Origin: Rhizobium redzepovicii
GTDB taxonomy: Bacteria > Pseudomonadota > Alphaproteobacteria > Rhizobiales > Rhizobiaceae
Direction: 5' to 3'
Assembly: GCF_019793435.1 (NCBI RefSeq)
Contig: NZ_JAILYH010000013.1
Span: 62,001 to 126,000, forward strand
Length of the DNA: 64,000 nucleotides
In this document: piece after piece, positions 1 through 64,000 of the stretch
How the letters are laid out: every line of letters begins with the position of its first letter
Numbering within the stretch: position 1 is the stretch's first letter
Notes under the pieces: model-generated
Databases searched by the model: none
Told to the model about the DNA's origin: nothing
The model's input: the letters and a program-made list of their open reading frames with translations, nothing else
Translations under genes and position numbers: made by a program

Positions 1-1184
1 ATCTTGTCGTTCAGCGCGAATTCACCGACTTCCTTCGCCTTGTAGAAGACGGGATCGTGCAGCGTATGGGTGCGGACATTGCGCCAGAACCGGTCGAAAC
101 GGTATTTGTCGGCCGTTGAGCGTGCGCCCGTCAGCTCGAAGACGCGCGAGGTGATGTCGAGCGAAACATGAGTGGCGTGGACTTTGGCGGCATAGGCTTC
201 CGCCGCCGCTTCGCCACGCTCGCGCGCCGTCACATCGCGGCCGCGGGCAAGGCCCGCCTGCACGGCGGCTGCCGCACTGTCGGCAAGGGCCGCCGATGCC
301 TTCAGCGCGGCGGTGAATTCGCCGACGCGTTCGAGGATATAAGGATCATCCGCCGCCCGCTCGACACCCGAGGTGATCCATGGCCGGGTCGTGTTGCGGA
401 CGTAATCGACGGCCGCCTGCAGCGCGCCCTCCGCGGTGCCGAGATAGAAATTGACGAAGACCAGTTGGATGAACGGCGTATTGAAGGTCGACAGCACCGG
501 CGGCGCCACATCGGGTGCAGCCGGCGCGTCGACGAAATCCTCCTCGTAGACGGGAAAGTCGCGGAACTCGACGCTGCCGCTGTCCGACAGGCGCTGGCCA
601 ATATTGTCCCAGTCGTCGTTGGCGACGTAGCCTGGACGATTGGTCGGCACGGCGAAGCCGGCGATCTTGTCGTCGAGCGCCGCATTGGCATTGATGTAAT
701 CGGAAACCCGCGCCGCCGTGGAGAAGGACTTGCGCCCGTTCAGCACATAACCGTTGCCGCGCCTCGTCAGCACCAGCCCGGGATCGCGCGGGTTGACGGC
801 GGCACCCCAATAAAGGTTCTTCGCTACCGTCTCGCTGCCCAGCGCATGGGCGCGTGCCGGATCGAGCGCCCAGTAGATATACTGGCTGTTGACATAGTGG
901 TAGCCGAGCAACTGGCCGATCGAGCTTTCGCCGCGGGAGAGAATGCGCACCAGCTTCAGCCCGTCGACCCAATCAAGGCCGCCGCCGCCGATTTCGCGGG
1001 GGTGCAGCGCATTGAGCAGCCCGGCATTCTTCAATTTGACGATTTCGCCAAGCGGCGTGCGGCCTTCGCGGTCGAGGTCTGCGGCGCGCCGCGACAGGTC
1101 GGCAGAAATCTCCTCGGCACGGGCAAAGAGGTCTTCGCGCGTCGGGTTGCGGCTGGCCGCGAAGATGACATTGGATTGGCTCAT
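1..1184 (-). CDS. DszC/SfnB-like acyl-CoA dehydrogenase-fold flavin monooxygenase (3' end cut by window)
   Basis: The frame is open from an ATG at 1184 to the window edge (394 codons, stop not reached). The N-terminus reads MSQSNVIFAASRNPTRED, followed by the acyl-CoA dehydrogenase core including GLLNALHPREIGGGGLDW and, near the end, RFWRNVRTLHDPVFYKAKE, the C-terminal signature of the DszC/SfnB branch. Members of that branch use reduced flavin from a partner reductase to oxidise organosulfur or similar substrates, rather than acyl-CoA. By family length only about 15-20 residues are missing. It lies 80 bp downstream of a sugar-type binding-protein gene on the same strand, with a terminator-like hairpin between them. 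The exact substrate cannot be read from the sequence; an ordinary acyl-CoA dehydrogenase is the less likely alternative. Confidence 0.85.
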   Translation of the reverse strand, partial: MSQSNVIFAASRNPTREDLFARAEEISADLSRRAADLDREGRTPLGEIVKLKNAGLLNALHPREIGGGGLDWVDGLKLVRILSRGESSIGQLLGYHYVNSQYIYWALDPARAHALGSETVAKNLYWGAAVNPRDPGLVLTRRGNGYVLNGRKSFSTAARVSDYINANAALDDKIAGFAVPTNRPGYVANDDWDNIGQRLSDSGSVEFRDFPVYEEDFVDAPAAPDVAPPVLSTFNTPFIQLVFVNFYLGTAEGALQAAVDYVRNTTRPWITSGVERAADDPYILERVGEFTAALKASAALADSAAAAVQAGLARGRDVTARERGEAAAEAYAAKVHATHVSLDITSRVFELTGARSTADKYRFDRFWRNVRTHTLHDPVFYKAKEVGEFALNDK

Positions 1185-1214
1185 GGGCGGAACTCCAATT
1201 CTCCAAAAAGATGA

Positions 1215-1245
1215 TCCGGCGGAAGCCGCAGAGGCTTCCGCCGGA
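1215..1245 (-). terminator. Strong hairpin with T-run after the binding-protein gene
   Basis: Perfect 13-bp stem (1215-1227 with 1233-1245, arm TCCGGCGGAAGCC) with a 5-nt loop. On the minus strand it is followed by TCATCTTTTT. It lies after the stop of the binding-protein gene at 1265 and before the flavoenzyme start at 1184, so it can act as a partial terminator that keeps the binding protein more abundant than the downstream enzyme. Confidence 0.65.
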
Positions 1246-1264
1246 AGGATCGAAGTGCGTGGTC

Positions 1265-2311
1265 TCAGAACAGCTTGTCCGGGATCCAGCTGGCGGTCGC
1301 CGCATCGCTCGTGCTGAAGGCCGGGATCTTTTCGGCCAGTTCCTCGACCGTCTTGACGCCGGCTGCGCGCAGGCTTTCCTGCGTCAGAAGCGTCGGCTTC
1401 ACGGTGATTTGGTGAGGAACCGTCTGCCCGGCGATTTCGAGGGCGGCGGCGCGAATGGAGACGGCGCCGACGACGGCAGGATTGGTCGCGACGGTCGCAA
1501 CCCAAGGGCTGCCTTCCTCGGTGATTTCCTGGATATCGGCCGTCGAGACGTCGGCCGAATAGATCTTGAGCTTGTTTGCTATGCCGAGGTCGTTGGCGGC
1601 AAGCTTCACGCCGCGGGCGAATTCGTCATAGGGGGCAAAGACCACGGATATATCCGGATTGGCGGTGAGCGCGGCCTTCGCCTGGTCGGCGGTCGAGGTC
1701 GCGGTCGTGTCGCTGACATTGCCGAAGCGGGCCTTTTCGACCACGCCTGAATTGTCCGACTTGAACTTGTCCCAGACCTCGTTGCGGCGGTCGAGCGGCG
1801 CAAAGCCGGCGACATAGACATAACCGGCGTTGAAGCTGTTGCCGTTGTCCTTCACCACCTGCTCGAGTGCCAGCGAGGCAAGCTCGTGGTCGCTCTGCTC
1901 CACCTGCGGGATTTTGGGATTGTTGAGGTTGACGTCGAAGGCCACGACCTTGATGCCCTTGTCGAGCGCCTGCTGCACGACGTCGCCCAGCGATTCCGGC
2001 AGGCCGTGGTCGATGACGATGCCGGAGACGCCGAGATTGATCGCCTGGAGGATCTGTTCGCGCTGTTCTGCGGCATCCTGCCGTCCCGGGAAGATGCGCA
2101 GGTCGATATCCAGCGCCTTGGCCTGGGCTTCAGCGCCCGCCTGATAGGCCTGGAAGAAGTCGCCGGCCGAGATGTAGCTGATCAGCGCGACCTTGACGCC
2201 GCCCTTGTCGAAGGGGGCCGGGGCGCCGGACAGGCCGTCGGCCTTTGCGCCTTGAATGAAAATGAACGGAATGACGGCGGCAGACAGTGCGAGCCGTGCG
2301 AGGGATTTCAT
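1265..2311 (-). CDS. Sugar-type ABC transporter periplasmic binding protein (Peripla_BP_4/RbsB-like)
   Basis: 348 residues. Residues 1-24 form a Sec signal peptide ending AKA-DG. The mature part has the two-lobed type I periplasmic-binding fold: VKVALISYISAGDFF starts lobe 1, INLGVSGIVIDHG gives the LGVDGIIV-like strand, and KIYSADVSTADIQ lies in lobe 2. A good RBS (AGAAGG) precedes the ATG. It is divergent from the ATPase and permease at 2547-5089, which belong to the same CUT2-type family, so the three probably form one importer. The neighbouring flavin monooxygenases suggest a sulfur- or nitrogen-containing organic ligand rather than a simple sugar, but that is inference. Confidence 0.88.
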   Translation of the reverse strand: MKSLARLALSAAVIPFIFIQGAKADGLSGAPAPFDKGGVKVALISYISAGDFFQAYQAGAEAQAKALDIDLRIFPGRQDAAEQREQILQAINLGVSGIVIDHGLPESLGDVVQQALDKGIKVVAFDVNLNNPKIPQVEQSDHELASLALEQVVKDNGNSFNAGYVYVAGFAPLDRRNEVWDKFKSDNSGVVEKARFGNVSDTTATSTADQAKAALTANPDISVVFAPYDEFARGVKLAANDLGIANKLKIYSADVSTADIQEITEEGSPWVATVATNPAVVGAVSIRAAALEIAGQTVPHQITVKPTLLTQESLRAAGVKTVEELAEKIPAFSTSDAATASWIPDKLF

Positions 2312-2546
2312 CGTCGCGTTCCTTCTAGCAAATCGGAGGCGTCGTCTGACAGGTCTGGAAGCCCTCGCGACGTGTTGAATTATTAGATATAATCTCTATG
2401 TATTTAGTAGAGTAAATGATCCGATTTTACCGGCTGCGGGAGATTCTTTGTTCCCCGAGCGCCGCTCGCCGGGGAAAGCCGTGCCTGGAGTTCGACCGCC
2501 CGGACGGGGCACACTCCGGCTTCGAATGCAGTCCCGGACACTATCG
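2312..2546. promoter_or_regulatory. Divergent promoter region of the first ABC/flavoenzyme cluster
   Basis: This 235-bp divergent intergenic stretch has an AT-rich core at about 2378-2420. It contains AGATATAATCT (2385-2395), nearly palindromic, and ATTTA-N6-TAAAT (2402-2417). A close relative of the first motif (AGATATTATCT) occurs at 62610-62620 upstream of the FMN reductase gene. I could not assign clear -35/-10 boxes. In-frame TTG and ATG codons at 2448 and 2526 are alternative starts for the ATPase gene. Confidence 0.45.
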
Positions 2547-4031
2547 ATGCCGCTTCTTCACATTGAAAATATCACCCGCAGTTTCGGGTCGACGCGGGCG
2601 CTTGCCGGTGCCGATCTTTCGATAGAGCGCGGTGAGATCGTGGCGCTGATGGGTGCAAACGGTGCGGGCAAATCGACGCTGGTCAAGATTCTTTCCGGCG
2701 TGCTTCCGGCCGATAGCGGCGCGATCAATCTGGATGGTCGTCCGTTTGCGCCGCGCAGTCCGGCCGAAGCGGCAAAGGCCGGCGTCGTCACCGTGCATCA
2801 GTCGACGGATCTCGTCGGTGCCGCCGGCCTGACGGTTGCCGATGCCCTGCTGCTCAACCGGTTCGCCGATCGCAGCACGCCCTTCTTCGTCTCGCGTGTC
2901 GGCATCCGCCGTGCCGCGCAGTCCATGCTCGATGCCGCCGGCTTCAGTCTGCCGCTGGACCGTGATTTCGGTGAACTCACCAGCGCCGATCGGCAGCTGG
3001 TGGCGATCGCCCGGGCGCTTGCCAACCACGCCGATCTTCTCATTCTCGACGAGCCGACGGCATGCCTTTCCGGAGAGGAAAGCCGGCGCCTCTTCGATAT
3101 TCTGCTTAGGCTTCGCAAGCGCGGACTGGCGATCCTTTATATCTCGCATCGTACCGCCGATCTCGAAGCCATCGCCGACCGCGCGCTCGTCATGCGCGGC
3201 GGCCGCGTCGTCGGCACTTTCTCGCGGCCGATGGATTTTTCGAGCGCCATCGAGACGATGATCGGCCGCAGACTGGAGGCGGCTCGGCCGGATGCGCGGC
3301 CTGCGACCGGTCCGGCGATTTTCGAGATGCGCGATATTAGACTGCTCTCTGGGGCCACCTCCTTCAATCTGTCATTACATGAGGGTGAGGTGGTGGCGGT
3401 GACCGGTGTGCTCGGCGCCGGCAAGAGCCGGCTGCTCCAGGCGATCTTCGGCGTGACGGCGCTTGCCGGCGGCACAATGTTCCTCGATGGCCGGCCGTAC
3501 CGGCCGAAAGGCCCGGTTGATGCAATCGCGGCGGGTGTCGCCATGGCCGCCGAAGACCGTCATCGCTCCTCGCTGATGCCGCCGGCATGGCCGGGCCATT
3601 CGCTGTCGGCGACGATCAGCCTGCCGCACCTTGGCAAATGGTATCCGAGCGGCTTCCTTGTCGGCGGCCGTGAACGACGCGAGGCCGAACAGGCAATCGC
3701 GCGTCTCGGCATCAAGGCCGCGGGTCCGCTCGCCTCGGTCTGGTCGCTGTCCGGTGGCAACCAGCAGAAGGCGGTGATCGCTCGCTGGGAGGCCGAACCG
3801 AGCCGGCTTCTGTTGCTCGACGAACCCTTCCAGGGCGTCGATGTCGGTGCCCGTCACGACATCATCCGGGCAATCCGGGCCCGCACCGACCGGGCGACGC
3901 TGATTGCGACCTCCGACCCGGAGGAGGCCTATGAGGTGGCCGACCGCTTCCTCGTCATCGACCGCCACGTGTTGAGGCCCGCGGCAGACGGGGCCGCTCT
4001 TGCCTCTGCCATCCAGGGAATATCCGCATGA
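2547..4031 (+). CDS. Sugar-type ABC transporter ATP-binding protein, two ABC domains (RbsA/MglA-like)
   Basis: 494 residues from the ATG at 2547, chosen because the family consensus begins here (MPLLHIENITRSFG); ATG 2526 or TTG 2448 would add a tail. Two tandem ABC domains: the first has Walker A GANGAGKST (residues 36-44), a degenerate signature (LTSADRQ) and Walker B LLILDEPTA; the second has a modified Walker A (GVLGAGKSR), a canonical LSGGNQQK signature and LLLLDEPFQGVD. This asymmetric pairing is normal in CUT2 importers. Its stop overlaps the permease start by 4 bp. It energises uptake through the permease with the binding protein encoded at 1265-2311. Confidence 0.92.
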   Translation: MPLLHIENITRSFGSTRALAGADLSIERGEIVALMGANGAGKSTLVKILSGVLPADSGAINLDGRPFAPRSPAEAAKAGVVTVHQSTDLVGAAGLTVADALLLNRFADRSTPFFVSRVGIRRAAQSMLDAAGFSLPLDRDFGELTSADRQLVAIARALANHADLLILDEPTACLSGEESRRLFDILLRLRKRGLAILYISHRTADLEAIADRALVMRGGRVVGTFSRPMDFSSAIETMIGRRLEAARPDARPATGPAIFEMRDIRLLSGATSFNLSLHEGEVVAVTGVLGAGKSRLLQAIFGVTALAGGTMFLDGRPYRPKGPVDAIAAGVAMAAEDRHRSSLMPPAWPGHSLSATISLPHLGKWYPSGFLVGGRERREAEQAIARLGIKAAGPLASVWSLSGGNQQKAVIARWEAEPSRLLLLDEPFQGVDVGARHDIIRAIRARTDRATLIATSDPEEAYEVADRFLVIDRHVLRPAADGAALASAIQGISA

Positions 4032-5089
4032 CGACGATCGACGACGACACACTTCCACAGGCAAGCGTCCGGCCGAAGGCATCGCCGCAAGCCGATAACG
4101 GCCGTCTCGCCGCCCTCGGGGCGTTCCTGCGGGCGGGCGCGGTGTTCATCCTGCTGGCACTGCTCGTCGTCGGTTTCACCTTCGCCCAGCCCGCTTTCAT
4201 CAATATCGCCAATCTGATGAGCATCCTGCAGGCGGTTTCCGTCGTCGCCATTCTCGGCGCCGGCGTCACGGTCACGCTGGCCGTCGGCGGTTTCGACCTG
4301 TCGATCGGCGCGGTCGCCGCATCCAGCGTGATGGCGGCCAGCTATGCGATGATCGTCTGGGGCCTTGATGCCTATGCGACGGTGCCGCTGGTGCTCGCCT
4401 TTGGCGCTCTGGTCGGTCTCGTCAACGCCTTCCTCATCGTCCGCCTGAAGGTGCCGGATCTCTTGGCGACGCTGGCGATGATGTTTCTGCTTTCCGGCCT
4501 GCAGTTGATCCCGACCGCCGGCCGGTCGATTTCGGCCGGCCTCACTCTACCCGACGGGTCGAAGGCGACCGGCGCCTACGATCCGGCCTTCCTGCTGATC
4601 GGCCGCTACAGCATCCTCGGCACCCTGCCCGTTTCCGTGGTGCTGATGGCGGTGGTCGCCATCGCACTCTTCATCCTCACCGAACGCACCCGCATCGGTC
4701 GGCTGTTGTTTGCGACCGGCGGCAACGAGGTCGCGACCCGGCTTGCCGGCGCTTCGACGGTGCGGCTGAAGACGCTCGCCTATGTCCTATCGGGCACGCT
4801 GGCATCGCTCGGCGGCATCGTGATCGCCGCCCGCGTCGGGCGCGGCGACATTTCCTCCGGCGGTTCGCTGCTGATGGATTCTGTTGCTGCCGCGTTGATC
4901 GGTTTCGCGGTCTTCAATCTCAGGCGTCCCAACGTGCTCGGCACCATTGCCGGCGCCGTCTTCGTCGGCGTCCTGCTGAACGGCCTCACCATGCTGAACG
5001 CTCCCTACTACACCCAGGATTTCGTCAAGGGCGCCGTGCTCGTCGGCGCACTCGCCCTCACCTATGGCCTCGGCCGCAGCAATCCCTAA
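4028..5089 (+). CDS. Sugar-type ABC transporter permease (RbsC/BPD_transp_2)
   Basis: 353 residues, strongly hydrophobic after an N-terminal cytoplasmic tail of about 30 residues, with 8-10 predicted membrane segments. GGFDLSIGAVAASSVMAAS and the later EVATRLAGASTVRLKTLAYVLSG region match the RbsC/AraH permease family, the latter being the segment that contacts the ATPase. The start codon overlaps the ATPase stop (ATGA), indicating translational coupling. It precedes an LLM monooxygenase gene by 17 bp in the same operon. Confidence 0.92.
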   Translation: MTTIDDDTLPQASVRPKASPQADNGRLAALGAFLRAGAVFILLALLVVGFTFAQPAFINIANLMSILQAVSVVAILGAGVTVTLAVGGFDLSIGAVAASSVMAASYAMIVWGLDAYATVPLVLAFGALVGLVNAFLIVRLKVPDLLATLAMMFLLSGLQLIPTAGRSISAGLTLPDGSKATGAYDPAFLLIGRYSILGTLPVSVVLMAVVAIALFILTERTRIGRLLFATGGNEVATRLAGASTVRLKTLAYVLSGTLASLGGIVIAARVGRGDISSGGSLLMDSVAAALIGFAVFNLRRPNVLGTIAGAVFVGVLLNGLTMLNAPYYTQDFVKGAVLVGALALTYGLGRSNP

Positions 5090-5106
5090 TTCCAAGGAAG
5101 AAAGAC

Positions 5107-6504
5107 ATGACCCGCGAAATCAGGCTGAACGCCTTCGATATGAATTGCGTCGGACACCAGTCGCCGGGGCTCTGGCGCCATCCGCGTGACAAGTCCTGGA
5201 CCTACAAGGATCTCGACTATTGGGTGCATCTGGCAAAGACGCTGGAGCGCGGCAAGTTCGATGGACTGTTTATCGCCGACGTGCTCGGCGTCTACGATGT
5301 GCTGAACGGCAATGTCGACGCCGCACTTCGCCATTCGGCGCAGGTGCCGGTCAATGATCCGCTGCAGCTGATCCCCACCATGGCCTACGAGACCGAGCAC
5401 CTCGGCTTCGGCCTGACGGCGTCGCTCTCCTTCGAGTACCCCTACACCTTCGCCCGCCGCATATCGACGCTCGACCATCTAACGAAAGGGCGTGTCGGCT
5501 GGAATATCGTCACCTCCTACCTCAACAGCGGGGCGCTCAATATCGGCCAGCCGGCGCAGACGAAGCATGATGACCGCTACGATCTTGCCGAGGAATATCT
5601 CGAGGTCTGCTACAAGCTCTGGGAGGGAAGCTGGGAGGACGGCGCCGTCGTCCGCGACCGGGAAAGCGGTATCTTCACCCATCCTGACAAGGTCCACCCG
5701 ATCCGCCATTCCGGCAAGCATTTCAACGTGCCCGGCATTCACTTGAGCGAACCCTCGCCGCAGCGTACGCCAGTGCTCTACCAGGCCGGCGCCTCCAGCC
5801 GCGGCAAGGATTTCGCCGGCGCCCATGCCGAGTGCATCTTCGTCGCATCCCCGTCGAAGCCTGTGCTGAAGCGTTACGTCGCCAATGTCCGCGAGGCGGC
5901 CGAACGCGTCGGCCGCAACCCGCGCGAAATCCTTGCCTTCAACCTGCAGACCGTCATCCTCGGCGAAACGGATGCGGAGGCACAGCGGAAGTTTAATGAA
6001 TACCGCAAATACGCCTCCTTCGAGGGTGCGCTGACGCTGATCTCCGGCTGGACCGGCATCGATTTCGGCCAGTTCGGGCCGGACGAGGTGCTGCGGCACC
6101 GCCATACCAATGCGGTGCAATCGGCCGTCGAAACCTTCACCACCATCGATCCCACCAAGGAATGGACGGTGCGCGAAATGGCCGACTGGGTCGGCATCGG
6201 CGGTTTCGGCCCGGTTTTCGTCGGCTCGCCGCAGACGGTCGCCGATCTGATGCAGGAATGGATCGAAGACACCGATGTCGACGGCTTCAATCTTGCCTAT
6301 GCTGTGACGCCCGAAAGTTTCGAGGACGCGGTCGATCTGCTGGTACCGGAACTGCAAAAGCGCGGTGTCTACAAGACCGAATACGCCAAAGGAACGCTGC
6401 GCGAAAAGCTCGGGGGAGCAGGGCCGCGGCTCGTCGCGCCACATCCCGGCGCCGCATATCGCAATCTCTTCGACGCGCCCGCACGTGTCGCCGCCAACGG
6501 CTGA
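5107..6504 (+). CDS. LLM-class FMN-dependent monooxygenase (NtaA/SnaA/DszA family)
   Basis: 465 residues, full length for the nitrilotriacetate monooxygenase component A group of bacterial luciferase-like enzymes. Diagnostic stretches are LNAFDMNCVGHQSPGLW, FDGLFIADVLGVYDV, RRISTLDHLTKGRVGWNIVTS and LYQAGASSRGKDFAG. Enzymes of this group use FMNH2 from a separate reductase to cleave C-N or C-S bonds in small organics. RBS AAGGAAGAAAG precedes the ATG. A clear paralogue is at 57755-59113. Location behind an importer implies that the imported compound is its substrate; which compound is not known. Confidence 0.92.
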   Translation: MTREIRLNAFDMNCVGHQSPGLWRHPRDKSWTYKDLDYWVHLAKTLERGKFDGLFIADVLGVYDVLNGNVDAALRHSAQVPVNDPLQLIPTMAYETEHLGFGLTASLSFEYPYTFARRISTLDHLTKGRVGWNIVTSYLNSGALNIGQPAQTKHDDRYDLAEEYLEVCYKLWEGSWEDGAVVRDRESGIFTHPDKVHPIRHSGKHFNVPGIHLSEPSPQRTPVLYQAGASSRGKDFAGAHAECIFVASPSKPVLKRYVANVREAAERVGRNPREILAFNLQTVILGETDAEAQRKFNEYRKYASFEGALTLISGWTGIDFGQFGPDEVLRHRHTNAVQSAVETFTTIDPTKEWTVREMADWVGIGGFGPVFVGSPQTVADLMQEWIEDTDVDGFNLAYAVTPESFEDAVDLLVPELQKRGVYKTEYAKGTLREKLGGAGPRLVAPHPGAAYRNLFDAPARVAANG

Positions 6505-6626
6505 GCGAATAATGGCTGGGTGACAAAAAATATCTCGCCCAGTCCGACTATTCGAATCTAACCTCTATGACAATTTGCATTTCGCCCTGAATATGGGCAC
6601 TCGAATTTCACCGATCAGGAGAGGTC

Positions 6627-8237
6627 ATGACCGTACCATCTATCTCGCGGCGCACGCTGATGAAGGGCACCGCCCTGCTCCTTGCCTCGACGGCGCTCGC
6701 CCGGCAGGCGCTCGCGCAGACCGCGCCCGCCGGCGGCCGGCTGATCGTTGCAGCCGATTCCGAGCCGAAGAACCTCAATCCCGCCATCGTCGCCTCGAAC
6801 GGCGTCTTCTTCGTCGCCAGCAAAGTGATCGAGCCGCTCGCCGAAGCGTCGTTCGACGGCAAGGATGGGCTTTCGCCGCGTCTCGCCACCTCCTGGGAAG
6901 GCTCGGCCGATGGCCTCTCCGTCACCTTCAAGCTCCGCGACGGCGTCACCTGGCATGATGGCAAGCCGTTTACCTCGGTCGATGTCGCCTTCTCGGCGCT
7001 CAACGTCTGGAAGCCGCTGCAGAATCTCGGCCGCCTGGTCTTCGCCAATCTTCAAGCCGTCGATACACCTGACGATTACACCGCCATCTTCCGCTTCTCC
7101 AAGCCGACGCCGTTCCAGCTGATCCGTAACGCGCTGCCTGTTGTCACCAGCGTCGTCGCCAAGCACATTTTCGACGGCACCGACATCGCGACCAACCCTG
7201 CCAATAACACGCTGATCGGCACCGGGCCGTTCAAGTTCGCCGAACACAAGCCCGGCGAATATTACCGGCTGACGCGCAACGAGAATTACTGGGACAAGGA
7301 GCAGCCGAAACTCGACGAGATCATCTTCCGCGTGCTGCCCGATCGCGAAGCGGCGGGTGCAGCGCTCGAAGCAGACGAAATCCAGCTTGCCGCCTTCTCG
7401 GCGGTGCCGCTCGCCGATCTCGACCGCATCTCGAAGGTCGCCGGGATCAAGGTGGTTTCGAAGGGCTACGAGGCATTGACCTACCAGCTCGTCGTCGAGA
7501 TCAATCACCGCCGCAAGGAGCTCTCCGACCTCAGGGTCCGTCAGGCAATCGCCCAGGCGATCGACAAGAAATTCGTGGTCGACACGATCTTCCTCGGTTA
7601 CGCCGCAGCCTCGACCGGCCCGGTGCCGAAGAATGCGCCGGAGTTCTATACACCCGATGTCGCGACCTATGCGTTCGACCCTGCTGCCGCCAACGAAATC
7701 CTCGACAAGGCGGGTTACAGCCAAGGGCCTGACGGCAACCGCTTTTCGCTGAAGCTTCGCCCCGCGCCCTATTTCAACGAGACCCGGCAGTTCGGCGATT
7801 ACCTTCGCCAGGCGCTCGCCGTGATCGGCATCAATGCGGAGATCGTCAATGCCGATGCGGCCGCGCACCAGAAGGCTGTTTATACCGACCACGACTTCGA
7901 CCTTGCCGTCGGTCCGCCGGTCTTCCGCGGTGATCCGGCGATCTCCACCACCATTCTCGTCCAGTCCGGGACGCCAGCCGGCGTGCCCTTCTCCAATCAG
8001 GGCGGCTACGTCAATCCGGAGCTCGACAAGATCATCAAGCAGGCCTCGGAGACTGTCGACACGGCGGCGCGCACCGATCTGTACCGCAAGTTCCAGCAGC
8101 TCGTCGTCGCCGATCTGCCGCTGATCAACGTCGCGGAATGGGGTTTCATCACCGTCGCACGCGACAGCGTGCTCAACGTCGCGGATAACCCGCGTTGGGC
8201 TGTCTCGAACTGGGGCGATACGGCGCTGCAATCGTGA
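6627..8237 (+). CDS. Peptide/nickel-type ABC transporter binding protein (SBP family 5) with Tat signal
   Basis: 536 residues with a twin-arginine leader (SRRTLMKG) and cleavage after ALAQT around residue 31. The family 5 fold is evident: SEPKNLNPAIV, SPRLATSWEGSADGLSVTFKLRDGVTWHDGKPF, NTLIGTGPFKFAEHKPGEYYRLTRNENYW and DLRVRQAIAQAIDKK. RBS AGGAGAGG is 3 bp before the ATG, so translation should be efficient. It heads a tight operon with two permeases, two ATPases and an aminotransferase. The 122-bp upstream gap has an AT-rich patch (6530-6575) and may carry the promoter. The ligand cannot be predicted; family members bind peptides, opines, glycosides or metals. Confidence 0.92.
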   Translation: MTVPSISRRTLMKGTALLLASTALARQALAQTAPAGGRLIVAADSEPKNLNPAIVASNGVFFVASKVIEPLAEASFDGKDGLSPRLATSWEGSADGLSVTFKLRDGVTWHDGKPFTSVDVAFSALNVWKPLQNLGRLVFANLQAVDTPDDYTAIFRFSKPTPFQLIRNALPVVTSVVAKHIFDGTDIATNPANNTLIGTGPFKFAEHKPGEYYRLTRNENYWDKEQPKLDEIIFRVLPDREAAGAALEADEIQLAAFSAVPLADLDRISKVAGIKVVSKGYEALTYQLVVEINHRRKELSDLRVRQAIAQAIDKKFVVDTIFLGYAAASTGPVPKNAPEFYTPDVATYAFDPAAANEILDKAGYSQGPDGNRFSLKLRPAPYFNETRQFGDYLRQALAVIGINAEIVNADAAAHQKAVYTDHDFDLAVGPPVFRGDPAISTTILVQSGTPAGVPFSNQGGYVNPELDKIIKQASETVDTAARTDLYRKFQQLVVADLPLINVAEWGFITVARDSVLNVADNPRWAVSNWGDTALQS

Positions 8238-8277
8238 TAGGATCGGCGGCAATTCTCTTCCAGAGGCCCTGTCCGGC

Positions 8278-9267
8278 GTGAGACGTGCAATCATCCTCCT
8301 GAGGCGCAGGGCGATCAGCAGCATTCCTGTGCTGCTGATCGTGGTGATCTTCACCTTTTTCCTGCTTGAATCCGCCTCGGGCGATGCCGTCGACGCCTAT
8401 CTTGGCTCGATCGGCGGCGGCGATGCCGCACTTAGGCAGTCGCTGCGCGAGAGCTACGGCCTCGACCAATCGATGTTCGCGCGCCTCTGGCTCTATCTTT
8501 CCTCGCTCGCACGCTTCGATCTCGGCTGGTCGGTCGCCTTCGGCCGGCCGGTCGGTGCGCTCATTGCCGAACGCCTGCCCAATACGCTGCTGCTGATGGG
8601 CAGCGCGACGGCGCTATCCTTCGGCCTCGGCTCAGCGCTCGGCATCCTTGCCGGAGCGCGGCCGGGCGGTCTGCGTGAGCGGCTGCTGTCGATCGGCTCA
8701 TTGATCGTCTATGCCATTCCGAGCTTCTGGCTCGGCCTGGTGCTGAGCATCGCCTTTTCGGTGAAGCTGCGCTGGTTTCCGATCGCCGGCGTCGAGACGA
8801 TCGCTTCCGGCAAGACGGGTTTTTCGCGCGCGCTCGATATCGCCGATCATCTGGTTCTGCCGGTCGGCGCGCTCGCCCTGATCTATCTCGCCTTGTTCCT
8901 GCGGGTGATGCGCAGCGGCATGGCCGAGGCCTGGAAGCTTGAATTCGTGCTCTTCGCCCGGGCCAAGGGTCTGTCGCGCAGCCGGATCGTGCTGCGCCAT
9001 GTCGCGCGCAACGCGCTGCTGCCGCTCGTCACCATGCTCGGGCTGCAATCGGCGGCCATGCTCGGCGGCAGCGTGGTGATCGAGAGCATCTTTGCGATCC
9101 CGGGATTCGGGCGGCTGGCGCAGGAGGCGGTCAACGGCCGCGACGCGCCGTTGTTGATGGGCATCATCGTCACCAGCGCCGTCTTGGTCATCTCGGTCAA
9201 TTTCCTCGTCGATCTCGTCTATGCCGCACTCGACCCGCGCATCGGCGCATCGGAGGGCGGCGCATGA
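8278..9267 (+). CDS. ABC transporter permease (DppB/OppB-like)
   Basis: 329 residues starting at GTG 8278. Six membrane segments of the DppB type: a first segment at about 13-33 (ISSIPVLLIVVIFTFFLLES), then the cytosolic EAA loop EFVLFARAKGLSRSRIVLRHVARNA. The middle contains the family-typical loop LDQSMFARLWLYLSSLARFDLGWS. It overlaps the next permease by 4 bp. It forms the heterodimeric channel with the product of 9264-10097. Confidence 0.92.
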   Translation: MRRAIILLRRRAISSIPVLLIVVIFTFFLLESASGDAVDAYLGSIGGGDAALRQSLRESYGLDQSMFARLWLYLSSLARFDLGWSVAFGRPVGALIAERLPNTLLLMGSATALSFGLGSALGILAGARPGGLRERLLSIGSLIVYAIPSFWLGLVLSIAFSVKLRWFPIAGVETIASGKTGFSRALDIADHLVLPVGALALIYLALFLRVMRSGMAEAWKLEFVLFARAKGLSRSRIVLRHVARNALLPLVTMLGLQSAAMLGGSVVIESIFAIPGFGRLAQEAVNGRDAPLLMGIIVTSAVLVISVNFLVDLVYAALDPRIGASEGGA

Positions 9268-10097
9268 GCTGGCTGCGGCGACTGCTGCGCACGCCGGAAG
9301 GTGCTGCAGGATTTGTGATCCTTCTCGTCCTGCTTTCGGCCGGGCTGCTCGCTCCGGTTATTTCGCCGGGCGATCCGCTGAAAATTGCCGGCCGCGCCCT
9401 GCTGGCGCCGTTCACCGATCCCGCCTTTCCGCTCGGCACCGACCGTCTCGGCCGCGACTTGCTGGCGGGCCTGCTTTATGGCGCGCGAACCTCGCTGGCC
9501 GTCGGCATGGCGGCGGCGTTTGCGGCCATGGTGCTGGGGCTTTGCGTCGGCCTGGCTGCCGGTTTTGCCGGCGGGCTCATCGATGAGGCGCTGATGCGAG
9601 TGGTCGACGCCTTCCAGATCGTGCCGGCCTTCCTGCTCGCCTTAGCTTTCGTCAGCACCATCGGCGTGTCGACGCCGGTTGTCGTCCTTGCCATCGCACT
9701 CGGCACCTGGGCCGATCCGGCGCGGCTGACGAGGGCGCAGGTGCTGGCGATCCGCGAGCAGGATTACGTCGCCTCGGCAAGGGTAATCGGCATGCATCCG
9801 GCCGAGATCGCCTTCCGGGAAATCCTACCCAACGCGCTGCCGCCAGTGCTGGCGCTTTCGGCCACCATCGTCGCCGGTGCGATCCTCACCGAGGCTGCGC
9901 TGTCCTTCCTCGGCCTCGGCAATCCCAATATCGCCACCTGGGGTTCGATGATCGCCGAGGGCCGCAGCGTGCTGCGTTCGGCATCCTATCTCTCGGTCAT
10001 ACCGGGTGCGGCACTCGCCGTCACCGTGCTCGGCGTCCATCTCTTCAGCGAGGGTCTCGGCAAGGCGCTTGGCGATGACGGCGTGAGGGCGGCATGA
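9264..10097 (+). CDS. ABC transporter permease (DppC/OppC-like)
   Basis: 277 residues. The N-terminal OppC signature is present (segment FVILLVLLSAGLLAPVISPGDP then AFPLGTDRLGRDLLAGLLYGARTSL), followed by the EAA loop EQDYVASARVIGMHPAEIAFREILPN and the C-terminal EAALSFLGLGNPNIATWGSMI. Start and stop overlap the neighbouring genes by 4 bp (ATGA), giving tight translational coupling within the importer operon. Confidence 0.93.
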   Translation: MSWLRRLLRTPEGAAGFVILLVLLSAGLLAPVISPGDPLKIAGRALLAPFTDPAFPLGTDRLGRDLLAGLLYGARTSLAVGMAAAFAAMVLGLCVGLAAGFAGGLIDEALMRVVDAFQIVPAFLLALAFVSTIGVSTPVVVLAIALGTWADPARLTRAQVLAIREQDYVASARVIGMHPAEIAFREILPNALPPVLALSATIVAGAILTEAALSFLGLGNPNIATWGSMIAEGRSVLRSASYLSVIPGAALAVTVLGVHLFSEGLGKALGDDGVRAA

Positions 10098-10888
10098 GCG
10101 GGATTTTTTTGAGCCTGCGACAGCTTTCGGTCACCTATGGGCGCGGCAGCAGCGGTGCGGCCGCGCTCGACGATATCGACCTTGATATCGTCGCCGGCGA
10201 AAGGCTGGCGATCATCGGCGAAAGCGGTTCCGGCAAGAGCACGCTTGCCCGCGCGATTGCCGGTCTGCTGCCGGAGGGAGCGACAGTCCGCGGCGAGATA
10301 CTTTGGCCCGGCCTTGGCCATCCGACCCGCGCAGGCCGCGATTTCGGCTTCGTCTTCCAGGATCCGGGCTCCAGCCTCAATCCCGTTTTGACGATCGGCG
10401 AGCAGATCGCCGAGGGCGCCAGGCGCCATCTCGGCCTCAGCTGGAAACAGGCCTATGTCAGGGCCGAAGAATTGCTTGAGCGGGTACGGATACCGCAGCC
10501 CGACAAGGCGATGCGGGCCTTTCCGCATCAGCTCTCCGGCGGCCAGCGCCAGCGCGTGGCGATCGCCGCAGCCATTGCCGCTAGACCTGCGCTGCTGATC
10601 GCCGACGAGGCGACCAGCGCGCTCGATGTTGTCGTCCAGGCCGAGATCGTCCGCCTGCTCGACGGGCTGGTGCGCGAGGACGGCATGACGCTGCTCTTCA
10701 TCACCCACGACATCGCGCTGGCCTCCGGCTTCGTCGACCGCATCGCCGTCTTCCGCAATGCGAGGCTGGTCGAGGCAGGCCCCGTCCGTTCGGTGCTTTC
10801 GGCGCCCAAGAGCGACTATACCGCCGCCCTGATCGCCAGCCATCGAGACCTCGCGACGCCGCCGCTGATCGTGGAGGTGCCGTCATGA
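10094..10888 (+). CDS. ABC transporter ATP-binding protein (DppD-like, short form)
   Basis: 264 residues with Walker A GESGSGKST (about 40-48), Q-loop FGFVFQDPGSSLNP, signature [12 protein letters not shown] and Walker B LLIADEATSALD. It is shorter than typical Dpp/Opp ATPases (about 330), lacking the C-terminal oligo_HPY extension, so it resembles the compact ATPases of NikD-like systems. It overlaps both neighbours by 4 bp. Confidence 0.92.
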   Translation: MSGIFLSLRQLSVTYGRGSSGAAALDDIDLDIVAGERLAIIGESGSGKSTLARAIAGLLPEGATVRGEILWPGLGHPTRAGRDFGFVFQDPGSSLNPVLTIGEQIAEGARRHLGLSWKQAYVRAEELLERVRIPQPDKAMRAFPHQLSGGQRQRVAIAAAIAARPALLIADEATSALDVVVQAEIVRLLDGLVREDGMTLLFITHDIALASGFVDRIAVFRNARLVEAGPVRSVLSAPKSDYTAALIASHRDLATPPLIVEVPS

Positions 10889-11664
10889 ACGACAGGCTGC
10901 TTTCCATCGAAAACCTGTCGAAAGGTTTTTGGTCTGCGGGACGCCGGATTGCCGCTCTCGATAATGTGTCGCTCACCATCGCGGCCGGGGAAACGCTCGG
11001 CCTCGTCGGCGCTTCCGGCAGCGGAAAATCGACATTGTCGCGCATCCTGCTGCGGCTCCTCTCGGCCGATGCCGGTTCGATCCGCTTCGAGGGAGAGGAT
11101 TGGCTCGCGCTGAATGGCGCGCCGTTGCGCCGCCGGCGGGCGCGTATGCAGATGGTGTTTCAGGATTCGCTCGCCGCCTTCAATCCGTTGGCGAGCGTTG
11201 GTGCGGTGCTCGACGATCCGCTTCGCATCCACGGCGTCGCACAAAACCGGCGCTCGGGCGAGATCGTCGAGCTGCTGGAGCGCGTCGGCCTTACCGCAGA
11301 TCATGCCGCCCGGCCGGTGCGGGTACTCTCCGGCGGCCAGCGGCAGCGTGTGGCGATTGCGCGTGCGATTGCGACACGGCCCTCGTTGCTGGTGCTCGAC
11401 GAGGCAGTCTCGGCGCTCGATGTGACCGTGCGTGGCAGGATCCTCGAGATCCTGGTCGATCTGCAGAAAGAACAGGGCATTGCCTGTCTGTTCATTTCGC
11501 ACGATCTTGCCGTGGTCCGGGCCGTCTCCCACCGTATCGCCGTCATGGATGGCGGGCGGATCGTCGAGACCGGTCCGGCCGCGGCGGTCGTCGCAGCGCC
11601 GCAATCCGAGGCTGCCCGTGCGCTCGTTGCCGCCGTCCCCCGTCTCGTGACCGATCCCTGCTGA
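10885..11664 (+). CDS. ABC transporter ATP-binding protein (DppF/NikE-like, short form)
   Basis: 259 residues with Walker A GASGSGKST, Q-loop MQMVFQDSLAAFNP, signature [14 protein letters not shown] and Walker B LLVLDEAVSALD. Like its partner it lacks the C-terminal extension of longer Dpp/Opp ATPases. It is the fifth transporter gene of the operon and is followed 11 bp later by the aminotransferase gene. Confidence 0.92.
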   Translation: MNDRLLSIENLSKGFWSAGRRIAALDNVSLTIAAGETLGLVGASGSGKSTLSRILLRLLSADAGSIRFEGEDWLALNGAPLRRRRARMQMVFQDSLAAFNPLASVGAVLDDPLRIHGVAQNRRSGEIVELLERVGLTADHAARPVRVLSGGQRQRVAIARAIATRPSLLVLDEAVSALDVTVRGRILEILVDLQKEQGIACLFISHDLAVVRAVSHRIAVMDGGRIVETGPAAAVVAAPQSEAARALVAAVPRLVTDPC

Positions 11665-11675
11665 AGGAAGTATCC

Positions 11676-12770
11676 ATGTCCGATCTTGGTTGGAATCCCC
11701 TGCATGGCGTGCCCTCCTATCCCGCGGAGCGCTACGCCGTCCTTGCCGACAGGATCGGCGGCATCTTGCGCAGCCGCAACGATATATTGCTGGTGCAGGC
11801 CGAGGCGGTGGTGGCGCTGGAGGCGGCGGCGGTCAGCCTTGCGCGCCCGGGCCTCACAGCACTGAACATCATCACCAGCTCCTATGGCGGCTGGTTCGGG
11901 CAATGGCTGCGACGGGGTGGCGCGGCGGTCGCCGATATCGTCGCCGAACCGGGCCTGCCGATCGAGATCGAAGCAGTCGCCAAGGCGCTCCAGACGGGTC
12001 CGAAGTTCGATATGCTCGCTCTTGTGCACGCGGAATCCGCGAGCGGCATTCTCAATCCGCTGCCCGAGATACTGGCGCTTGCCCGGGCTCGTGGCATCGT
12101 CACCGTCGTCGACGCCGTCGCCTCGGTCGGTGGCCACGGGCTCGATGTCGGCGACCTCGGCATCGACATCGCCGTGATCGGTCCGCAGAAGGCGCTCGGC
12201 GGGCCGGCCGGCGTCTCCGCGCTCTCGGTCAGCCGTAGCGCCTGGGATCTGATTCTCAGAGATGGTGCACCGCGCGATTCGATCTTGTCGTTGGCCGATC
12301 TGAAGACCTGGGTCGACAGCGGGCGACGCGGCCTGCCGGGAACGCCGGCGCCGCTGGAATTCTTCGCACTGGAAACGGCGCTCGACCGCGTCGAGGCTGA
12401 GGGCATGGGGAATATCGTCGCCCGTCATGTGCTTGCGGCAGCGGCGACACGGGCGGGACTTGCCGCACTCGGAGCCCCGGCCTGGGTGCCGGCAGCAAGG
12501 GCGTCGAACCTGGTGACGGCGGTACCGGTGCCGGAGGCACTGGCGCCTGCCGCGCTGATCGCAGCCGCCGGGCAGTTGGGAGTCGAGCTGACCGAAGGCG
12601 TCGGAACTGGGCCGGCCCGTCTCTTGCGGCTGAACCACACTGGTCCGCGCGCCGCATTCCAGACGGTGCTCTCGAACGTCGTGGCGTATGGCGCGGCCCT
12701 CAGGCAGACCGGCCATCCCTCGGATATATCAGCCGCTGCGGAGGCAATATCCGCAGCCTACAGCCGATGA
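11676..12770 (+). CDS. Class V PLP-dependent aminotransferase (alanine/serine-glyoxylate type)
   Basis: 364 residues from ATG 11676, which has RBS GAAGGAAG. The open frame continues upstream, but that part lies inside the preceding ATPase gene and is not coding. LVHAESASGILNPLPEI, the cofactor aspartate in VVDAVASVGG and the Schiff-base lysine in AVIGPQKALGGPAGVSAL identify the small-subgroup aminotransferases that act on alanine, serine or glyoxylate (or 2-aminoethylphosphonate). Being the last gene of a peptide-type importer operon, it probably deaminates the imported amino compound. The specific substrate is unknown. Confidence 0.85.
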   Translation: MSDLGWNPLHGVPSYPAERYAVLADRIGGILRSRNDILLVQAEAVVALEAAAVSLARPGLTALNIITSSYGGWFGQWLRRGGAAVADIVAEPGLPIEIEAVAKALQTGPKFDMLALVHAESASGILNPLPEILALARARGIVTVVDAVASVGGHGLDVGDLGIDIAVIGPQKALGGPAGVSALSVSRSAWDLILRDGAPRDSILSLADLKTWVDSGRRGLPGTPAPLEFFALETALDRVEAEGMGNIVARHVLAAAATRAGLAALGAPAWVPAARASNLVTAVPVPEALAPAALIAAAGQLGVELTEGVGTGPARLLRLNHTGPRAAFQTVLSNVVAYGAALRQTGHPSDISAAAEAISAAYSR

Positions 12771-12841
12771 AAGCGGTATTCGGCCCTTGATAATCATGGC
12801 TCATCAAGGCAGGAGAGTGGTATCGCGGAGACTTGGTGCAA

Positions 12842-13705
12842 ATGACGAAATTGCTGGATGCGCAGGGCCTGGAGATTTCACATGAGGGGCATCGCACCCG
12901 CCTGAAATGGCACCGATTGCGCAAGCGGTTTTCCGACCCGCTGTTTTCCGCCGAAGTAATGGCGGAGGGCTTTGCGGCGGGCGCCTCGATGGAGCTCGAT
13001 CTGCGCGTCCGCGCCGACGGTGGGTTCGTCGTGCTGCACGACAGGGAACTCGAAGGCGAGACGACAGGACATGGACCGGTCGCCGAAAAGAGCGTCAGTG
13101 ACCTCAGCGATATCAAGATGCAAGAGGGCGACCGGCCGCTGATCCTCAGCGAGGATCTGGCTGCCATGATGCAATCGACGCATCCAGCCGCATTGCTGCA
13201 ATTCGACATGAAGGACGACTACGAAGCGATCGGCGCCAGGGGCGTCGCGCATCTGGCCACGCATTTCCGCGATATCGCCGCCTCGGTGATCGTCAGTGGC
13301 GACAGTCTCGACCTCATCGTCGCGGTCAAGGAGAAGCTTCCCCATCTCCTGCGCGGCATCGATCCGACCAACAAACTCTACGATATCAGGATGGCCGACG
13401 GCTGGAAGGCGGTCGAGACGGAACTGCGCGCTGACCTGCGCGGCCCGTCCGAACCGGACACGATCTATCTGCACTGGCCGCTGATCCTTGATGCCGCCAA
13501 TGCGGGGCTGGATATGATCGCGCTTTGCCAGGACGAAGGCAAACGTGTCGATGCCTGGACTTTCACCCTGAAGGATCGGGAGGCCGGCTTCAGCGAAGAG
13601 GAATGGCAAAGCTTTTCGGCGCTGACGGCCCTGAAGCCGGATCAGATCACCACCGACGAGGCGCCGGCGACCGAACGCGCCTGGCGCCGCCGCATGGCGG
13701 TTTAA
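12842..13705 (+). CDS. Glycerophosphodiester phosphodiesterase-family protein, divergent
   Basis: 287 residues from ATG 12842 (TTG 12833 and GTG 12836 are in-frame alternatives). The GDPD barrel is recognisable by ELDLRVRADGGFVVLHD (metal-binding E-x-D and catalytic histidine) and by KWHRLRKRF near the N-terminus in place of the usual HRG. The ENT triplet of canonical enzymes is absent, and the C-terminal half is weakly conserved. It follows the aminotransferase by 71 bp and may be co-transcribed. A canonical GDPD is at 17364-18143. Activity is likely but the substrate may differ. Confidence 0.75.
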   Translation: MTKLLDAQGLEISHEGHRTRLKWHRLRKRFSDPLFSAEVMAEGFAAGASMELDLRVRADGGFVVLHDRELEGETTGHGPVAEKSVSDLSDIKMQEGDRPLILSEDLAAMMQSTHPAALLQFDMKDDYEAIGARGVAHLATHFRDIAASVIVSGDSLDLIVAVKEKLPHLLRGIDPTNKLYDIRMADGWKAVETELRADLRGPSEPDTIYLHWPLILDAANAGLDMIALCQDEGKRVDAWTFTLKDREAGFSEEEWQSFSALTALKPDQITTDEAPATERAWRRRMAV

Positions 13706-13720
13706 CCGGCGAGCGTTGGA

Positions 13721-13764
13721 GCATGATGTCGTCCAAAAACTGATCACACTTTTCAGCATCATGC
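13721..13764. repeat. 44-bp palindromic intergenic repeat, copy 1
   Basis: Arms GCATGATG (13721-13728) and CATCATGC (13757-13764) flank a core with AAAAACTGATCACACTTTTC. The same length and layout occur at 57652-57695, with related copies at 33706-33749 and 55334-55377. It sits between the GDPD-like gene and the diguanylate cyclase gene and may double as a terminator. Such elements resemble the RIME-type palindromes known in rhizobia. Confidence 0.7.
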
Positions 13765-13848
13765 ACTTAGTCGCATGTTTTGCGTAATTTGCATCATTTT
13801 AAACTTCTGATGCTATCCATAACCAGCAGACAACTGTTGGTGCCCGAT

Positions 13849-15492
13849 ATGCAAGTTGTTGATACTAAAGCAATTGCGCAACAAGCAAATTCCAGCTTGC
13901 AGGAAGCGTGGCATTTTGGGTGTACGGGCCGATCGGTTGAGGCACTCACACTGGCCGGCGAAATTCTTGCGGATGCCAAAGCGCGGGGCGACGATCGGCT
14001 CGCCGCGCAATGCGACACCGACATTGCTTGGTATTGTTTTCAGATCGGCAAGGCCGAACTTGGACTGACGCATGTCCGCCGGGCGGTAGACTTCTGGAAA
14101 TCGACCGGGGAGCGCAAACAGGAATCCTGTGCCCGCGCTTATTTCGGATGGCTGCTCTTGGAACTGGGCTTGCCGGAGGAAGCAATCGAAGAAGCGACCC
14201 GCGCCTTGGATCTGGCCGACAAAGCCGCGGACCCGCAAGCACAAAGCCTGGCCACTAACGTCATCGGAATTATCTTCTGGTGCAACAAACAGCCCGATCG
14301 GGCCATCTTAATGAGCGAGAGGTCCGTCGAGCTCGCCAGATCGATCGGAAATAAGAACTATGAATGCTGGTGGCTCATCAATCTCGGCGGCGCTCATTCG
14401 GAAGGCGGGTATATCGCGCGGGCGCTCGGCCAGCCGGAGGAAGAACACCAGATGCTGGTCAGAGCGCTGGAACTGACCGAACAAGCGCTCGACATCGCAA
14501 TCGAGATCGGCGACAGCTGGGCCGCTCGCCTCTGTCTCGGCAACCAAGCCGAGTTCTACAGCCACCTGGGCGAGCATGACAAGGCGCTCCGATGCATGGG
14601 CCGCTATAGGCTGTTTCAAGAGAACAGCTATGTCAGGGACAGGCAGCAATATCTCTACACTTTGGGCCAGATCTACAACAATTCCGGAAAATTCACCGAA
14701 GCCCTGTCGCCGCTTCTCGAGGCGGTGGAGCTGATCGACGCCGGCGGCAGTTTCGATTCCTATGTGCAGATCTATCTTTATCTGTCGCAGGCCTATGAGG
14801 GGCTGGGGCAGTTCGATCAGGCGCTGGAGGCCCATAAGAAATACCACCAGGCCTATTTGCGCAATAGCGCCGAGAGTACCCAGCGGCGCGCACGTCTCGC
14901 CGAAATCTACTATGAAACCAAACGGTTCAAGGAAGTTGCCGAAACGGAGTCGAAGCGCGCAGAAACGCTGGAGGCCTCCTATCAGAAATTGCAGGAGCAA
15001 ACCGATATCCTTGCCAATGCCGTCTATCTGGACGCACTGACCGGGCTCTATAATCGCAAATATCTCGACAGCCGCTTTAAAGCGCTGACATCTGAGAAAC
15101 GTCCATATTCGATCGCGATGCTGGATGTCGATCACTTCAAGTCGATCAACGATAACTTCTCTCACATGATCGGCGACCGGGTCCTGAGTGCCATTGGAAC
15201 TATACTGCGCGGCCAGCTGCGCATTACCGATCAGGCAATTCGCTTTGGCGGCGAGGAATTCGTCGTCTTGCTCGCCGGCACTCCCCGAGGCGCTACCGAT
15301 ATCTGCGAGAAGTTGCGTTCGACCATTGAGCGGTGGGACTGGTCCGAGGTCTGCAACGGGCTGCATGTGACGATCAGCATCGGTGTCGCCGGTAGTACTC
15401 TATCCACCAATTCTCCGAACGAGATTTTGGCGATCGCAGATCAGAATCTTTATGCGGCGAAAAAGAGCGGCCGCAATCGCGTTGTTGCGTAA
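13849..15492 (+). CDS. TPR-repeat diguanylate cyclase (GGDEF)
   Basis: 547 residues from ATG 13849; ATG 13810 and TTG 13780 are in-frame alternatives and none has a strong RBS. Residues about 10-385 are helical TPR-like repeats (for example AYFGWLLLELGLPEEAIEEATRALDLAD), then a coiled linker and a GGDEF domain. Active-site motif GGEEF is at 467-471, with DHFKSINDNFSHMIGDRV before it and an RITD I-site five residues upstream, so the enzyme should make c-di-GMP and be product-inhibited. No membrane segment or signal peptide: a cytosolic sensor whose TPR part probably binds a protein or peptide. It stands alone between repeat elements and a convergent operon. Its codon use is a little less GC-biased than its neighbours. 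Confidence 0.93.
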   Translation: MQVVDTKAIAQQANSSLQEAWHFGCTGRSVEALTLAGEILADAKARGDDRLAAQCDTDIAWYCFQIGKAELGLTHVRRAVDFWKSTGERKQESCARAYFGWLLLELGLPEEAIEEATRALDLADKAADPQAQSLATNVIGIIFWCNKQPDRAILMSERSVELARSIGNKNYECWWLINLGGAHSEGGYIARALGQPEEEHQMLVRALELTEQALDIAIEIGDSWAARLCLGNQAEFYSHLGEHDKALRCMGRYRLFQENSYVRDRQQYLYTLGQIYNNSGKFTEALSPLLEAVELIDAGGSFDSYVQIYLYLSQAYEGLGQFDQALEAHKKYHQAYLRNSAESTQRRARLAEIYYETKRFKEVAETESKRAETLEASYQKLQEQTDILANAVYLDALTGLYNRKYLDSRFKALTSEKRPYSIAMLDVDHFKSINDNFSHMIGDRVLSAIGTILRGQLRITDQAIRFGGEEFVVLLAGTPRGATDICEKLRSTIERWDWSEVCNGLHVTISIGVAGSTLSTNSPNEILAIADQNLYAAKKSGRNRVVA

Positions 15493-15566
15493 CGGGCGTT
15501 CCGTAACTTTCGGGCGAAGTTTGCAGTCTCACAAATCGGGCGGATCGCGTCTGGGGAGAGGTGTAT

Positions 15567-16376
15567 CTATAGCCCCTCGATGTCGAGAATGAACGCGAAT
15601 TCGCCGGCAAGCCCCGGCGAGTAGGCGATGACGGGTCCGCCCTGCGCAAGCAGCCTATCGACCGGCGGCATCGCCACCACAGCGCCGGCCTCTTCGGCGA
15701 TCAGCGCGCCGGCGAGCATGTCCCAGGCATTGAGGTGGCGTTCGTAATAGAGATCGGCAGCACCCTCGGCGACACGAACGAGGTCGATCGCGGCCGCGCC
15801 CATGCGGCGATAATCCATGCCGCGTTCGTGGAGCCGCCGCGAGAGCGCGAGATGGTCGTCGAAGCTCGTCTTCCGGGAATGGCCGAGAATGACAAGCGCA
15901 TTGGCTGGATCGGCGGTCGCCGCCGCATGGACCGGAACCCCGTCCTTGAAGGCGCCGCCGCCGCGGACGGCGTGAAAGACCTTGTCCTCGGTGGCGTCGT
16001 AGACGACGCCGATCTCGACCTTGCCGGCGGCGACGAAGGCGATCGAGACGGCCCAATGCCGGAAGCCCCTGATATAGTTGGTCGTGCCGTCGATCGGATC
16101 GACGACCCATGTGCCGCCCTCGCCCGATCGCCCGCCGCTTTCCTCGCCCATGAACATATCGCCCGGAAAGCGTGAAAGCAGCCCGTCACGGAGCGCCTGT
16201 TCGGCGTTCCTGTCGGCGATGGTGACGAAATCCTGCAATCCCTTGTTCTCGACGGTCAGCGTGCCGGGATTGGAGTCGCGCCGAAACCGGGCCGCTTCCC
16301 GTCCGGCCTCGAGGGCGGCTGTGACGGCGACCTCCGCCCGTTCACGGATGGCGGCGGCATCGAATGCGGGATTCAT
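15567..16376 (-). CDS. Inositol monophosphatase-family phosphatase (SuhB/CysQ-like)
   Basis: 269 residues. All metal and catalytic motifs are present: GEES around residue 78, WVVDPIDGTTNYIRG around 90, and LNAWDMLAGALIAEEAG near 220. The family dephosphorylates inositol phosphates, PAP or related sugar phosphates with Mg2+. Its start overlaps the LacI-gene stop by 3 bp (ATGA), so it is the last gene of the Ugp-type importer operon that also encodes a GDPD. That context suggests it acts on a product of an imported phosphodiester or phosphorylated polyol, not in general inositol metabolism. Confidence 0.9.
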   Translation of the reverse strand: MNPAFDAAAIRERAEVAVTAALEAGREAARFRRDSNPGTLTVENKGLQDFVTIADRNAEQALRDGLLSRFPGDMFMGEESGGRSGEGGTWVVDPIDGTTNYIRGFRHWAVSIAFVAAGKVEIGVVYDATEDKVFHAVRGGGAFKDGVPVHAAATADPANALVILGHSRKTSFDDHLALSRRLHERGMDYRRMGAAAIDLVRVAEGAADLYYERHLNAWDMLAGALIAEEAGAVVAMPPVDRLLAQGGPVIAYSPGLAGEFAFILDIEGL

Positions 16377-17380
16377 CAGGCAGTCCTTCTTCTTATCAGC
16401 GTTATCGGCGTGAATTCGACGCGCGCCGTCAGGTCCGGTTCAGCCATCCGGCTCATCAGCAGATCGACCGTTTGTTCGGCCTGGAGATCGCAGGGTTGGC
16501 GGATGGTCGTGAGGTCGTAGGCGGTCCAGCTCGCCTGGGGGATGTCGTCATGGCCGATGATGGCGAGCGGCGGCGCATCGTCGCGGCTGCGGCCCTGCAT
16601 GACCCGGTCGACAACGCCGCAGGCCATGTAGTCGTTGGCACAGAACAAGCCGTCGATGCCGGATGCGGCAAGCTCGCCGGCCGCATCATAGCCGCTCTTG
16701 TAGTCGTTGATCCTGACCTGCAGCAGCTGCGCATCGACGCCAAGCTGCTTGCACCGCGCGATGAAGGCTTCGCTCCGCCGCCGCGCCGTATAGGATATTG
16801 CGGGTGCGGCCATGACGGCGAGCTTTCGCGCGCCGCTGTCGATCAGATGGGCGGCGGCGAGATAGCCGGCCATGCGATCGTCGGAGATGATGCGGTCGAC
16901 GAAGGGGATATCGTTGCCTTTGTTGATCAGCACGATCGGCACGCCTTCGGCAGCACATTGTTCGCAGATTTCGGTCGGCGGTGCGTCGGAGGTGACGATG
17001 ACGCCGGAGACGGCGTAATGCAGCAGCTGGCCGATGACTGTCGAGGTATCCGCCTCCTGAGAGGTCGGCAGCAGGATGGGGCGGAAATTGCGGGCGATCA
17101 GCACTCTCGCCAGGTTCTCGATCTGCAGCGTCCGGAACGGGTTGTCGAGGCCGGCGGCAACGACGCCGACGAGATCGGAACGTTTGTTGGTGAGGCTTCT
17201 GGCAAGATAGTTTACCCGATAGCCGAGATCCTTGGCGGCTTGGAAGACCTTCTCACGCGTTTTCGGCGAGACGCTGGCATCCGGCGTGAAGGCGCGCGAC
17301 ACGGCGGCGCGCGAAACACCGGCCACACGCGCCACGTCGAAGGAGGTTACCTTGCGCGGTCCCTTATCCCTGTCTGCCAA
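16376..17380 (-). CDS. LacI-family transcriptional repressor
   Basis: 334 residues from a TTG start (LADRDKGPRKVTSFDVARVAGVSRAAVSRAF) preceded by an AGAGGG RBS. The HTH occupies about residues 11-35 and is followed by the hinge helix (NYLARSLTNKRSDLVGVVAAGLDNPF) and a periplasmic-binding-like effector domain. It lies inside the minus-strand importer operon, overlapping the GDPD gene by 17 bp and the phosphatase gene by 3 bp. It most likely represses this operon in response to an imported substrate or its breakdown product. Confidence 0.93.
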   Translation of the reverse strand: MADRDKGPRKVTSFDVARVAGVSRAAVSRAFTPDASVSPKTREKVFQAAKDLGYRVNYLARSLTNKRSDLVGVVAAGLDNPFRTLQIENLARVLIARNFRPILLPTSQEADTSTVIGQLLHYAVSGVIVTSDAPPTEICEQCAAEGVPIVLINKGNDIPFVDRIISDDRMAGYLAAAHLIDSGARKLAVMAAPAISYTARRRSEAFIARCKQLGVDAQLLQVRINDYKSGYDAAGELAASGIDGLFCANDYMACGVVDRVMQGRSRDDAPPLAIIGHDDIPQASWTAYDLTTIRQPCDLQAEQTVDLLMSRMAEPDLTARVEFTPITLIRRRTA

Positions 17381-18143
17381 CTGCTTTTTCCCTCTCTGCC
17401 GACGGCCGCATCAGATCGGGCAAATCCGTGCAGATGCCGAGAACCGGAAGCTTCATGATGTCGTCGAGAATACTCCGCCGTTCCTCGTGCCAGAGCACGA
17501 TCTCGCGGCCGGCCTCGAAGGCGCGGTGCATCAGTGCCTCGGTCACCAGATCCTGCGGCCGCTCGCCTGCCCTTTCCCAGCAGAGATGGAGGATATCGGC
17601 GCCGGCCTCGTCACCTAGTGCATGCGGATCATGGCCGACGCGGATCAGCACCGAAAGCGGGAAGTCGCAGCCGGCGTTGCGGAGTTCCCGCACCTGCGCC
17701 GTGTCGAAGGAGCCGAGGCAGGCAAATCGCTGGTTCATCTCGGCAAGATGGCGCCAGCAGAGCAGGCCGGTTCCGGGCGCCTTGAGCTCGACATAGAGAC
17801 CGGTGCCGGTCTCGCGGCCGAGGGCGGCGACCTCCGAAAAACTCGGGACATCGACGCCGTCGAGGGCGGCGAGCTCGGCGGCCGTCATTTCCGAAATGCG
17901 GCGGTCGATGCCGAAGACGCGCTCGAGATAGTCGTCATGCGAGACGACGACCACGCCGTCGCGGGTCAGCTGCGTATCGAGTTCCCACATCTCGGCGCCG
18001 AGTTCGGCAGCGCGGCGGAAAGCGGCGATCGTGTTCTCGCGCTCATGGCCGCTTGCGCCGCGATGGCCAATGCAGAAGGGCAGCCGGCCCTTGGCCGACG
18101 GCCAGCCGTTACGCTCGAAAAATGCCTGGAAATCGCGCCTCAT
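17364..18143 (-). CDS. Glycerophosphodiester phosphodiesterase
   Basis: 259 residues from ATG 18143, which overlaps the stop of the ATPase gene by one base; the frame upstream of it lies within the ATPase gene. Canonical motifs are present: FCIGHRGASGHERENTIAAF (catalytic HR and ENT), WELDTQLTRDGVVVVSHDD (metal ligands E-x-D and catalytic H) and LYVELKAPG. No signal peptide, so it is cytosolic and would hydrolyse glycerophosphodiesters after import to glycerol-3-phosphate and an alcohol such as inositol or choline. It is coupled to Ugp-type transporter genes. Confidence 0.93.
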   Translation of the reverse strand: MRRDFQAFFERNGWPSAKGRLPFCIGHRGASGHERENTIAAFRRAAELGAEMWELDTQLTRDGVVVVSHDDYLERVFGIDRRISEMTAAELAALDGVDVPSFSEVAALGRETGTGLYVELKAPGTGLLCWRHLAEMNQRFACLGSFDTAQVRELRNAGCDFPLSVLIRVGHDPHALGDEAGADILHLCWERAGERPQDLVTEALMHRAFEAGREIVLWHEERRSILDDIMKLPVLGICTDLPDLMRPSAEREKAVGRQG

Positions 18144-19198
18144 CAGAGCCTCCTGCCATTTTCGTCGAAGACGAAGACGCCACGGCTGTCGATCGCCCAA
18201 CGGACATCGTCGCCGACGTGAATATCGTTGCGCACCGGCTGGATCGAGCGCAGCAGCGGACCGCCGGCAAGACGTACATCGTAAAGGTTTTCGCGCCCTT
18301 GCGTTTCGGCGAAGGTGACCTTGCCGCACACCGGTGTATCGCCTGAAGGCGTGAAATGCTCCGGCCGGACGCCAAGCATCAGCTTGGTGCCCTCGGCGGC
18401 GCCGATGGATCCCGGCAGCGGCACGCGGATTTCGCTTTCCGGGATGACGAAGACGCCTTTGTCGACGATGCCGCGCAGGAAGGTGATGGGAGGGTTGCCG
18501 AGGAAGCCGGCGACGAAGGCGGTCTTCGGATCATTGTACATTTCGGCCGGCGTGGCGATCTGGACGATCTCGCCTTCCTTCATGATGGCGATGCGGTCGC
18601 ACATGCTCATCGCTTCCACCTGGTCATGGGTGACGAGGATGGCGGTGATTCCGGTCTCACGCTGCAGCCGGCGGATTTCCGAGCGCATTTCGAGGCGCAG
18701 CTTGGCGTCGAGATTGGCGAGCGGTTCGTCGAGCAGCAGCACGTCGGGCTTGCGGATCAGCGCGCGCGCCAGTGCCACGCGCTGCTGCTGGCCGCCAGAA
18801 AGCTGCGCCGGACGGCGCTCCATGAGGTTGCTGATATGAACAAGCTCGGAAATGCGCTCGACCTCCTTGCGGATGTCGGCGGCAGGCACGCCCTTCACCT
18901 TCAGGGGAAAACCGATGTTTTCGGCAACCGTCATGTGCGGGTAGAGCGCATAGGACTGGAAGACGACGCCGACATTGCGGGCCTGGCTCGGCAGGTCGGT
19001 GACGTCGCGGTCGCCGAAGAGGATGCGCCCGCTGGTCGGCCGGTGAATGCCGCAGACCGCAAAAAGCGTCGTCGATTTGCCGCAGCCGGAAGGGCCGAGC
19101 AGCGCCAGCATCTCGCCGTCGCCGACTTCGAGCTGCATGTTTTCGATGACCTTGGTGGAGCCGAAGCTCTTCGAGAAATTGTCGAGGAGGATGCGCAT
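18143..19198 (-). CDS. ABC transporter ATP-binding protein (UgpC/MalK family)
   Basis: 351 residues. Walker [11 protein letters not shown]-loop [24 protein letters not shown], signature LSGGQQQRVALARAL and Walker B VLLLDEPLANLDAKLR are followed by a C-terminal TOBE/MalK regulatory domain (about 235-351). Such ATPases serve CUT1 and Ugp importers. The stop shares a base with the GDPD start, and the start overlaps the permease stop. The context suggests transport of glycerol-3-phosphate or a glycerophosphodiester. Confidence 0.94.
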   Translation of the reverse strand: MRILLDNFSKSFGSTKVIENMQLEVGDGEMLALLGPSGCGKSTTLFAVCGIHRPTSGRILFGDRDVTDLPSQARNVGVVFQSYALYPHMTVAENIGFPLKVKGVPAADIRKEVERISELVHISNLMERRPAQLSGGQQQRVALARALIRKPDVLLLDEPLANLDAKLRLEMRSEIRRLQRETGITAILVTHDQVEAMSMCDRIAIMKEGEIVQIATPAEMYNDPKTAFVAGFLGNPPITFLRGIVDKGVFVIPESEIRVPLPGSIGAAEGTKLMLGVRPEHFTPSGDTPVCGKVTFAETQGRENLYDVRLAGGPLLRSIQPVRNDIHVGDDVRWAIDSRGVFVFDENGRRL

Positions 19199-20040
19199 CA
19201 GCCTTTGCTCCCGCCGCCGTAGATGTTCATGAGATATTTGTTGAAGAGTGCGTAAGCAATCAGCACCGGGATGAGGTAGAAGAGGCCGACCGCCTTGAAC
19301 ATATTGAAATCGTAATTGTTGTCGTCGGCGAGGAAGCCCGCGAGATAGACCGACAGCACCTGCACCTGATTGCCCGGCGCCAGCACCTGCGGCAGGATGA
19401 ACTCGCCCCAGCCGGCGAGGAAAGAGAACAGGCCGAGCGCCATGATGCCGGGCTTGACCTGCGGCAGCACGAGGCTGCGCCAGACGCGGAAACGCGAGGC
19501 GCCGTCGACGACGCCGGCCATTTCGATTTCCCAGGGCACCGTATCGTAAAAACCCTTCATCAGCCAGATGCCGAGCGGCAGGTCGATCGCCGCCTTCACC
19601 AGAATGACGCCGATCAGCGAATTATAGAGGCCGATCATCTGCAGGACGATGAAGATGGCGATGATCAGCGTCACCGACGGGAAGGCGTGCAGCACCATGA
19701 CGCCGGCGAGGAAGAAGCCGCGCGCCGGCACGTTCAGCCGCGACAGCACGTAACCGGCCATCGACGAGACGATGAGCACCAGGCTGGTGGTGCAGGCCGA
19801 AAACAGCAGCGTATTCAGCGTCACGTGCCAGATATTTGCCTTGCCTGCCGTCGTCTGCCACAGGAAGCGCCAGTGATTGATCGTCAAACCGGAGGGCAGC
19901 AACGCATCCGGTTGTTTCACCGTCACGGTGTCGAGGAAGAGATAAACATACATCAGGAGCAGCGGCAGGCTGACGATCGTCAGCGCCGTGATGACGGGCC
20001 AGCTGCGATAATTTGCCGAGGGCTGCGAGCGTTCGGCCAT
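19198..20040 (-). CDS. ABC transporter permease (UgpE/MalG-like)
   Basis: 280 residues with six predicted membrane segments; the first is at about 15-37 (PVITALTIVSLPLLLMYVYL). The EAA loop EIEMAGVVDGASRFRVWRSLVLPQVKPG is intact. It overlaps the ATPase gene by one base and lies 2 bp from the other permease gene, so the importer genes are tightly coupled. Confidence 0.94.
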   Translation of the reverse strand: MAERSQPSANYRSWPVITALTIVSLPLLLMYVYLFLDTVTVKQPDALLPSGLTINHWRFLWQTTAGKANIWHVTLNTLLFSACTTSLVLIVSSMAGYVLSRLNVPARGFFLAGVMVLHAFPSVTLIIAIFIVLQMIGLYNSLIGVILVKAAIDLPLGIWLMKGFYDTVPWEIEMAGVVDGASRFRVWRSLVLPQVKPGIMALGLFSFLAGWGEFILPQVLAPGNQVQVLSVYLAGFLADDNNYDFNMFKAVGLFYLIPVLIAYALFNKYLMNIYGGGSKG

Positions 20041-20042
20041 GG

Positions 20043-21344
20043 TCAGTCCTCGATCAGGGGCTTGGCGACGAGCGTGCCGTAGTTGAAGACGCGCAGATAA
20101 AGGAGCGACAGCATCACGCCGATGACGACGAGCACCAGCGCCATGGCCGCGCCCAACCCGTATTCGAGGTTGCCGGCATAATTCCTGAGCGCGGTGTGAT
20201 AGGCGGAGAGCGCCCAGACCTCGGTGGCGTTGCCCGGGCCGCCATTGGTGGCGAGCAGGATTTCATTGAAGGAGGCGAGCAGCGACAGCGTCTGGTAGCA
20301 GGTGACGAAGAGGATCGGCCAGCGCATTTGCGGCAGGATGATATAGCGGATCTGCTGCCAGCGCGAAGCGCCGTCCACCTCGCTTGCGTAGAACTGGCTC
20401 TTCGGAATGGCCTTCATCGCCGAGGAGAACACCAGCATGCCCATCGAAGCGCCGATGAAGCCGTTGATCAGCACGACGAAGAACCAGGCATTATAGGCGG
20501 TATCGAGCAGGTAGTTCTTCGGGGGGTAGCCGAACTTGCCCATCAGGACAGAGATGAAGCCGCTGTCCCAGGCAAGCCACTTCCACAGCAGTACGTAGAT
20601 GACCACGGGCGTGATGCGCGGCAGGAGCCAGATGCCGCGAAAGATCGAGGCGGGCGTCGGCGGCATGTAATGCGTCCAGATCGCGAGCAGCAGGGCATAA
20701 CCGACGTTGAAGAGCGTCAGCACCAGCGCGACATAGAGCACGGTGTTGAAAAGCACACGCGCCATATCGGGCGACCTGGCCATGCGTGCGAAATTGTCTG
20801 TCGTCCAGGTCCAGCCGGTATAGGTGGTCTTGGCGACGGTTTCCTTCTGTTCCGGCGTCAGCCTGAACCCCAGACTGTCCAGCGCCGAAAACAGCTGCTC
20901 CTTGCTGTCGAAGCGGGTGTTGAGGACGGAGCGGTTGAACTGTTCGGAGATCTGCTTGACCTCACGTGTCGAAGGCCGCTCGGCAAGATCCTTGATCATC
21001 CGCTCGACATCGCGGCGTGCCGGGAAGACCTCGCCTGCATGTTTGGCGCGCAATTCCGCGGCAATCCCCGGCGCAAGCCCGAGACCCTCGACGGCCGTGA
21101 GGCCCGCCTCGTCGATGGTGTAGCGCGGTTCGGCCATCTCGGTGGCGATCTCGGGCATCGCCGATTTCAGCGCGATCAGGGAGTTCGGCGCGATCTGGTA
21201 GACGCCGCCGGAAATGCCGGTCGCCGTCGTCATGTTGGTCATCGAAAAGACCGCCGTCAGAACCACCGGCATCAGGAAGAACAGCACGATCATGATCGCC
21301 GCAGGGGTGATCATGATCAGTCCGAGCGTTCTGGACGATTTCAT
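20043..21344 (-). CDS. ABC transporter permease (UgpA/MalF-like) with a large loop insertion
   Basis: 433 residues, well above the roughly 290-310 usual for UgpA-type permeases. The first membrane segment is at about 8-32; residues about 38-185 form a hydrophilic, helix-rich insertion before the remaining segments. The EAA loop SEVDGASRWQQIRYIILPQM is intact. Large periplasmic loops after the first helices occur in MalF (the P2 loop), where they contact the binding protein, so this insertion may do the same. It heads the permease pair behind the binding-protein gene. Confidence 0.92.
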   Translation of the reverse strand: MKSSRTLGLIMITPAAIMIVLFFLMPVVLTAVFSMTNMTTATGISGGVYQIAPNSLIALKSAMPEIATEMAEPRYTIDEAGLTAVEGLGLAPGIAAELRAKHAGEVFPARRDVERMIKDLAERPSTREVKQISEQFNRSVLNTRFDSKEQLFSALDSLGFRLTPEQKETVAKTTYTGWTWTTDNFARMARSPDMARVLFNTVLYVALVLTLFNVGYALLLAIWTHYMPPTPASIFRGIWLLPRITPVVIYVLLWKWLAWDSGFISVLMGKFGYPPKNYLLDTAYNAWFFVVLINGFIGASMGMLVFSSAMKAIPKSQFYASEVDGASRWQQIRYIILPQMRWPILFVTCYQTLSLLASFNEILLATNGGPGNATEVWALSAYHTALRNYAGNLEYGLGAAMALVLVVIGVMLSLLYLRVFNYGTLVAKPLIED

Positions 21345-21369
21345 GGGAGGCCTCCTCGCGGAACCGACC

Positions 21370-21392
21370 GGGCGGCGGGTTTGCCGCCACCC
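21370..21392 (-). terminator. Hairpin between binding-protein and permease genes
   Basis: GC-rich inverted repeat GGGCGGC (from 21370) with GCCGCC (21383-21388) in the 59-bp gap after the binding-protein stop. It has no T-run, so it is more likely an mRNA-stabilising or attenuating hairpin than a full terminator. Confidence 0.45.
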
Positions 21393-21403
21393 GGAGGCGT
21401 GTT

Positions 21404-22750
21404 TCAGCGAATGACGATCTTGTCGCCGAGCGTGCTCTTCAGCTCGCTCTCTGCGTCACCGACCGCAGCGTCTACGGTCTTGGCGCCGGTCCACGATGCT
21501 TCGAGGTTCTTCCACATGATGTTCCAATATTTGCCGAAATCGGAGTTGTTCGGCATCGCATTGGCATGCGGCAGCAGGCGCTCGGTGGCTTCGCGGGTCC
21601 AGCGGTCGGCCGAGTAGAATTCGACGGTGGATTCCGATTTGGAGATGCCGAGATGGGCTGATTTGACCGCATGCAGCGCATTGGTGCGCGGCTCGGAGGC
21701 GATCTTGACCAGTTGGGCGGCGATCTCGGTGTCTTCCTGGTCGTGACCTGCGGTCAAGAGGTAGACAAGCGGATGGGTCAGCGTGTTGGCCTTGCCGCCT
21801 TCGCCGGCGGGGATCAGCGTGAAGATCACGTTGCCGAAGAAGTCCTTCAGGCCTTCCTGGTTGACAAGACGGGCATAGTGCCAGGTGCCGCCGTCCCAGA
21901 TGCCGGCCTTGCCGGTGGCGACTTCCTTCCACCACTGGTCGCCTGGCATACCGATATGGTTCTTCTTGGTGACACCTGATTTAACGGCGTCTGCGAAGAA
22001 CTGATAGGTGCGGGTCATCGCCGCCTTGTCGAAAACGAGCTTGCCGTCTTCTTCCATCGTGCCGCCGAACGAGGTGTAGAACTGCCAGTAGTCGGGGCCG
22101 TTGCTGGTGCGCGGATAGAAACCGTATCCGGGCTGGACGAGGCCCTTGTCCTGCATCTTCTTGGCGTCTTCGAGCAGGTTCTTCATGGTGTACTTGCCGT
22201 CCTGGACGCTCTGCGGCAGCGCGTCCAGATCGGCATCGCTGTAACCGATCGCCTTCATGTAAGGCTTCCAGAAGAACATCGGGCGGGATTCGGCATCCTG
22301 CGGAATGCCGTAGACGGTGCCGTTGTAGGATGCGATCTTCAACAGGTTTTCATAGATGTCGCTGAGCGGCCATGAGTCGAGATCGACGTAATCCTCGATC
22401 GGGACGATCAGTCCGGCCTGCGACCAGGGTGCGATGTCTTCATGGCCGCTGACGACGATATTCGGGGCGGTCTTGGCTTCGGCGGCAAGGGTCAGCGCCT
22501 GCTTGAAGTCTTCCCAGGCGGAATAGGGCTTCTTCTCGACGGTAATTTTCAGGTCTTCGCCCTTGAGGGCGGCTTCGCGCTGCAGCTGCTGGGCTGCGAT
22601 TTCGATGGCGTCGAGACGATAGACGTCGTTCGGGCCGGTGCCGCCGGCCCAGACGCTGATGTGAACGTCCTTGGCAAGCGCAATTGCAGAGCTCGAGGCC
22701 AGGATGGTGGCAGCAATGGTGAGGGATTTCAGTGTCGGCAAAATGGTCAT
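21404..22750 (-). CDS. ABC transporter periplasmic binding protein (family 1, UgpB/MalE-like)
   Basis: 448 residues from ATG 22750, which has RBS GGGAGACGAAGAAG; the frame extends further upstream without support. Residues 1-27 are a Sec signal peptide ending AIALAK. Family features include VHISVWAGGTGPNDVYRLDAIEIA, IPQDAESRPMFFWKPYMKAIG, GMPGDQWWKEVATGKAGIWDGGTW and a C-terminal region rich in aromatics. It is first in the operon binding protein - permease - permease - ATPase - GDPD - LacI - phosphatase. The linked GDPD and phosphatase suggest a phosphorylated glycerol- or polyol-type ligand, while LacI control is typical of a carbon source. Confidence 0.92.
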   Translation of the reverse strand: MTILPTLKSLTIAATILASSSAIALAKDVHISVWAGGTGPNDVYRLDAIEIAAQQLQREAALKGEDLKITVEKKPYSAWEDFKQALTLAAEAKTAPNIVVSGHEDIAPWSQAGLIVPIEDYVDLDSWPLSDIYENLLKIASYNGTVYGIPQDAESRPMFFWKPYMKAIGYSDADLDALPQSVQDGKYTMKNLLEDAKKMQDKGLVQPGYGFYPRTSNGPDYWQFYTSFGGTMEEDGKLVFDKAAMTRTYQFFADAVKSGVTKKNHIGMPGDQWWKEVATGKAGIWDGGTWHYARLVNQEGLKDFFGNVIFTLIPAGEGGKANTLTHPLVYLLTAGHDQEDTEIAAQLVKIASEPRTNALHAVKSAHLGISKSESTVEFYSADRWTREATERLLPHANAMPNNSDFGKYWNIMWKNLEASWTGAKTVDAAVGDAESELKSTLGDKIVIR

Positions 22751-22864
22751 CTTCTTCGTCTCCCTAGAAGAGCAGTGTGAAGCCTCTTGGCGGGTCAGCA
22801 CTGCTGATGATGGCCGCTCCGAAACCCCACGAAAACGTGACGATGTCCGCTCTAGGGGTTTGTT

Positions 22865-22882
22865 GTAACGGCCGAATGACAA
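22865..22882 (-). promoter_or_regulatory. Candidate Pho box upstream of the Ugp-like operon
   Basis: The minus strand reads TTGTCAT-TCGG-CCGTTAC, matching the 7-4-7 PhoB layout (CTGTCAT repeats) at 6 of 7 positions in the first half and 4 of 7 in the second. A weak -10-like TAGAGC follows 10 nt later. It is about 115 bp before the binding-protein start. Weak second half, so tentative. Confidence 0.3.
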
Positions 22883-23048
22883 AATTGAGCACGTGTGCAA
22901 AATTATTATGACGATGTCTTTAAGACTTGCAAGCGGCGGTTTTCGGGAGTGCATTTTACGCTTCAAATCGTGCTTGCCCTCCTGCGGACCTGCATGTCTT
23001 TCGAGACGCGCAAAGCAGGCTTCCACGCTTTCGATCCTCGCGTCCCTT

Positions 23049-23072
23049 CCGAAAAGCGGTTCCGATTTTTGG
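23049..23072. repeat. Short palindromic intergenic repeat
   Basis: CCGAAAAGCGG (23049-23059) and CCGATTTTTGG (23062-23072) are inverted with two mismatches. It lies in the 344-bp gap between the Ugp-like binding-protein gene and ybaK, just before the ybaK start. It resembles common rhizobial intergenic palindromes. Nothing else coding is visible in that gap. Confidence 0.5.
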
Positions 23073-23094
23073 GCCGATGCGCTAGCATGTCGCC

Positions 23095-23553
23095 ATGAGC
23101 CTTGAATCTGTCCGCGCTTTCCTGCGTGCGCACGCACCCGATATCGACATCATCGAAACCGCCGAGAGCTCCTCGACGGTGGCGCTTGCTGCCGAGGCCC
23201 ATGGCGTCGAGCCGGCCCAGATCGCCAAGACGATCTGTCTGCGTGTCGGCGAGCAGATGATGCTGGTCGTTGCCGGCGGCACGGCAAGGCTTGACAATCG
23301 CAAGTTCAAGGACACGTTCGGCGCCAAGGGGCGCATGCTCGACGCCGAGGAGGTCGTGGCGGTCACCAGCCATCCGGTCGGCGGCGTCTGCCCGTTCGGC
23401 CTGCCCTCGCCGCTACCCATCTATTGCGATATCTCGCTGAAACGCTTCGATGAAGTCGTGCCGGCGGCCGGCTCGACGAATTCGGCCGTGCGCATCGAAA
23501 CCGGACGGCTGGCCGAGCTGACCGGCGCCAGTTGGGTCGATGTCTGCCAGTAA
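23095..23553 (+). CDS. ybaK: YbaK/EbsC-type aminoacyl-tRNA editing protein
   Basis: 152 residues, a typical free-standing editing domain related to the ProRS INS domain. Diagnostic stretches are ETAESSSTVALAAEAHGVEPAQIAKTICLRVG (with the conserved lysine), RLDNRKFKDTFG and VTSHPVGGVCPFGLP, the substrate-binding GxxP region. The family removes misacylated residues such as Cys from tRNA-Pro. It is a single gene; the following gene starts 83 bp later with its own RBS. Confidence 0.88.
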   Translation: MSLESVRAFLRAHAPDIDIIETAESSSTVALAAEAHGVEPAQIAKTICLRVGEQMMLVVAGGTARLDNRKFKDTFGAKGRMLDAEEVVAVTSHPVGGVCPFGLPSPLPIYCDISLKRFDEVVPAAGSTNSAVRIETGRLAELTGASWVDVCQ

Positions 23554-23636
23554 GCGGCAAAAGAACTTCAAACGGCGGAAAGAGTACCTATATTCTTTCC
23601 CGACATGCCGTGACTGCGCATGACAGGAGATCAGGA

Positions 23637-24644
23637 ATGCCGAGTGCCATTTCGCGTTTTGCCAAGTTCGCGGCAATTGCCGCTCTGACGGGCGCTACCG
23701 TTTTTGCTTCCCTTGACGATGCAGAAGCGCGCCGGGCCGGCAGCAGCGGTTTCGGAAGCCGCGGTACCCGCACCTTCCAGGCTCCGCCTGTCACCAGCAC
23801 GGCGCCCGGCCCCGCCGCGCCGATCGAACGGTCGATGACGCCGCGCCCGCAGACCACGGCACCAGCGACCGCGCAGCAGTCCTTCGGCGCCCAGCGCCCC
23901 GGTCTCTTCGGCGGCTTCGGCCGTTCGATGATCGGCGGCCTGATTGCCGGCGGCCTCCTCGGCATGCTGCTCGGTCACGGTTTCGGCGGCGGCTTCGGCT
24001 TTCTCGGCATGCTGCTGCAGATCGCGCTGATCGGCGGCGCCGTCATGCTCGCCATGCGTTATTTCGCCAATCGCCGCCAGCCCTCCTACGGCGCCGGCGG
24101 CCAGAGCGGCTCCTTCAGCCGGTCCTACAACATGTCGCCCGCCAACAATTCGTCCTTCCATATCCCGGCGATCGGTTCGGGTGCCGGTTCAGGGGCGTCC
24201 TCACGCGGCCACCGGCCGAGCGACGAGATTGGGCTGGCGCAGGCCGATCTCGATCAGTTCGAGGAATTGCTGACCAGCATTCAGACCGCTTACGGTGCCG
24301 AAGATTACGCCGCGTTGCGCCGGCTGACGACGCCTGAGGCGATGTCTTATCTTGCCGAGGAACTCGGCGAAAACGCCACCAACGGCGTGCGCAACCGAGT
24401 CTCCGACGTCAAGCTGCTGCAGGGCGACATTGCCGAGGCCTGGCGCGAAGACGGCCAGGAGTATGCGACGCTTGCCATGCGCTACTCCTCGATCGATGCC
24501 ATGGTCGAACGCGACAGCGGTCGCGTCGTTTCCGGCGACGATCGCCGCCCGAGCGAAAGCATCGAGGTCTGGACCTTCGTGCGCAAGCCCGGCGCCGACT
24601 GGAAGCTCGCCGCGATCCAGGGAAGCGAGCAGCGCGCCGCCTGA
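23637..24644 (+). CDS. Tim44-domain membrane protein
   Basis: 335 residues from ATG 23637 (RBS CAGGAGATCAGGA). N-terminal signal or anchor segment at about 8-25, a Pro/Ala/Gly-rich stretch, then a very Gly-rich hydrophobic region (about 98-145) ending MLAMRYFANRR. The C-terminal Tim44-like domain spans about 205-330 (DLDQFEELLTSIQTAYGAED to SIEVWTFVRKPGADWKLAAI). In mitochondria the domain docks at the inner membrane; bacterial homologues are membrane-associated and poorly understood. Confidence 0.88.
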   Translation: MPSAISRFAKFAAIAALTGATVFASLDDAEARRAGSSGFGSRGTRTFQAPPVTSTAPGPAAPIERSMTPRPQTTAPATAQQSFGAQRPGLFGGFGRSMIGGLIAGGLLGMLLGHGFGGGFGFLGMLLQIALIGGAVMLAMRYFANRRQPSYGAGGQSGSFSRSYNMSPANNSSFHIPAIGSGAGSGASSRGHRPSDEIGLAQADLDQFEELLTSIQTAYGAEDYAALRRLTTPEAMSYLAEELGENATNGVRNRVSDVKLLQGDIAEAWREDGQEYATLAMRYSSIDAMVERDSGRVVSGDDRRPSESIEVWTFVRKPGADWKLAAIQGSEQRAA

Positions 24645-24654
24645 GGCGGCGCGC
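24632..24654. terminator. Perfect hairpin spanning the Tim44-protein stop codon
   Basis: GCGCGCCGCC (24632-24641) and GGCGGCGCGC (24645-24654) form a perfect 10-bp stem whose 3-nt loop is the TGA stop codon. It lies between two convergent genes with only 20 bp between their stops. There is no T-run, so termination strength is uncertain. Confidence 0.5.
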
Positions 24655-24664
24655 GTCTGCCGGC

Positions 24665-25696
24665 TTAATTCACTGCGACAGGCTTGGAACGCATGCGCGA
24701 AACCGTTTCGCGTTCCGCCCGCTTGCAGCGCATCGGCGGCAGGCCGCGATCCATCAGGTCCATGTCCTCGAGCACCATGTCGCCCATCTTCTTGAAGGCG
24801 CTGTCGAGCGCGCCGGCCCGATGCGCCGAGCGGATGAAGCCTTTCAGGCTCCGCACCGGGTGGTCGGGCGGCAGCGGCTCTTCCGGGTAGACGTCGCTTG
24901 CCGCGACAATATGACCGGACGAGACGGCTGCCATCAGCGCTTCGAAATCGACGACGTCGGCGCGGCTGAGCAGGATGAAGGCGGCGCCCCTGCGCATGCC
25001 GGCGAAGGCATCGGCGCCGAGGAATCCCTTGTTTTCACTGGTGACGGCCGCGACGACGAAGACAAAATCGCTCTTCGTCAGCACCTCCTCCAGGCTTGCG
25101 GGTTCGACGCCGTTTTCCTCGAGGATCGAGCGGGGCAGCCAGGGATCGAACACCCTAATGCGGGCCCTGAAGCCGGAGAGCAGCCGGCGCAGCGCCTTGC
25201 CGAGATCGCCGAAGCCGACAATGCCGATCTCGGAGCCGGCGATCAGCCGCGCATCCGCATTGCCCTCCCCGCCCCAGAGTTCGTCTCCCTGGCAGAACGC
25301 GACATCCGCATCGACGATGCCGCGCGCCAAGGCCAGTGCGAAGCCGAGACCGATTTCGGCGACCGGCTCGGCAAAGACCTGGCCTGTCGTCACGACATGA
25401 ATGCCGCGCTCAAAAAGCACCTCATAAGGCATATTATTGAGAAGATTGCTCTCGACGTTAAGGATCGAGCGCAGGGCCGGCATTCTCGCGAGCGTTTCCC
25501 TCGAAAGCGGTGGCTGGCCGATAATGTAACGGGTCTTGCCGAGGATTTGGTCGCCGAGGCCGGCGATATTGTCGGGGTCGGCCTCGACGATATCGTATTT
25601 CGCATGCAGCTCGGCGCGCGCCTGATCGCTGAAGATCAGATCGAGCGTGCGCGGTTCGGGCGCGCTGATCGCCAGCGGCCGCTCGTTGTTCGTCAT
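24665..25696 (-). CDS. D-2-hydroxyacid dehydrogenase family protein (NAD-dependent)
   Basis: 343 residues from ATG 25696, selected because GGAGGAG lies 8 bp upstream; an ATG at 25711 lies within that RBS region. The Rossmann motif is EIGIVGFGDLGKALRRLLSG (about 175-195), with FDPWL after it. The catalytic arginine region is FILLSRADVVD and the histidine lies in RSAHRAG, replacing the usual PHIAG. The C-terminal tail is longer than in phosphoglycerate or glyoxylate reductases. The substrate is unknown. It is convergent with the Tim44 gene and divergent from the HupE gene. Confidence 0.85.
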   Translation of the reverse strand: MTNNERPLAISAPEPRTLDLIFSDQARAELHAKYDIVEADPDNIAGLGDQILGKTRYIIGQPPLSRETLARMPALRSILNVESNLLNNMPYEVLFERGIHVVTTGQVFAEPVAEIGLGFALALARGIVDADVAFCQGDELWGGEGNADARLIAGSEIGIVGFGDLGKALRRLLSGFRARIRVFDPWLPRSILEENGVEPASLEEVLTKSDFVFVVAAVTSENKGFLGADAFAGMRRGAAFILLSRADVVDFEALMAAVSSGHIVAASDVYPEEPLPPDHPVRSLKGFIRSAHRAGALDSAFKKMGDMVLEDMDLMDRGLPPMRCKRAERETVSRMRSKPVAVN

Positions 25697-25965
25697 GGGC
25701 GTCTCCTCCATTGCGGGCGATTTGCGCTGGCTCCGCCGGATGATTGATAGCCCCTGTGCCGGGAGGTTTCCAGGCGGATCTTGGAGCAATGGAAGAAGCT
25801 ATCGAAAACGGCATTTGCCTATCAGATAAGCAATTGAATTGCCTTGCTATTTTATGGCATTTACGTTGACGGAACGGGCTCCTTGAATTAGCGTGATCCG
25901 CGCAGCTTGAAATCGCGGCGGTCTTCGACGGCCGCAGGATATTCGAAAACTTACGAGGGATGAGC
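25697..25965. promoter_or_regulatory. Divergent intergenic region with a 13-bp palindrome
   Basis: This 269-bp gap between the hydroxyacid dehydrogenase and HupE genes is AT-richer at 25800-25870. It holds GCAATT-G-AATTGC (25830-25842). I found no B12-box or nickel-riboswitch-like consensus. Promoters for both genes must lie here but I could not place them with confidence. Confidence 0.35.
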
Positions 25966-26565
25966 ATGAAATCAGCACTCAAGAGCGGCCTGCTTGCTTT
26001 GGCTGCCACCGCGCTTCCAGCCGTAGCCTACGCCCATCCCGCGACCGGCGAGGCTGCGGGCTTCAGCCATGGTTTTGCCCATCCGATGTCCGGCGTCGAT
26101 CATATCCTCGCGATGGTGATGGTCGGCGTTTTCGCATTTCAGCTCGGCGGTCGCGCCACCTGGCTCGTGCCGGCGACCTTCGTTCTGGTCATGGCGCTCG
26201 GCGGCGCTCTCGGCGTTGCCGGGACTGATCTTCCCTTCGTTGAGACCGGCATTGCGCTTTCCGTCGTCGTTCTCGGCGCCGTCATTGCCCTTGATGTCAA
26301 GGCGCCGCTTGCCGCAGCGCTCGGCGTCATCGGCCTCTTCGCCGTCTTTCATGGTCATGCGCACGGCGCCGAAATGCCGGAAGATGCGAGCGGCGCCGCC
26401 TATGCCGCTGGTTTCATGGTCGCGACCGCGCTGCTGCATGCCGCCGGCCTCGCCCTCGGCTATATCATCGGCCGCGCCGGTGAACGTCAGGGCGCCTTCG
26501 TAACGCGCGCGGCTGGCAGTGTTGCCGCCATTGCAGGCGTCGGTATCCTGGCCGACTTGATTTGA
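25966..26565 (+). CDS. HupE/UreJ-family membrane protein (putative nickel/cobalt transporter)
   Basis: 199 residues from ATG 25966, 7 bp after the RBS GAGGG; ATG 25960 would place the RBS against the codon. Residues 1-21 are a signal peptide ending AYAHP. The signature GFSHGFAHPMSGVDHILAMVMVGVFA carries the conserved metal-binding histidines, and GHAHGAE a further His pair. About six membrane segments. Family members help nickel reach hydrogenase or urease, but no such genes are in the window; the substrate metal is uncertain. Confidence 0.9.
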   Translation: MKSALKSGLLALAATALPAVAYAHPATGEAAGFSHGFAHPMSGVDHILAMVMVGVFAFQLGGRATWLVPATFVLVMALGGALGVAGTDLPFVETGIALSVVVLGAVIALDVKAPLAAALGVIGLFAVFHGHAHGAEMPEDASGAAYAAGFMVATALLHAAGLALGYIIGRAGERQGAFVTRAAGSVAAIAGVGILADLI

Positions 26566-26629
26566 GCCGACAATATCTGAGCCGCCTGCGAAAGCGGTAT
26601 CCTATCTATCATCGCATTCCGATCAGAAC

Positions 26630-26656
26630 GCCCGGTAACCCATAACCGGGCCTTTC
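26630..26656 (+). terminator. Intrinsic terminator after the HupE/UreJ gene
   Basis: Stem GCCCGGT (26630-26636) with ACCGGGC (26645-26651), 8-nt loop, followed by CTTTCT. It lies 65 bp after the HupE stop and ahead of the cyd promoters. Confidence 0.75.
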
Positions 26657-26684
26657 TGCGTCATCGCGGCAAAGTGCGGCGGAC

Positions 26685-26733
26685 TTGATCCAAATCAAAT
26701 CCAGCCATGCTGCGGCGGGCTATATCCGACCCA
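26685..26733 (+). promoter_or_regulatory. FNR/FixK box and promoter 1 of the cyd operon
   Basis: TTGATCCAAATCAA at 26685-26698 is a perfect TTGAT-N4-ATCAA box. A -10-like TATATC lies at 26721-26726, giving a predicted start near 26733 and placing the box centre at -41.5, the class II activator position. This implies induction at low oxygen by an FnrN or FixK protein, as expected for cytochrome bd. Confidence 0.8.
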
Positions 26734-26779
26734 CGATCAACGAACGGACATCCAAATTGACGCAGGGCCGCCTTGCCGA

Positions 26780-26833
26780 TTGTCGGCGAGGCGCGAAAGT
26801 CAGTATAGTGATTTCAGAAATTTATGAAATCAC
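26780..26833 (+). promoter_or_regulatory. Promoter 2 and palindromic operator before the GbsR-like regulator
   Basis: TTGTCG (26780-26785) and TATAGT (26804-26809) are 18 bp apart. Overlapping the end of the -10 is a palindrome at 26808-26833 with outer arms GTGATTTC and GAAATCAC; 12 of 13 positions pair. It ends 19 bp before the regulator ATG. The position suggests repression by the regulator encoded immediately downstream. Confidence 0.65.
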
Positions 26834-26852
26834 AGACACAACGGAAACAACG

Positions 26853-27431
26853 ATGAACCTTCCGCCTCTCGTCCAGTCCTTCGTCCTCCATTTCGGCGAA
26901 ATGGGATCGCGCTGGGGAATCAACCGCACGGTTGGCCAGATCTACGCTCTGCTCTTCGTCTCGCCGGCGCCGCTCTGCGCCGAGGAGATCGCCGAGTCGC
27001 TCGGCATCTCCCGCTCCAACGTGTCGATGAGCCTGCGAGAATTGCAGGCCTGGAACCTTGTCCTTCTCAAACACAAGCCGGACGATCGCCGCGATTTCTT
27101 CACGACGCCGGATGATGTCTGGCTGATCTTGCGGACGCTTGCCGAGGAACGAAAGAAGCGTGAAGTCGATCCGACGCTGTCGGTTCTGCGCGAAATCCTG
27201 ATGCAGCGCCCCGCCAGCGAGGCCGAACGCCATGCGCAGCAGCGCATGAGCGAAATGCACACGTTGATCGAGCAACTGACCCATTGGTATGAAGACGTAA
27301 AACAACTTGAAACCGAAAGGCTCGCAACGCTACTCTCGTTGGGCGCGAAAGTGACAAAGCTTCTGGAGGCCAAGGACCGGGTCGTTTCGCTCGGCCGCAG
27401 CCGCCGGCCGAATCCTGCGAGCAAGAGTTAG
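26853..27431 (+). CDS. GbsR/MarR-family transcriptional regulator of the cyd operon
   Basis: 192 residues from ATG 26853; the longer open frame upstream runs through the FNR box and operator and is unlikely to be translated. Winged HTH at about 25-95: IYALLFVSPAPLCAEEIAESLGISRSNVSMSLRELQAWNLV is the GbsR-type HTH, followed by the wing KHKPDDRRDFF. The C-terminal part is a dimerising helix pair. It is 4 bp upstream of cydD and so probably co-transcribed with it. It likely binds the palindrome at 26808-26833; its signal is unknown. Confidence 0.88.
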   Translation: MNLPPLVQSFVLHFGEMGSRWGINRTVGQIYALLFVSPAPLCAEEIAESLGISRSNVSMSLRELQAWNLVLLKHKPDDRRDFFTTPDDVWLILRTLAEERKKREVDPTLSVLREILMQRPASEAERHAQQRMSEMHTLIEQLTHWYEDVKQLETERLATLLSLGAKVTKLLEAKDRVVSLGRSRRPNPASKS

Positions 27432-27435
27432 CGCC

Positions 27436-29166
27436 ATGGGCAATGCTTTCTTCGACGCGACAGACAAACAAGAAACGCGGTCGCTGGACGGCGATGCCGT
27501 TTCGCCTCGCAGTGACGCGGCGATTGTTGGACTGCGCAGGGCGGCGATACTGCAGGCGCTAGCCGCCGCCATCTGGATCCCACAGGCCGGCTTGCTCGCC
27601 ATCTCGGTCGGCCGCATTGCCGATGGCGGCGGATTGCACGACGTGCTTTGGCCGGCCTTCGGCATCCTCCTCCTCGGATTGGCAAGAAGCTGTCTCGACG
27701 CGGCTGGCGGCCGCCTGGCCTTTCATGTGGCGCGCGCCGAGCTCAGCCGCAGGCGGCAGGCCGCCGTCGCCGCCCTTTCCCTGTCGTCGCCGATCGATCG
27801 CGGCCGGCCGGCGTCCGGCAAAGCCGCAAGCGTCATCGGCGAGCAGGCCGAACTGATCGTGCCCTATCTCGCCCGTTTCCAGCCGGCGCGGATGAAGGCG
27901 AGCCTCGTGCTGCTCGTCATCCTTGCCTTCGTCCTTCCGGTTTCCTGGATCGCCGCGCTGGTTTTGCTGTTCGCTGCGCCGCTGATCCCGATCTTCATGG
28001 CCCTGATCGGCTGGCGCGCCCAGGCAGCCAGCGAAAAACAACTTGTTGCGACCGGTGGCCTCAATGGCTTCCTGCTCGATCGGCTGCGCGGACTGGCGAC
28101 GATCCGGGCGCTCGGCGCGGTGGATGCCACCGCGCTCAGACTGCGCCGCGAGGCGGAATCGCTGCGGCTGCGAACCATGGCGGTGCTGAAGATCGCCTTT
28201 CTCTCCTCGGCCGTGCTCGAGCTTTTCGCCGCACTCGGCGTGGCTATGATTGCCGTCTATGTCGGTTTCAGCCTGCTTGGCGAAATCCGCTTCGGCACCT
28301 GGGCAGGCCGACTCGACCTGACTGAGGGATTGTTCATCCTGCTGCTGGCGCCGGCCTTCTTCGAGCCATTGCGCGAGCTTTCGGCCGTCTGGCACGACCG
28401 GGCGGCCGGCGAAGCGGCGCTGAAAGCGCTGGATGCCCTTGCCGCCGGTGGCCTGCCCATCCGAGGGTCGGCCGAAGCCGCGACAGCTGCCGGTACGGAG
28501 GCGCCGGCCATCCGCCTTGAAAATCTCGCTTTTCGCTATGGCTCCGACGAACCGCTGATCTATGACGGTTTCAACCTCGATATCGCTGCCGGGGAACATC
28601 TGGCGTTTCTCGGTGCCAGCGGCTCCGGCAAATCGACGCTTCTGTCGCTGATGGCGGGGCTGGCACCCTGCACCGGCGGCCGCATCGTCATCGGCGGCGT
28701 CGAGCTCGCGGATGAGACTGCCGCCAACCTGCGGGACGGTATGGCGTGGATCGGTCAGAAGCCGCATATTTTTGCCGGCACCATAACGGGGAATATCGCG
28801 CTTGGCAGACCCGGCGTGCTGCGCGGCGATGTGACCGACGCACTGGATGCCGCGAGACTCGGAAAGGCGGCCGAGGCCTATGGCGGCCGGTCCCTCGGCG
28901 AAGGCGGTATCGGGCTTTCCGGCGGCGAGGCGTTGCGGCTGGCGATCGCGCGAGCGGCCTGTAATCCGCATCTGAGGATCATCCTCGCCGACGAGCCGAC
29001 CGCGCATCTCGATGCCGCCACCGCCGCCGAAGTGACCGAGAGCCTGCTTTCGCTCGCGAGGGGGCGGACGTTGATCGTTGCCACCCACGATCCGCGGCTG
29101 GCCGCGCGCATGCAGCGCAGCATCCGCATCGACGCCGACATCATGATCAGGGAGGCCGCCGAATGA
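27436..29166 (+). CDS. cydD: CydD, ABC exporter subunit for cytochrome bd assembly
   Basis: 576 residues: an N-terminal transmembrane domain (about 25-320) and a nucleotide-binding domain with Walker A GASGSGKST, MAWIGQKPHIFAGTITGNIAL, signature LSGGEALRLAIARA (Q replaced by E in the LSGGQ motif) and ILADEPTAHLDAAT. CydDC exports glutathione/cysteine and haem-related reductant needed to mature cytochrome bd. It begins 4 bp after the regulator gene and overlaps cydC by 4 bp. Confidence 0.95.
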   Translation: MGNAFFDATDKQETRSLDGDAVSPRSDAAIVGLRRAAILQALAAAIWIPQAGLLAISVGRIADGGGLHDVLWPAFGILLLGLARSCLDAAGGRLAFHVARAELSRRRQAAVAALSLSSPIDRGRPASGKAASVIGEQAELIVPYLARFQPARMKASLVLLVILAFVLPVSWIAALVLLFAAPLIPIFMALIGWRAQAASEKQLVATGGLNGFLLDRLRGLATIRALGAVDATALRLRREAESLRLRTMAVLKIAFLSSAVLELFAALGVAMIAVYVGFSLLGEIRFGTWAGRLDLTEGLFILLLAPAFFEPLRELSAVWHDRAAGEAALKALDALAAGGLPIRGSAEAATAAGTEAPAIRLENLAFRYGSDEPLIYDGFNLDIAAGEHLAFLGASGSGKSTLLSLMAGLAPCTGGRIVIGGVELADETAANLRDGMAWIGQKPHIFAGTITGNIALGRPGVLRGDVTDALDAARLGKAAEAYGGRSLGEGGIGLSGGEALRLAIARAACNPHLRIILADEPTAHLDAATAAEVTESLLSLARGRTLIVATHDPRLAARMQRSIRIDADIMIREAAE

Positions 29167-30851
29167 GCACATTTGCTGCAGACCTCAAGCCGATCCTGCG
29201 TCTGTTTTTGGCTGAGCGCCGGCGCGCTCTGCTGCTCGGCGCCGCACTTTCGGCGGCGACGGTGACGGCGGGCATCGCCCTGCTGGGCCTGTCCGGCTGG
29301 TTCATCACCGCCACCTCGCTTGCCGCCCTTTCCGCCGCAGCCATCACCTTCGATGTCTTTGCGCCCTCGGCCGGCATCCGCCTGCTCGCCATCGTCCGAA
29401 CCGCGGCGCGTTACGGGGAAAGGCTTGCGACCCATGATGCGACGCTCGGCGTGCTCGCAGCCTTGCGCGAAAGACTGTTTCGCGGCTTCGCCGAACCGGG
29501 CGCGGCGCGCATGCTTCTGCATCGTCCGGCACGGCTGCTCTTCCGTCTGACGGCCGACATCGATGCGCTCGACAGCCTCTATCTCAGGATCCTCGTGCCG
29601 GGGGCGGTAGCGCTCGGCGCTACCTTCGCGGCAAGCCTGGTGCTGGGGTTTATGCATCCCCTGTTCGGCCTGTTCTCCGGTCTCTTTCTCATTGGTGCCG
29701 GCCTCGGTCTGCCCTTGATCGCCGCCCGGGCGGCGCGCAAATATGCACGCCGGCGCACCCATGGCATCGAGGCGCTGCGGTCGCGGACGATCGATCTCGT
29801 CGCCGGCCAGACCGACCTGCTGATGGCCGGACGGCTTGCGGCGCAAAGGCAGGCCATCGCTGCGGCAGACCACTACACCGCCGGCGCCGACGATCGGTTG
29901 AACCGCGTCGAGACCGGCCTGACCTTTGGCTTCGGCCTGGTCTCCACCCTGCTGTTGACGGCATCGCTGCTTGCCGTCGCCGCTCTTGCGGAGACGAAGG
30001 CGATTACCGCTCCCGTGGCAGCGCTTGGCCTGCTGGTTGCCTTCGCGGCGACCGAACCGTTCGCGGCACTGCGCCGCGGCGCCCTGGAACTTGGGCGGAC
30101 GCTGCTTGCGGCAAAGCGGGTCGCGCCGCGGCTTGCCGTCGCGCGGGCACCCGAGCCATTGGCGGCGGCGTTGCCGGGATATGCTTTATCGCTGAAGGAT
30201 GTCTCCGCCTTCCATGAAAATTCCGCCGTGCCGGCACTCCAAACCATCGACCTGATGCTCCGGCCAGGCGAGCGGCTGGCCGTGGTCGGCGGCAGCGGCG
30301 CCGGCAAGTCGAGCCTGCTCGCCCTGCTTTCCGGCGAATTGCCGGCGAGCGCGGGGCGTGTTGCGGCGACAAGAGCGACCTTGCTGACACAGCGGACGGA
30401 ACTCTTCGAGGACAGCCTGCGCGGCAATCTCGCTCTGGCCAACCCGGATGCGAGCGAGGCCCGCCTTCGAGACGCGCTCGCCGCTGCCGGTCTGCTTGCC
30501 GATATCGAGGCCATGCCGCGTGGGATCGATACGCCGCTCGGTGAAGGCGGGCTCGGTCTTTCCGGCGGCCAGTCGCGCCGGGTGGCGCTTGCCCGGCTCT
30601 TCCTGCGGGACACGCCGCTCTGGCTGCTAGATGAACCCACAGAGGGCCTCGATGGCGCCACCGCCCGCGATGTGCTTGGCCGCCTGTCGGCAATGGCGGC
30701 CGGCCGCTCATTGGTCATCGCCACCCATATCCGCCGCGAGGCTGCCATCGCAGACCGCATCGCCGTCATCGAAGGCGGCCGCATCACAGAGGTTTCGCGC
30801 CGTGGAGAGGCGGCGTTCGAAAAGGCACTCGACCGGCTTCGGCCGGATTGA
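29163..30851 (+). CDS. cydC: CydC, ABC exporter subunit for cytochrome bd assembly
   Basis: 562 residues. Six-helix domain (GLSGWFITATSLAALSAA near the start is typical of CydC) and an ATPase domain with Walker A GGSGAGKSS, signature LSGGQSRRVALARL and LLDEPTEGLDGAT. It forms the heterodimer with CydD. It overlaps cydD by 4 bp and is followed 74 bp later by cydA. Confidence 0.95.
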   Translation: MSTFAADLKPILRLFLAERRRALLLGAALSAATVTAGIALLGLSGWFITATSLAALSAAAITFDVFAPSAGIRLLAIVRTAARYGERLATHDATLGVLAALRERLFRGFAEPGAARMLLHRPARLLFRLTADIDALDSLYLRILVPGAVALGATFAASLVLGFMHPLFGLFSGLFLIGAGLGLPLIAARAARKYARRRTHGIEALRSRTIDLVAGQTDLLMAGRLAAQRQAIAAADHYTAGADDRLNRVETGLTFGFGLVSTLLLTASLLAVAALAETKAITAPVAALGLLVAFAATEPFAALRRGALELGRTLLAAKRVAPRLAVARAPEPLAAALPGYALSLKDVSAFHENSAVPALQTIDLMLRPGERLAVVGGSGAGKSSLLALLSGELPASAGRVAATRATLLTQRTELFEDSLRGNLALANPDASEARLRDALAAAGLLADIEAMPRGIDTPLGEGGLGLSGGQSRRVALARLFLRDTPLWLLDEPTEGLDGATARDVLGRLSAMAAGRSLVIATHIRREAAIADRIAVIEGGRITEVSRRGEAAFEKALDRLRPD

Positions 30852-30925
30852 GCGAAACCGCATGCCCTCACGCCATCCGGCGCTTGAGGAACGCTCCGGC
30901 CCCGTGGGACCGTGGGAGAAAGACA

Positions 30926-32506
30926 ATGGAACTAGATATCGTAGCACTTTCGCGCTTCCAATTCGCGCTGACGGCGCTTTACCACTTTCTGTTCGTACCG
31001 CTGACGCTCGGCCTGTCCGTGCTCCTGGCGATCATGGAAACGGTTTATGTGATGACCGGCCGCCAGATCTGGCGGCAGATGACGAAATTCTGGGGCACGC
31101 TCTTCGGCATCAATTTCGTGATCGGCGTCGCCACCGGCATCGTCATGGAATTCCAGTTCGGCATGAACTGGAGCTATTACAGCTATTATGTCGGCGACAT
31201 CTTCGGTGCGCCGCTGGCGATCGAGGGCTTGATGGCATTCTTCCTCGAGGCGACCTTTGTCGGCCTGTTCTTCTTCGGCTGGGACAAGCTGTCGAAGGTC
31301 GGCCATCTCGTCGCCACCTGGGCGGTGGCGCTGGGCTCGAACTTCTCGGCGCTGTGGATCCTGATTGCCAATGGCTGGATGCAGAACCCGGTGGGATCGG
31401 CGCTCAATCCGCAAACGATGCGCATGGAGATCACAAGCTTCTTCGATGTGGTCTTCAACCCGGTGGCCCAGGCGAAATTCGTCCATACGGTATCGGCAGG
31501 TTACGTCTGCGCTTCGATCTTCGTGCTCGGCGTCTCGGCCTGGTATATAATCAAGGGCCGGCATATCGAGCTTGCCAAGCGTTCGATGACGGTCGCCGCC
31601 TCCTTCGGCCTCGCTTCGGCGCTTTCGGTCGTCGTCCTTGGCGATGAGAGCGGTTATCTCGCGACCGAGAACCAGAAGATGAAGCTCGCGGCAATCGAGG
31701 GCATGTGGAAGACGGAACCGGCGCCGGCCGCCTTCACCGCCTTCGGCTTCCCCGACCAGGTAGCCCGCGAAACGCATTTTGCCGTGCACATTCCCTGGGT
31801 CATGGGCCTGATCGGCACGCGGTCGCTGACCACCGAAATCCCCGGCATCGACAAGCTCGAACAGCAGGCCGAAACCCGCATCCGCGATGGCATCAAGGCT
31901 TACGACGCGTTGATGCAGATCCGTTCGGCACCGGCGCAGGATCAGGTTGCGCTGGAAGTGCGCAGCTCCTTCGAGGATCTCGGCCATGATCTTGGTTATG
32001 CTCTTCTTCTGAAACGCTACGTCGACGATCCTCGCCAGGCGACCGACGAGCAGATCGTTCAGGCCGCGCGCGATACCATCCCGCACGTGCCGACGCTCTT
32101 CTGGTCCTTCCGCATCATGGTCGGCCTCGGTATCTTCTTCATCCTGCTGACCGCCACCTTCTTCTGGCTGTCGGCGCGCCGCCATCTCGACAAATATCCG
32201 TTGCTTCTGAAGATTGCCGTGCTGGCGATCCCCCTGCCCTGGGTTGCCATTGAACTCGGCTGGGTCGTCGCCGAGTTCGGCCGCCAGCCCTGGGTGATCG
32301 AAGGCGTGTTGCCGACGGCCGCCGCCGTCTCCAGCCTTGGCGCCGGCACCGTGCTTCTGACCATCATCGGATTTGCGGCACTCTACACGACGCTGATCGT
32401 CATCGAGATGGGCCTGATGATCAAGGCAATCAAGCAAGGACCGGAGCCGGACGACGAGCCGGAAGCGGTTCTGATTTCCGAAACCCTCGTCTCGGCCGCG
32501 GAGTGA
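30926..32506 (+). CDS. cydA: Cytochrome bd ubiquinol oxidase subunit I
   Basis: 526 residues from ATG 30926 (RBS GGGAGAAAG), the start that matches CydA proteins (MELDIVALSRFQFALTALYHFL). The haem b595 histidine is in ALYHFLFVPLTLG, the b558 histidine in VHTVSAGYVCA and the b558 methionine in FWSFRIMVGLG. The GRQPW motif follows. The Q-loop is long and contains DLGYALLLKRY, so it belongs to the long-Q-loop bd-I type rather than the short-loop cyanide-insensitive oxidases. About nine membrane helices; it oxidises ubiquinol and reduces oxygen with high affinity. Confidence 0.97.
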   Translation: MELDIVALSRFQFALTALYHFLFVPLTLGLSVLLAIMETVYVMTGRQIWRQMTKFWGTLFGINFVIGVATGIVMEFQFGMNWSYYSYYVGDIFGAPLAIEGLMAFFLEATFVGLFFFGWDKLSKVGHLVATWAVALGSNFSALWILIANGWMQNPVGSALNPQTMRMEITSFFDVVFNPVAQAKFVHTVSAGYVCASIFVLGVSAWYIIKGRHIELAKRSMTVAASFGLASALSVVVLGDESGYLATENQKMKLAAIEGMWKTEPAPAAFTAFGFPDQVARETHFAVHIPWVMGLIGTRSLTTEIPGIDKLEQQAETRIRDGIKAYDALMQIRSAPAQDQVALEVRSSFEDLGHDLGYALLLKRYVDDPRQATDEQIVQAARDTIPHVPTLFWSFRIMVGLGIFFILLTATFFWLSARRHLDKYPLLLKIAVLAIPLPWVAIELGWVVAEFGRQPWVIEGVLPTAAAVSSLGAGTVLLTIIGFAALYTTLIVIEMGLMIKAIKQGPEPDDEPEAVLISETLVSAAE

Positions 32507-32512
32507 CCTGCC

Positions 32513-33667
32513 ATGATCCTTCACGAACTCATCGACTATGAAACCCTGCGTCTCATCTGGTGGCTGCTGCTCGGCGTGCTGCTGATCGCCTTTGCGACAA
32601 CAGGCGGTTTCGATCTCGGCGTCGGCACCCTTCTGCCTTTCGTCGCCCGGACCGACACGGAACGGCGCGTGGCGATCAACACCATCGGCGCCACCTGGGA
32701 GGGCAACCAAGTGTGGCTGATCCTCGGCGGCGGCGCCATCTTCGCCGCCTGGCCGCCGCTTTATGCGGTGTCCTTCTCGGGCTTCTATCTAGCGATGTTC
32801 GCGATCCTCTTCGCGCTCATCCTGCGCCCGGTCGGCTTCAAATATCGTTCGAAGCGGGAAAGCGCCAGTTGGCGGAACGGCTGGGACTGGGCGCTCTTCG
32901 TCGGCGGTTTCGTGCCGTCGCTGATCTTCGGCGTCGCCGTCGGCAATGTGCTGCAGGGCGTGCCCTTCCGCTTTGCCGACGATATGCGGATCTTCTACGA
33001 GGGCTCGTTCTTCGCCCTGCTCAACCCCTATGCGCTGCTCTGCGGCCTGCTTTCGCTAGCCATGCTGACGATGCATGGTGCGGCCTGGCTGGTGTTGAAG
33101 TCGAGTGGCCCGGTCGCGGTGCGTGCCAGAAGCTATGGCAGCATCGCCGCCCTTGCCGTTATCGTGCTTTTCGCACTCGGCGGCCTCTTCCTGTGGATCG
33201 GCGTCGGTGGCTATCGCATCACCAGCGATATCAGCCCGATCGGTCCCTCCAATCCGCTGCTGAAGACCGTGGCGCTGGAGAAAGGCGCGTGGCTCACCAA
33301 CTACACCACCCACTCGTGGATGATCATCGCGCCCGTCCTCGGCTTCGTCGGCGCGGCACTGGCCTTCATTGCCATGCGGGCAAGGCGCGAGGTCATGACG
33401 CTGCTCTTCAGCAAGGTGGCGATCTTTGGCATCATCTCGACGGTCGGCCTGTCGATGTTCCCGTTCATCCTGCCCTCCTCGCTCGATCCGCGATCGAGCC
33501 TGACGGTCTGGGATGCATCCTCCAGCCACATGACGCTGTTCATCATGCTTGTGGTGACGGTGATCTTCCTGCCGATCATCTTCGCCTACACAGCCTGGGT
33601 CTACAAGGTTCTGTGGGGCAAGGTCGATGAGAAGTCGATCACCGACAAGAACAGTCACGCTTACTAG
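32513..33667 (+). CDS. cydB: Cytochrome bd ubiquinol oxidase subunit II
   Basis: 384 residues, eight membrane helices, N-terminus MILHELIDYETLRLIWWLLLGVLLIAFATTGGFDLGVG with the family-typical GFDLGVG. ERRVAINTIGATWEGNQVWLIL is the conserved loop after helix 2. It starts 6 bp after cydA. It is the structural partner of CydA in the bd oxidase. Confidence 0.97.
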   Translation: MILHELIDYETLRLIWWLLLGVLLIAFATTGGFDLGVGTLLPFVARTDTERRVAINTIGATWEGNQVWLILGGGAIFAAWPPLYAVSFSGFYLAMFAILFALILRPVGFKYRSKRESASWRNGWDWALFVGGFVPSLIFGVAVGNVLQGVPFRFADDMRIFYEGSFFALLNPYALLCGLLSLAMLTMHGAAWLVLKSSGPVAVRARSYGSIAALAVIVLFALGGLFLWIGVGGYRITSDISPIGPSNPLLKTVALEKGAWLTNYTTHSWMIIAPVLGFVGAALAFIAMRARREVMTLLFSKVAIFGIISTVGLSMFPFILPSSLDPRSSLTVWDASSSHMTLFIMLVVTVIFLPIIFAYTAWVYKVLWGKVDEKSITDKNSHAY

Positions 33668-33705
33668 AGCGATTCAGGAGAACCGCTCTAACCTTTTGTT
33701 TCTAC

Positions 33706-33749
33706 GCAATTCCGGACGGAAAACCGCTTCGCACTTTTCCTGGAATTGC
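33706..33749. repeat. 44-bp palindromic intergenic repeat, between cydB and cydX
   Basis: Arms GCAATTCC (33706-33713) and GGAATTGC (33742-33749) around a core containing GGAAAACCGCTTCGCACTTT. The copy at 55334-55377 has the same length and core. It sits inside the cyd operon, where it may set the relative amounts of cydB and cydX mRNA. Confidence 0.75.
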
Positions 33750-33767
33750 TCTGAGGGAGACCAAACG

Positions 33768-33890
33768 ATGTGGTATTTTGCATGGATCCTCGGCCTGCCG
33801 CTGGCCGCGGCCTTCGCTGTCCTCAACGCCATGTGGTACGAGTTGATGGACGATGCGGCCAGGAAGAAAGCTTCCGAGCCGCGCAAGTAG
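33768..33890 (+). CDS. cydX: CydX, small subunit of cytochrome bd
   Basis: 40 residues, MWYFAWILGLPLAAAFAVLN at the N-terminus, the hallmark of CydX: one membrane helix with the conserved W-Y-F-A-W-I-L-G start and a short charged tail. RBS GAGGGAG is 8 bp upstream. It stabilises the haems of CydAB. It is separated from cydB by 100 bp containing a palindromic repeat. Confidence 0.95.
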   Translation: MWYFAWILGLPLAAAFAVLNAMWYELMDDAARKKASEPRK

Positions 33891-33899
33891 AAAAGCAAA

Positions 33900-33921
33900 G
33901 GGCGCGGTTTGAACCGCGCCC
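33900..33921. terminator. Bidirectional terminator between cydX and the fusion oxidoreductase gene
   Basis: GGGCGCGGTT (33900-33909) and AACCGCGCCC (33912-33921) form a perfect 10-bp stem with a 2-nt loop in the DNA sense. It is T-rich on the plus side (TCTCTATTGCTT) and has TTTGCTTTT on the minus side, so it can end both convergent transcripts. Confidence 0.8.
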
Positions 33922-33932
33922 TCTCTATTGCT

Positions 33933-35936
33933 TCAGCCTTCCAGCCACTTCACCTGATCAGGTGTCAGCTTGATGTCGAGCGCCGAGAGGCTGTCTTCCA
34001 GCTCGGCGACGGTGCGCGGCCCGATCAGCGGAATGACCGGGAAAGGCTGGGCGATCACATAGGCGAGCGCGATGTGGATCGGATTGCGGCCAAGCTTGTT
34101 GGCAAGCTCGATGGCGCGGTCGCGGCGTCCGAAATTGCGCTCGGAATACCAGACCCGGACGATCTCCTCGTCATCTCTCTTGTCGCGGCCGGCGCGGTCG
34201 GTAAAGAAGCCGCGACCCTGGCTCGACCAGGCGAAGTTCGGAATCTGCTTCTCGTTGAGCCACTTTTTCCAGTCGTCATCGGAAGCGGCGACGCAGCCGG
34301 CCCAGATCGGATCGAGCATCTCGGCAAGCGAGAAGTTGTTGGAGAGAGCCGCCGGCGCCGCCTTGCCTGATTTTTCGGCATAGGCGATCGCCTCGTCGAA
34401 GCGCGCCCGCGTCCAGTTCGATCCGCCGAAGATGCCACGGATGCGCCCGCGCTTGACCTCGGCATCCATGGCATCGACGAACTCGCCGACGGGCACGTCG
34501 GTATTGTCGCGATGCATGAAGTAGATGTCGACATAGTCGGTCTTCAGCCGGTCGAGAGACTGGTCGAGCTGCTTGGCGATCATGTCGGGATAGCAGAGGG
34601 GCGAATGCGCGCCCTTGCCGATCAGCACGATCTCCTCGCGCGGGACCTTTCGGCTCATGTGCCAGTCGCCGAAGATGGCTTCCGTCTTGCCGGCTCCATA
34701 GACAAAGGCCGTATCGAAGGCATTGCCGCCGGCCTCGTAGAAGGCGTCGAGCGTCAGCGAGGCGGCGGCGAAGTTCGGGAAGAATTCGAAGCCGAGTGTC
34801 ACGACCGAGGCCGGCTTGGAAATGCCGGGTATCTCACGCTGCGGAATGCTGTTGCCGCGCGTGACAGCACCGCCGGCAATGTTGGCCGTTCGCTTTGCCG
34901 CTTTCTCGACGCCGTATTCGAGGCCGACCGAGGCGCGCCACTGGTCGAGCACGCGCAGGTTTCCGATCGAATCCGCCCAGCTCATGCCGGGAGAGCTGAA
35001 CTCGGTTCTGCCGGCGCGGATGGCATCGCCCGCCGCATCTGCCTCAAAGGAATAGAGCCAGCGATCCTCCCTGAGTTCGACGGTTTCTCGGCTGCCGCCC
35101 TTGAAGATCTCGATCTTGCCCACGCCGCCCTTATGGCCGGAGGCGAACCAGAAGTCGGCGACTTCGATCCGGCCCTCGGAGCCGATGATACGCAGCACAT
35201 TGTCCTGCTGCGCCATGATCGAGCAGGAGACCTCGGCAATGATCTCGTTCGGGAATTTGAGCACGGCGGAGGCCCATTCATCGACGCCGCTCTGGCCGAG
35301 ATGGGCGACGCCCGAAACCTTCTCCGGGTCGAGGAAGGCCTTGCCGTCCGCGGCGCCGGCGATCAGCCTTGCCATCGAGACCGGGTAGCCGCCGACATCG
35401 AGAATGCCGCCGCCGGCGGTATCGTTGGCGAACAGCCGGTGCTCCGGCCTGTAGCTGCCCATATTGAAGCCGAAGCTCGAGCGAATGATGCGCAGCGTGC
35501 CGATGACACCGCTCTTGATCAGTTCGACCAGCTTCTCCGTCTGCGGATGCACGCGGTACATGAAGGCCTCGCCGGCAAAGACGCCGGCCTTCTTGGCCTC
35601 GTAATAAACGGCTTCGGCATCATAGGCCGAAAGCGCGATCGGCTTTTCCACAAGGATATGCTTGCCGGCGCGCGCGGCCTTGATCGCCCATTGGGCATGA
35701 CCGGTATGAGGCACGGAGATATAGACCGCATCAATCTCGGGGTCGGAAAGCAGCGCCTCATAACCGTTGACGATGCGGGCGCCGGGGAAGTTTTCTGCCA
35801 GTCCCGGCTTTGAAGGGTCGCGGGTGGCGATCGCCACCAGTTTGCCGGTGCGCGAATGAGCGACGCCGTCTGCAAAGGTGCGGGCGATGGTGCCGGGGCC
35901 GATGATGCCCCAGCGGATCGGTTGATCGGAAGTCAT
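33933..35936 (-). CDS. Fusion protein: Gfo/Idh/MocA dehydrogenase - aldo/keto reductase
   Basis: 667 residues encoding two complete enzymes in one chain. Residues 1 to about 330 are a Gfo/Idh/MocA NAD(P)-dependent dehydrogenase (IRWGIIGPGTIARTFADG, and the EKP motif in HILVEKPIALS). After a short linker, residues about 369-667 form an aldo/keto reductase whose catalytic tetrad is intact: D408, Y413, K441 and H475 with the family spacing (+5, +28, +34). There is no frameshift; the frame is continuous. It is the last gene of the sugar ABC operon downstream of the ATPase gene by 38 bp, so it likely performs sequential oxidation and reduction of the imported sugar. Each half alone is common; the fusion is unusual. 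Confidence 0.93.
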   Translation of the reverse strand: MTSDQPIRWGIIGPGTIARTFADGVAHSRTGKLVAIATRDPSKPGLAENFPGARIVNGYEALLSDPEIDAVYISVPHTGHAQWAIKAARAGKHILVEKPIALSAYDAEAVYYEAKKAGVFAGEAFMYRVHPQTEKLVELIKSGVIGTLRIIRSSFGFNMGSYRPEHRLFANDTAGGGILDVGGYPVSMARLIAGAADGKAFLDPEKVSGVAHLGQSGVDEWASAVLKFPNEIIAEVSCSIMAQQDNVLRIIGSEGRIEVADFWFASGHKGGVGKIEIFKGGSRETVELREDRWLYSFEADAAGDAIRAGRTEFSSPGMSWADSIGNLRVLDQWRASVGLEYGVEKAAKRTANIAGGAVTRGNSIPQREIPGISKPASVVTLGFEFFPNFAAASLTLDAFYEAGGNAFDTAFVYGAGKTEAIFGDWHMSRKVPREEIVLIGKGAHSPLCYPDMIAKQLDQSLDRLKTDYVDIYFMHRDNTDVPVGEFVDAMDAEVKRGRIRGIFGGSNWTRARFDEAIAYAEKSGKAAPAALSNNFSLAEMLDPIWAGCVAASDDDWKKWLNEKQIPNFAWSSQGRGFFTDRAGRDKRDDEEIVRVWYSERNFGRRDRAIELANKLGRNPIHIALAYVIAQPFPVIPLIGPRTVAELEDSLSALDIKLTPDQVKWLEG

Positions 35937-35974
35937 GGAAACCTCTCTCGTCTTTCTGCCTTGGGATTTGTGGT

Positions 35975-37057
35975 TTAGCGAAGCCGTTTGCCGACGCCGT
36001 CGAAAAGGAATGTGTGGCGTGCAGGAAGGCCGACGGTCAGCGTCTCGCGATTGCCGGCGGTGCGCGATTCCGGCCGCTCGATGATCAGCTGCTCGCTGCC
36101 GATGGCGGCATAGATGTAGCTGGTGTTGCCGAGATGTTCGGCGACGTCGATGGCGACGGTGAGATCGGCGTCACCCATGCCTGCATCGACGAAATGTTCG
36201 GGACGGATGCCGAGCGTCACCTTCGTGCCGGCTTCGATGGGTTCGGTGACGGGCAGCGGCAGGCGCATATTGGCATCGCTTTCCAGCGCGATCACCGCCC
36301 CGCCCGGCTGCGTTTCGACCACCACGGCTTTGAGGAAATTCATCTTCGGCGAGCCGACGAAGCCGGCGACGAACTGGTTGGCGGGATCGTCATAGAGGTC
36401 GAGCGGGGCGCCGATCTGTTCGATATTGCCGGCGCGCAGCACGACGATCCTGTCGGCAAGCGTCATCGCCTCGGTCTGGTCGTGGGTGACGTAGATCATC
36501 GTCGTGCCGAGCTGCTTGTGCAGCCTGGAGATTTCGACGCGCATCTGGACGCGCAGTTCGGCGTCGAGGTTCGACAGAGGCTCGTCGAACAGGAAAACCT
36601 CCGGTTCGCGCACGATGGCGCGGCCGATTGCGACGCGCTGGCGCTGGCCGCCGGAAAGCTGCTTCGGCCGCCGCTTCATCAGCTCGGTGATCTGCAGGAT
36701 CTCGGCGACGTGGCGCACACGCCGCTCGGTATCGGCCTTCGGGTTGCCGTTCATCCGCAGGCCGAAGCTCAAATTCTCCTCGACGGTGAGGTGCGGATAG
36801 AGCGCATAGGACTGGAAGACCATGGCGATGCCGCGATCGGCCGGTTCGACGTCGTTGACGACCCTGCCGCCGATCCGAAGCTCGCCTGAGGTGATGTCCT
36901 CGAGACCTGCGATCATCCTGAGCAGCGTGGACTTGCCGCAGCCGGAGGGGCCGACGAAGACGACGAATTCGCCGTCCTTCACCTCCAGATCGGCGCCATG
37001 GATGATCTCGAAGCCGCCGAAGCGCTTGACGATATTGCTGAGTGAAAGCTTTGCCAT
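35975..37057 (-). CDS. ABC transporter ATP-binding protein (UgpC/MsmK family)
   Basis: 360 residues: Walker [32 protein letters not shown], signature [15 protein letters not shown], Walker [17 protein letters not shown], and a C-terminal TOBE domain. It belongs to the CUT1 sugar importer encoded with 37078-40129. It is distinct from the paralogue at 18143-19198. Confidence 0.94.
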
Positions 37058-37077
37058 GCAGCCTCCCTATTGTTCGA

Positions 37078-37914
37078 TTATTTGATTGCGCCGGCCGCGA
37101 TGCCGGCGATGAAATGGCGCTGGAGAGCCACGAAGACGACAAGGATCGGCGCTGTCAGCAGCACCGCGCCGGCCATGATGCCGCCCCAGGAGACCTTGGT
37201 GAGGCCGATCAGCGTTCCCAATGCCACCGGCGCCGTCATCATTCCCGGTTTGGAATTGATCAGCAGCGGCCAGAGGTAGTTGTTCCACGAGGCGAGGAAG
37301 AGGATGATCGACAGTGCCGCCATGGTCGGACGCGCCAGCGGAAGGGCGATGCGCAGGAAGATCTGCCATTCCTTGACGCCTTCGACCCGAGCGGCATCAA
37401 AGAGCTCGCCTGGCATCATCGAGAAGGATTGCCGCATGAACAGAACGCCGAGCGAATTGAACAGCGGCGGCACGATCAGCGCCACCCAGGTGTTTGCCAG
37501 CTTGAATTCGCGTGCCACCATGATGAACTGCGGGATGACGACCACCGAAAACGGCAGCGTGATTGTGCCGAGGATGATGGCGATGACGATGGAGCGGCCG
37601 ACGAAACGGTACCGCGCCAGCGCCCAGCCCGCCATCGAGGTCAGCAGTACCGACAGGACCGTATAGATGAGCGCGACGCCGACGGAGATCACCATGGCGC
37701 CGATGAAATCGGTATCGGCCTGCAGGTTCTTGAAATTCTCGATGAAGTTGGTCGATGGCCAGAGCACGATGTCAGGGCTGAAGATGCCGTTGTCGGGCAT
37801 CGTCGAGAAGACGAACATCATCCACAGCGGAAACAGCCAGATCAGAGCAAGCGGTGCCAGTGCGGCATGCAGCGCGATCTGACGCAGCAGAAGGGATTGC
37901 GATTTGGATCTCAT
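37078..37914 (-). CDS. Sugar ABC transporter permease (MalG/AraQ-like)
   Basis: 278 residues with six predicted membrane segments; the EAA loop is ELFDAARVEGVKEWQIFLRIALPLARP. The N-terminus is short and ends in ALIWLFPLWMMFVFSTM. It overlaps the preceding permease gene by 4 bp and is 20 bp from the ATPase gene. Confidence 0.94.
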   Translation of the reverse strand: MRSKSQSLLLRQIALHAALAPLALIWLFPLWMMFVFSTMPDNGIFSPDIVLWPSTNFIENFKNLQADTDFIGAMVISVGVALIYTVLSVLLTSMAGWALARYRFVGRSIVIAIILGTITLPFSVVVIPQFIMVAREFKLANTWVALIVPPLFNSLGVLFMRQSFSMMPGELFDAARVEGVKEWQIFLRIALPLARPTMAALSIILFLASWNNYLWPLLINSKPGMMTAPVALGTLIGLTKVSWGGIMAGAVLLTAPILVVFVALQRHFIAGIAAGAIK

Positions 37915-38774
37915 TTCGGATCCCTCCCGACCCAGAGATTGAGAAGCGAGATCGCCACGGCAAGGGCAGCCATCGTATAGGCGATCGCCGAGGCATAGCC
38001 GAAGTTCAGCGAGGTGAAGCCTTGGCGATAAAGTAGCAGGCCGAGCGTCTCGGTGCCGCCGCCGGGACCGCCACGATTGGTGATCAGGAAGGGCTCGGTG
38101 AAGAGCTGCATGGTGCCGATCACTGAAAGAACCACGCAGAAGAGGATGATCGGTTTCAGAAGCGGCAGGGTGATATGAAAGAATTGCTGGATCTTGCTCA
38201 CCCGGTCGAGTGTCGCCGCCTCATAGACATCGTCAGGAATCGACTGTAGGCCGGCGAGGATGATGATGGCGTTGTAGCCCGCCCAGCGCCATGTGACGGC
38301 AAGGATGATCAGCGCCATGGCGGCATTTGCATTGTCGAACCAGGAGACCGGGCTGAGACCGACGGCCGAGATCAGCTTGTTGATGATGCCGAAATCGAGG
38401 CTGAACATCAGCCGGAAGACGGCAGCATAGGCGACCTCGCCGACGACGACGGGCGCAAAGAAGGCGAAGCGGAAGAGCGGCCGCGCTTTCAGCAGCGGCG
38501 AATTGAGCATTACCGCCATGACCGTCGCGAGTGCGATCATCACCGGCACCTGAATCAGCAGGATGATCAGCGTATTGTAAAGAGCATTGTAGAAGGCCGG
38601 GTCATAGAAGAGCCGGCCCCAATTGGCCTGGAAACTGAATTTCCACGGATTGATTCGCGTGTTCTGAAACGAAATCAGGAACGAATTGATGATTGGCCAG
38701 ACCCAGAAGGTGGCAAAGACCAGCAGATAGGGGGCGAGGAACGCGTAGGCGCTCCGGGTTCTGAACGGCATCAA
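37911..38774 (-). CDS. Sugar ABC transporter permease (MalF/AraP-like)
   Basis: 287 residues, six membrane segments, beginning AYAFLAPYLLVFATFWVWPI. The EAA loop DVYEAATLDRVSKIQQFFHITLPLL is intact, and GGPGGGTETLGLLLYRQGF is the family-typical periplasmic loop. Normal length, with no insertion like that in the 20043-21344 protein. It overlaps the next permease gene by 4 bp. Confidence 0.94.
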   Translation of the reverse strand: MMPFRTRSAYAFLAPYLLVFATFWVWPIINSFLISFQNTRINPWKFSFQANWGRLFYDPAFYNALYNTLIILLIQVPVMIALATVMAVMLNSPLLKARPLFRFAFFAPVVVGEVAYAAVFRLMFSLDFGIINKLISAVGLSPVSWFDNANAAMALIILAVTWRWAGYNAIIILAGLQSIPDDVYEAATLDRVSKIQQFFHITLPLLKPIILFCVVLSVIGTMQLFTEPFLITNRGGPGGGTETLGLLLYRQGFTSLNFGYASAIAYTMAALAVAISLLNLWVGRDPK

Positions 38775-38823
38775 GCCTCCTCCTCACGAATGAATGACCG
38801 GCCGCTTTGCAAACCGGGGGAAA

Positions 38824-38846
38824 GCCGGGCGCCTGAAGCGCCCGGC
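38824..38846 (-). terminator. Hairpin between binding-protein and permease genes
   Basis: GCCGGGCGC (38824-38832) and GCGCCCGGC (38838-38846) form a perfect 9-bp stem with a 5-nt loop, 8 bp after the binding-protein stop. No T-run follows, so it is probably an attenuating or mRNA-protecting hairpin. Confidence 0.6.
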
Positions 38847-38854
38847 ATCGTCAT

Positions 38855-40129
38855 TCATTGCGCGATAGGGAGGCCGGTCGCCGAAGCGATCTGCTTGGCG
38901 GCGTCGTCGAGAGCCGCCTTCGCATCGGGATAGCCGCCAGCGAAGAACTTCGTCTGCGTCGCCTTGAAAATGGCTTCCGCATCACTCTGGAAGGCGGTGC
39001 CGCGGCTCGGTACGATCTTCGGCAGTGTCGCCAGAATATCCGCCCAGACCTTCTGGCCGCCCCAATAGGGCTGCGGCTCATTGACGAAGGGATCCTTCTC
39101 AGCCGAAAGCAGCGACGGAACCAGACCGAACTCCTTCAGCATGGTGATCTGACCCTCATCCGTGCCGAGGGCGTAATTGACAAATTTCCAGGCGGCTTCC
39201 TTATTCGCGGATGTCGCCGAAATGGCGAGCGACGAACCGCCGAGATTGGCCGCATGCGGGCCATCGGCGGTCAGGCTCGGCATTCTGTAGACGCCCCACT
39301 TGCCCTTGAGATCGGGAGAGGTCGAGCGCACGGTGCCCTCATACCAGCCGCCATACAGCTGGCTTGCGGCCTTGCCGGCGGTATTGGCCTGGATCTTTTC
39401 GTCCCAGTTGGCCGACGTCAGCGTCCCGGCATCCTTCATCTCCTTCACCTTTTGCAGCGAGGCGACGCAGGCCGGCTGGTTGATGGTGATGTTCTGACCG
39501 TCGGTCGAGTAATAGCCGCAGCCCTGTTCGTTGGCGATCATGCGAAACCATTCGCTGTCGCCGTTGAAGTCGGCCTGCGCCATGACGACGCCGGGGTTGG
39601 CGGCGGAAATCTTCTTGCCGGCAGCGATGAAATCGTCCCAGGTGCTGATCGTGCTCGGATCGACGCCGGCCTTTTCGTACAGATCGCGGCGGTAGAAGAC
39701 GGCGACAGGACCGGAATCCCACGGCATGGCATAGGCGACATCGCCGACTTCAAGCTCGGTGCGCTTGAAATCAGGGAATTTCGCCTGGATCTCGGGCGTG
39801 TAGCCGAGCTCCTTCAGATTGGCGAAGCAATCCGGGAAACGGCTCCAGAAGATTTCAGCCTCGAAATTTTCGATACTGACAATGTCAGGCAGGCCGTCGC
39901 CGCCGGCGGCGCAGGCAGCCAGCGTCTTGTCGAAGACCTGGCTGTTGCCGAGGTCCTCGACGGTGATCTTGATATCGGGAAACTGTTTGTTGAAGCCTGG
40001 AAGCGTGGACTTCAATGCCGATGCGGCGACATTCCAGCTCCAGATGGTCAGATTGGCCGACTCAGCGAATGCGGAGCCGGAAGCAAGCAGTGCGACAGCT
40101 GCGGTCGCAGCGAGAAGTTTGAAGCGCAT
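38855..40129 (-). CDS. Sugar ABC transporter binding protein (family 1)
   Basis: 424 residues with a Sec signal peptide (about 1-22, ending SAFAES). LTIWSWNVAASALKSTLPGFNKQFPDIKI, DIVSIENFEAEIFWSRFPDCFANL and YAMPWDSGPVAVFYRRDLYEKAG are standard family 1 features. It is the first gene of the operon and is transcribed divergently from the AraC regulator gene across an 86-bp gap, so control by that regulator is likely. The ligand is probably a sugar or polyol processed by the downstream fusion enzyme. Confidence 0.93.
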   Translation of the reverse strand: MRFKLLAATAAVALLASGSAFAESANLTIWSWNVAASALKSTLPGFNKQFPDIKITVEDLGNSQVFDKTLAACAAGGDGLPDIVSIENFEAEIFWSRFPDCFANLKELGYTPEIQAKFPDFKRTELEVGDVAYAMPWDSGPVAVFYRRDLYEKAGVDPSTISTWDDFIAAGKKISAANPGVVMAQADFNGDSEWFRMIANEQGCGYYSTDGQNITINQPACVASLQKVKEMKDAGTLTSANWDEKIQANTAGKAASQLYGGWYEGTVRSTSPDLKGKWGVYRMPSLTADGPHAANLGGSSLAISATSANKEAAWKFVNYALGTDEGQITMLKEFGLVPSLLSAEKDPFVNEPQPYWGGQKVWADILATLPKIVPSRGTAFQSDAEAIFKATQTKFFAGGYPDAKAALDDAAKQIASATGLPIAQ

Positions 40130-40215
40130 TGAAAATCCTCCCTTTTCAATTGCCGATTTTTCACGAACGCGGTTAGACTATCCGCAAGGGAGCGGCTGTC
40201 TCCTAAAAAGGGAAC

Positions 40216-41136
40216 ATGGATTTGGCGGAAAGTAAGGTCGGCACGAGTGCAATCTATCAGCCCGGCGCAAGCAGCATAGAGGGTTCGCCGACGGCGCTGC
40301 AGATGTTTCATGACCATCCGCTGGTCATGGCTATGCCGCACTGGCATGCGCAGGTTGAGGTCAACTTCGTCATGCGCGGCACTGTCCATTATCGGATGAG
40401 CGACCACGAATTTCGGCTGAACGCCGGCGAAATGTGCCTCTTCTGGGGTGGCCAGCCGCATCAGATGGATGAATCCTCGGATGATTCGCTCTATGCCGGC
40501 GCCCATCTGCCGCTCATTTATTTCTTCCGGTTGCGCCTGCCGATCAGCATTTCCAGCCGGCTGATGAAGGGCGAGACGCTGCTGACCTCGGCGACCGATG
40601 CTGCCGACAACGAGAATTTCGCCCGTTGGTTCCGCTATTCCAAGTCCGGTGATTCCGCCAAGGCTCAGCACGCGGTCGACGAATTGCTGCTGCGCATCGA
40701 GCGTATCGCGCTCGAACCCTATTCGATGACGACATCGAAGACGGTCGCCAGCCTTGAAGGCGATCAGCCGCATCCGAATTCCTCGCGCAACGTTGCACGC
40801 ATGTGCGATTTCATCGCCGCCAATTTCCTGCAGGACATCGATTCGGTCGACATTGCCCGCGCCGCCGACCTGCATCCGAAATATGCGATGAACCTCTTCA
40901 AGCGATCGACCGGCATGACGCTGAGCAAATATGTGACGCTGCTCAGGCTGTCGCGCGCCCAGGCGATGCTGATGAGCGAAGGCGCCAACGTGCTGCAGGT
41001 GGCGATGGACAGCGGCTTCGGCTCGATCAGCGCGTTCAACAAATCCTTTCGCCATATCGCCGGCATGTCCCCATCGGACTTCCGCCGCGATATCCGGCTG
41101 GTGACGACGGTCCCCGCCGGCGCCTTCCGGAACTAG
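40216..41136 (+). CDS. AraC-family transcriptional regulator
   Basis: 306 residues. The N-terminal cupin part includes MPHWHAQVEVNFVMRGTVHYRM and LNAGEMCLFWGGQPHQM; the C-terminal AraC HTH pair occupies about 195-295, with ARAADLHPKYAMNLFKRSTGMTLSKYVTLLRLSRA then VAMDSGFGSISAFNKSFRHIAGMSPSDFRR. RBS AAGGGAAC precedes the ATG. Divergent from the sugar importer operon, which it probably activates when the sugar binds the cupin. Confidence 0.93.
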   Translation: MDLAESKVGTSAIYQPGASSIEGSPTALQMFHDHPLVMAMPHWHAQVEVNFVMRGTVHYRMSDHEFRLNAGEMCLFWGGQPHQMDESSDDSLYAGAHLPLIYFFRLRLPISISSRLMKGETLLTSATDAADNENFARWFRYSKSGDSAKAQHAVDELLLRIERIALEPYSMTTSKTVASLEGDQPHPNSSRNVARMCDFIAANFLQDIDSVDIARAADLHPKYAMNLFKRSTGMTLSKYVTLLRLSRAQAMLMSEGANVLQVAMDSGFGSISAFNKSFRHIAGMSPSDFRRDIRLVTTVPAGAFRN

Positions 41137-41231
41137 ATCGGGGACGTGTCGCACTTCGGCGTTTTACCTGTTCTGCCGCTTGCCTTTCCTCTGAGCAGAA
41201 AGACGTCGGCGCTTAAGATGGTGGCAGAAAG

Positions 41232-41260
41232 TGCGCATTTACTGTGCAAGTGCATGCACT
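41232..41260 (+). promoter_or_regulatory. Candidate NtrC activator sites upstream of the guanidine operon
   Basis: TGCGCA-N5-TGTGCA (41232-41248) resembles the NtrC site TGCACY-N5-RGTGCA with about 10 of 12 matching positions, and a perfect 12-bp palindrome AGTGCATGCACT (41249-41260) abuts it. They lie 60-90 bp upstream of the sigma-54 promoter, a reasonable position for an enhancer-binding protein. Confidence 0.45.
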
Positions 41261-41320
41261 ATTCAGGCTGCGGGCGAAAGACAGCCTGTTCACCGTCAAT
41301 GAATTCAACAATTTATAGTT

Positions 41321-41336
41321 TGGCACGCCCTTTGCT
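41321..41336 (+). promoter_or_regulatory. Sigma-54 (RpoN) promoter
   Basis: TGGCACG-CCCT-TTGCT matches the -24/-12 consensus TGGCACG-N4-TTGCW at every defined position. Predicted transcription start is about 41347, immediately before the riboswitch. It implies activation by a bacterial enhancer-binding protein, most plausibly NtrC under nitrogen limitation. Confidence 0.85.
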
Positions 41337-41349
41337 TCGATAGCTGCAG

Positions 41350-41468
41350 AGTTGGTGGCTAGGGTTCCGGCGTCGCAGGGCGCGGCTGGTCCGAGAGCTG
41401 CCACCGGCGGGGGAGACATCCCGCCGGGTGCACGGCGGGACAAAAGCCCGGGAGACCTCGTAAGCCAA
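41350..41468 (+). promoter_or_regulatory. Guanidine-I riboswitch (ykkC/yxkD class)
   Basis: The conserved blocks occur in order: CTAGGGTTCCG (from about 41359), GGCTGGTCCGAGAGC, and ACGGCGGGACAAAAGCCCGG followed by GAGA (ending about 41455). A variable GC-rich stem (CCGGCGGG with CCCGCCGG) sits between the second and third blocks. The 5' TTGG (41352-41355) can pair with CCAA (41465-41468) as part of the closing stem. This class binds guanidinium and turns on guanidine export or degradation genes. Here it leads directly into an ABC importer and carboxylase operon. Confidence 0.93.
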
Positions 41469-41505
41469 GGGATTGGCGGCACGATGGTCATTGCCGATCC
41501 CTTTT
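41467..41505 (+). terminator. Riboswitch-controlled intrinsic terminator
   Basis: AAGGGATTGGC (41467-41477) pairs with GCCGATCCCTT (41493-41503), allowing one G-T pair, and is followed by TTT. Its 5' arm overlaps the CCAA that can close the riboswitch, so ligand binding would block the terminator and switch the operon on. It ends 25 bp before the binding-protein start. Confidence 0.8.
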
Positions 41506-41530
41506 GACGAAAAGCAAAAGGGGAATTTCA

Positions 41531-42604
41531 ATGCAGACTTTTTCGAAGCTTCTTTCAATCACCGCACTGACGGCATCCTTGGCGCTGGGCGTCGGCTCCA
41601 TCGCGAAAGCCGAACAGAAGACCGATTTCAAGGTCGCCTGGTCGATCTATGTCGGCTGGATGCCGTGGGGATACGCGGCCGATCACGGCATCGTCAAGAA
41701 ATGGGCTGACAAATACGGCATCAAAATCGAGGTCACCCAGTTCAACGACTACGTCGAATCGATGAACCAGTACACGGCCGGTGCCTTCGATGCCGTGACG
41801 CTGACCAATATGGACGGACTGTCGATCCCGGCCGCCGGCGGCGTCGATACCACAGCCGTGATCGTCGGCGACTTTTCGAACGGCAATGATGCGGTCATCC
41901 TGAAAGACAAGGCGAGCCTTGCCGACATCAAGGGCCAGAACGTCAATCTCGTCGAATTCTCCGTCTCGCACTATCTGCTGGCCCGGGCGCTCGAAAGCAT
42001 CAAGATGACCGAGCGCGACGTCAAAGTGGTCAACACTTCCGATGCCGACATGGTCGCTGCCTACAAGACGGCTGACGTAACGGCTGTCGTCACGTGGAAT
42101 CCGCTGGTCTCGACCATCCTCGAAGATCCCACGGCCAAGAAGGTTTTCGACAGTTCGCAGGTGCCGGGCGAAATCATCGACCTGATGGTCGCCAATTCAG
42201 GCGTGCTGAAGGACAACCCGAATTTCGGCAAGGCGCTCGCCGGCATCTGGTATGAAACCGCAGCACTGCTGACATCAGACAGTGCCGACGGCAAGGCCGC
42301 CCGCGAGGCGATGGGCCAGGCATCGGGCACCGATCTCAAGGGTTTCGAATCCCAACTCGCAGCCACCAAGCTGTTTGCCAAGCCGGCCGATGCCGTTGCC
42401 TTCACTGCCTCGGGCAGCCTGCCGAAGACAATGGATCTCGTCCGCAACTTCCTGTTCGAAAAAGGCCTGCTCGGCAATGGCGCGCCGTCCGCCGACGTCA
42501 TCGGCATCGAAATGCCGGACGGCAAGATCCTCGGCGATAGCGGCAACGTCAAGCTGCGGTTCACCGAGACCTACATGAAGGCGGCCGCTGACGGTTCGCT
42601 CTGA
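41531..42604 (+). CDS. Guanidine/urea-carboxylase-linked ABC transporter binding protein
   Basis: 357 residues from ATG 41531, preceded by AAGGGG; the TTG at 41504 is inside the terminator and is not the start. Signal peptide about 1-26 (SIAKAEQ). The mature protein is of the NitT/TauT/SsuA type: VAWSIYVGWMPWGYAADHGIVKKWADKYGI, FDAVTLTNMDGLSIPAAGGVDTTAVIVGDFSNG. This group is regularly linked to carboxylase and DUF1989 genes and has been annotated as urea-related. The guanidine riboswitch points to guanidine or a guanidino compound as the ligand. Confidence 0.9.
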   Translation: MQTFSKLLSITALTASLALGVGSIAKAEQKTDFKVAWSIYVGWMPWGYAADHGIVKKWADKYGIKIEVTQFNDYVESMNQYTAGAFDAVTLTNMDGLSIPAAGGVDTTAVIVGDFSNGNDAVILKDKASLADIKGQNVNLVEFSVSHYLLARALESIKMTERDVKVVNTSDADMVAAYKTADVTAVVTWNPLVSTILEDPTAKKVFDSSQVPGEIIDLMVANSGVLKDNPNFGKALAGIWYETAALLTSDSADGKAAREAMGQASGTDLKGFESQLAATKLFAKPADAVAFTASGSLPKTMDLVRNFLFEKGLLGNGAPSADVIGIEMPDGKILGDSGNVKLRFTETYMKAAADGSL

Positions 42605-42669
42605 GCGATTTTTAAGCAGCGACGCGGCCTTCCCTGCGCCGCCCATCCTTCATCAGCGGAGCTTTCCCT

Positions 42670-43488
42670 ATGCGCTGGATCAACACGAAGCCGAGCCGGG
42701 GCGCGCAGCTTGCCTTGACGCTGCTGCCCTTCGTGCTGCTGGTCGTTGCCTACACGTTCGGCTCGGCGGCGCGGCTGGCGGAAAATGCCAACGACAAACT
42801 GCTGCCCGGTCTTGCCGGTTTTGCCGATGCGATCGATCGCCTGGCCTTCATCGCCGATCCGCGCACCGGCGAATACCTGCTCTGGTCCGATACCGGAGCG
42901 AGCCTGGTGCGCCTGTTTGCCGGCCTTGGCATCTCCACTATCACCGCGCTCGTCATCGGCATGCTGATCGGCATGCTGCCTTATATGAGGGCGCTGCTCT
43001 CCCCTTTCGTCGCCGTTATCTCAATGGTGCCGCCGCTGGCGCTGCTGCCGATCCTGTTCATCGCCATGGGGCTCGGCGAAGCCTCGAAGATCGCGCTCAT
43101 CGTCATCGGCGTTGCGCCAACGATGATCCGCGACCTTGCGCTGAAGGCGCTGGAGCTGCCGCGTGAGCAGATCGTCAAGGCTGAAACGCTCGGCGGCTCC
43201 TCCTGGCAGATCGGCCTTCGTGTCGTGCTGCCGCAGATCTTGCCGCGGCTGATCACCTGCCTCAGGCTTCAACTCGGTCCTGCCTGGCTATTCCTGATCG
43301 CGGCAGAAGCGATCTCGTCGGATTCCGGTCTCGGCTACCGCATCTTCCTCGTCCGCCGCTATCTCTCGATGGACGTCATCTTTCCCTATGTCGTCTGGAT
43401 CACGCTGCTCGCCGTGATCATGAACTATATCCTCGATCGCATCCGCATCGCCGTCTTCCCCTGGTCGGAGCTGGAGAAGCAGGCATGA
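42670..43488 (+). CDS. Guanidine-linked ABC transporter permease (SsuC/TauC type)
   Basis: 272 residues, about six membrane segments, from ATG 42670 with GCGGAG upstream. LPREQIVKAETLGGSSWQIGLRVVLPQILPRLI is the EAA loop. It overlaps the ATPase gene by 4 bp. A weaker 5-bp hairpin (GCGGC with GCCGC) lies in the 65-bp gap before it. Confidence 0.92.
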   Translation: MRWINTKPSRGAQLALTLLPFVLLVVAYTFGSAARLAENANDKLLPGLAGFADAIDRLAFIADPRTGEYLLWSDTGASLVRLFAGLGISTITALVIGMLIGMLPYMRALLSPFVAVISMVPPLALLPILFIAMGLGEASKIALIVIGVAPTMIRDLALKALELPREQIVKAETLGGSSWQIGLRVVLPQILPRLITCLRLQLGPAWLFLIAAEAISSDSGLGYRIFLVRRYLSMDVIFPYVVWITLLAVIMNYILDRIRIAVFPWSELEKQA

Positions 43489-44315
43489 GCGAGTTGGTGA
43501 TCGAAAAGGTCTGGAAAGAGTATGGCGACCAGATCGTCCTCGAAGATGTGTCGCTGATTGTCGCCGCGCGCGCCTTCGTGGCCCTTGTCGGACCGTCCGG
43601 CTGTGGCAAGTCGACGTTCCTGCGCATGCTGCTCGGCCAGGAGCGGCCGACGCGGGGCACGATCCTGCTCGACGGCGAAGCGCTGCCGCAGGAGCCAGGC
43701 CCGGATCGCGGCGTCGTCTTCCAGCGCTACTCCGTCTTCCCGCATCTGACGGTCCTCGGAAACGTGCTGCTCGGGCGCGAACTCTCGGCGTCCCGCTACA
43801 AGGCCAAGCTTTTTGGCGCTGCCCGCCGCGATGCCGTCGACGAAGCTCGGCGGCTGATCGGCGAAGTCGGCCTTTCCGGCGCCGAGGACAAATATCCGGC
43901 GCAACTATCAGGCGGCATGCAGCAGCGCCTTGCGCTGGCGCAGGCGCTGATCATGAAACCGAAGGTGCTGCTGCTCGATGAGCCATTCGGCGCACTCGAC
44001 CCCGGCATCCGCGCCGAAATCCACACATTGATGAAGCGGCTCTGGCACGAGACGCAGATGACCGTCGTCATGGTGACGCACGACATGCGCGAGGCATTCA
44101 CGCTGGCGACGCGGGTCGTCGCCTTCGAGCGCAAGCGTGACCGCCCGGAGGAAAAGGAGCGCTACGGCGCGACGATCACCAAGGACATTTCGATCTGGCC
44201 GCCGAGGCTTGCCGGCGCGCCCACCATCTTCAGCCCCGACCGGGACGGCCCGGTCATTTCTCTGGGCCTTCGCCGGGACGACCCGGCTTCCAGTCCGTCA
44301 GGAGAAAAGCCATGA
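43485..44315 (+). CDS. Guanidine-linked ABC transporter ATP-binding protein (SsuB/TauB type)
   Basis: 276 residues. Walker [11 protein letters not shown]-loop GVVFQRYSVFPHLTVLGNVL, signature LSGGMQQRLALAQAL and Walker B VLLLDEPFGALDPGIR. A C-terminal extension of about 45 residues rich in charged and proline residues is typical of the urea-carboxylase-linked group. It overlaps the next gene by 4 bp (ATGA). Confidence 0.93.
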   Translation: MSELVIEKVWKEYGDQIVLEDVSLIVAARAFVALVGPSGCGKSTFLRMLLGQERPTRGTILLDGEALPQEPGPDRGVVFQRYSVFPHLTVLGNVLLGRELSASRYKAKLFGAARRDAVDEARRLIGEVGLSGAEDKYPAQLSGGMQQRLALAQALIMKPKVLLLDEPFGALDPGIRAEIHTLMKRLWHETQMTVVMVTHDMREAFTLATRVVAFERKRDRPEEKERYGATITKDISIWPPRLAGAPTIFSPDRDGPVISLGLRRDDPASSPSGEKP

Positions 44316-45133
44316 TGCATGTCAGACGTTCGCCCGAAGAGATCGCCGCCAACCGGCAGCGTTACGAGGAACATCAGAAAAAGGGGCTGGAATTCGCGCC
44401 GAAGGCCCTACCGGCGCCGAGCCCCCTGCCCGCCCCCGGCATCGATGCGGCTGCGATCATCCATCAGGAAACCATCCCCGGCGGCTGGTACTGGTCGACC
44501 GCGCTGAAGCGCGGCGAGGCGCTCCGCATCGATCAGGGCGAAGGCGGATCGACTGTGGTGCTCGTTGCCTGGAACGCCACTGATACAAGCGAACGGCTCA
44601 ATCTGGTCGATACGGTCAAGGTTCAGTGGACGACCGCCCTCGGCAAGGGCCGCGTCATCTTCTCAGATATGGGCCGGGTGATGTTTTCGCTGATTGAGGA
44701 CAGTTCCGGCGCCCATGACTGCCTGATGGGTGGTTCGACGGCAGCTTCGAACGCCGCAAAATATCCTGGCGTGAAGACCCGCAACACTCGCGACAATCTC
44801 GTGCTCGTCGCCGGCAAGCTTGGTCTCACCAGACGCGATATTCCTGCGATTCTCAATCTCTTCGCCCCGGTTCGCGTCGACGACAACGGTGGCTTCCACT
44901 GGCGCGGCAAACTCTCCAACAGCGGCGATTATGCCGAACTGCGCGCCGAGATGGACATGATCGTCGGCTTCTCGAATTGCCCGCATCCGCTCGATCCCGA
45001 CCCGGTCTATGCGCCGAAGCCGGTGATCGTCACGCGCTTTCGCGCGCCCGCACCCGCAGTGGACGATCTCTCGCGCACAGCAACCGCCGAAGCCCTTCGC
45101 GGCTTCGAGAACAACGCCTCGATGCTGGCCTGA
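44312..45133 (+). CDS. Carboxyguanidine deiminase subunit (DUF1989; annotated as urea amidolyase-associated protein)
   Basis: 273 residues, RBS AGGAG. DUF1989 motifs include RGEALRIDQGEGGSTVVLVAWNATDTSERLN, AHDCLMGGSTAASNAAKYPG and FAPVRVDDNGGFHWRGKLSNSGDYAELRAEMDMIVGFSNCPHPLD. This is the larger of the two paired proteins formerly called urea carboxylase-associated proteins, which have been shown in other bacteria to act together as carboxyguanidine deiminase (CgdAB), converting carboxyguanidine to allophanate and ammonia. Which letter applies to which subunit I cannot assign. It lies between the transporter and carboxylase genes. Confidence 0.9.
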   Translation: MMHVRRSPEEIAANRQRYEEHQKKGLEFAPKALPAPSPLPAPGIDAAAIIHQETIPGGWYWSTALKRGEALRIDQGEGGSTVVLVAWNATDTSERLNLVDTVKVQWTTALGKGRVIFSDMGRVMFSLIEDSSGAHDCLMGGSTAASNAAKYPGVKTRNTRDNLVLVAGKLGLTRRDIPAILNLFAPVRVDDNGGFHWRGKLSNSGDYAELRAEMDMIVGFSNCPHPLDPDPVYAPKPVIVTRFRAPAPAVDDLSRTATAEALRGFENNASMLA

Positions 45134-45145
45134 GGGAGAATGACG

Positions 45146-45796
45146 ATGACCGATTTCATCAAGACTTCAGCTTCGCGCAGCCTCGAAAACGCCGTGCAGG
45201 AACATTTCATCCCGGCCGAAGCGCCGTGGTCCGGCATCGTGCGCAAGGGTCAGACCATCCGCATCGAGGACAGCTACGGCCAACAGGCAATCGATACGCT
45301 GTTTTATCGCGCCGATGACTTTGCCGAGCGTTATTCCAACCAGGATACGATGCGGGCACAAGGCGGCGCCTATATCGGCACCGGCACGAAGATCATTTCG
45401 AACGAGGGCAACGTCATGCTGGTCATGACGGCCGATAGCTGCGGCCGCCACGATACATCAGCCGGCGCCTGCTCCTGCGAGAGCAACACGGTGCGTTTCG
45501 GCCACGGAACCAAATACCTGCATGCCTGCCGCGACAATTTCGTGATCGAGGTGACAAAACACGGCATGAGCAAGCGCGACATCGTGCCGAACATCAATTT
45601 CTTCATGAACGTGCCGATCAAGCCGAACGGCGAGATGACTATCGTCGACGGCATTTCCGCGCCTGGCGATTATGTCGAACTGGTGGCGGAGATGGACGTG
45701 CTCTGCGTCATCTCCAATTGCCCGCAGATCAACAATCCCTGCAACGGCTTCGATCCCACGCCGATCCGGGTGCTGATCTGGGACGGCGAGGACTGA
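45146..45796 (+). CDS. Carboxyguanidine deiminase subunit (DUF1989, smaller partner)
   Basis: 216 residues from ATG 45146, spaced 7 bp from GGGAG; ATG 45140 is nearer. Motifs include RIEDSYGQQAIDTLFYRADD, SCGRHDTSAGACSCESNTVRFG (His/Cys cluster that probably binds a metal) and APGDYVELVAEMDVLCVISNCPQINNPCNG. It is a paralogue of the preceding gene product, with which it probably forms a heteromer. It ends 3 bp before the carboxylase start. Confidence 0.9.
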   Translation: MTDFIKTSASRSLENAVQEHFIPAEAPWSGIVRKGQTIRIEDSYGQQAIDTLFYRADDFAERYSNQDTMRAQGGAYIGTGTKIISNEGNVMLVMTADSCGRHDTSAGACSCESNTVRFGHGTKYLHACRDNFVIEVTKHGMSKRDIVPNINFFMNVPIKPNGEMTIVDGISAPGDYVELVAEMDVLCVISNCPQINNPCNGFDPTPIRVLIWDGED

Positions 45797-45799
45797 TCG

Positions 45800-48700
45800 A
45801 TGTTCACCAAAGTCCTTATCGCCAATCGCGGCGAAATCGCCGTCCGCGTCATCCGCACATTGAAGAGGATGGGCATTGCCTCCGTTGCCGTCTATTCCGA
45901 TGTCGATCGATTCTCGAAGCCGGCACTGACCGCCGATGAGGCCATGCGCCTCGGCACGGCGCCCGCTGCCGAAAGCTATCTTGATGTCGACGCCGTCATT
46001 GCCGCCTGCAAGGCGACGGGCGCTGAGGCAGTGCACCCAGGCTACGGCTTCCTCTCGGAGAATATCGGCTTTGCCGAGCGGCTCGCCGCTGAAGGCATCG
46101 CCTTCATCGGCCCGCGCCCAGAGCATCTGTCGGCCTTCGGCTTGAAGCATACGGCGCGCGAATTGGCGAAAGCGAGCGGCGTGCCGCTACTGCCCGGCAC
46201 CGATCTCTTGCAGAGCGTCGACGAGGCGCTTTCGGCTGCCGAGACCGTCGGTTATCCCGTCATGCTGAAGAGCACGGCCGGCGGCGGCGGTATCGGCATG
46301 CAGCTCTGCGCCGATGCGGCCGGCCTCAAGGCTTCCTTCGAAAGCGTGCAGCGGACCGCGCGCGCCAGCTTCGGCGATGCGCGCGTCTACATCGAGCGTT
46401 TCGTTGCCGAAGCGCGCCATGTCGAGGTGCAGATCTTCGGCGACGGCAAGGGCGGCGTGATCGCGCTCGGCGAACGCGACTGCTCGCTGCAGCGGCGGAA
46501 CCAGAAGGTCGTCGAGGAGACGCCTGCGCCTGGCCTTTCTGCGGAGACAAGGGCGCGGCTGCACAAGGCGGCGGTCGACTTGGGAAGCTCGGTCTCCTAT
46601 GAATCGGCCGGCACTGTCGAGTTCATTTATGATCCCCAGCGCCAGGAATTCTATTTCCTCGAGGTCAATACCCGCCTGCAGGTCGAACATCCCGTCACGG
46701 AAGCTGTCTTCGGCATCGACCTCGTCGAATGGATGATCCGTCAGGCGGCCGGCGAGGATGTGCTCTCGGGTGCTGGGGGTCTGACGCCGAAGGGTGCGGC
46801 GATCGAGATGCGGATCTATGCCGAGATGCCGCATGCCGATTTCCGCCCGAGTGCCGGCCTTTTGACCGAAGTCATTTTTCCGGAAAGCACCCGCGTCGAC
46901 GGCTGGATCGAGACGGGAACCGAGGTCACGCCCTTCTACGACCCGATGCTTGCCAAGCTGATCGTGGCGGCGGCAGACCGGCCGGCGGCGATCGAGAAGC
47001 TTAAGGCGGCACTCGCCGAAACATCGATATCGGGCATCGAGACCAATCTCGCTTACCTGAGGGCGATCGCCGCTTCCGAATTGCTGGCCAGCGCCAAGGT
47101 GGCAACGACGGCTCTACGCGACTTCGCCTTCGTTCCCGATGTCGTCGAGGTTCTCGCGCCCGGGGCGCAGTCAAGCATCCAGGAACTTCCGGGCCGGCTC
47201 GGCCTCTGGCATGTCGGCGTGCCGCCGAGTGGGCCGATGGACGAGCGCTCCTTCCGCCATGCCAATCGGCTGGTCGGCAATGCCGATGTGACGGCTGCGC
47301 TGGAGTTGACCGTTTCCGGTCCGACATTGCGATTTTATGCCGACCAGACGATCGCGCTTGCTGGCGCGCGGATGCCAATGACATGCGACGGCGTAAAATT
47401 GCCGCATGACGCCCCGGTGACAATCCGCGCCGGTCAGGTTCTGTCGATCGGTACCATCGAAGGACCGGGACAGCGCGCCTATCTCGCCGTCGCCGGTGGT
47501 TTAGCCGCTCCCGTTGTGCTCGGCTCGCGCGCGACCTTCGGCCTTGGCCAATTCGGCGGTAACGCCACCGGCACACTGAAGACAGGGCACGTGCTGCATT
47601 TTGCCCGACAGGTACCGGCCGAACCGGTGAGACCGGCGACGGAGCCAGCCGCCTTGACGCGCGAATGGGATGTCGGCGTCGTCTATGGCCCGCACGGGGC
47701 TCCCGATTTCTTTCAGGACAGCGATATCGAGACGCTGTTTTCGACGGCTTATGAGGTGCATTTCAACAGTGCCCGCACCGGGGTGCGCCTGATCGGCCCA
47801 GCCCCGCAATGGGCACGAAGCGACGGCGGTGAGGCGGGGCTGCATCCCTCCAACCTGCACGACAACGCCTATGCGATCGGGGCGATCGATTTCACCGGCG
47901 ATATGCCGATCATTCTGGGGCCCGATGGTCCAAGCCTTGGCGGCTTCGCTTGCCCGGCGGTGATCGCCCGCGAAGAGCAGTGGAAGATGGGCCAGTTCAA
48001 GCCCGGCGACAGAATCCGTTTTCATGCGCTGGCTCGGCCGGAAGACCCGATCGCCGGCCCGGCGGTGCGGCGGCCCTCGGAAGAAACAGGTTCGCCGATC
48101 CTCGGTATCAGCGAGGATGGCCCGGTTTCTGTCGTTTATCGCCGCCAAGGCGACGACAATCTGCTCGTCGAATATGGGCCGATGACGCTCGATATCGCGC
48201 TGCGGCTGCGGGTGCACCTGCTGATGCAGGCGGTCGTGAAGGCCCGCCTCCCTGGCGTCGTCGACCTCACCCCCGGTATCCGCTCGCTGCAGATCCATTA
48301 CGACGGCACGCAGTTGACGCGCCGGCGCCTGCTTGGGCTGCTCTCCGAGATCGAGGCGACGCTTCCGGCAGCGCAGGAGGTCAAGGTGCCGAGCCGCATC
48401 GTGCACCTGCCGCTTTCCTGGAACGATCCGGATGCCGAGCTTGCGATGCGCAAATATCAGGAGCTCGTGCGACCGAATGCGCCCTGGTGCCCCTCGAATA
48501 TCGAGTTCATCCGCCGCATCAACGGTCTTCCCGATGAACAGGCCGTCCGCGATATCGTCTTCGACGCAAGCTACCTCGTGCTGGGTCTCGGTGACGTCTA
48601 TCTCGGCGCGCCGGTTGCGACCCCGACCGACCCACGCCATCGCCTCGTGACGACGAAGTATAATCCCGCCCGCACCTGGACGCCGGAGAATGCCGTCGGC

Positions 48701-49339
48701 ATCGGCGGCGCCTATATGTGCATTTACGGCATGGAGGGACCGGGCGGCTACCAGCTCTTCGGCCGCACCATCCAGGTGTGGAACACATGGCGGGAGACGC
48801 CGGCCTTTACCAGGGGCAAACCCTGGCTGCTGAACTTCTTCGACCAGATCCGTTTCTTCCCAGTCAGTAACCAGGAGTTGACGGAGGCGCGGGCCGCCTT
48901 TCCGCATGGAGGTTATCCCATCAGGATCGAGGAGACGGAATTCTCCTATGCCGCCTATGAGAGGGAATTGCAGGCGAATTCGGCGTCGATCAGCCGCTTC
49001 AAGGCAACGCAGCAGGCTGCCTTCGATGCCGAACGCCAGCGCTGGAAGGACGCCGGGCTCGACAGTTTCGTCACCGACGAAGGCACGGGCGAAAGTCCCG
49101 ATGGGGATATTCCCGACGGCTGCTTCGGTGTTGCCAGCGCCGTGCCCGGCAATATCTGGAAATTGCTGGTCGAGCCGGGCTCCCCGGTTGCGGCCGGCGA
49201 TACACTCGCCATCATCGAATCGATGAAAATGGAAATCAACGTCACCGCCCATGCGGCAGGCCGCGTTCGCGACCTGCGCGCCGGGCCGGGAAGAAACGTC
49301 AAAGCCGGCGATATTATCGTCGTCCTGGAGGAATGCTGA
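45800..49339 (+). CDS. Biotin-dependent guanidine carboxylase (urea carboxylase family)
   Basis: 1179 residues in the order biotin carboxylase (about 1-450: FTKVLIANRGEIAVRVIRTL, AGGGGIGMQ, FLEVNTRLQVEHPVTEA), KipA-like carboxyltransferase half (about 455-760: GRLGLWHVGVPPSGPMDER), KipI-like half (about 770-980) and C-terminal biotin carrier with ESMKM, biotinyl lysine K1143. It carboxylates guanidine (or urea) with ATP and bicarbonate. There is no fused allophanate hydrolase; that gene follows after one base. The guanidine riboswitch and the paired deiminase genes favour guanidine as the real substrate. Confidence 0.93.
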   Translation: MFTKVLIANRGEIAVRVIRTLKRMGIASVAVYSDVDRFSKPALTADEAMRLGTAPAAESYLDVDAVIAACKATGAEAVHPGYGFLSENIGFAERLAAEGIAFIGPRPEHLSAFGLKHTARELAKASGVPLLPGTDLLQSVDEALSAAETVGYPVMLKSTAGGGGIGMQLCADAAGLKASFESVQRTARASFGDARVYIERFVAEARHVEVQIFGDGKGGVIALGERDCSLQRRNQKVVEETPAPGLSAETRARLHKAAVDLGSSVSYESAGTVEFIYDPQRQEFYFLEVNTRLQVEHPVTEAVFGIDLVEWMIRQAAGEDVLSGAGGLTPKGAAIEMRIYAEMPHADFRPSAGLLTEVIFPESTRVDGWIETGTEVTPFYDPMLAKLIVAAADRPAAIEKLKAALAETSISGIETNLAYLRAIAASELLASAKVATTALRDFAFVPDVVEVLAPGAQSSIQELPGRLGLWHVGVPPSGPMDERSFRHANRLVGNADVTAALELTVSGPTLRFYADQTIALAGARMPMTCDGVKLPHDAPVTIRAGQVLSIGTIEGPGQRAYLAVAGGLAAPVVLGSRATFGLGQFGGNATGTLKTGHVLHFARQVPAEPVRPATEPAALTREWDVGVVYGPHGAPDFFQDSDIETLFSTAYEVHFNSARTGVRLIGPAPQWARSDGGEAGLHPSNLHDNAYAIGAIDFTGDMPIILGPDGPSLGGFACPAVIAREEQWKMGQFKPGDRIRFHALARPEDPIAGPAVRRPSEETGSPILGISEDGPVSVVYRRQGDDNLLVEYGPMTLDIALRLRVHLLMQAVVKARLPGVVDLTPGIRSLQIHYDGTQLTRRRLLGLLSEIEATLPAAQEVKVPSRIVHLPLSWNDPDAELAMRKYQELVRPNAPWCPSNIEFIRRINGLPDEQAVRDIVFDASYLVLGLGDVYLGAPVATPTDPRHRLVTTKYNPARTWTPENAVGIGGAYMCIYGMEGPGGYQLFGRTIQVWNTWRETPAFTRGKPWLLNFFDQIRFFPVSNQELTEARAAFPHGGYPIRIEETEFSYAAYERELQANSASISRFKATQQAAFDAERQRWKDAGLDSFVTDEGTGESPDGDIPDGCFGVASAVPGNIWKLLVEPGSPVAAGDTLAIIESMKMEINVTAHAAGRVRDLRAGPGRNVKAGDIIVVLEEC

Positions 49340-49340
49340 C

Positions 49341-51146
49341 ATGCTGCCGACCATTCTCGATCTCTCAACCCTTCGCGCCGCCTATCAATCCGGCCTGACG
49401 CCGCTCGATGCCATCGAAGAGGTGATCTCCCGCCGCGCCGCCTCTAGAGATGCGGCAATCTTCATCACTCCGGTGCCGGATGAGGAGCTGCGCGCTGCCG
49501 CCAAAGCCTTGATGGCACGCGCGCCTGAGGCAAACAGCCTGCCGCTCTGGGGCGTGCCCTTCGCCGTGAAAGACAATATCGACGCCGCTGGCCTGCCGAC
49601 GACGGCCGCCTGCCCGGCCTATGAGTATCGGCCGGAGGCGGACTCCACGGTCGTTGCTCGGTTGAAGGCAGCCGGCGCCATCATCATCGGCAAGACCAAT
49701 CTCGACCAGTTCGCCACCGGTCTCAACGGCACGCGCTCGCCCTATGGAGCGCCGCGTTCGGTCTTCGATGCGGCCTATATTTCAGGCGGTTCGAGCTCCG
49801 GATCATCAGTTACGGTCGCTTCGGGCCTGGCGGCCTTCGCGCTCGGCACGGATACGGCAGGCTCCGGCCGCGTGCCGGCTGCTTTCAACAATCTGGTCGG
49901 CATCAAGCCGACGCCGGGCCTCTTGCCGAATACCGGCGCCGTTCCGGCCTGCAAGAGCGTCGACTGCATCACGATCTTTGCCGCAACCGTCGGCGATGGC
50001 GTTGCGATCCGCAAAGTCGCCGAAGGCTTTGATGCCGCAGATCCCTTCTCGCGCCCCGCCAAGCCGGCGAAGCTGCCGGTATCGGGCCTGCGCATCGGCG
50101 TCCTGGCCGGCGCCGAACGGGAATTCTTCGGGGACAAGGAGGTGGAGGCGCTCTACGATCAGGCGATCGAGCGGGCAAAAGCGCTCGGAGCGACCATCGT
50201 GCCCTTCGATTACACGCCGTTCCGCGAGGCTGCCGCCCTTCTCTATGACGGGCCGTGGGTTGCCGAACGTCTGGCGGCGGTCGAGGATTTCCTCGCCACC
50301 AACGCCGCCGATTTCGATCCGACGGTCAGAGGGATCATCGAAGGCGCCAAGGGCAAGACCGCGGTCGAGGCCTTCAACGGCCGTTACCGGCTGGAGGAGC
50401 TGCGCCGCAAGACCGAGGCCGAATGGGAAAAGGCTGATGTTCTGCTGCTGCCGACCGCGCCAACCACCTATACGGTCGCCGACATGCTGGCCAATCCCGT
50501 CGTGCTCAACGGCCGCCTCGGCCGCTACACCAATTTCGTCAACCTGCTCGATTGCGCGGCAATCGCCGTTCCGGCCGGCTTCGGGAAAGGCGGCTTGCCG
50601 GGTGGCGTCACCGTCATCGCACCCGCTTTCACCGACGATGCGCTGGCGCCGCTTGCCGATGCGCTGCACCGCGCAGCGGGTTCCGGCATGGGCATCGACC
50701 GGCAGGCGGCGATCCCCGAAGCAAGCCGTGTTGTGCCTGGCGATGACGGTTTCATCGAAATCGCGGTCGTCGGTGCGCATCTGACCGGCATGCCGCTCAA
50801 TCACGAACTGGCAGGCGCCGGCGGGCGTCTGGTCAAGACCTGCCGCACGGCCGGCGATTATCGCCTCTTCGTCTTGCCCAATACCACGCCAGCGAAACCA
50901 GGGCTGCTGCGCGAACCCGGCCACAAGGGTCAGGGGCTGGAGGTCGAGGTCTGGGCACTGCCGGCCGATGCTTTCGGCAGGTTCGTCCAGAAGATTCCGG
51001 CACCCCTCGGCATCGGTAAGCTGACGCTCGAAGACGGTTCCAGCGTCTCCGGCTTCGTCTGCGAGGCCCATGCGGTGAAAGGTGCGGAGGAAATCACCGC
51101 GCTTGGCGGCTGGCGCAACTACATCAGCGCCAAGCTGGCGAGCTGA
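49341..51146 (+). CDS. atzF: Allophanate hydrolase
   Basis: 601 residues from ATG 49341; the frame upstream overlaps the carboxylase gene. N-terminal amidase-signature domain (about 1-440) with the lysine in PFAVKDNIDAAGLPTTAACPAY and the Ser-cisSer motif in SGGSSSGSSVTVASGLAAFALG and GSGRVPAAF. The C-terminal domain (about 460-601, GHKGQGLEVEVWALPADAFGRFV) is specific to AtzF/DUR1,2-type allophanate hydrolases. It hydrolyses allophanate to ammonia and CO2, the last step of guanidine (or urea) carboxylation. Confidence 0.95.
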   Translation: MLPTILDLSTLRAAYQSGLTPLDAIEEVISRRAASRDAAIFITPVPDEELRAAAKALMARAPEANSLPLWGVPFAVKDNIDAAGLPTTAACPAYEYRPEADSTVVARLKAAGAIIIGKTNLDQFATGLNGTRSPYGAPRSVFDAAYISGGSSSGSSVTVASGLAAFALGTDTAGSGRVPAAFNNLVGIKPTPGLLPNTGAVPACKSVDCITIFAATVGDGVAIRKVAEGFDAADPFSRPAKPAKLPVSGLRIGVLAGAEREFFGDKEVEALYDQAIERAKALGATIVPFDYTPFREAAALLYDGPWVAERLAAVEDFLATNAADFDPTVRGIIEGAKGKTAVEAFNGRYRLEELRRKTEAEWEKADVLLLPTAPTTYTVADMLANPVVLNGRLGRYTNFVNLLDCAAIAVPAGFGKGGLPGGVTVIAPAFTDDALAPLADALHRAAGSGMGIDRQAAIPEASRVVPGDDGFIEIAVVGAHLTGMPLNHELAGAGGRLVKTCRTAGDYRLFVLPNTTPAKPGLLREPGHKGQGLEVEVWALPADAFGRFVQKIPAPLGIGKLTLEDGSSVSGFVCEAHAVKGAEEITALGGWRNYISAKLAS

Positions 51147-51159
51147 GGAGAGCTTTGCA

Positions 51160-51288
51160 TGGCGGCAAAACTTGTCAGGCGCCTGATCGATCTGCTGCGG
51201 TACGGTCTGACCGCCCGCAGCGAAGCGATCGGCAGCGCCTGTGTCAGCCCTGGCGGTTCTGAGAGCGTTCGGCAAGCTCGACGATGAT
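51160..51288 (+). CDS. Small possible ORF after allophanate hydrolase
   Basis: 42 codons from ATG 51160, with GGAG 7 bp upstream, encoding MAAKLVRRLIDLLRYGLTAR then a short tail. It overlaps the last 45 bases of the convergent glyoxalase-family gene. It has no recognisable domain and may be noise. I report it because it carries a plausible RBS within 14 bp of the atzF stop. Confidence 0.25.
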
Positions 51289-51654
51289 GCCATCGGGATC
51301 GCGAACGAAGGCGATCTTGTTCAGCATCTCGGAGTGGACGGCGAAGCGCGGCCGCTCCTTGATCTCGACGCCCGCCTGTTCAAGGCGGGCGAAGGCCTCG
51401 TCGACACTGTCGAAATGAAAGGTGAGGTGGCGGACGCCGGCCGTATCTTCAGGCACGTCGACCGCTCTCGACGCGCCGCCGGGCGGCGCAAAGACCTCCA
51501 GCATGCCGCCGCCGGCATCGAGGAATGCTACTTGCATGCCATTCGCCATCGTCTTGCGCAGCACCAGGCTGAGTCCGAGCAGGCCACAGTAGAAATCGAC
51601 GGTGCGGTCCATGTCGCTGACCGTCATGCCGACATGCTCGAAGGATTTCAGCAT
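51244..51654 (-). CDS. VOC/glyoxalase-family protein
   Basis: 136 residues. A vicinal oxygen chelate fold: FEHVGMTVSDMDRTVDFYCGLLG with the first metal histidine, VRHLTFHFDSVDEAFARLEQ with the second, and FVRDPDGIIVELAE with the final glutamate. Enzymes of this fold include lyases, dioxygenases and epimerases. It is the last gene of the small minus-strand group with two Gfo/Idh/MocA dehydrogenases (gap 18 bp), so it may work on the same carbohydrate-derived substrate. Confidence 0.88.
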   Translation of the reverse strand: MLKSFEHVGMTVSDMDRTVDFYCGLLGLSLVLRKTMANGMQVAFLDAGGGMLEVFAPPGGASRAVDVPEDTAGVRHLTFHFDSVDEAFARLEQAGVEIKERPRFAVHSEMLNKIAFVRDPDGIIVELAERSQNRQG

Positions 51655-51672
51655 GGGAATGCCCTTCCCAGT

Positions 51673-52770
51673 TCAGACGGTAGCCGCAGCACGCCATTCC
51701 CCTGCCGGCAGCCAGGAGCGATAGAGCGGATGATCGGCGGCGATCGGCATCGGCGTCGGTTGTCCGGTTCGCTGCGAGAAATAGGCGGCCGTTACCAGTT
51801 CCAGCGAATTGCGGGCATCCTGCAATGTCACCGGTGGGTCGGTGTCCTCGACGATCGCCTTGTGGAAGAGCTCGAACTGACGGGTGTAGCCATCCTCGCC
51901 AGGCACATAGGCGGCGAGCACTTCGTCGATCCGCGCCTGATGTTCCTCTGTCCCGGCGACGAAAGTCCACGGGTCACGGCCCATCGTATAGGGTTCGATG
52001 ATGCTTTCGGCGACGAGGTCGTTGAAGCAGAAGCGCAACCGCGAGATCTCCTTGCGCGAACCCAGCGTCATCGAGAGCGTCGCCAGCGAGCCATTCTGCA
52101 TCTTCACCGAAAGGGCTGCCGTATCCTCGACCTCGATCGGATTGACCAGCGTCGCCCCATAGGAAAACACCTCGGCGCAGGGGCCATGTACATAGTTCAG
52201 CATGTCATGAGCGTGGATGGCGTGGCCGAGAAGGCCGCCGCCGAGTTCGCTCGCCCATTTGCCGCGCCACGGCACGGCGTAATAATCCGGCCCGCGCCAC
52301 CAATGGGTTTCGATCGTCGTCAGGAACGGCTTGCCGGCAAGGCCGCTTTCGATCAGTAGCTTCAGCTTCTGCAGGCCGGAGCCGTAGCGATACTGGAAGA
52401 TCGGCATCAGCTTCCTGCCGGGGTAACGATCGAGGATGCGCCCCATCTCGTCGACCTCGGCGATCGAGCCGAAGAGCGGCTTCTCGCAGATCACGTGCTT
52501 GCCGGATTCGATGCCCTTGCGGCAAAGTTCGAAATGCGAGCTCGGCGGCGTCGAAATGTCGATGATGTCGAGATCGTCACGGGCAAACAGCGCATCCGCA
52601 TCCTGCGTGTATTCGCCAATGCCGTATTCCTCGCACAGCCCCTTGCCGCGTTCCTCGTCGAGCGAGCAGAGCACGGGGACTTCGAAAAGCTCCTTGTTCC
52701 AGCCGAAGCCGGCCAGATGCCGCGCAGCGATGCCTGCGCCGATGACGCCGACGCGCAATTTCCTGGTCAT
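51673..52770 (-). CDS. Gfo/Idh/MocA-family NAD(P)-dependent oxidoreductase
   Basis: 365 residues from ATG 52770, with GGAGGAAATC directly before it. The Rossmann motif is RVGVIGAGIAARHLAGFGW, with the EKP lysine motif in HVICEKPLFG (about residue 95) and the His-containing GGGLLGHAIHAHDMLNYVHG. It lies 10 bp downstream of a second family member (52781-53791), so the two are a pair. The substrate is a sugar or polyol derivative, not identifiable. Confidence 0.92.
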   Translation of the reverse strand: MTRKLRVGVIGAGIAARHLAGFGWNKELFEVPVLCSLDEERGKGLCEEYGIGEYTQDADALFARDDLDIIDISTPPSSHFELCRKGIESGKHVICEKPLFGSIAEVDEMGRILDRYPGRKLMPIFQYRYGSGLQKLKLLIESGLAGKPFLTTIETHWWRGPDYYAVPWRGKWASELGGGLLGHAIHAHDMLNYVHGPCAEVFSYGATLVNPIEVEDTAALSVKMQNGSLATLSMTLGSRKEISRLRFCFNDLVAESIIEPYTMGRDPWTFVAGTEEHQARIDEVLAAYVPGEDGYTRQFELFHKAIVEDTDPPVTLQDARNSLELVTAAYFSQRTGQPTPMPIAADHPLYRSWLPAGEWRAAATV

Positions 52771-52780
52771 GATTTCCTCC

Positions 52781-53791
52781 TCAGCGAGCGCCGATGCGAG
52801 CGGCTTTCGCCTGGGCTTCGAGCGAAAGACGGCAGACTTCAAAAACGTGATCCTGGGTCATCGCCGTCTGCGTGCGGTTGCCGACGTAGGCGGTGAACGC
52901 GTCGAAATAATCGAGCTTTTCGCCGCTGCAATCGATATGGGTCATTTCCTTGCCGTTGACCAGGAAGAGATGATCCTTGCCCGGCCGGCCGGCAATGTCG
53001 ATATATTTGCGCAGCTCGATGTAACCTTCGGTGCCGAGGATGGTCAGGCGCCCGTCACCCCAGGTCGGCAGCGCCTCCGGCGTGAACCAGTCGACACGCA
53101 CATAACCCGCCGCCTTGTCGGAGCGCAGAAGCACCTCGCCGAAATCCTCGAAGGCGGGCTTGTCAGGCATCCCGAAATTGCCGATCGAGCTTGCGATGAC
53201 CTCGCCTGTGGTCGAGCCGGTATAGAACAGGAACTGGTCGACCTGGTGTGAAGCAATATCGACGATGATGCCGCCGAAGGCCTCGGGATCGAAGAACCAG
53301 TCCGGCCGGGTCGGCAGTTGCAGCCGGTGTGGACCGACGCCGAGCGTTTGGATCACTTGGCCGATCGCGCCTTCGGCGACGAGCTTGCCGGCCTTGACGG
53401 CGGAGCGCACGCAGTGGCGCTCGGAAAAGCAGATCGAGAAGATCTTGCCGGTCTCGGCAACGGTGCGCCTGACGTCCTCGAGCTGGGCGAAGGTCGTCAC
53501 GCCAGGCTTGTCGGTCATCACATCCTTGCCCGATCTCATCGCGCGGATCGCAAGCCCGGCGCGGTCACGCGGGATCGCGGAAATGCAGATGACGTCGATC
53601 GACGGATCGTCGAACAGCTTTTCCCGGTCGATCTGCGGCGCGTCAGGATAGGTCTTCTCAAAGGCCTCGCGCAGTGCCGGCACCGAGGTCTGCGGGCAAT
53701 AGCCGACGAATTCGCCGCCTGAAGCAAGCAATCCCTTCACGTGATCGAACGTATGCCCATGGTCGATTCCGACGACGGCAAATCTTAGCAT
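52781..53791 (-). CDS. Gfo/Idh/MocA-family oxidoreductase, second member
   Basis: 336 residues. The N-terminus RFAVVGIDHGHTFDHVKGLL has an unusual G-I-D-H in place of the GxGxxG motif, followed by a Rossmann fold and DKPGV in place of EKP. WFFDPEAFGGIIVDIASHQVDQFLFY is the catalytic His region. First gene of the small operon 53791-51244. The altered dinucleotide motif suggests a divergent group; NAD(P) use is likely but less certain than for its partner. Confidence 0.88.
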   Translation of the reverse strand: MLRFAVVGIDHGHTFDHVKGLLASGGEFVGYCPQTSVPALREAFEKTYPDAPQIDREKLFDDPSIDVICISAIPRDRAGLAIRAMRSGKDVMTDKPGVTTFAQLEDVRRTVAETGKIFSICFSERHCVRSAVKAGKLVAEGAIGQVIQTLGVGPHRLQLPTRPDWFFDPEAFGGIIVDIASHQVDQFLFYTGSTTGEVIASSIGNFGMPDKPAFEDFGEVLLRSDKAAGYVRVDWFTPEALPTWGDGRLTILGTEGYIELRKYIDIAGRPGKDHLFLVNGKEMTHIDCSGEKLDYFDAFTAYVGNRTQTAMTQDHVFEVCRLSLEAQAKAARIGAR

Positions 53792-54158
53792 CGCTGCAAT
53801 ATCCTCCCGGGGTTCTCGTGCGGCCGGCTGACGCCAGCCTCCTCCATGTCGCGCAAAACAGATAACGAAAGCCGGCTCCTGTCAAGGCGAGATGGAGGGC
53901 AAAATCGTCGCGGCCTGTATTTAAATATTTGAAATTTAACGGTAATTTTGTATCTAAATAGTTATTTTGTGGCCTTTTGCAATTGGATTCCCCGAGGAAG
54001 CCCGCCGCTTGAGCCGATCAGACAAAGGTCTTTTTCCCCCACGCATCTTGCCCCGCCTTCATGAATGTGATCGATTTTGGTCGTCGCCGGGTCGGAGGGC
54101 GGCAACACCCCGCAATTTTTAAAAGAGCTCTTCTCGCTCGCCTTGATGGAAGATCACC
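53792..54158. promoter_or_regulatory. Divergent AT-rich intergenic region with direct repeats
   Basis: 367 bp without a gene. TATTTAAATATTT (53918-53930) and TATCTAAATAGTT (53951-53963) are near-direct repeats 33 bp apart, about three helical turns, in an AT-rich block. They could be operator sites for the divergent dehydrogenase and FAH genes. No regulator gene is adjacent. Confidence 0.45.
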
Positions 54159-55319
54159 ATGTCTCAAGCTCTTCTCGATGTCGCCGCTTCGGATGGTCTT
54201 TTTGTCGGTCGCATCTGGAATCCCGAAGCGGAGGGACCGAGCATTGTGACGTTACGCCAGGGCATGCTGGTCGACATCACGTCGCGCGAGACGCCGACGC
54301 TGAGCGCCCTGCTCGAGCGGCAGGATGCCGTCGCCTTCGTCCGTGCAGCAAATGGCAAGGCGGTTGGCTCGCTGGCGGACATCGCCGCCAACAGTACCGG
54401 AGCTCCGGATCAAACGCGCCCGTATCTCCTTGCGCCCGTCGACCTGCAGGCAGTCAAGGCCTGCGGCGTTACCTTTGCGCAGTCGATGATCGAGCGCGTC
54501 ATCGAGGAGAAGGCCGCCGGTAATCCGGAGCGTGCCGCCTCGATCCGCGAGCGAGTCAGCACGCTAATCGGCGGCAGCCTCGCCAATCTCAAGGCCGGTT
54601 CGCCGGAGGCTGCCAAGGTCAAGCAGGCGCTGATCGACGAGGGCATGTGGTCGCAATATCTCGAGGTCGGCATTGGGCCGGATGCCGAGGTTTTCACCAA
54701 GGCGCCGGTGCTTTCCTCGGTCGGCTGGGGTGCGGATGTCGGCCTGCATCCGATCTCAACCTGGAACAATCCCGAGCCGGAAATCGTGCTCGCGGTCAAC
54801 AGCCGCGGCGAAATCAAGGGGGCGACGCTCGGCAACGACGTCAACCTGCGCGACGTCGAGGGCCGCTCGGCGCTGCTGCTCGGCAAGGCCAAGGATAACA
54901 ACGCCTCCTGCTCGATCGGTCCTTTCATCCGCCTGTTCGATGCCGGCTACAGCCTCGATGATGTACGCAAGGCCGAACTCGACCTGAAGGTGTCAGGCCA
55001 GGACGGTTTCGTGTTGCACGGCAAGAGTTCGATGTCAAAGATCAGCCGCGACCCGACCGACCTCGTCAAGCAGACGGTCGGCGCCCATCATCAGTATCCC
55101 GATGGTTTCATGCTTTTCCTCGGCACGCTGTTTGCGCCGACGCAGGACCGCGACGCGCCGAAGCAAGGCTTCACCCACAAGATCGGCGATGTCGTCGAGA
55201 TTTCCTCGGCAGGCCTCGGTGCGCTCGTCAACACCGTGCGCCTTTCCACCGAATGCTCGCCCTGGACCTTCGGCATTTCGGCGCTGATGAGCAACCTCGC
55301 AAAGCGCGGGCTGCTCTAA
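54159..55319 (+). CDS. Fumarylacetoacetate hydrolase-family protein
   Basis: 386 residues from ATG 54159 (GGAAGATC upstream). The FAH fold is shown by EPEIVLAVNSRGEIKGATLGNDVNLRDVEGRSALLLGKAKDNNASCSIGPFI, with the metal-binding E-x-E-like acidic residues, plus GDVVEISSAGLGALVNTVRL. An N-terminal extension of about 130 residues precedes the catalytic core. FAH enzymes hydrate, hydrolyse or decarboxylate 2-keto acids, including deoxy-ketoaldonates. Its neighbours are sugar-type dehydrogenases, supporting a sugar-acid pathway. Confidence 0.85.
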   Translation: MSQALLDVAASDGLFVGRIWNPEAEGPSIVTLRQGMLVDITSRETPTLSALLERQDAVAFVRAANGKAVGSLADIAANSTGAPDQTRPYLLAPVDLQAVKACGVTFAQSMIERVIEEKAAGNPERAASIRERVSTLIGGSLANLKAGSPEAAKVKQALIDEGMWSQYLEVGIGPDAEVFTKAPVLSSVGWGADVGLHPISTWNNPEPEIVLAVNSRGEIKGATLGNDVNLRDVEGRSALLLGKAKDNNASCSIGPFIRLFDAGYSLDDVRKAELDLKVSGQDGFVLHGKSSMSKISRDPTDLVKQTVGAHHQYPDGFMLFLGTLFAPTQDRDAPKQGFTHKIGDVVEISSAGLGALVNTVRLSTECSPWTFGISALMSNLAKRGLL

Positions 55320-55333
55320 TTCTTTGATTTTGC

Positions 55334-55377
55334 GCATTTCCGGGCGGAAAATCGCGTCGCACTTTTCCTGGAAATGC
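55334..55377. repeat. 44-bp palindromic intergenic repeat, copy after the FAH gene
   Basis: Arms GCATTTCC (55334-55341) and GGAAATGC (55370-55377), core GGAAAATCGCGTCGCACTTT. It is the same type and length as 33706-33749. It lies between two convergent genes, 14 bp after the FAH stop and 5 bp before the mutase stop, and may function as a terminator. Confidence 0.75.
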
Positions 55378-55382
55378 TTCAG

Positions 55383-57521
<2,139 letters not shown>

Positions 57522-57586
57522 GCGGTTCCTCCGGCTTTTTTCATCCCCACCCTACCATTTTATAGGCTCCTCGTGCGATAGAGCCC

Positions 57587-57634
57587 GAACAGGATGATTT
57601 TAGGCCGAGCCGGCCCAAAATCTGAATCCTGTTC
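57587..57634. repeat. Long palindromic intergenic repeat
   Basis: Arms GAACAGGAT (57587-57595) and ATCCTGTTC (57626-57634) are perfect, with an inner GGCC pair around GAGCC. It is followed immediately by a 13-bp palindrome CTATAT-T-ATATAG (57634-57646) and then the 44-bp repeat, forming a composite element. Confidence 0.75.
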
Positions 57635-57649
57635 TATATTATATAGTTA

Positions 57650-57697
57650 GAGCATGATGTCGTCCGAAAACCGCTCGCACTTTTCGGCTTCATGCTC
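57650..57697. repeat. 44-bp palindromic intergenic repeat, copy 2 of the GCATGATG type
   Basis: Perfect arms GAGCATGA (57650-57657) and TCATGCTC (57690-57697); the core GAAAACCGCTCGCACTTTTC is closely like copy 1 at 13721-13764. It lies 58 bp before the LLM start, downstream of the preceding palindrome. Confidence 0.75.
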
Positions 57698-57754
57698 CAG
57701 GATAATTAATGCGGCAAATCCTTGATTTCTATTGCCGGCATTGGGACCCGCCTC

Positions 57755-59113
57755 ATGAAGACCATGCAGATCTATGCCTTCGATATGAACTGCGTCGGGC
57801 ACATCAACCACGGCCTGTGGACGCATCCGCGCGACTGCTCAGCACATTATACCGATCTCGACTACTGGACAGAGTTTGCCAAGACCGCCGAACGCGGCAA
57901 GCTGGACGGCATCTTCCTGGCCGATATCGTCGGTGTCTATGATGTCTACAAGGGTAGTCCGGCGCCGGTGATCGAGACGGGCGCGCAGATCCCGGTCAAT
58001 GATCCGCTGATTCCGATTTCGGCGATGGCCTATGTCACCAAACATCTGGGTTTCGGCGTGACCGTCAACACCACCTATGAGCCACCCTTCCTGCTGGCGC
58101 GGCGCATGTCGACGCTCGACCACCTGACCAAGGGACGGATCGGCTGGAACATCGTCACCGGCTATCTCGACAGTGCGGCCCGCAGCATGGGTTTCGACAA
58201 GCTGCCGGAACATGATGCGCGCTACGATGCGGCCGAGGAATATCTCGAAATACTCTACAAGCTCTGGGAAGGGAGCTGGGACGACGATGCGGTGCTGCGC
58301 GACAAGGCGGGCGGCATCTATGCCGATCCCTCCAAAGTGCGCACTGTTCGTCACGACGGCAAATATTACCGGATGGAAGGCATCCATCTTTCCGAGCCCT
58401 CGCCGCAGCGCACGCCCCTGCTCTTTCAGGCCGGCGCCTCGGCACGCGGGCAGGATTTCGCCGCACGCCACGCCGAATGCGTCTTCATCGCCGGGCCCAA
58501 TCCCAAGGCGGCCAGGCCGACCGTCGATGCGCTGCGGGCGAAGGCGGAGGAATTCGGCCGCGGCGCCGACGCATTGAAGATCCTGAGCCTGATCACTGTT
58601 GTCGTCGGGCGGACGGAGAAGGAAGCGCAGGACAAGCTCGAGGACTATCGCCGCCATGCGAGCGTCGAGGCCTCGCTTGCGCATTACTCCGCTTCTGTGG
58701 GCATCGATTTTTCGAAGTATGGATTGGACGACGTCATCGACCGGAACTCGACCAACGCCAATCAGTCCGCACTTGCGGCCATTACGAAACAGGCAGCGAA
58801 GCCGGTGACGCTGCGTGACATCATCGACCAGATGGTCCTCGGCAGCCGGATGAAACCGATGGTGGGCTCGCCCGACCAGATCGCCGATCATCTCACGGCA
58901 TGGATCGAAGAGAGTGGCATCGACGGCTTCAATCTGGCGCGGACAGTGGCGCCGGAAAGCCTGCGCGATTTCGTCGAACTGGTGGTGCCGGTGCTGCAGG
59001 AGCGCGGCGTCTTCAAGGCGGACTATGCTGCAGGACCGTTGCGGCAGAAGCTTTTCGGCGGCGGGAACGGCAGGTTGCCCGCCGCTCATCCCGCCGCCCA
59101 ATTCCGGCGCTGA
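57755..59113 (+). CDS. LLM-class FMN-dependent monooxygenase, second paralogue
   Basis: 452 residues from ATG 57755 (MKTMQIYAFDMNCVGHINHG; the methionine at 57764 is an alternative). It is strongly similar across its length to the 5107-6504 protein: AFDMNCVGH, ADIVGVYDV, RRMSTLDHLTKGRIGWNIVTG, LFQAGASARGQDFA. It is a reduced-FMN monooxygenase of the NtaA/DszA type. Only one base separates its stop from that of the convergent metI gene. The nearby FMN reductase (62007-62567) is a plausible electron supplier. Confidence 0.92.
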   Translation: MKTMQIYAFDMNCVGHINHGLWTHPRDCSAHYTDLDYWTEFAKTAERGKLDGIFLADIVGVYDVYKGSPAPVIETGAQIPVNDPLIPISAMAYVTKHLGFGVTVNTTYEPPFLLARRMSTLDHLTKGRIGWNIVTGYLDSAARSMGFDKLPEHDARYDAAEEYLEILYKLWEGSWDDDAVLRDKAGGIYADPSKVRTVRHDGKYYRMEGIHLSEPSPQRTPLLFQAGASARGQDFAARHAECVFIAGPNPKAARPTVDALRAKAEEFGRGADALKILSLITVVVGRTEKEAQDKLEDYRRHASVEASLAHYSASVGIDFSKYGLDDVIDRNSTNANQSALAAITKQAAKPVTLRDIIDQMVLGSRMKPMVGSPDQIADHLTAWIEESGIDGFNLARTVAPESLRDFVELVVPVLQERGVFKADYAAGPLRQKLFGGGNGRLPAAHPAAQFRR

Positions 59114-59114
59114 T

Positions 59115-59768
59115 TTATCGGTGGTCCAGTCTGGCGACCAGCCGGTCGCCAAGCCACTGGATGCCGCAGACGAGCACGATGAGGACGGCCACCACCGCGA
59201 TCATCACACTGGTTTCGAAACGCTGATAGCCATAGCGGATGGCGAGATCGCCGAGGCCGCCGGCGCCGATCGCGCCCGCCATGGCCGAGGCGCCGATCAG
59301 CGTCACCAGCGTGACGGTGAAACCGGCGACGATGCCTGGCAGCGCTTCGGGCACCAGCACCTCGCGGATGATCGTCCAGCGGCTGCCGCCCATGGCGCGC
59401 ACGGCATCGATCAGCCCTCGGTCCACCTCGCGCAGCGATACTTCGGCGATGCGGGCGTAATAGGGCGTTGCGGCGATGGCGAGCGGCACGATGGCCGCCC
59501 AGGTGCCGAGCGCGGTGCCGACGATCAGCCGCGTCAGCGGGATCAGCGCCACCAGCAGGATGATGAAGGGCACCGAACGGAAGCCGTTGATGACGCCGCC
59601 GAGCACGCGGTTGATCCAGAGGTTTTCGGCAATGCCGCCGCGCGCCGTCGCGACCAGTGCAAGGCCAAGCGGCAGGCCGGCGACGAGCGAGATCACTCCC
59701 GAGGCGATGGTCATCAGGATCGTCTCCCTAAGGGAGCGAACAAGCAGTTCAAGCATGATCGGTGTCAT
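59115..59768 (-). CDS. metI: MetI-type ABC transporter permease
   Basis: 217 residues from ATG 59768, 9 bp after GGAGG; a TTG at 59774 is in frame but closer. Five or six membrane segments with ARIAEVSLREVDRGLIDAVRAMGGSRWTIIREVLVPEALPG as the EAA loop, characteristic of MetI. It overlaps metN by 20 bp. Together with metN and metQ it forms a methionine-type importer, which in context may carry an organosulfur compound. Confidence 0.92.
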   Translation of the reverse strand: MTPIMLELLVRSLRETILMTIASGVISLVAGLPLGLALVATARGGIAENLWINRVLGGVINGFRSVPFIILLVALIPLTRLIVGTALGTWAAIVPLAIAATPYYARIAEVSLREVDRGLIDAVRAMGGSRWTIIREVLVPEALPGIVAGFTVTLVTLIGASAMAGAIGAGGLGDLAIRYGYQRFETSVMIAVVAVLIVLVCGIQWLGDRLVARLDHR

Positions 59769-60834
59769 AACCAAGTACCTCCACCCGGGCGGACCGGGCC
59801 GTCAGGAATTTTTGGACCTTTCCGGCAAGCGCGGGGTCGCGCGCGGGAACGGCGATGAAGAACCGCGCCACCGGCTGGTTCTGGATGTGGTCGATGCCGC
59901 CATGGACGAGGCGGAAGGAATGCGGCAGCGCCGCCGAGAGTTCGGCAAACAGCGCGCCCTGCGCCTGCGGCCCGGCGAGATCGACGCTGAGGATCGCTTC
60001 GCTGCCCGCCGTCGCCGACAGCCGGCCGGCGATATGCTCGGGAAGCTGCGGCCGGATGCCGCCGAGCAGGCTGCCGGTGATATCAGCCTGCGGGTTGGCG
60101 AAGATCGACCAGACCTGTCCCTCCTCGACGATCCGCCCGGCATCGATGACCGCGACGCGATCGGCAATGCCGCGGACCACTTCCATCTCATGGGTGATCA
60201 GCAGAATGGTCAGCCCGAGCTTACGGTTGATGTCCTTGAGCAGCGTCAGGATCGACCGGGTCGTTTCCGGATCGAGCGCCGATGTCGCCTCGTCGGACAA
60301 CAGCAGGGCCGGGCGTGCCGCGAGCGCCCGGGCGATGCCGACGCGTTGTTTCTGGCCACCGGACAGCGATGCCGGATAGGCCTTCGCCCTGTCGGCAAGA
60401 GCGACGAGCTCGAGCAGCTCATGCGCCCGTTTCAGGCGCTCACTCTTTGCAAGACCCTCGATCTTCAGCGGCAGCGCGACGTTTTCCTCGACGGTCTTGG
60501 CGGAAAGCAGATTGAAATGCTGGAAGATCATGCCGATGCGGCGGCGCAGCGGCTGCAGGTCCTGTTCTGAAAGTCCGGTGATATCTCGGCCTTCGATGAG
60601 GATCTCGCCGCTATCGGCGCGCTCCAGGCCGTTCAAGCAGCGGATCAGCGTCGATTTGCCGGCGCCGCTGCGGCCGATGATGCCGAGGATTTCGCCTCTC
60701 TTCACCGTCAGCGAAATGCCGTCGAGGGCGGCCGTGGTTCCGAACCGCCGCTTCACCTCGGTCAGCCTCACCACCTCTTCGGTCGCCGTTTGCGGCTCTG
60801 CCTCGATCGCCGTGGTGGAAACAAAGGAATTCAT
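59749..60834 (-). CDS. metN: MetN-type ABC transporter ATP-binding protein
   Basis: 361 residues from ATG 60834. Walker A GRSGAGKST, Q-loop IGMIFQHFNLLSAKTVEENVALPL, signature LSGGQKQRVGIARAL and Walker B LLSDEATSALDPETT. The C-terminal NIL domain (about 280-361) is present, which in MetN senses imported methionine and shuts transport down. The N-terminus has an extra 25-residue tail. It follows metQ after an 89-bp gap with a hairpin. Confidence 0.94.
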   Translation of the reverse strand: MNSFVSTTAIEAEPQTATEEVVRLTEVKRRFGTTAALDGISLTVKRGEILGIIGRSGAGKSTLIRCLNGLERADSGEILIEGRDITGLSEQDLQPLRRRIGMIFQHFNLLSAKTVEENVALPLKIEGLAKSERLKRAHELLELVALADRAKAYPASLSGGQKQRVGIARALAARPALLLSDEATSALDPETTRSILTLLKDINRKLGLTILLITHEMEVVRGIADRVAVIDAGRIVEEGQVWSIFANPQADITGSLLGGIRPQLPEHIAGRLSATAGSEAILSVDLAGPQAQGALFAELSAALPHSFRLVHGGIDHIQNQPVARFFIAVPARDPALAGKVQKFLTARSARVEVLGYDTDHA

Positions 60835-60858
60835 GTGTTTTTCCTTACAAATGCTGAA

Positions 60859-60889
60859 GGCGGCCCGGGCAAAGAACGCCCGGACCGCC
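60859..60889 (-). terminator. Hairpin between metQ and metN
   Basis: GGCGG-C-CCGGGC (60859-60870) pairs with GCCCGG-A-CCGCC (60878-60889), 11 pairs with one mismatch and a 7-nt loop. It lies downstream of the metQ stop and upstream of metN, so it can lower metN relative to metQ expression. Confidence 0.6.
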
Positions 60890-60923
60890 TCTCGGCAGGC
60901 CTTAACCCCAGCCCTGTTTCGGA

Positions 60924-61763
60924 TCAATAGGCGCTGAGACCGGTTCCCTTGTAGACCTTGTCGAACTCGGCCTTGACGGTGTCGTTCTGATAGGAAGACA
61001 CGAGCGTCTTGACCCATTCTGAATCCTTGTTGTCGTCCTTGACGGCGATGAAATTGCGATACGGATTGTCGACAATCGGCTCCTGCGCGATGCGTTCTGC
61101 CGGAGAAAGACCGCTCTTCAGCGCCCAGTCGGTGTTGACGACACCGGCATCCAAATCGTCGATGGACCTGCCGACGATGCCTGCGTCGAGCTCCTTGATG
61201 TCGATCTTCTTCGGATTGTCGGTGACGTCGGCGATCGTTGCGAGAATGCCGGTGCCGTCCTTCAGCTTGATCAGGCCTTCGTTCTGGAGAACGCGCAGCG
61301 CCCGGCCTTCGTTCGAGGGATCGTTCGGCACGCCGATGACGGCACCTTCCGGGATCTCGGCGACGGACTTGTACTTCTTGGTGTAAAGGCCGATCGGCCA
61401 GACGCCGGTATAACCGACGCGCGTGATGTGGTAGCCGTGCTGCTTGATCTGGTTGTCGAGATAGGGCTGATGCTGGAAGGCGTTGGCGTCAAGTTCGCCG
61501 CGCTCCAGCGCTTCGTTCGGCTGTGTATAATCGTTGAAAGTGATCGTTTCGATCTTGAGGCCCTTCTTGGCCGCCTCGGTGGTGACCACGCGCCAGATGT
61601 CCTCCTCCTCGCCGGCCATGATGCCGACCTTGATCGACTTGTCCGCGGCAAAGGAAGGAGCGGGTGCTGCAAAAGCAAAGAGCGTGGCAGCGGAAACGGC
61701 GACGGCGGCAAGAGCCGCGCGGCGCGAAAGGGGGAAGCCGTGAAGATTGTTGTTCTTGATCAT
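60924..61763 (-). CDS. metQ: MetQ-type binding protein (NLPA lipoprotein family)
   Basis: 279 residues from ATG 61763. Signal peptide about 1-39 with a twin-arginine-like SRRAAL and cleavage at SFAAD; no clear lipobox. The NLPA fold is shown by IKVGIMAGEEEDIWRVVTTEAAKKGLKI, NDYTQPNEALERGELDANAFQHQPYL and VIGVPNDPSNEGRALRVLQNEGLI. First gene of the metQNI operon. It may bind methionine or a related sulfur compound. Confidence 0.94.
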   Translation of the reverse strand: MIKNNNLHGFPLSRRAALAAVAVSAATLFAFAAPAPSFAADKSIKVGIMAGEEEDIWRVVTTEAAKKGLKIETITFNDYTQPNEALERGELDANAFQHQPYLDNQIKQHGYHITRVGYTGVWPIGLYTKKYKSVAEIPEGAVIGVPNDPSNEGRALRVLQNEGLIKLKDGTGILATIADVTDNPKKIDIKELDAGIVGRSIDDLDAGVVNTDWALKSGLSPAERIAQEPIVDNPYRNFIAVKDDNKDSEWVKTLVSSYQNDTVKAEFDKVYKGTGLSAY

Positions 61764-61905
61764 TGTTATATCCCGTCTGACTGAATGAGGCCAAGCGCCC
61801 CGAGCAGACAGATCATGGCAAATGCGCCCATCGGGAGCGAAGCACGAATGTCCGATGTCGAGGAAGGCTTGGAAAAACTCTTGCCCCGCCATCGATATCA
61901 GCAGG

Positions 61906-61926
61906 ATAAATTTCCACCAAATTTAT
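61906..61926 (-). promoter_or_regulatory. Inverted repeat upstream of metQ
   Basis: ATAAATTT-CCACC-AAATTTAT, a perfect 8-bp inverted repeat, lies 143 bp upstream of the metQ start in the 243-bp gap before the FMN reductase gene. Possible operator. No SAM-II riboswitch-like structure is apparent in this leader. Confidence 0.4.
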
Positions 61927-61961
61927 GGATTATCATGGCTTGCAAGAATGGCCCGAACGAG

Positions 61962-61986
61962 AAACGGCGCCTCGAAGGCGCCGTTT
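61962..61986 (-). terminator. Terminator-like hairpin after the FMN reductase gene
   Basis: AAACGGCGCC (61962-61971) and GGCGCCGTTT (61977-61986) form a perfect 10-bp stem with a 5-nt loop, 20 bp after the reductase stop on the minus strand. Confidence 0.7.
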
Positions 61987-62006
61987 CAAGTCTGTGCGGG
62001 TACTTT

Positions 62007-62567
62007 TCACTCGGCAGCGATAAGAGCCTGCTTTTGGGCAGGAAAGAAGGCTGCGAGCTCGCCGATGACCTCGCCGATCCGCTTGGAAAGCGGTTCGGAT
62101 GAGACGCGGTAATCGGTGAAGTCACGATCGGAGGCGTAGACGGCTGTCGGCAGCGTATGAGACATGAAGAAGCCGAAGAGCGGGCGCAGCTGATGCTCGA
62201 CCATCAGCGCATGCCGGTCGCCGCCGCCTGTCGCGGTGATGATGACCGGCTTGGCGCGCAGCTCATGCGGGTCGATCAGGTCGATCAGGTGCTTGAACAG
62301 GCCGGGATAGCTGCCCTTGTAGGTCGGCGCGCCAATGACCAGCAGATCGGCATTGACGATATCGTCGATGACTTCCCTGGCGCGGCTGTCGAGATCGTCG
62401 CGGCGTAGCGCCTGGCCGAGCGACGGACCGACATCGGTCAGATCGTAGAGGGTGTTGTCGAAGCCGTATTTGTCACCGGCAAGGCCGGCGATGTTTTCGA
62501 CCAGCGTGAAGGTCTTCGAGGGACGGTTGAAGCTACCCGCCAGGCCGACCAGTTTGTAAGCAGACAT
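62007..62567 (-). CDS. msuE: NAD(P)H-dependent FMN reductase (MsuE-like)
   Basis: 186 residues of the flavodoxin-like reductase fold: LVGLAGSFNRPSKTFTLVENI (FMN phosphate loop), IGAPTYKGSYPGLFKHLIDLIDP and KPVIITATGGGDRHALM. MsuE/SsuE enzymes supply FMNH2 to sulfonate and related LLM monooxygenases, and LLM genes are in this window at 5107 and 57755. ATG 62567 has a GGAAGGAAAATGGC leader. The upstream 217-bp gap is AT-rich with a palindrome. Confidence 0.88.
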   Translation of the reverse strand: MSAYKLVGLAGSFNRPSKTFTLVENIAGLAGDKYGFDNTLYDLTDVGPSLGQALRRDDLDSRAREVIDDIVNADLLVIGAPTYKGSYPGLFKHLIDLIDPHELRAKPVIITATGGGDRHALMVEHQLRPLFGFFMSHTLPTAVYASDRDFTDYRVSSEPLSKRIGEVIGELAAFFPAQKQALIAAE

Positions 62568-62607
62568 GCCATTTTCCTTCCGATATCGTGCCGGGACCGA
62601 TTATTGG

Positions 62608-62622
62608 ATAGATATTATCTAT
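62608..62622. promoter_or_regulatory. AT-rich palindrome upstream of the FMN reductase gene
   Basis: ATAGATA-T-TATCTAT, a perfect inverted repeat 41 bp before the reductase start. Its core AGATATTATCT (62610-62620) differs by one base from AGATATAATCT at 2385-2395 in the first flavoenzyme cluster. The rest of the 62568-62784 gap has no other clear feature. Confidence 0.4.
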
Positions 62623-62784
62623 AAAAATAGTGGATTAAAGGAAGCCTATCCCTCTTCATCATGATGAGGAGAAAAATACATTCTCATCTGCGGGTGGTCG
62701 CCTGCTTGCGACAGCGCATCAGTCACCGAGCCCCGAATATGGCGGATATTTCGGGTCGATGCGTTGTCGAGGCGCGATATCGCC

Positions 62785-63987
62785 TCAGACTGGCTTTGGC
62801 TTCGGGATGCGCGGCAGGAAGATCGTCAGCAGACCGAGAAGCGGCAGATAGGAGCAGATGCGGTAGACGAAGTCGATGCCGTGGGTATCGGCGAAACTGC
62901 CGAGCAGTGCTGCACCGAGCCCCCCTGCCCCGAATGCGAAACCGAAGAAGACGCCGGCAATCAGCCCGACGCGTCCGGGCACAAGTTCCTGCGCGAAGAC
63001 GACGATTGCCGAGAAGGCCGACGCGAAAATCAGGCCGATGGCGACGCTGAGCACGCCCGTCCAGAACAGGTTTGCATAGGGTAGGATCAGCGCGAAGGGA
63101 ATGACGCCGAGGATCGAGAACCAGATGACGAAACGAGCGCCGAAGCGATCGCCGATCGGCCCGCCGAGAAACGTGCCGACGGCGACCGAGCCGAGGAAGA
63201 GGAAGAGCATCAGCTGTGCCTGCTGGACGCTGAGCGCAAACCTGTCGATGACATAGAAGGTGAAGTAGCTCGACACGCTGGCCATGTAGACGTTTTTCGT
63301 CGCCGTCAGCAGCACGAGGATCAGCAGCGCCCAGACCACCCTGTTCTGCGGCAGCGGCAGGGTCCGGCTCACCGCAGGCTTACTGGCGTTCTGGCGACGA
63401 TGGCCAATATACCAGTTGCCGACCCAGCTCAGCACGACCATGCCGACCATGGCGATGGCGGCAAACCAGGAGACGCTGTGCTGGCCGAGCGGCAGCACGA
63501 TGAAGGCGGCGAGCAGCGGACCGATCGCCTGACCGGCATTGCCGCCGACCTGGAAGAAGGACTGCGCGAAACCGTGGCGGCCGCCCGAGGCAAGACGGGC
63601 AACGCGCGAGGATTCCGGGTGGAAGACCGCCGAGCCGAAGCCGATCAGGCTGGCGGCGACGAGCAGCAGGGCGAAGCTGCCGGCATTGCCGAGCAGGATG
63701 AGGCCGCAAAAGGTGCTCGCCATGCCGAATGGCAGCGAATAGGGCATCGGCCAGCGGTCGGTGACGATGCCGACCAGCGGCTGCAGCAGCGACGCTGTGA
63801 CCTGGAAGGTCATGGTCAGCAGGCCGATCTGGACGAAATCAAGATCGTAATTCGCCTTGAACAGCGGATAGAGCGAGGCGAGCAGCGACTGCATGATGTC
63901 GTTCAGCATGTGACAGAAGCTGACCGCCATCAGGATAGACATCGTTGTTTTTTCGAAACGGGGCGCGCGCTCGGCAACAGTTGCCAT
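62785..63987 (-). CDS. MFS exporter of the fosmidomycin-resistance (Fsr) family
   Basis: 400 residues, about 12 membrane helices. The N-terminus SILMAVSFCHMLNDIMQSLLASLYPLF is characteristic of Fsr, and FGSAVFHPESSRVARLASGGRHGFAQSFFQVGGNAGQAIGPLL is the conserved loop region. It is a proton-driven drug or metabolite efflux permease. It is on the same strand as the reductase gene 217 bp downstream, but a separate transcript is likely. Start ATG 63987 (AGGAGGAATTCC upstream). Confidence 0.92.
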   Translation of the reverse strand: MATVAERAPRFEKTTMSILMAVSFCHMLNDIMQSLLASLYPLFKANYDLDFVQIGLLTMTFQVTASLLQPLVGIVTDRWPMPYSLPFGMASTFCGLILLGNAGSFALLLVAASLIGFGSAVFHPESSRVARLASGGRHGFAQSFFQVGGNAGQAIGPLLAAFIVLPLGQHSVSWFAAIAMVGMVVLSWVGNWYIGHRRQNASKPAVSRTLPLPQNRVVWALLILVLLTATKNVYMASVSSYFTFYVIDRFALSVQQAQLMLFLFLGSVAVGTFLGGPIGDRFGARFVIWFSILGVIPFALILPYANLFWTGVLSVAIGLIFASAFSAIVVFAQELVPGRVGLIAGVFFGFAFGAGGLGAALLGSFADTHGIDFVYRICSYLPLLGLLTIFLPRIPKPKPV

Positions 63988-64000
63988 GGAATTCCTCCTG

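Follow-up and report, generated by a model that had tools for sequence, protein, structure and literature searches.

Sigma-54 promoters ahead of guanidine-I riboswitches in Pseudomonadota: a predicted two-signal control unit for guanidine assimilation in Rhizobium redzepovicii

Introduction

The window analyzed here, a stretch of 64,000 nucleotides of Rhizobium redzepovicii DNA, contains a guanidine-I riboswitch directly behind a sigma-54 promoter element, and this pairing is the rule across the Pseudomonadota sampled, far above chance. At the locus itself, the arrangement very probably controls the use of guanidine as a nitrogen source by two signals, nitrogen gating transcription and guanidine gating translation. 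A broader reading is favored with a probability of roughly two in three. According to this reading, the guanidine-I riboswitches of Pseudomonadota would as a rule make up the downstream part of a unit that answers to two signals, its upstream part being an NtrC/sigma-54 promoter gating by nitrogen starvation. In Alphaproteobacteria, the first aptamer helix would lie about a dozen bases or fewer from the 5' end of the RNA, and translation would be switched via three mutually exclusive hairpins. Efflux would stay outside the gate, guanidine being food only when the cell is starving and poison at any time. Each half, NtrC/sigma-54 control and guanidine-I, is already known or predicted separately. 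The present comparison adds the fused unit, how general it is, its separation from efflux genes and its probable translational platform.

The guanidine riboswitch and its operon

A preliminary description of this DNA had called a ykkC-class guanidine riboswitch. This was borne out by the Rfam covariance search (cmscan), in which the guanidine-I match exceeded its gathering score of 63 with an E value of 7e-13 (Table 1). The whole genome holds one match to the guanidine-I model and one to the guanidine-II model. The genes downstream run in the order substrate-binding protein, permease, ATPase, UAAP1, UAAP2, urea-type carboxylase and allophanate hydrolase. By sequence comparison, residue 697 of the carboxylase is an aspartate, at the place where the urea enzyme of K. 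lactis has N1330, which we take to be the position deciding between guanidine and urea. Guanidine carboxylases have been described as having aspartate and urea carboxylases asparagine (PMC12186494, accessible text). Based on the gene order and families, D697 and this aspartate/asparagine rule, the operon most likely serves guanidine import and carboxylase-dependent assimilation. Among named records, the best match is to a Rhizobium sp. C104 plasmid, at 99.8% over 491 bases. Plasmid NC_008379 of R. johnstonii 3841 matches at 86.5% identity.

Table 1. Features of the guanidine locus, with positions counted from the first letter of the window
Feature	Position	Strand	Basis
NtrC-type enhancer palindrome TGCGCATTTACTGTGCA (putative)	41232-41248	+	9/10 positions of TGCAC-N7-GTGCA; centre about -107
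IHF-like site ATTCAACAATTTA in the enhancer-promoter gap	41303-41315	+	8/9 positions of WATCAANNNNTTR
Sigma-54 -24/-12 element TGGCACGCCCTTTGCT	41321-41336	+	12/12 consensus positions
Predicted transcription start	41347	+	12 nt past the C (41335) in the -12 GC; from element position
Guanidine-I riboswitch aptamer, RF00442	41348-41456	+	cmscan, 81.1 bits; sole such match in the genome
Hairpin C	41454-41489	+	pairs 41454-41457/41486-41489, 41459-41461/41481-41483, 41464-41468/41473-41477; all in the free minimum-energy fold
Hairpin A	41467-41503	+	41467-41479/41491-41503; predicted ON state, Shine-Dalgarno free; triple-arm test
Hairpin B	41498-41523	+	41498-41506/41515-41523; predicted OFF state, Shine-Dalgarno masked; triple-arm test
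Shine-Dalgarno AAAAGGGG	41516-41523	+	read directly; 7 nt ahead of the ATG at 41531
Substrate-binding protein, guanidine ABC transporter	41531-42604	+	NCBIfam TIGR03427 (ABC_peri_uca), 549.9 bits, cutoff 333.9; "guanidine" from riboswitch context
ABC permease	42670-43488	+	matches to permease models, all under cutoff
ABC ATPase	43485-44315	+	ABC ATPase model matches, none over cutoff among the best 25 of 187
Guanidine-II riboswitch, RF01068	44237-44286	+	cmscan, 40.2 bits, gathering score 32, E 1.5e-4; wholly within the 3' end of the ATPase CDS
Carboxyguanidine deiminase subunit (UAAP1)	44312-45133	+	TIGR03425, above cutoff
Carboxyguanidine deiminase subunit (UAAP2)	45140-45796	+	TIGR03424, above cutoff
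Guanidine (urea-type) carboxylase	45800-49339	+	TIGR02712, 1804 bits, over cutoff; D697
Allophanate hydrolase	49341-51146	+	TIGR02713, 787 bits, above cutoff

The sigma-54 promoter and its pairing with guanidine-I

The consensus -24/-12 element claimed in the preliminary description is present in full: it has GG-N10-GC and follows the TGGCAC/TTGCW consensus. The sequence TGGCACG-CCCT-TTGCT is the single exact match to TGGCACGNNNNTTGCW in the window, and the 7.0-Mb genome has six such matches and one match to a backward control pattern. The position of the element agrees with the proposed transcription start at about 41347. The first pairing region had been placed three bases further on; P1 proper begins at 41354, 7 nt past the predicted +1. 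A pattern scan of 41100-41600 found no sigma-70-like site, and the genome has two rpoN copies (Sigma54_DBD matches). The riboswitch leader would thus be driven by a sigma-54 promoter, with both RpoN dependence and the start site predicted. The second rpoN, on genome contig C57, lies about 9 kb from nifA, a placement like that on a symbiotic plasmid.

A census of guanidine-I loci was carried out in which the element was scored as GG-N10-GC with at least 9 of the 12 consensus positions, over the 163 nt leading up to the aptamer core region. Guanidine-I matches were present in 108 of 148 genomes in the search of the genus, 53 of 297 in that of the family, 31 of 385 in that of the class and 43 of 398 in that of the phylum. 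At least 120 stretches from named genomes of all phyla were also taken in, with phyla assigned from the genome names. Removal of 14 sequence duplicates reduced 353 cores to 339, and loci with less than 100 nt upstream (L105, L181, L211) were left out of the counts, as were sub-cut-off Rfam matches of the family and phylum searches. The class search gave four sub-cut-off matches; L087-L089 were taken, G521 was left out, and L087 was counted and has the element. Eleven loci without a match to the core pattern were scored apart. In five of them (L080, L107, L108, L274, L382), a site scoring 10-12 points lies close to the aptamer; L088 has a distant site alone (10 points), and L054, L089, L270, L284 and L300 have no site of 9 or more points. 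L088 and L089 are weak sub-threshold guanidine-I matches with altered core letters and may be other ykkC-type aptamers.

Among the matches listed, the element is present at 261 of 289 distinct guanidine-I loci of Pseudomonadota, a total that leans to one genus (107 of the 289 loci), and at 253 it reaches at least 10 of 12 positions. By source, it was found at 107/107 loci of the genus, 34/39 of the family, 23/33 of other Alphaproteobacteria, 35/36 of other Pseudomonadota and, among the matches listed, 65/121 in the contig scan over all phyla. Grouped over all sources and among the matches listed, the element precedes 180/201 loci in Alphaproteobacteria and 81/88 in Beta- and Gammaproteobacteria. 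The counts are 0/28 in Firmicutes, 0/9 in Actinobacteria and others, and 3/10 in cyanobacteria (including one Gastranaerophilales; none with at least 10 points), again among the matches listed. The other phyla together thus have it at 3 of 47 listed loci, against the 261 of 289 in Pseudomonadota. Loci with at least 10 points number 178 in Alphaproteobacteria, 75 in Beta/Gamma and none in Firmicutes, cyanobacteria or Actinobacteria/others. The same criterion was reached by 181 of 3,360 shuffled controls (about 5% per sequence). At a displaced position 360-523 nt upstream it was reached at 12 of 277 loci; at the true position, 251 of these loci reach it.

The spacing between promoter and aptamer is nearly fixed in Alphaproteobacteria. 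The C of the -12 element lies 26-28 nt from the aptamer core in the genus, and the predicted start lies 9-20 nt from the core (median 15) at the 178 alphaproteobacterial loci with at least 10 points. At 77 Beta/Gamma loci with at least 10 points, this distance is 16-122 nt (median 57). These longer leaders (e.g., L098, L139) contain CACAAT in 26 of 77 cases (0 of 178 in Alphaproteobacteria), and a conserved CAATGG is found ahead of the core. A second guanidine-I behind a sigma-54 site was observed in Devosia sp. Root413D1 (L157; core at 5426, reverse strand). There, the product of the downstream gene by eye resembles a peptide-type substrate-binding protein instead of the usual guanidine type, and it may belong to an importer of another guanidino compound.

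Loci without the element

Among the matches listed, 28 of the 289 loci of Pseudomonadota fail the sigma-54 criterion, and sigma-54 is therefore not obligatory. The criterion errs on the strict side, since 7 of these 28 are near-consensus: they keep TGGCA[C/T], and their TTGC is replaced by TTGA or TTGG. Among the failing loci are three of Rhodobacteraceae (L149, L160, L202), one of these from Marivita. Also failing are two Nitrosomonas loci (L151, L186) and one Nitrosospira locus (L153), which are all three ammonia-oxidizer loci found. The first gene of L153 and L186 is amino-acid-permease-like (cluster 6, by eye). Nitrifiers have been described to have guanidine-I adjoining such permeases, and comammox to grow on guanidine (PMC11410670, accessible text). 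Ammonia oxidizers would need no nitrogen gating of guanidine use. In Firmicutes, the first gene falls in an SMR efflux cluster at 19 of the 28 guanidine-I loci among the matches listed. Both groups of exceptions would fit a split of nutrient and stress roles by promoter class. Three alphaproteobacterial loci of family f45 (L070, L076, L081) have in common TGTAATTGTATACAG or a close variant near the promoter position, without a qualifying sigma-54 element; sigma-54 may have been replaced there by another promoter type.

The loci that lack a qualifying element, Rhodobacteraceae and ammonia oxidizers among them, could be taken to favor a match at -24/-12 that is due to chance or is a relic, with an unseen sigma-70-type promoter driving the leader. 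This is very improbable given the complete count in the genus, the fixed spacing, the low rate in the controls and the lack of a sigma-70-like match. A sigma-70 promoter and a chance match were both rejected on the census, the shuffles, the displaced control and the sigma-70 scan.

The enhancer, the IHF-like site and the candidate activators

NtrC palindromes usually lie about 80-160 nt upstream of the transcription start. The palindrome of the window lies inside this range, and its place is kept in the genus. It is of the type TGCAC-N7-GTGCA, which we take to be the NtrC consensus, with GCAC-N7-GTGC as the NtrC core. In an open dyad search of 209 thinned promoters, GCAC-N7-GTGC was found in 26 (1.3 expected); it has the top count among the best 25 dyads and ranks second by z-score, after GTGT-N0-ACAC (14 vs. 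0.13 expected). Matches to TGCAC-N7-GTGCA at 9 or more of 10 positions were found in 17 of 68 thinned promoters of the genus (shuffle mean 0.73), 1/31 of the family (0.4) and 0/23 of other Alphaproteobacteria (0.33). Among the matches listed, the counts are 2/14 in Alphaproteobacteria of the contig scan (0.07) and 5/31 and 7/42 in Beta/Gamma (0.27 and 0.9). Palindromes scoring at least 8 number 32 in the genus, and 24 of them have their center 80-84 nt ahead of the -24 element.

The gap between palindrome and promoter contains an IHF-like site close to WATCAANNNNTTR, presumably the IHF consensus. The perfect consensus was found in 41 of 68 thinned promoters of the genus (shuffle mean 0.55), and the six perfect sites listed for the genus start 18 nt upstream of the T of the -24 element. 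It is rare beyond the genus (1 perfect site in 141), where most Alphaproteobacteria have weak enhancer and IHF motifs or lack them. At the sites of the window, binding of NtrC and IHF is predicted from these motifs.

The genome encodes NtrC (above the TIGR01818 cutoff), preceded by a kinase gene read as ntrB. Two other activators of sigma-54, NtrX and NifA, are also encoded, each above its model cutoff, and the contig of the operon is close to rhizobial plasmids. The sigma-54 promoter could accordingly be real and respond to another enhancer-binding protein such as NifA or NtrX. This seems unlikely, given that the upstream site is of the TGCAC-N7-GTGCA type and has a constant place in the genus, and that related genes of Burkholderia cenocepacia depend on NtrC. 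In strain H111, an ntrC mutant grown under nitrogen limitation showed lower expression of I35_7283-7286 (urea carboxylase and its ABC transporter) and yielded zero reads for the binding-protein gene (PMC5491218, accessible text). These genes were read as urea genes, and guanidine is not mentioned in that part of the text. A sigma-54 element stands ahead of guanidine-I at Paraburkholderia and Caballeronia loci (L135, L138) and also at L101. A local enhancer-binding protein beside the operon was considered and rejected: none of the nine Sigma54_activat matches of the genome is on the contig of the window (C35).

The expression platform

The hairpin that follows the aptamer had been described as an intrinsic terminator. 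This call was not confirmed: a strict terminator scan was empty between 41100 and 41600, and a switch at the Shine-Dalgarno sequence accounts better for the hairpin. Three hairpins can be drawn there (Table 1). Hairpins A and B are mutually exclusive, since TCCCTT is common to the 3' arm of A and the 5' arm of B. Hairpin C, which reaches the 3' end of the aptamer, takes in the 5' arm of A. The free minimum-energy fold contains C and B (41499-41506 paired with 41515-41522) at -85.5 kcal/mol, and the fold with A forced reaches -81.3 kcal/mol. P1 is unformed in the free fold, and in the forced fold 41354-41359 pairs three bases off its Rfam partner. Neither fold thus draws P1 exactly as Rfam does, and these ligand-free energies serve as a guide only.

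Conservation was assessed with a triple-arm test, which looks for three arms, the middle one common and the last one on the Shine-Dalgarno sequence, at a shuffle fraction of at most 0.05. The test was passed by 25 of 60 thinned alphaproteobacterial loci, with 35 failing, and by 7 of 61 in Beta/Gamma. The translational platform is claimed for Alphaproteobacteria only, because the test is weak in Beta- and Gammaproteobacteria. The arm common to A and B pairs with both partners despite changed letters in L064, L062 and L073; in L064, both pairings are kept as GGGTTGGCG/CGCCAACCC and CCAACCCC/GGGGTTGG. In 25 aligned alphaproteobacterial sequences, 96.4% of the cells of hairpin A pair, and 3 of 10 pairs have both letters changed, a number attained by 2 of 500 shuffles. 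Slid controls of hairpin A pair at no more than 58.8%, and two of them equal or exceed its double-change count. Because loop lengths shift the register of hairpins B and C in the alignment, B is judged by the per-sequence test and C by the fold and by examples. Counterparts of C with changed letters were seen by eye in L061, L065, L078, L073 and L076.

A terminator would be the textbook mode, with the sigma-54 promoter unchanged and hairpin A plus UUUU ending transcription unless guanidine prevents it. The literature assigns guanidine-I to the control of termination, in most cases as an ON switch of transcription (PMC12186494, accessible text) and with the word "presumably" in one account (PMC12508155, accessible text). 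Hairpin A is strong and is followed by T4 in the window. L027, L060 and L198 have a strong stem followed by five T or TTT.TTT, and some gammaproteobacterial loci (L091, L097) do so too. Against this stand the empty strict scan and the rarity of T4 after a strong stem, found in just 6 of 60 thinned alphaproteobacterial loci. Furthermore, with A as the OFF state the ribosome site would be covered by hairpin B when the switch is ON, and the common arm of A and B keeps both pairings under letter changes. A terminator at this locus is therefore judged rather unlikely. From the common arm, the counts for hairpin A, the rare T4 and the empty scan, the hairpin after the aptamer is probably part of a Shine-Dalgarno switch and not a terminator. 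Termination may still contribute a weak role in Rhizobiaceae, because hairpin A is followed there by 4-6 T.

Guanidine-II within the operon and before efflux genes

The guanidine-II riboswitch lies about 2.9 kb past guanidine-I in the same operon, just ahead of the start codon of the deiminase. It is wholly within the ATPase reading frame at 29 of 30 loci of the genus that were examined, so that the same DNA specifies a protein tail as well as an aptamer. RNA structure and ATPase tail would be under joint constraint. The thirtieth locus (L264) is a separate guanidine-II before an efflux gene.

Off the operon, guanidine-II of the same genus has the sigma-54 element in 0 of 21 cases (20 scored plus L264; G105, G025 and G126 were left out of this efflux control). 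All 21 have an efflux gene match within about 70 nt of the aptamer start by tblastn, of the SMR type in 5 and the PACE/BTP type in 16, with each type assigned by Pfam from a single protein. The same ligand in the same genus, with another gene role (efflux), is found without the nitrogen-type promoter.

Relation to known systems

The locus is like other guanidine-I (ykkC subtype 1, RF00442) loci in its aptamer fold, its conserved core and the import and carboxylase genes downstream. It differs in the sigma-54 promoter at a nearly fixed distance and in an alphaproteobacterial platform that looks translational rather than a terminator. NtrC/sigma-54 promoters of nitrogen assimilation, for which glnA-type promoters are the model, have the enhancer palindrome, the IHF-like site and the GG-N10-GC element in common with it; here, by contrast, the transcript would open directly with a metabolite-sensing aptamer. 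Guanidine-I and guanidine-II also occur together in guanidine operons of enterobacteria (Raoultella, Klebsiella and Erwinia; PMC12186494, accessible text). Two guanidine switch classes in one assimilation gene set are common to both, but in the window guanidine-II is inside the ATPase CDS, ahead of the deiminase genes.

Sigma-54 control has been predicted for COG3665 "urea carboxylase" genes in Alpha-, Beta- and Gammaproteobacteria (PMC12316311). In contrast to the present unit, the accessible text of that work has neither guanidine nor ykkC, and riboswitches appear solely in a reference title. The accessible text on NtrC in Pseudomonas stutzeri A1501 (PMC8443478) mentions no urea carboxylase, allophanate or guanidine, and thus gives no support. 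The pairing of a guanidine riboswitch with sigma-54 is absent from the accessible texts of PMC8443478, PMC4842269, PMC12508155 and PMC11410670, and in that of PMC12186494 the word "sigma" is absent and "promoter" occurs once, in a reference title. The preliminary description knew of no RpoN promoter fused to guanidine-I; in agreement, no paper joining the two was found in the part of the open literature covered, which did not include the original 2017 guanidine-I paper.

Discussion

The proposed two-signal unit would work as follows. Under nitrogen limitation, NtrC-P at the palindrome near -107, aided by bending through IHF, would activate sigma-54 polymerase at the -24/-12 element. With a start at about 41347, a few bases of RNA would precede the aptamer. 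As long as guanidine is absent, hairpin C would hold the 5' arm of A, and the 3' arm of A would pair with the Shine-Dalgarno sequence as hairpin B, leaving the importer gene untranslated. With guanidine, the folded aptamer would keep its 3' end, C would be lost, A would form and the Shine-Dalgarno sequence would be exposed, so that the operon is expressed. Of the steps in this model, the coupling of the ligand to hairpin C has the least support. Guanidine-II within the ATPase CDS would provide a second guanidine check ahead of the degradative enzymes.

The preliminary description had seen a logical AND of nitrogen-dependent transcription and guanidine-dependent readthrough. Its nitrogen arm is supported by the NtrC-type site, ntrC and the two rpoN genes; its readthrough arm is not, as the anatomy favors translational control. 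The generality of the pairing in the Pseudomonadota sampled, the IHF-like site and the guanidine-II riboswitch go beyond that description.

With the sensor directly behind a sigma-54 promoter, guanidine would probably be eaten only under nitrogen starvation and when guanidine is present. The unit would be a small, naturally occurring AND gate with inputs that can be addressed one by one, through ntrC and rpoN or through the aptamer. It would also give a riboswitch class that has been described as controlling transcription an expression platform acting on translation. These results bear on the question of when guanidine is a nutrient and when it is a stress, two roles that promoter class would separate within one genus.
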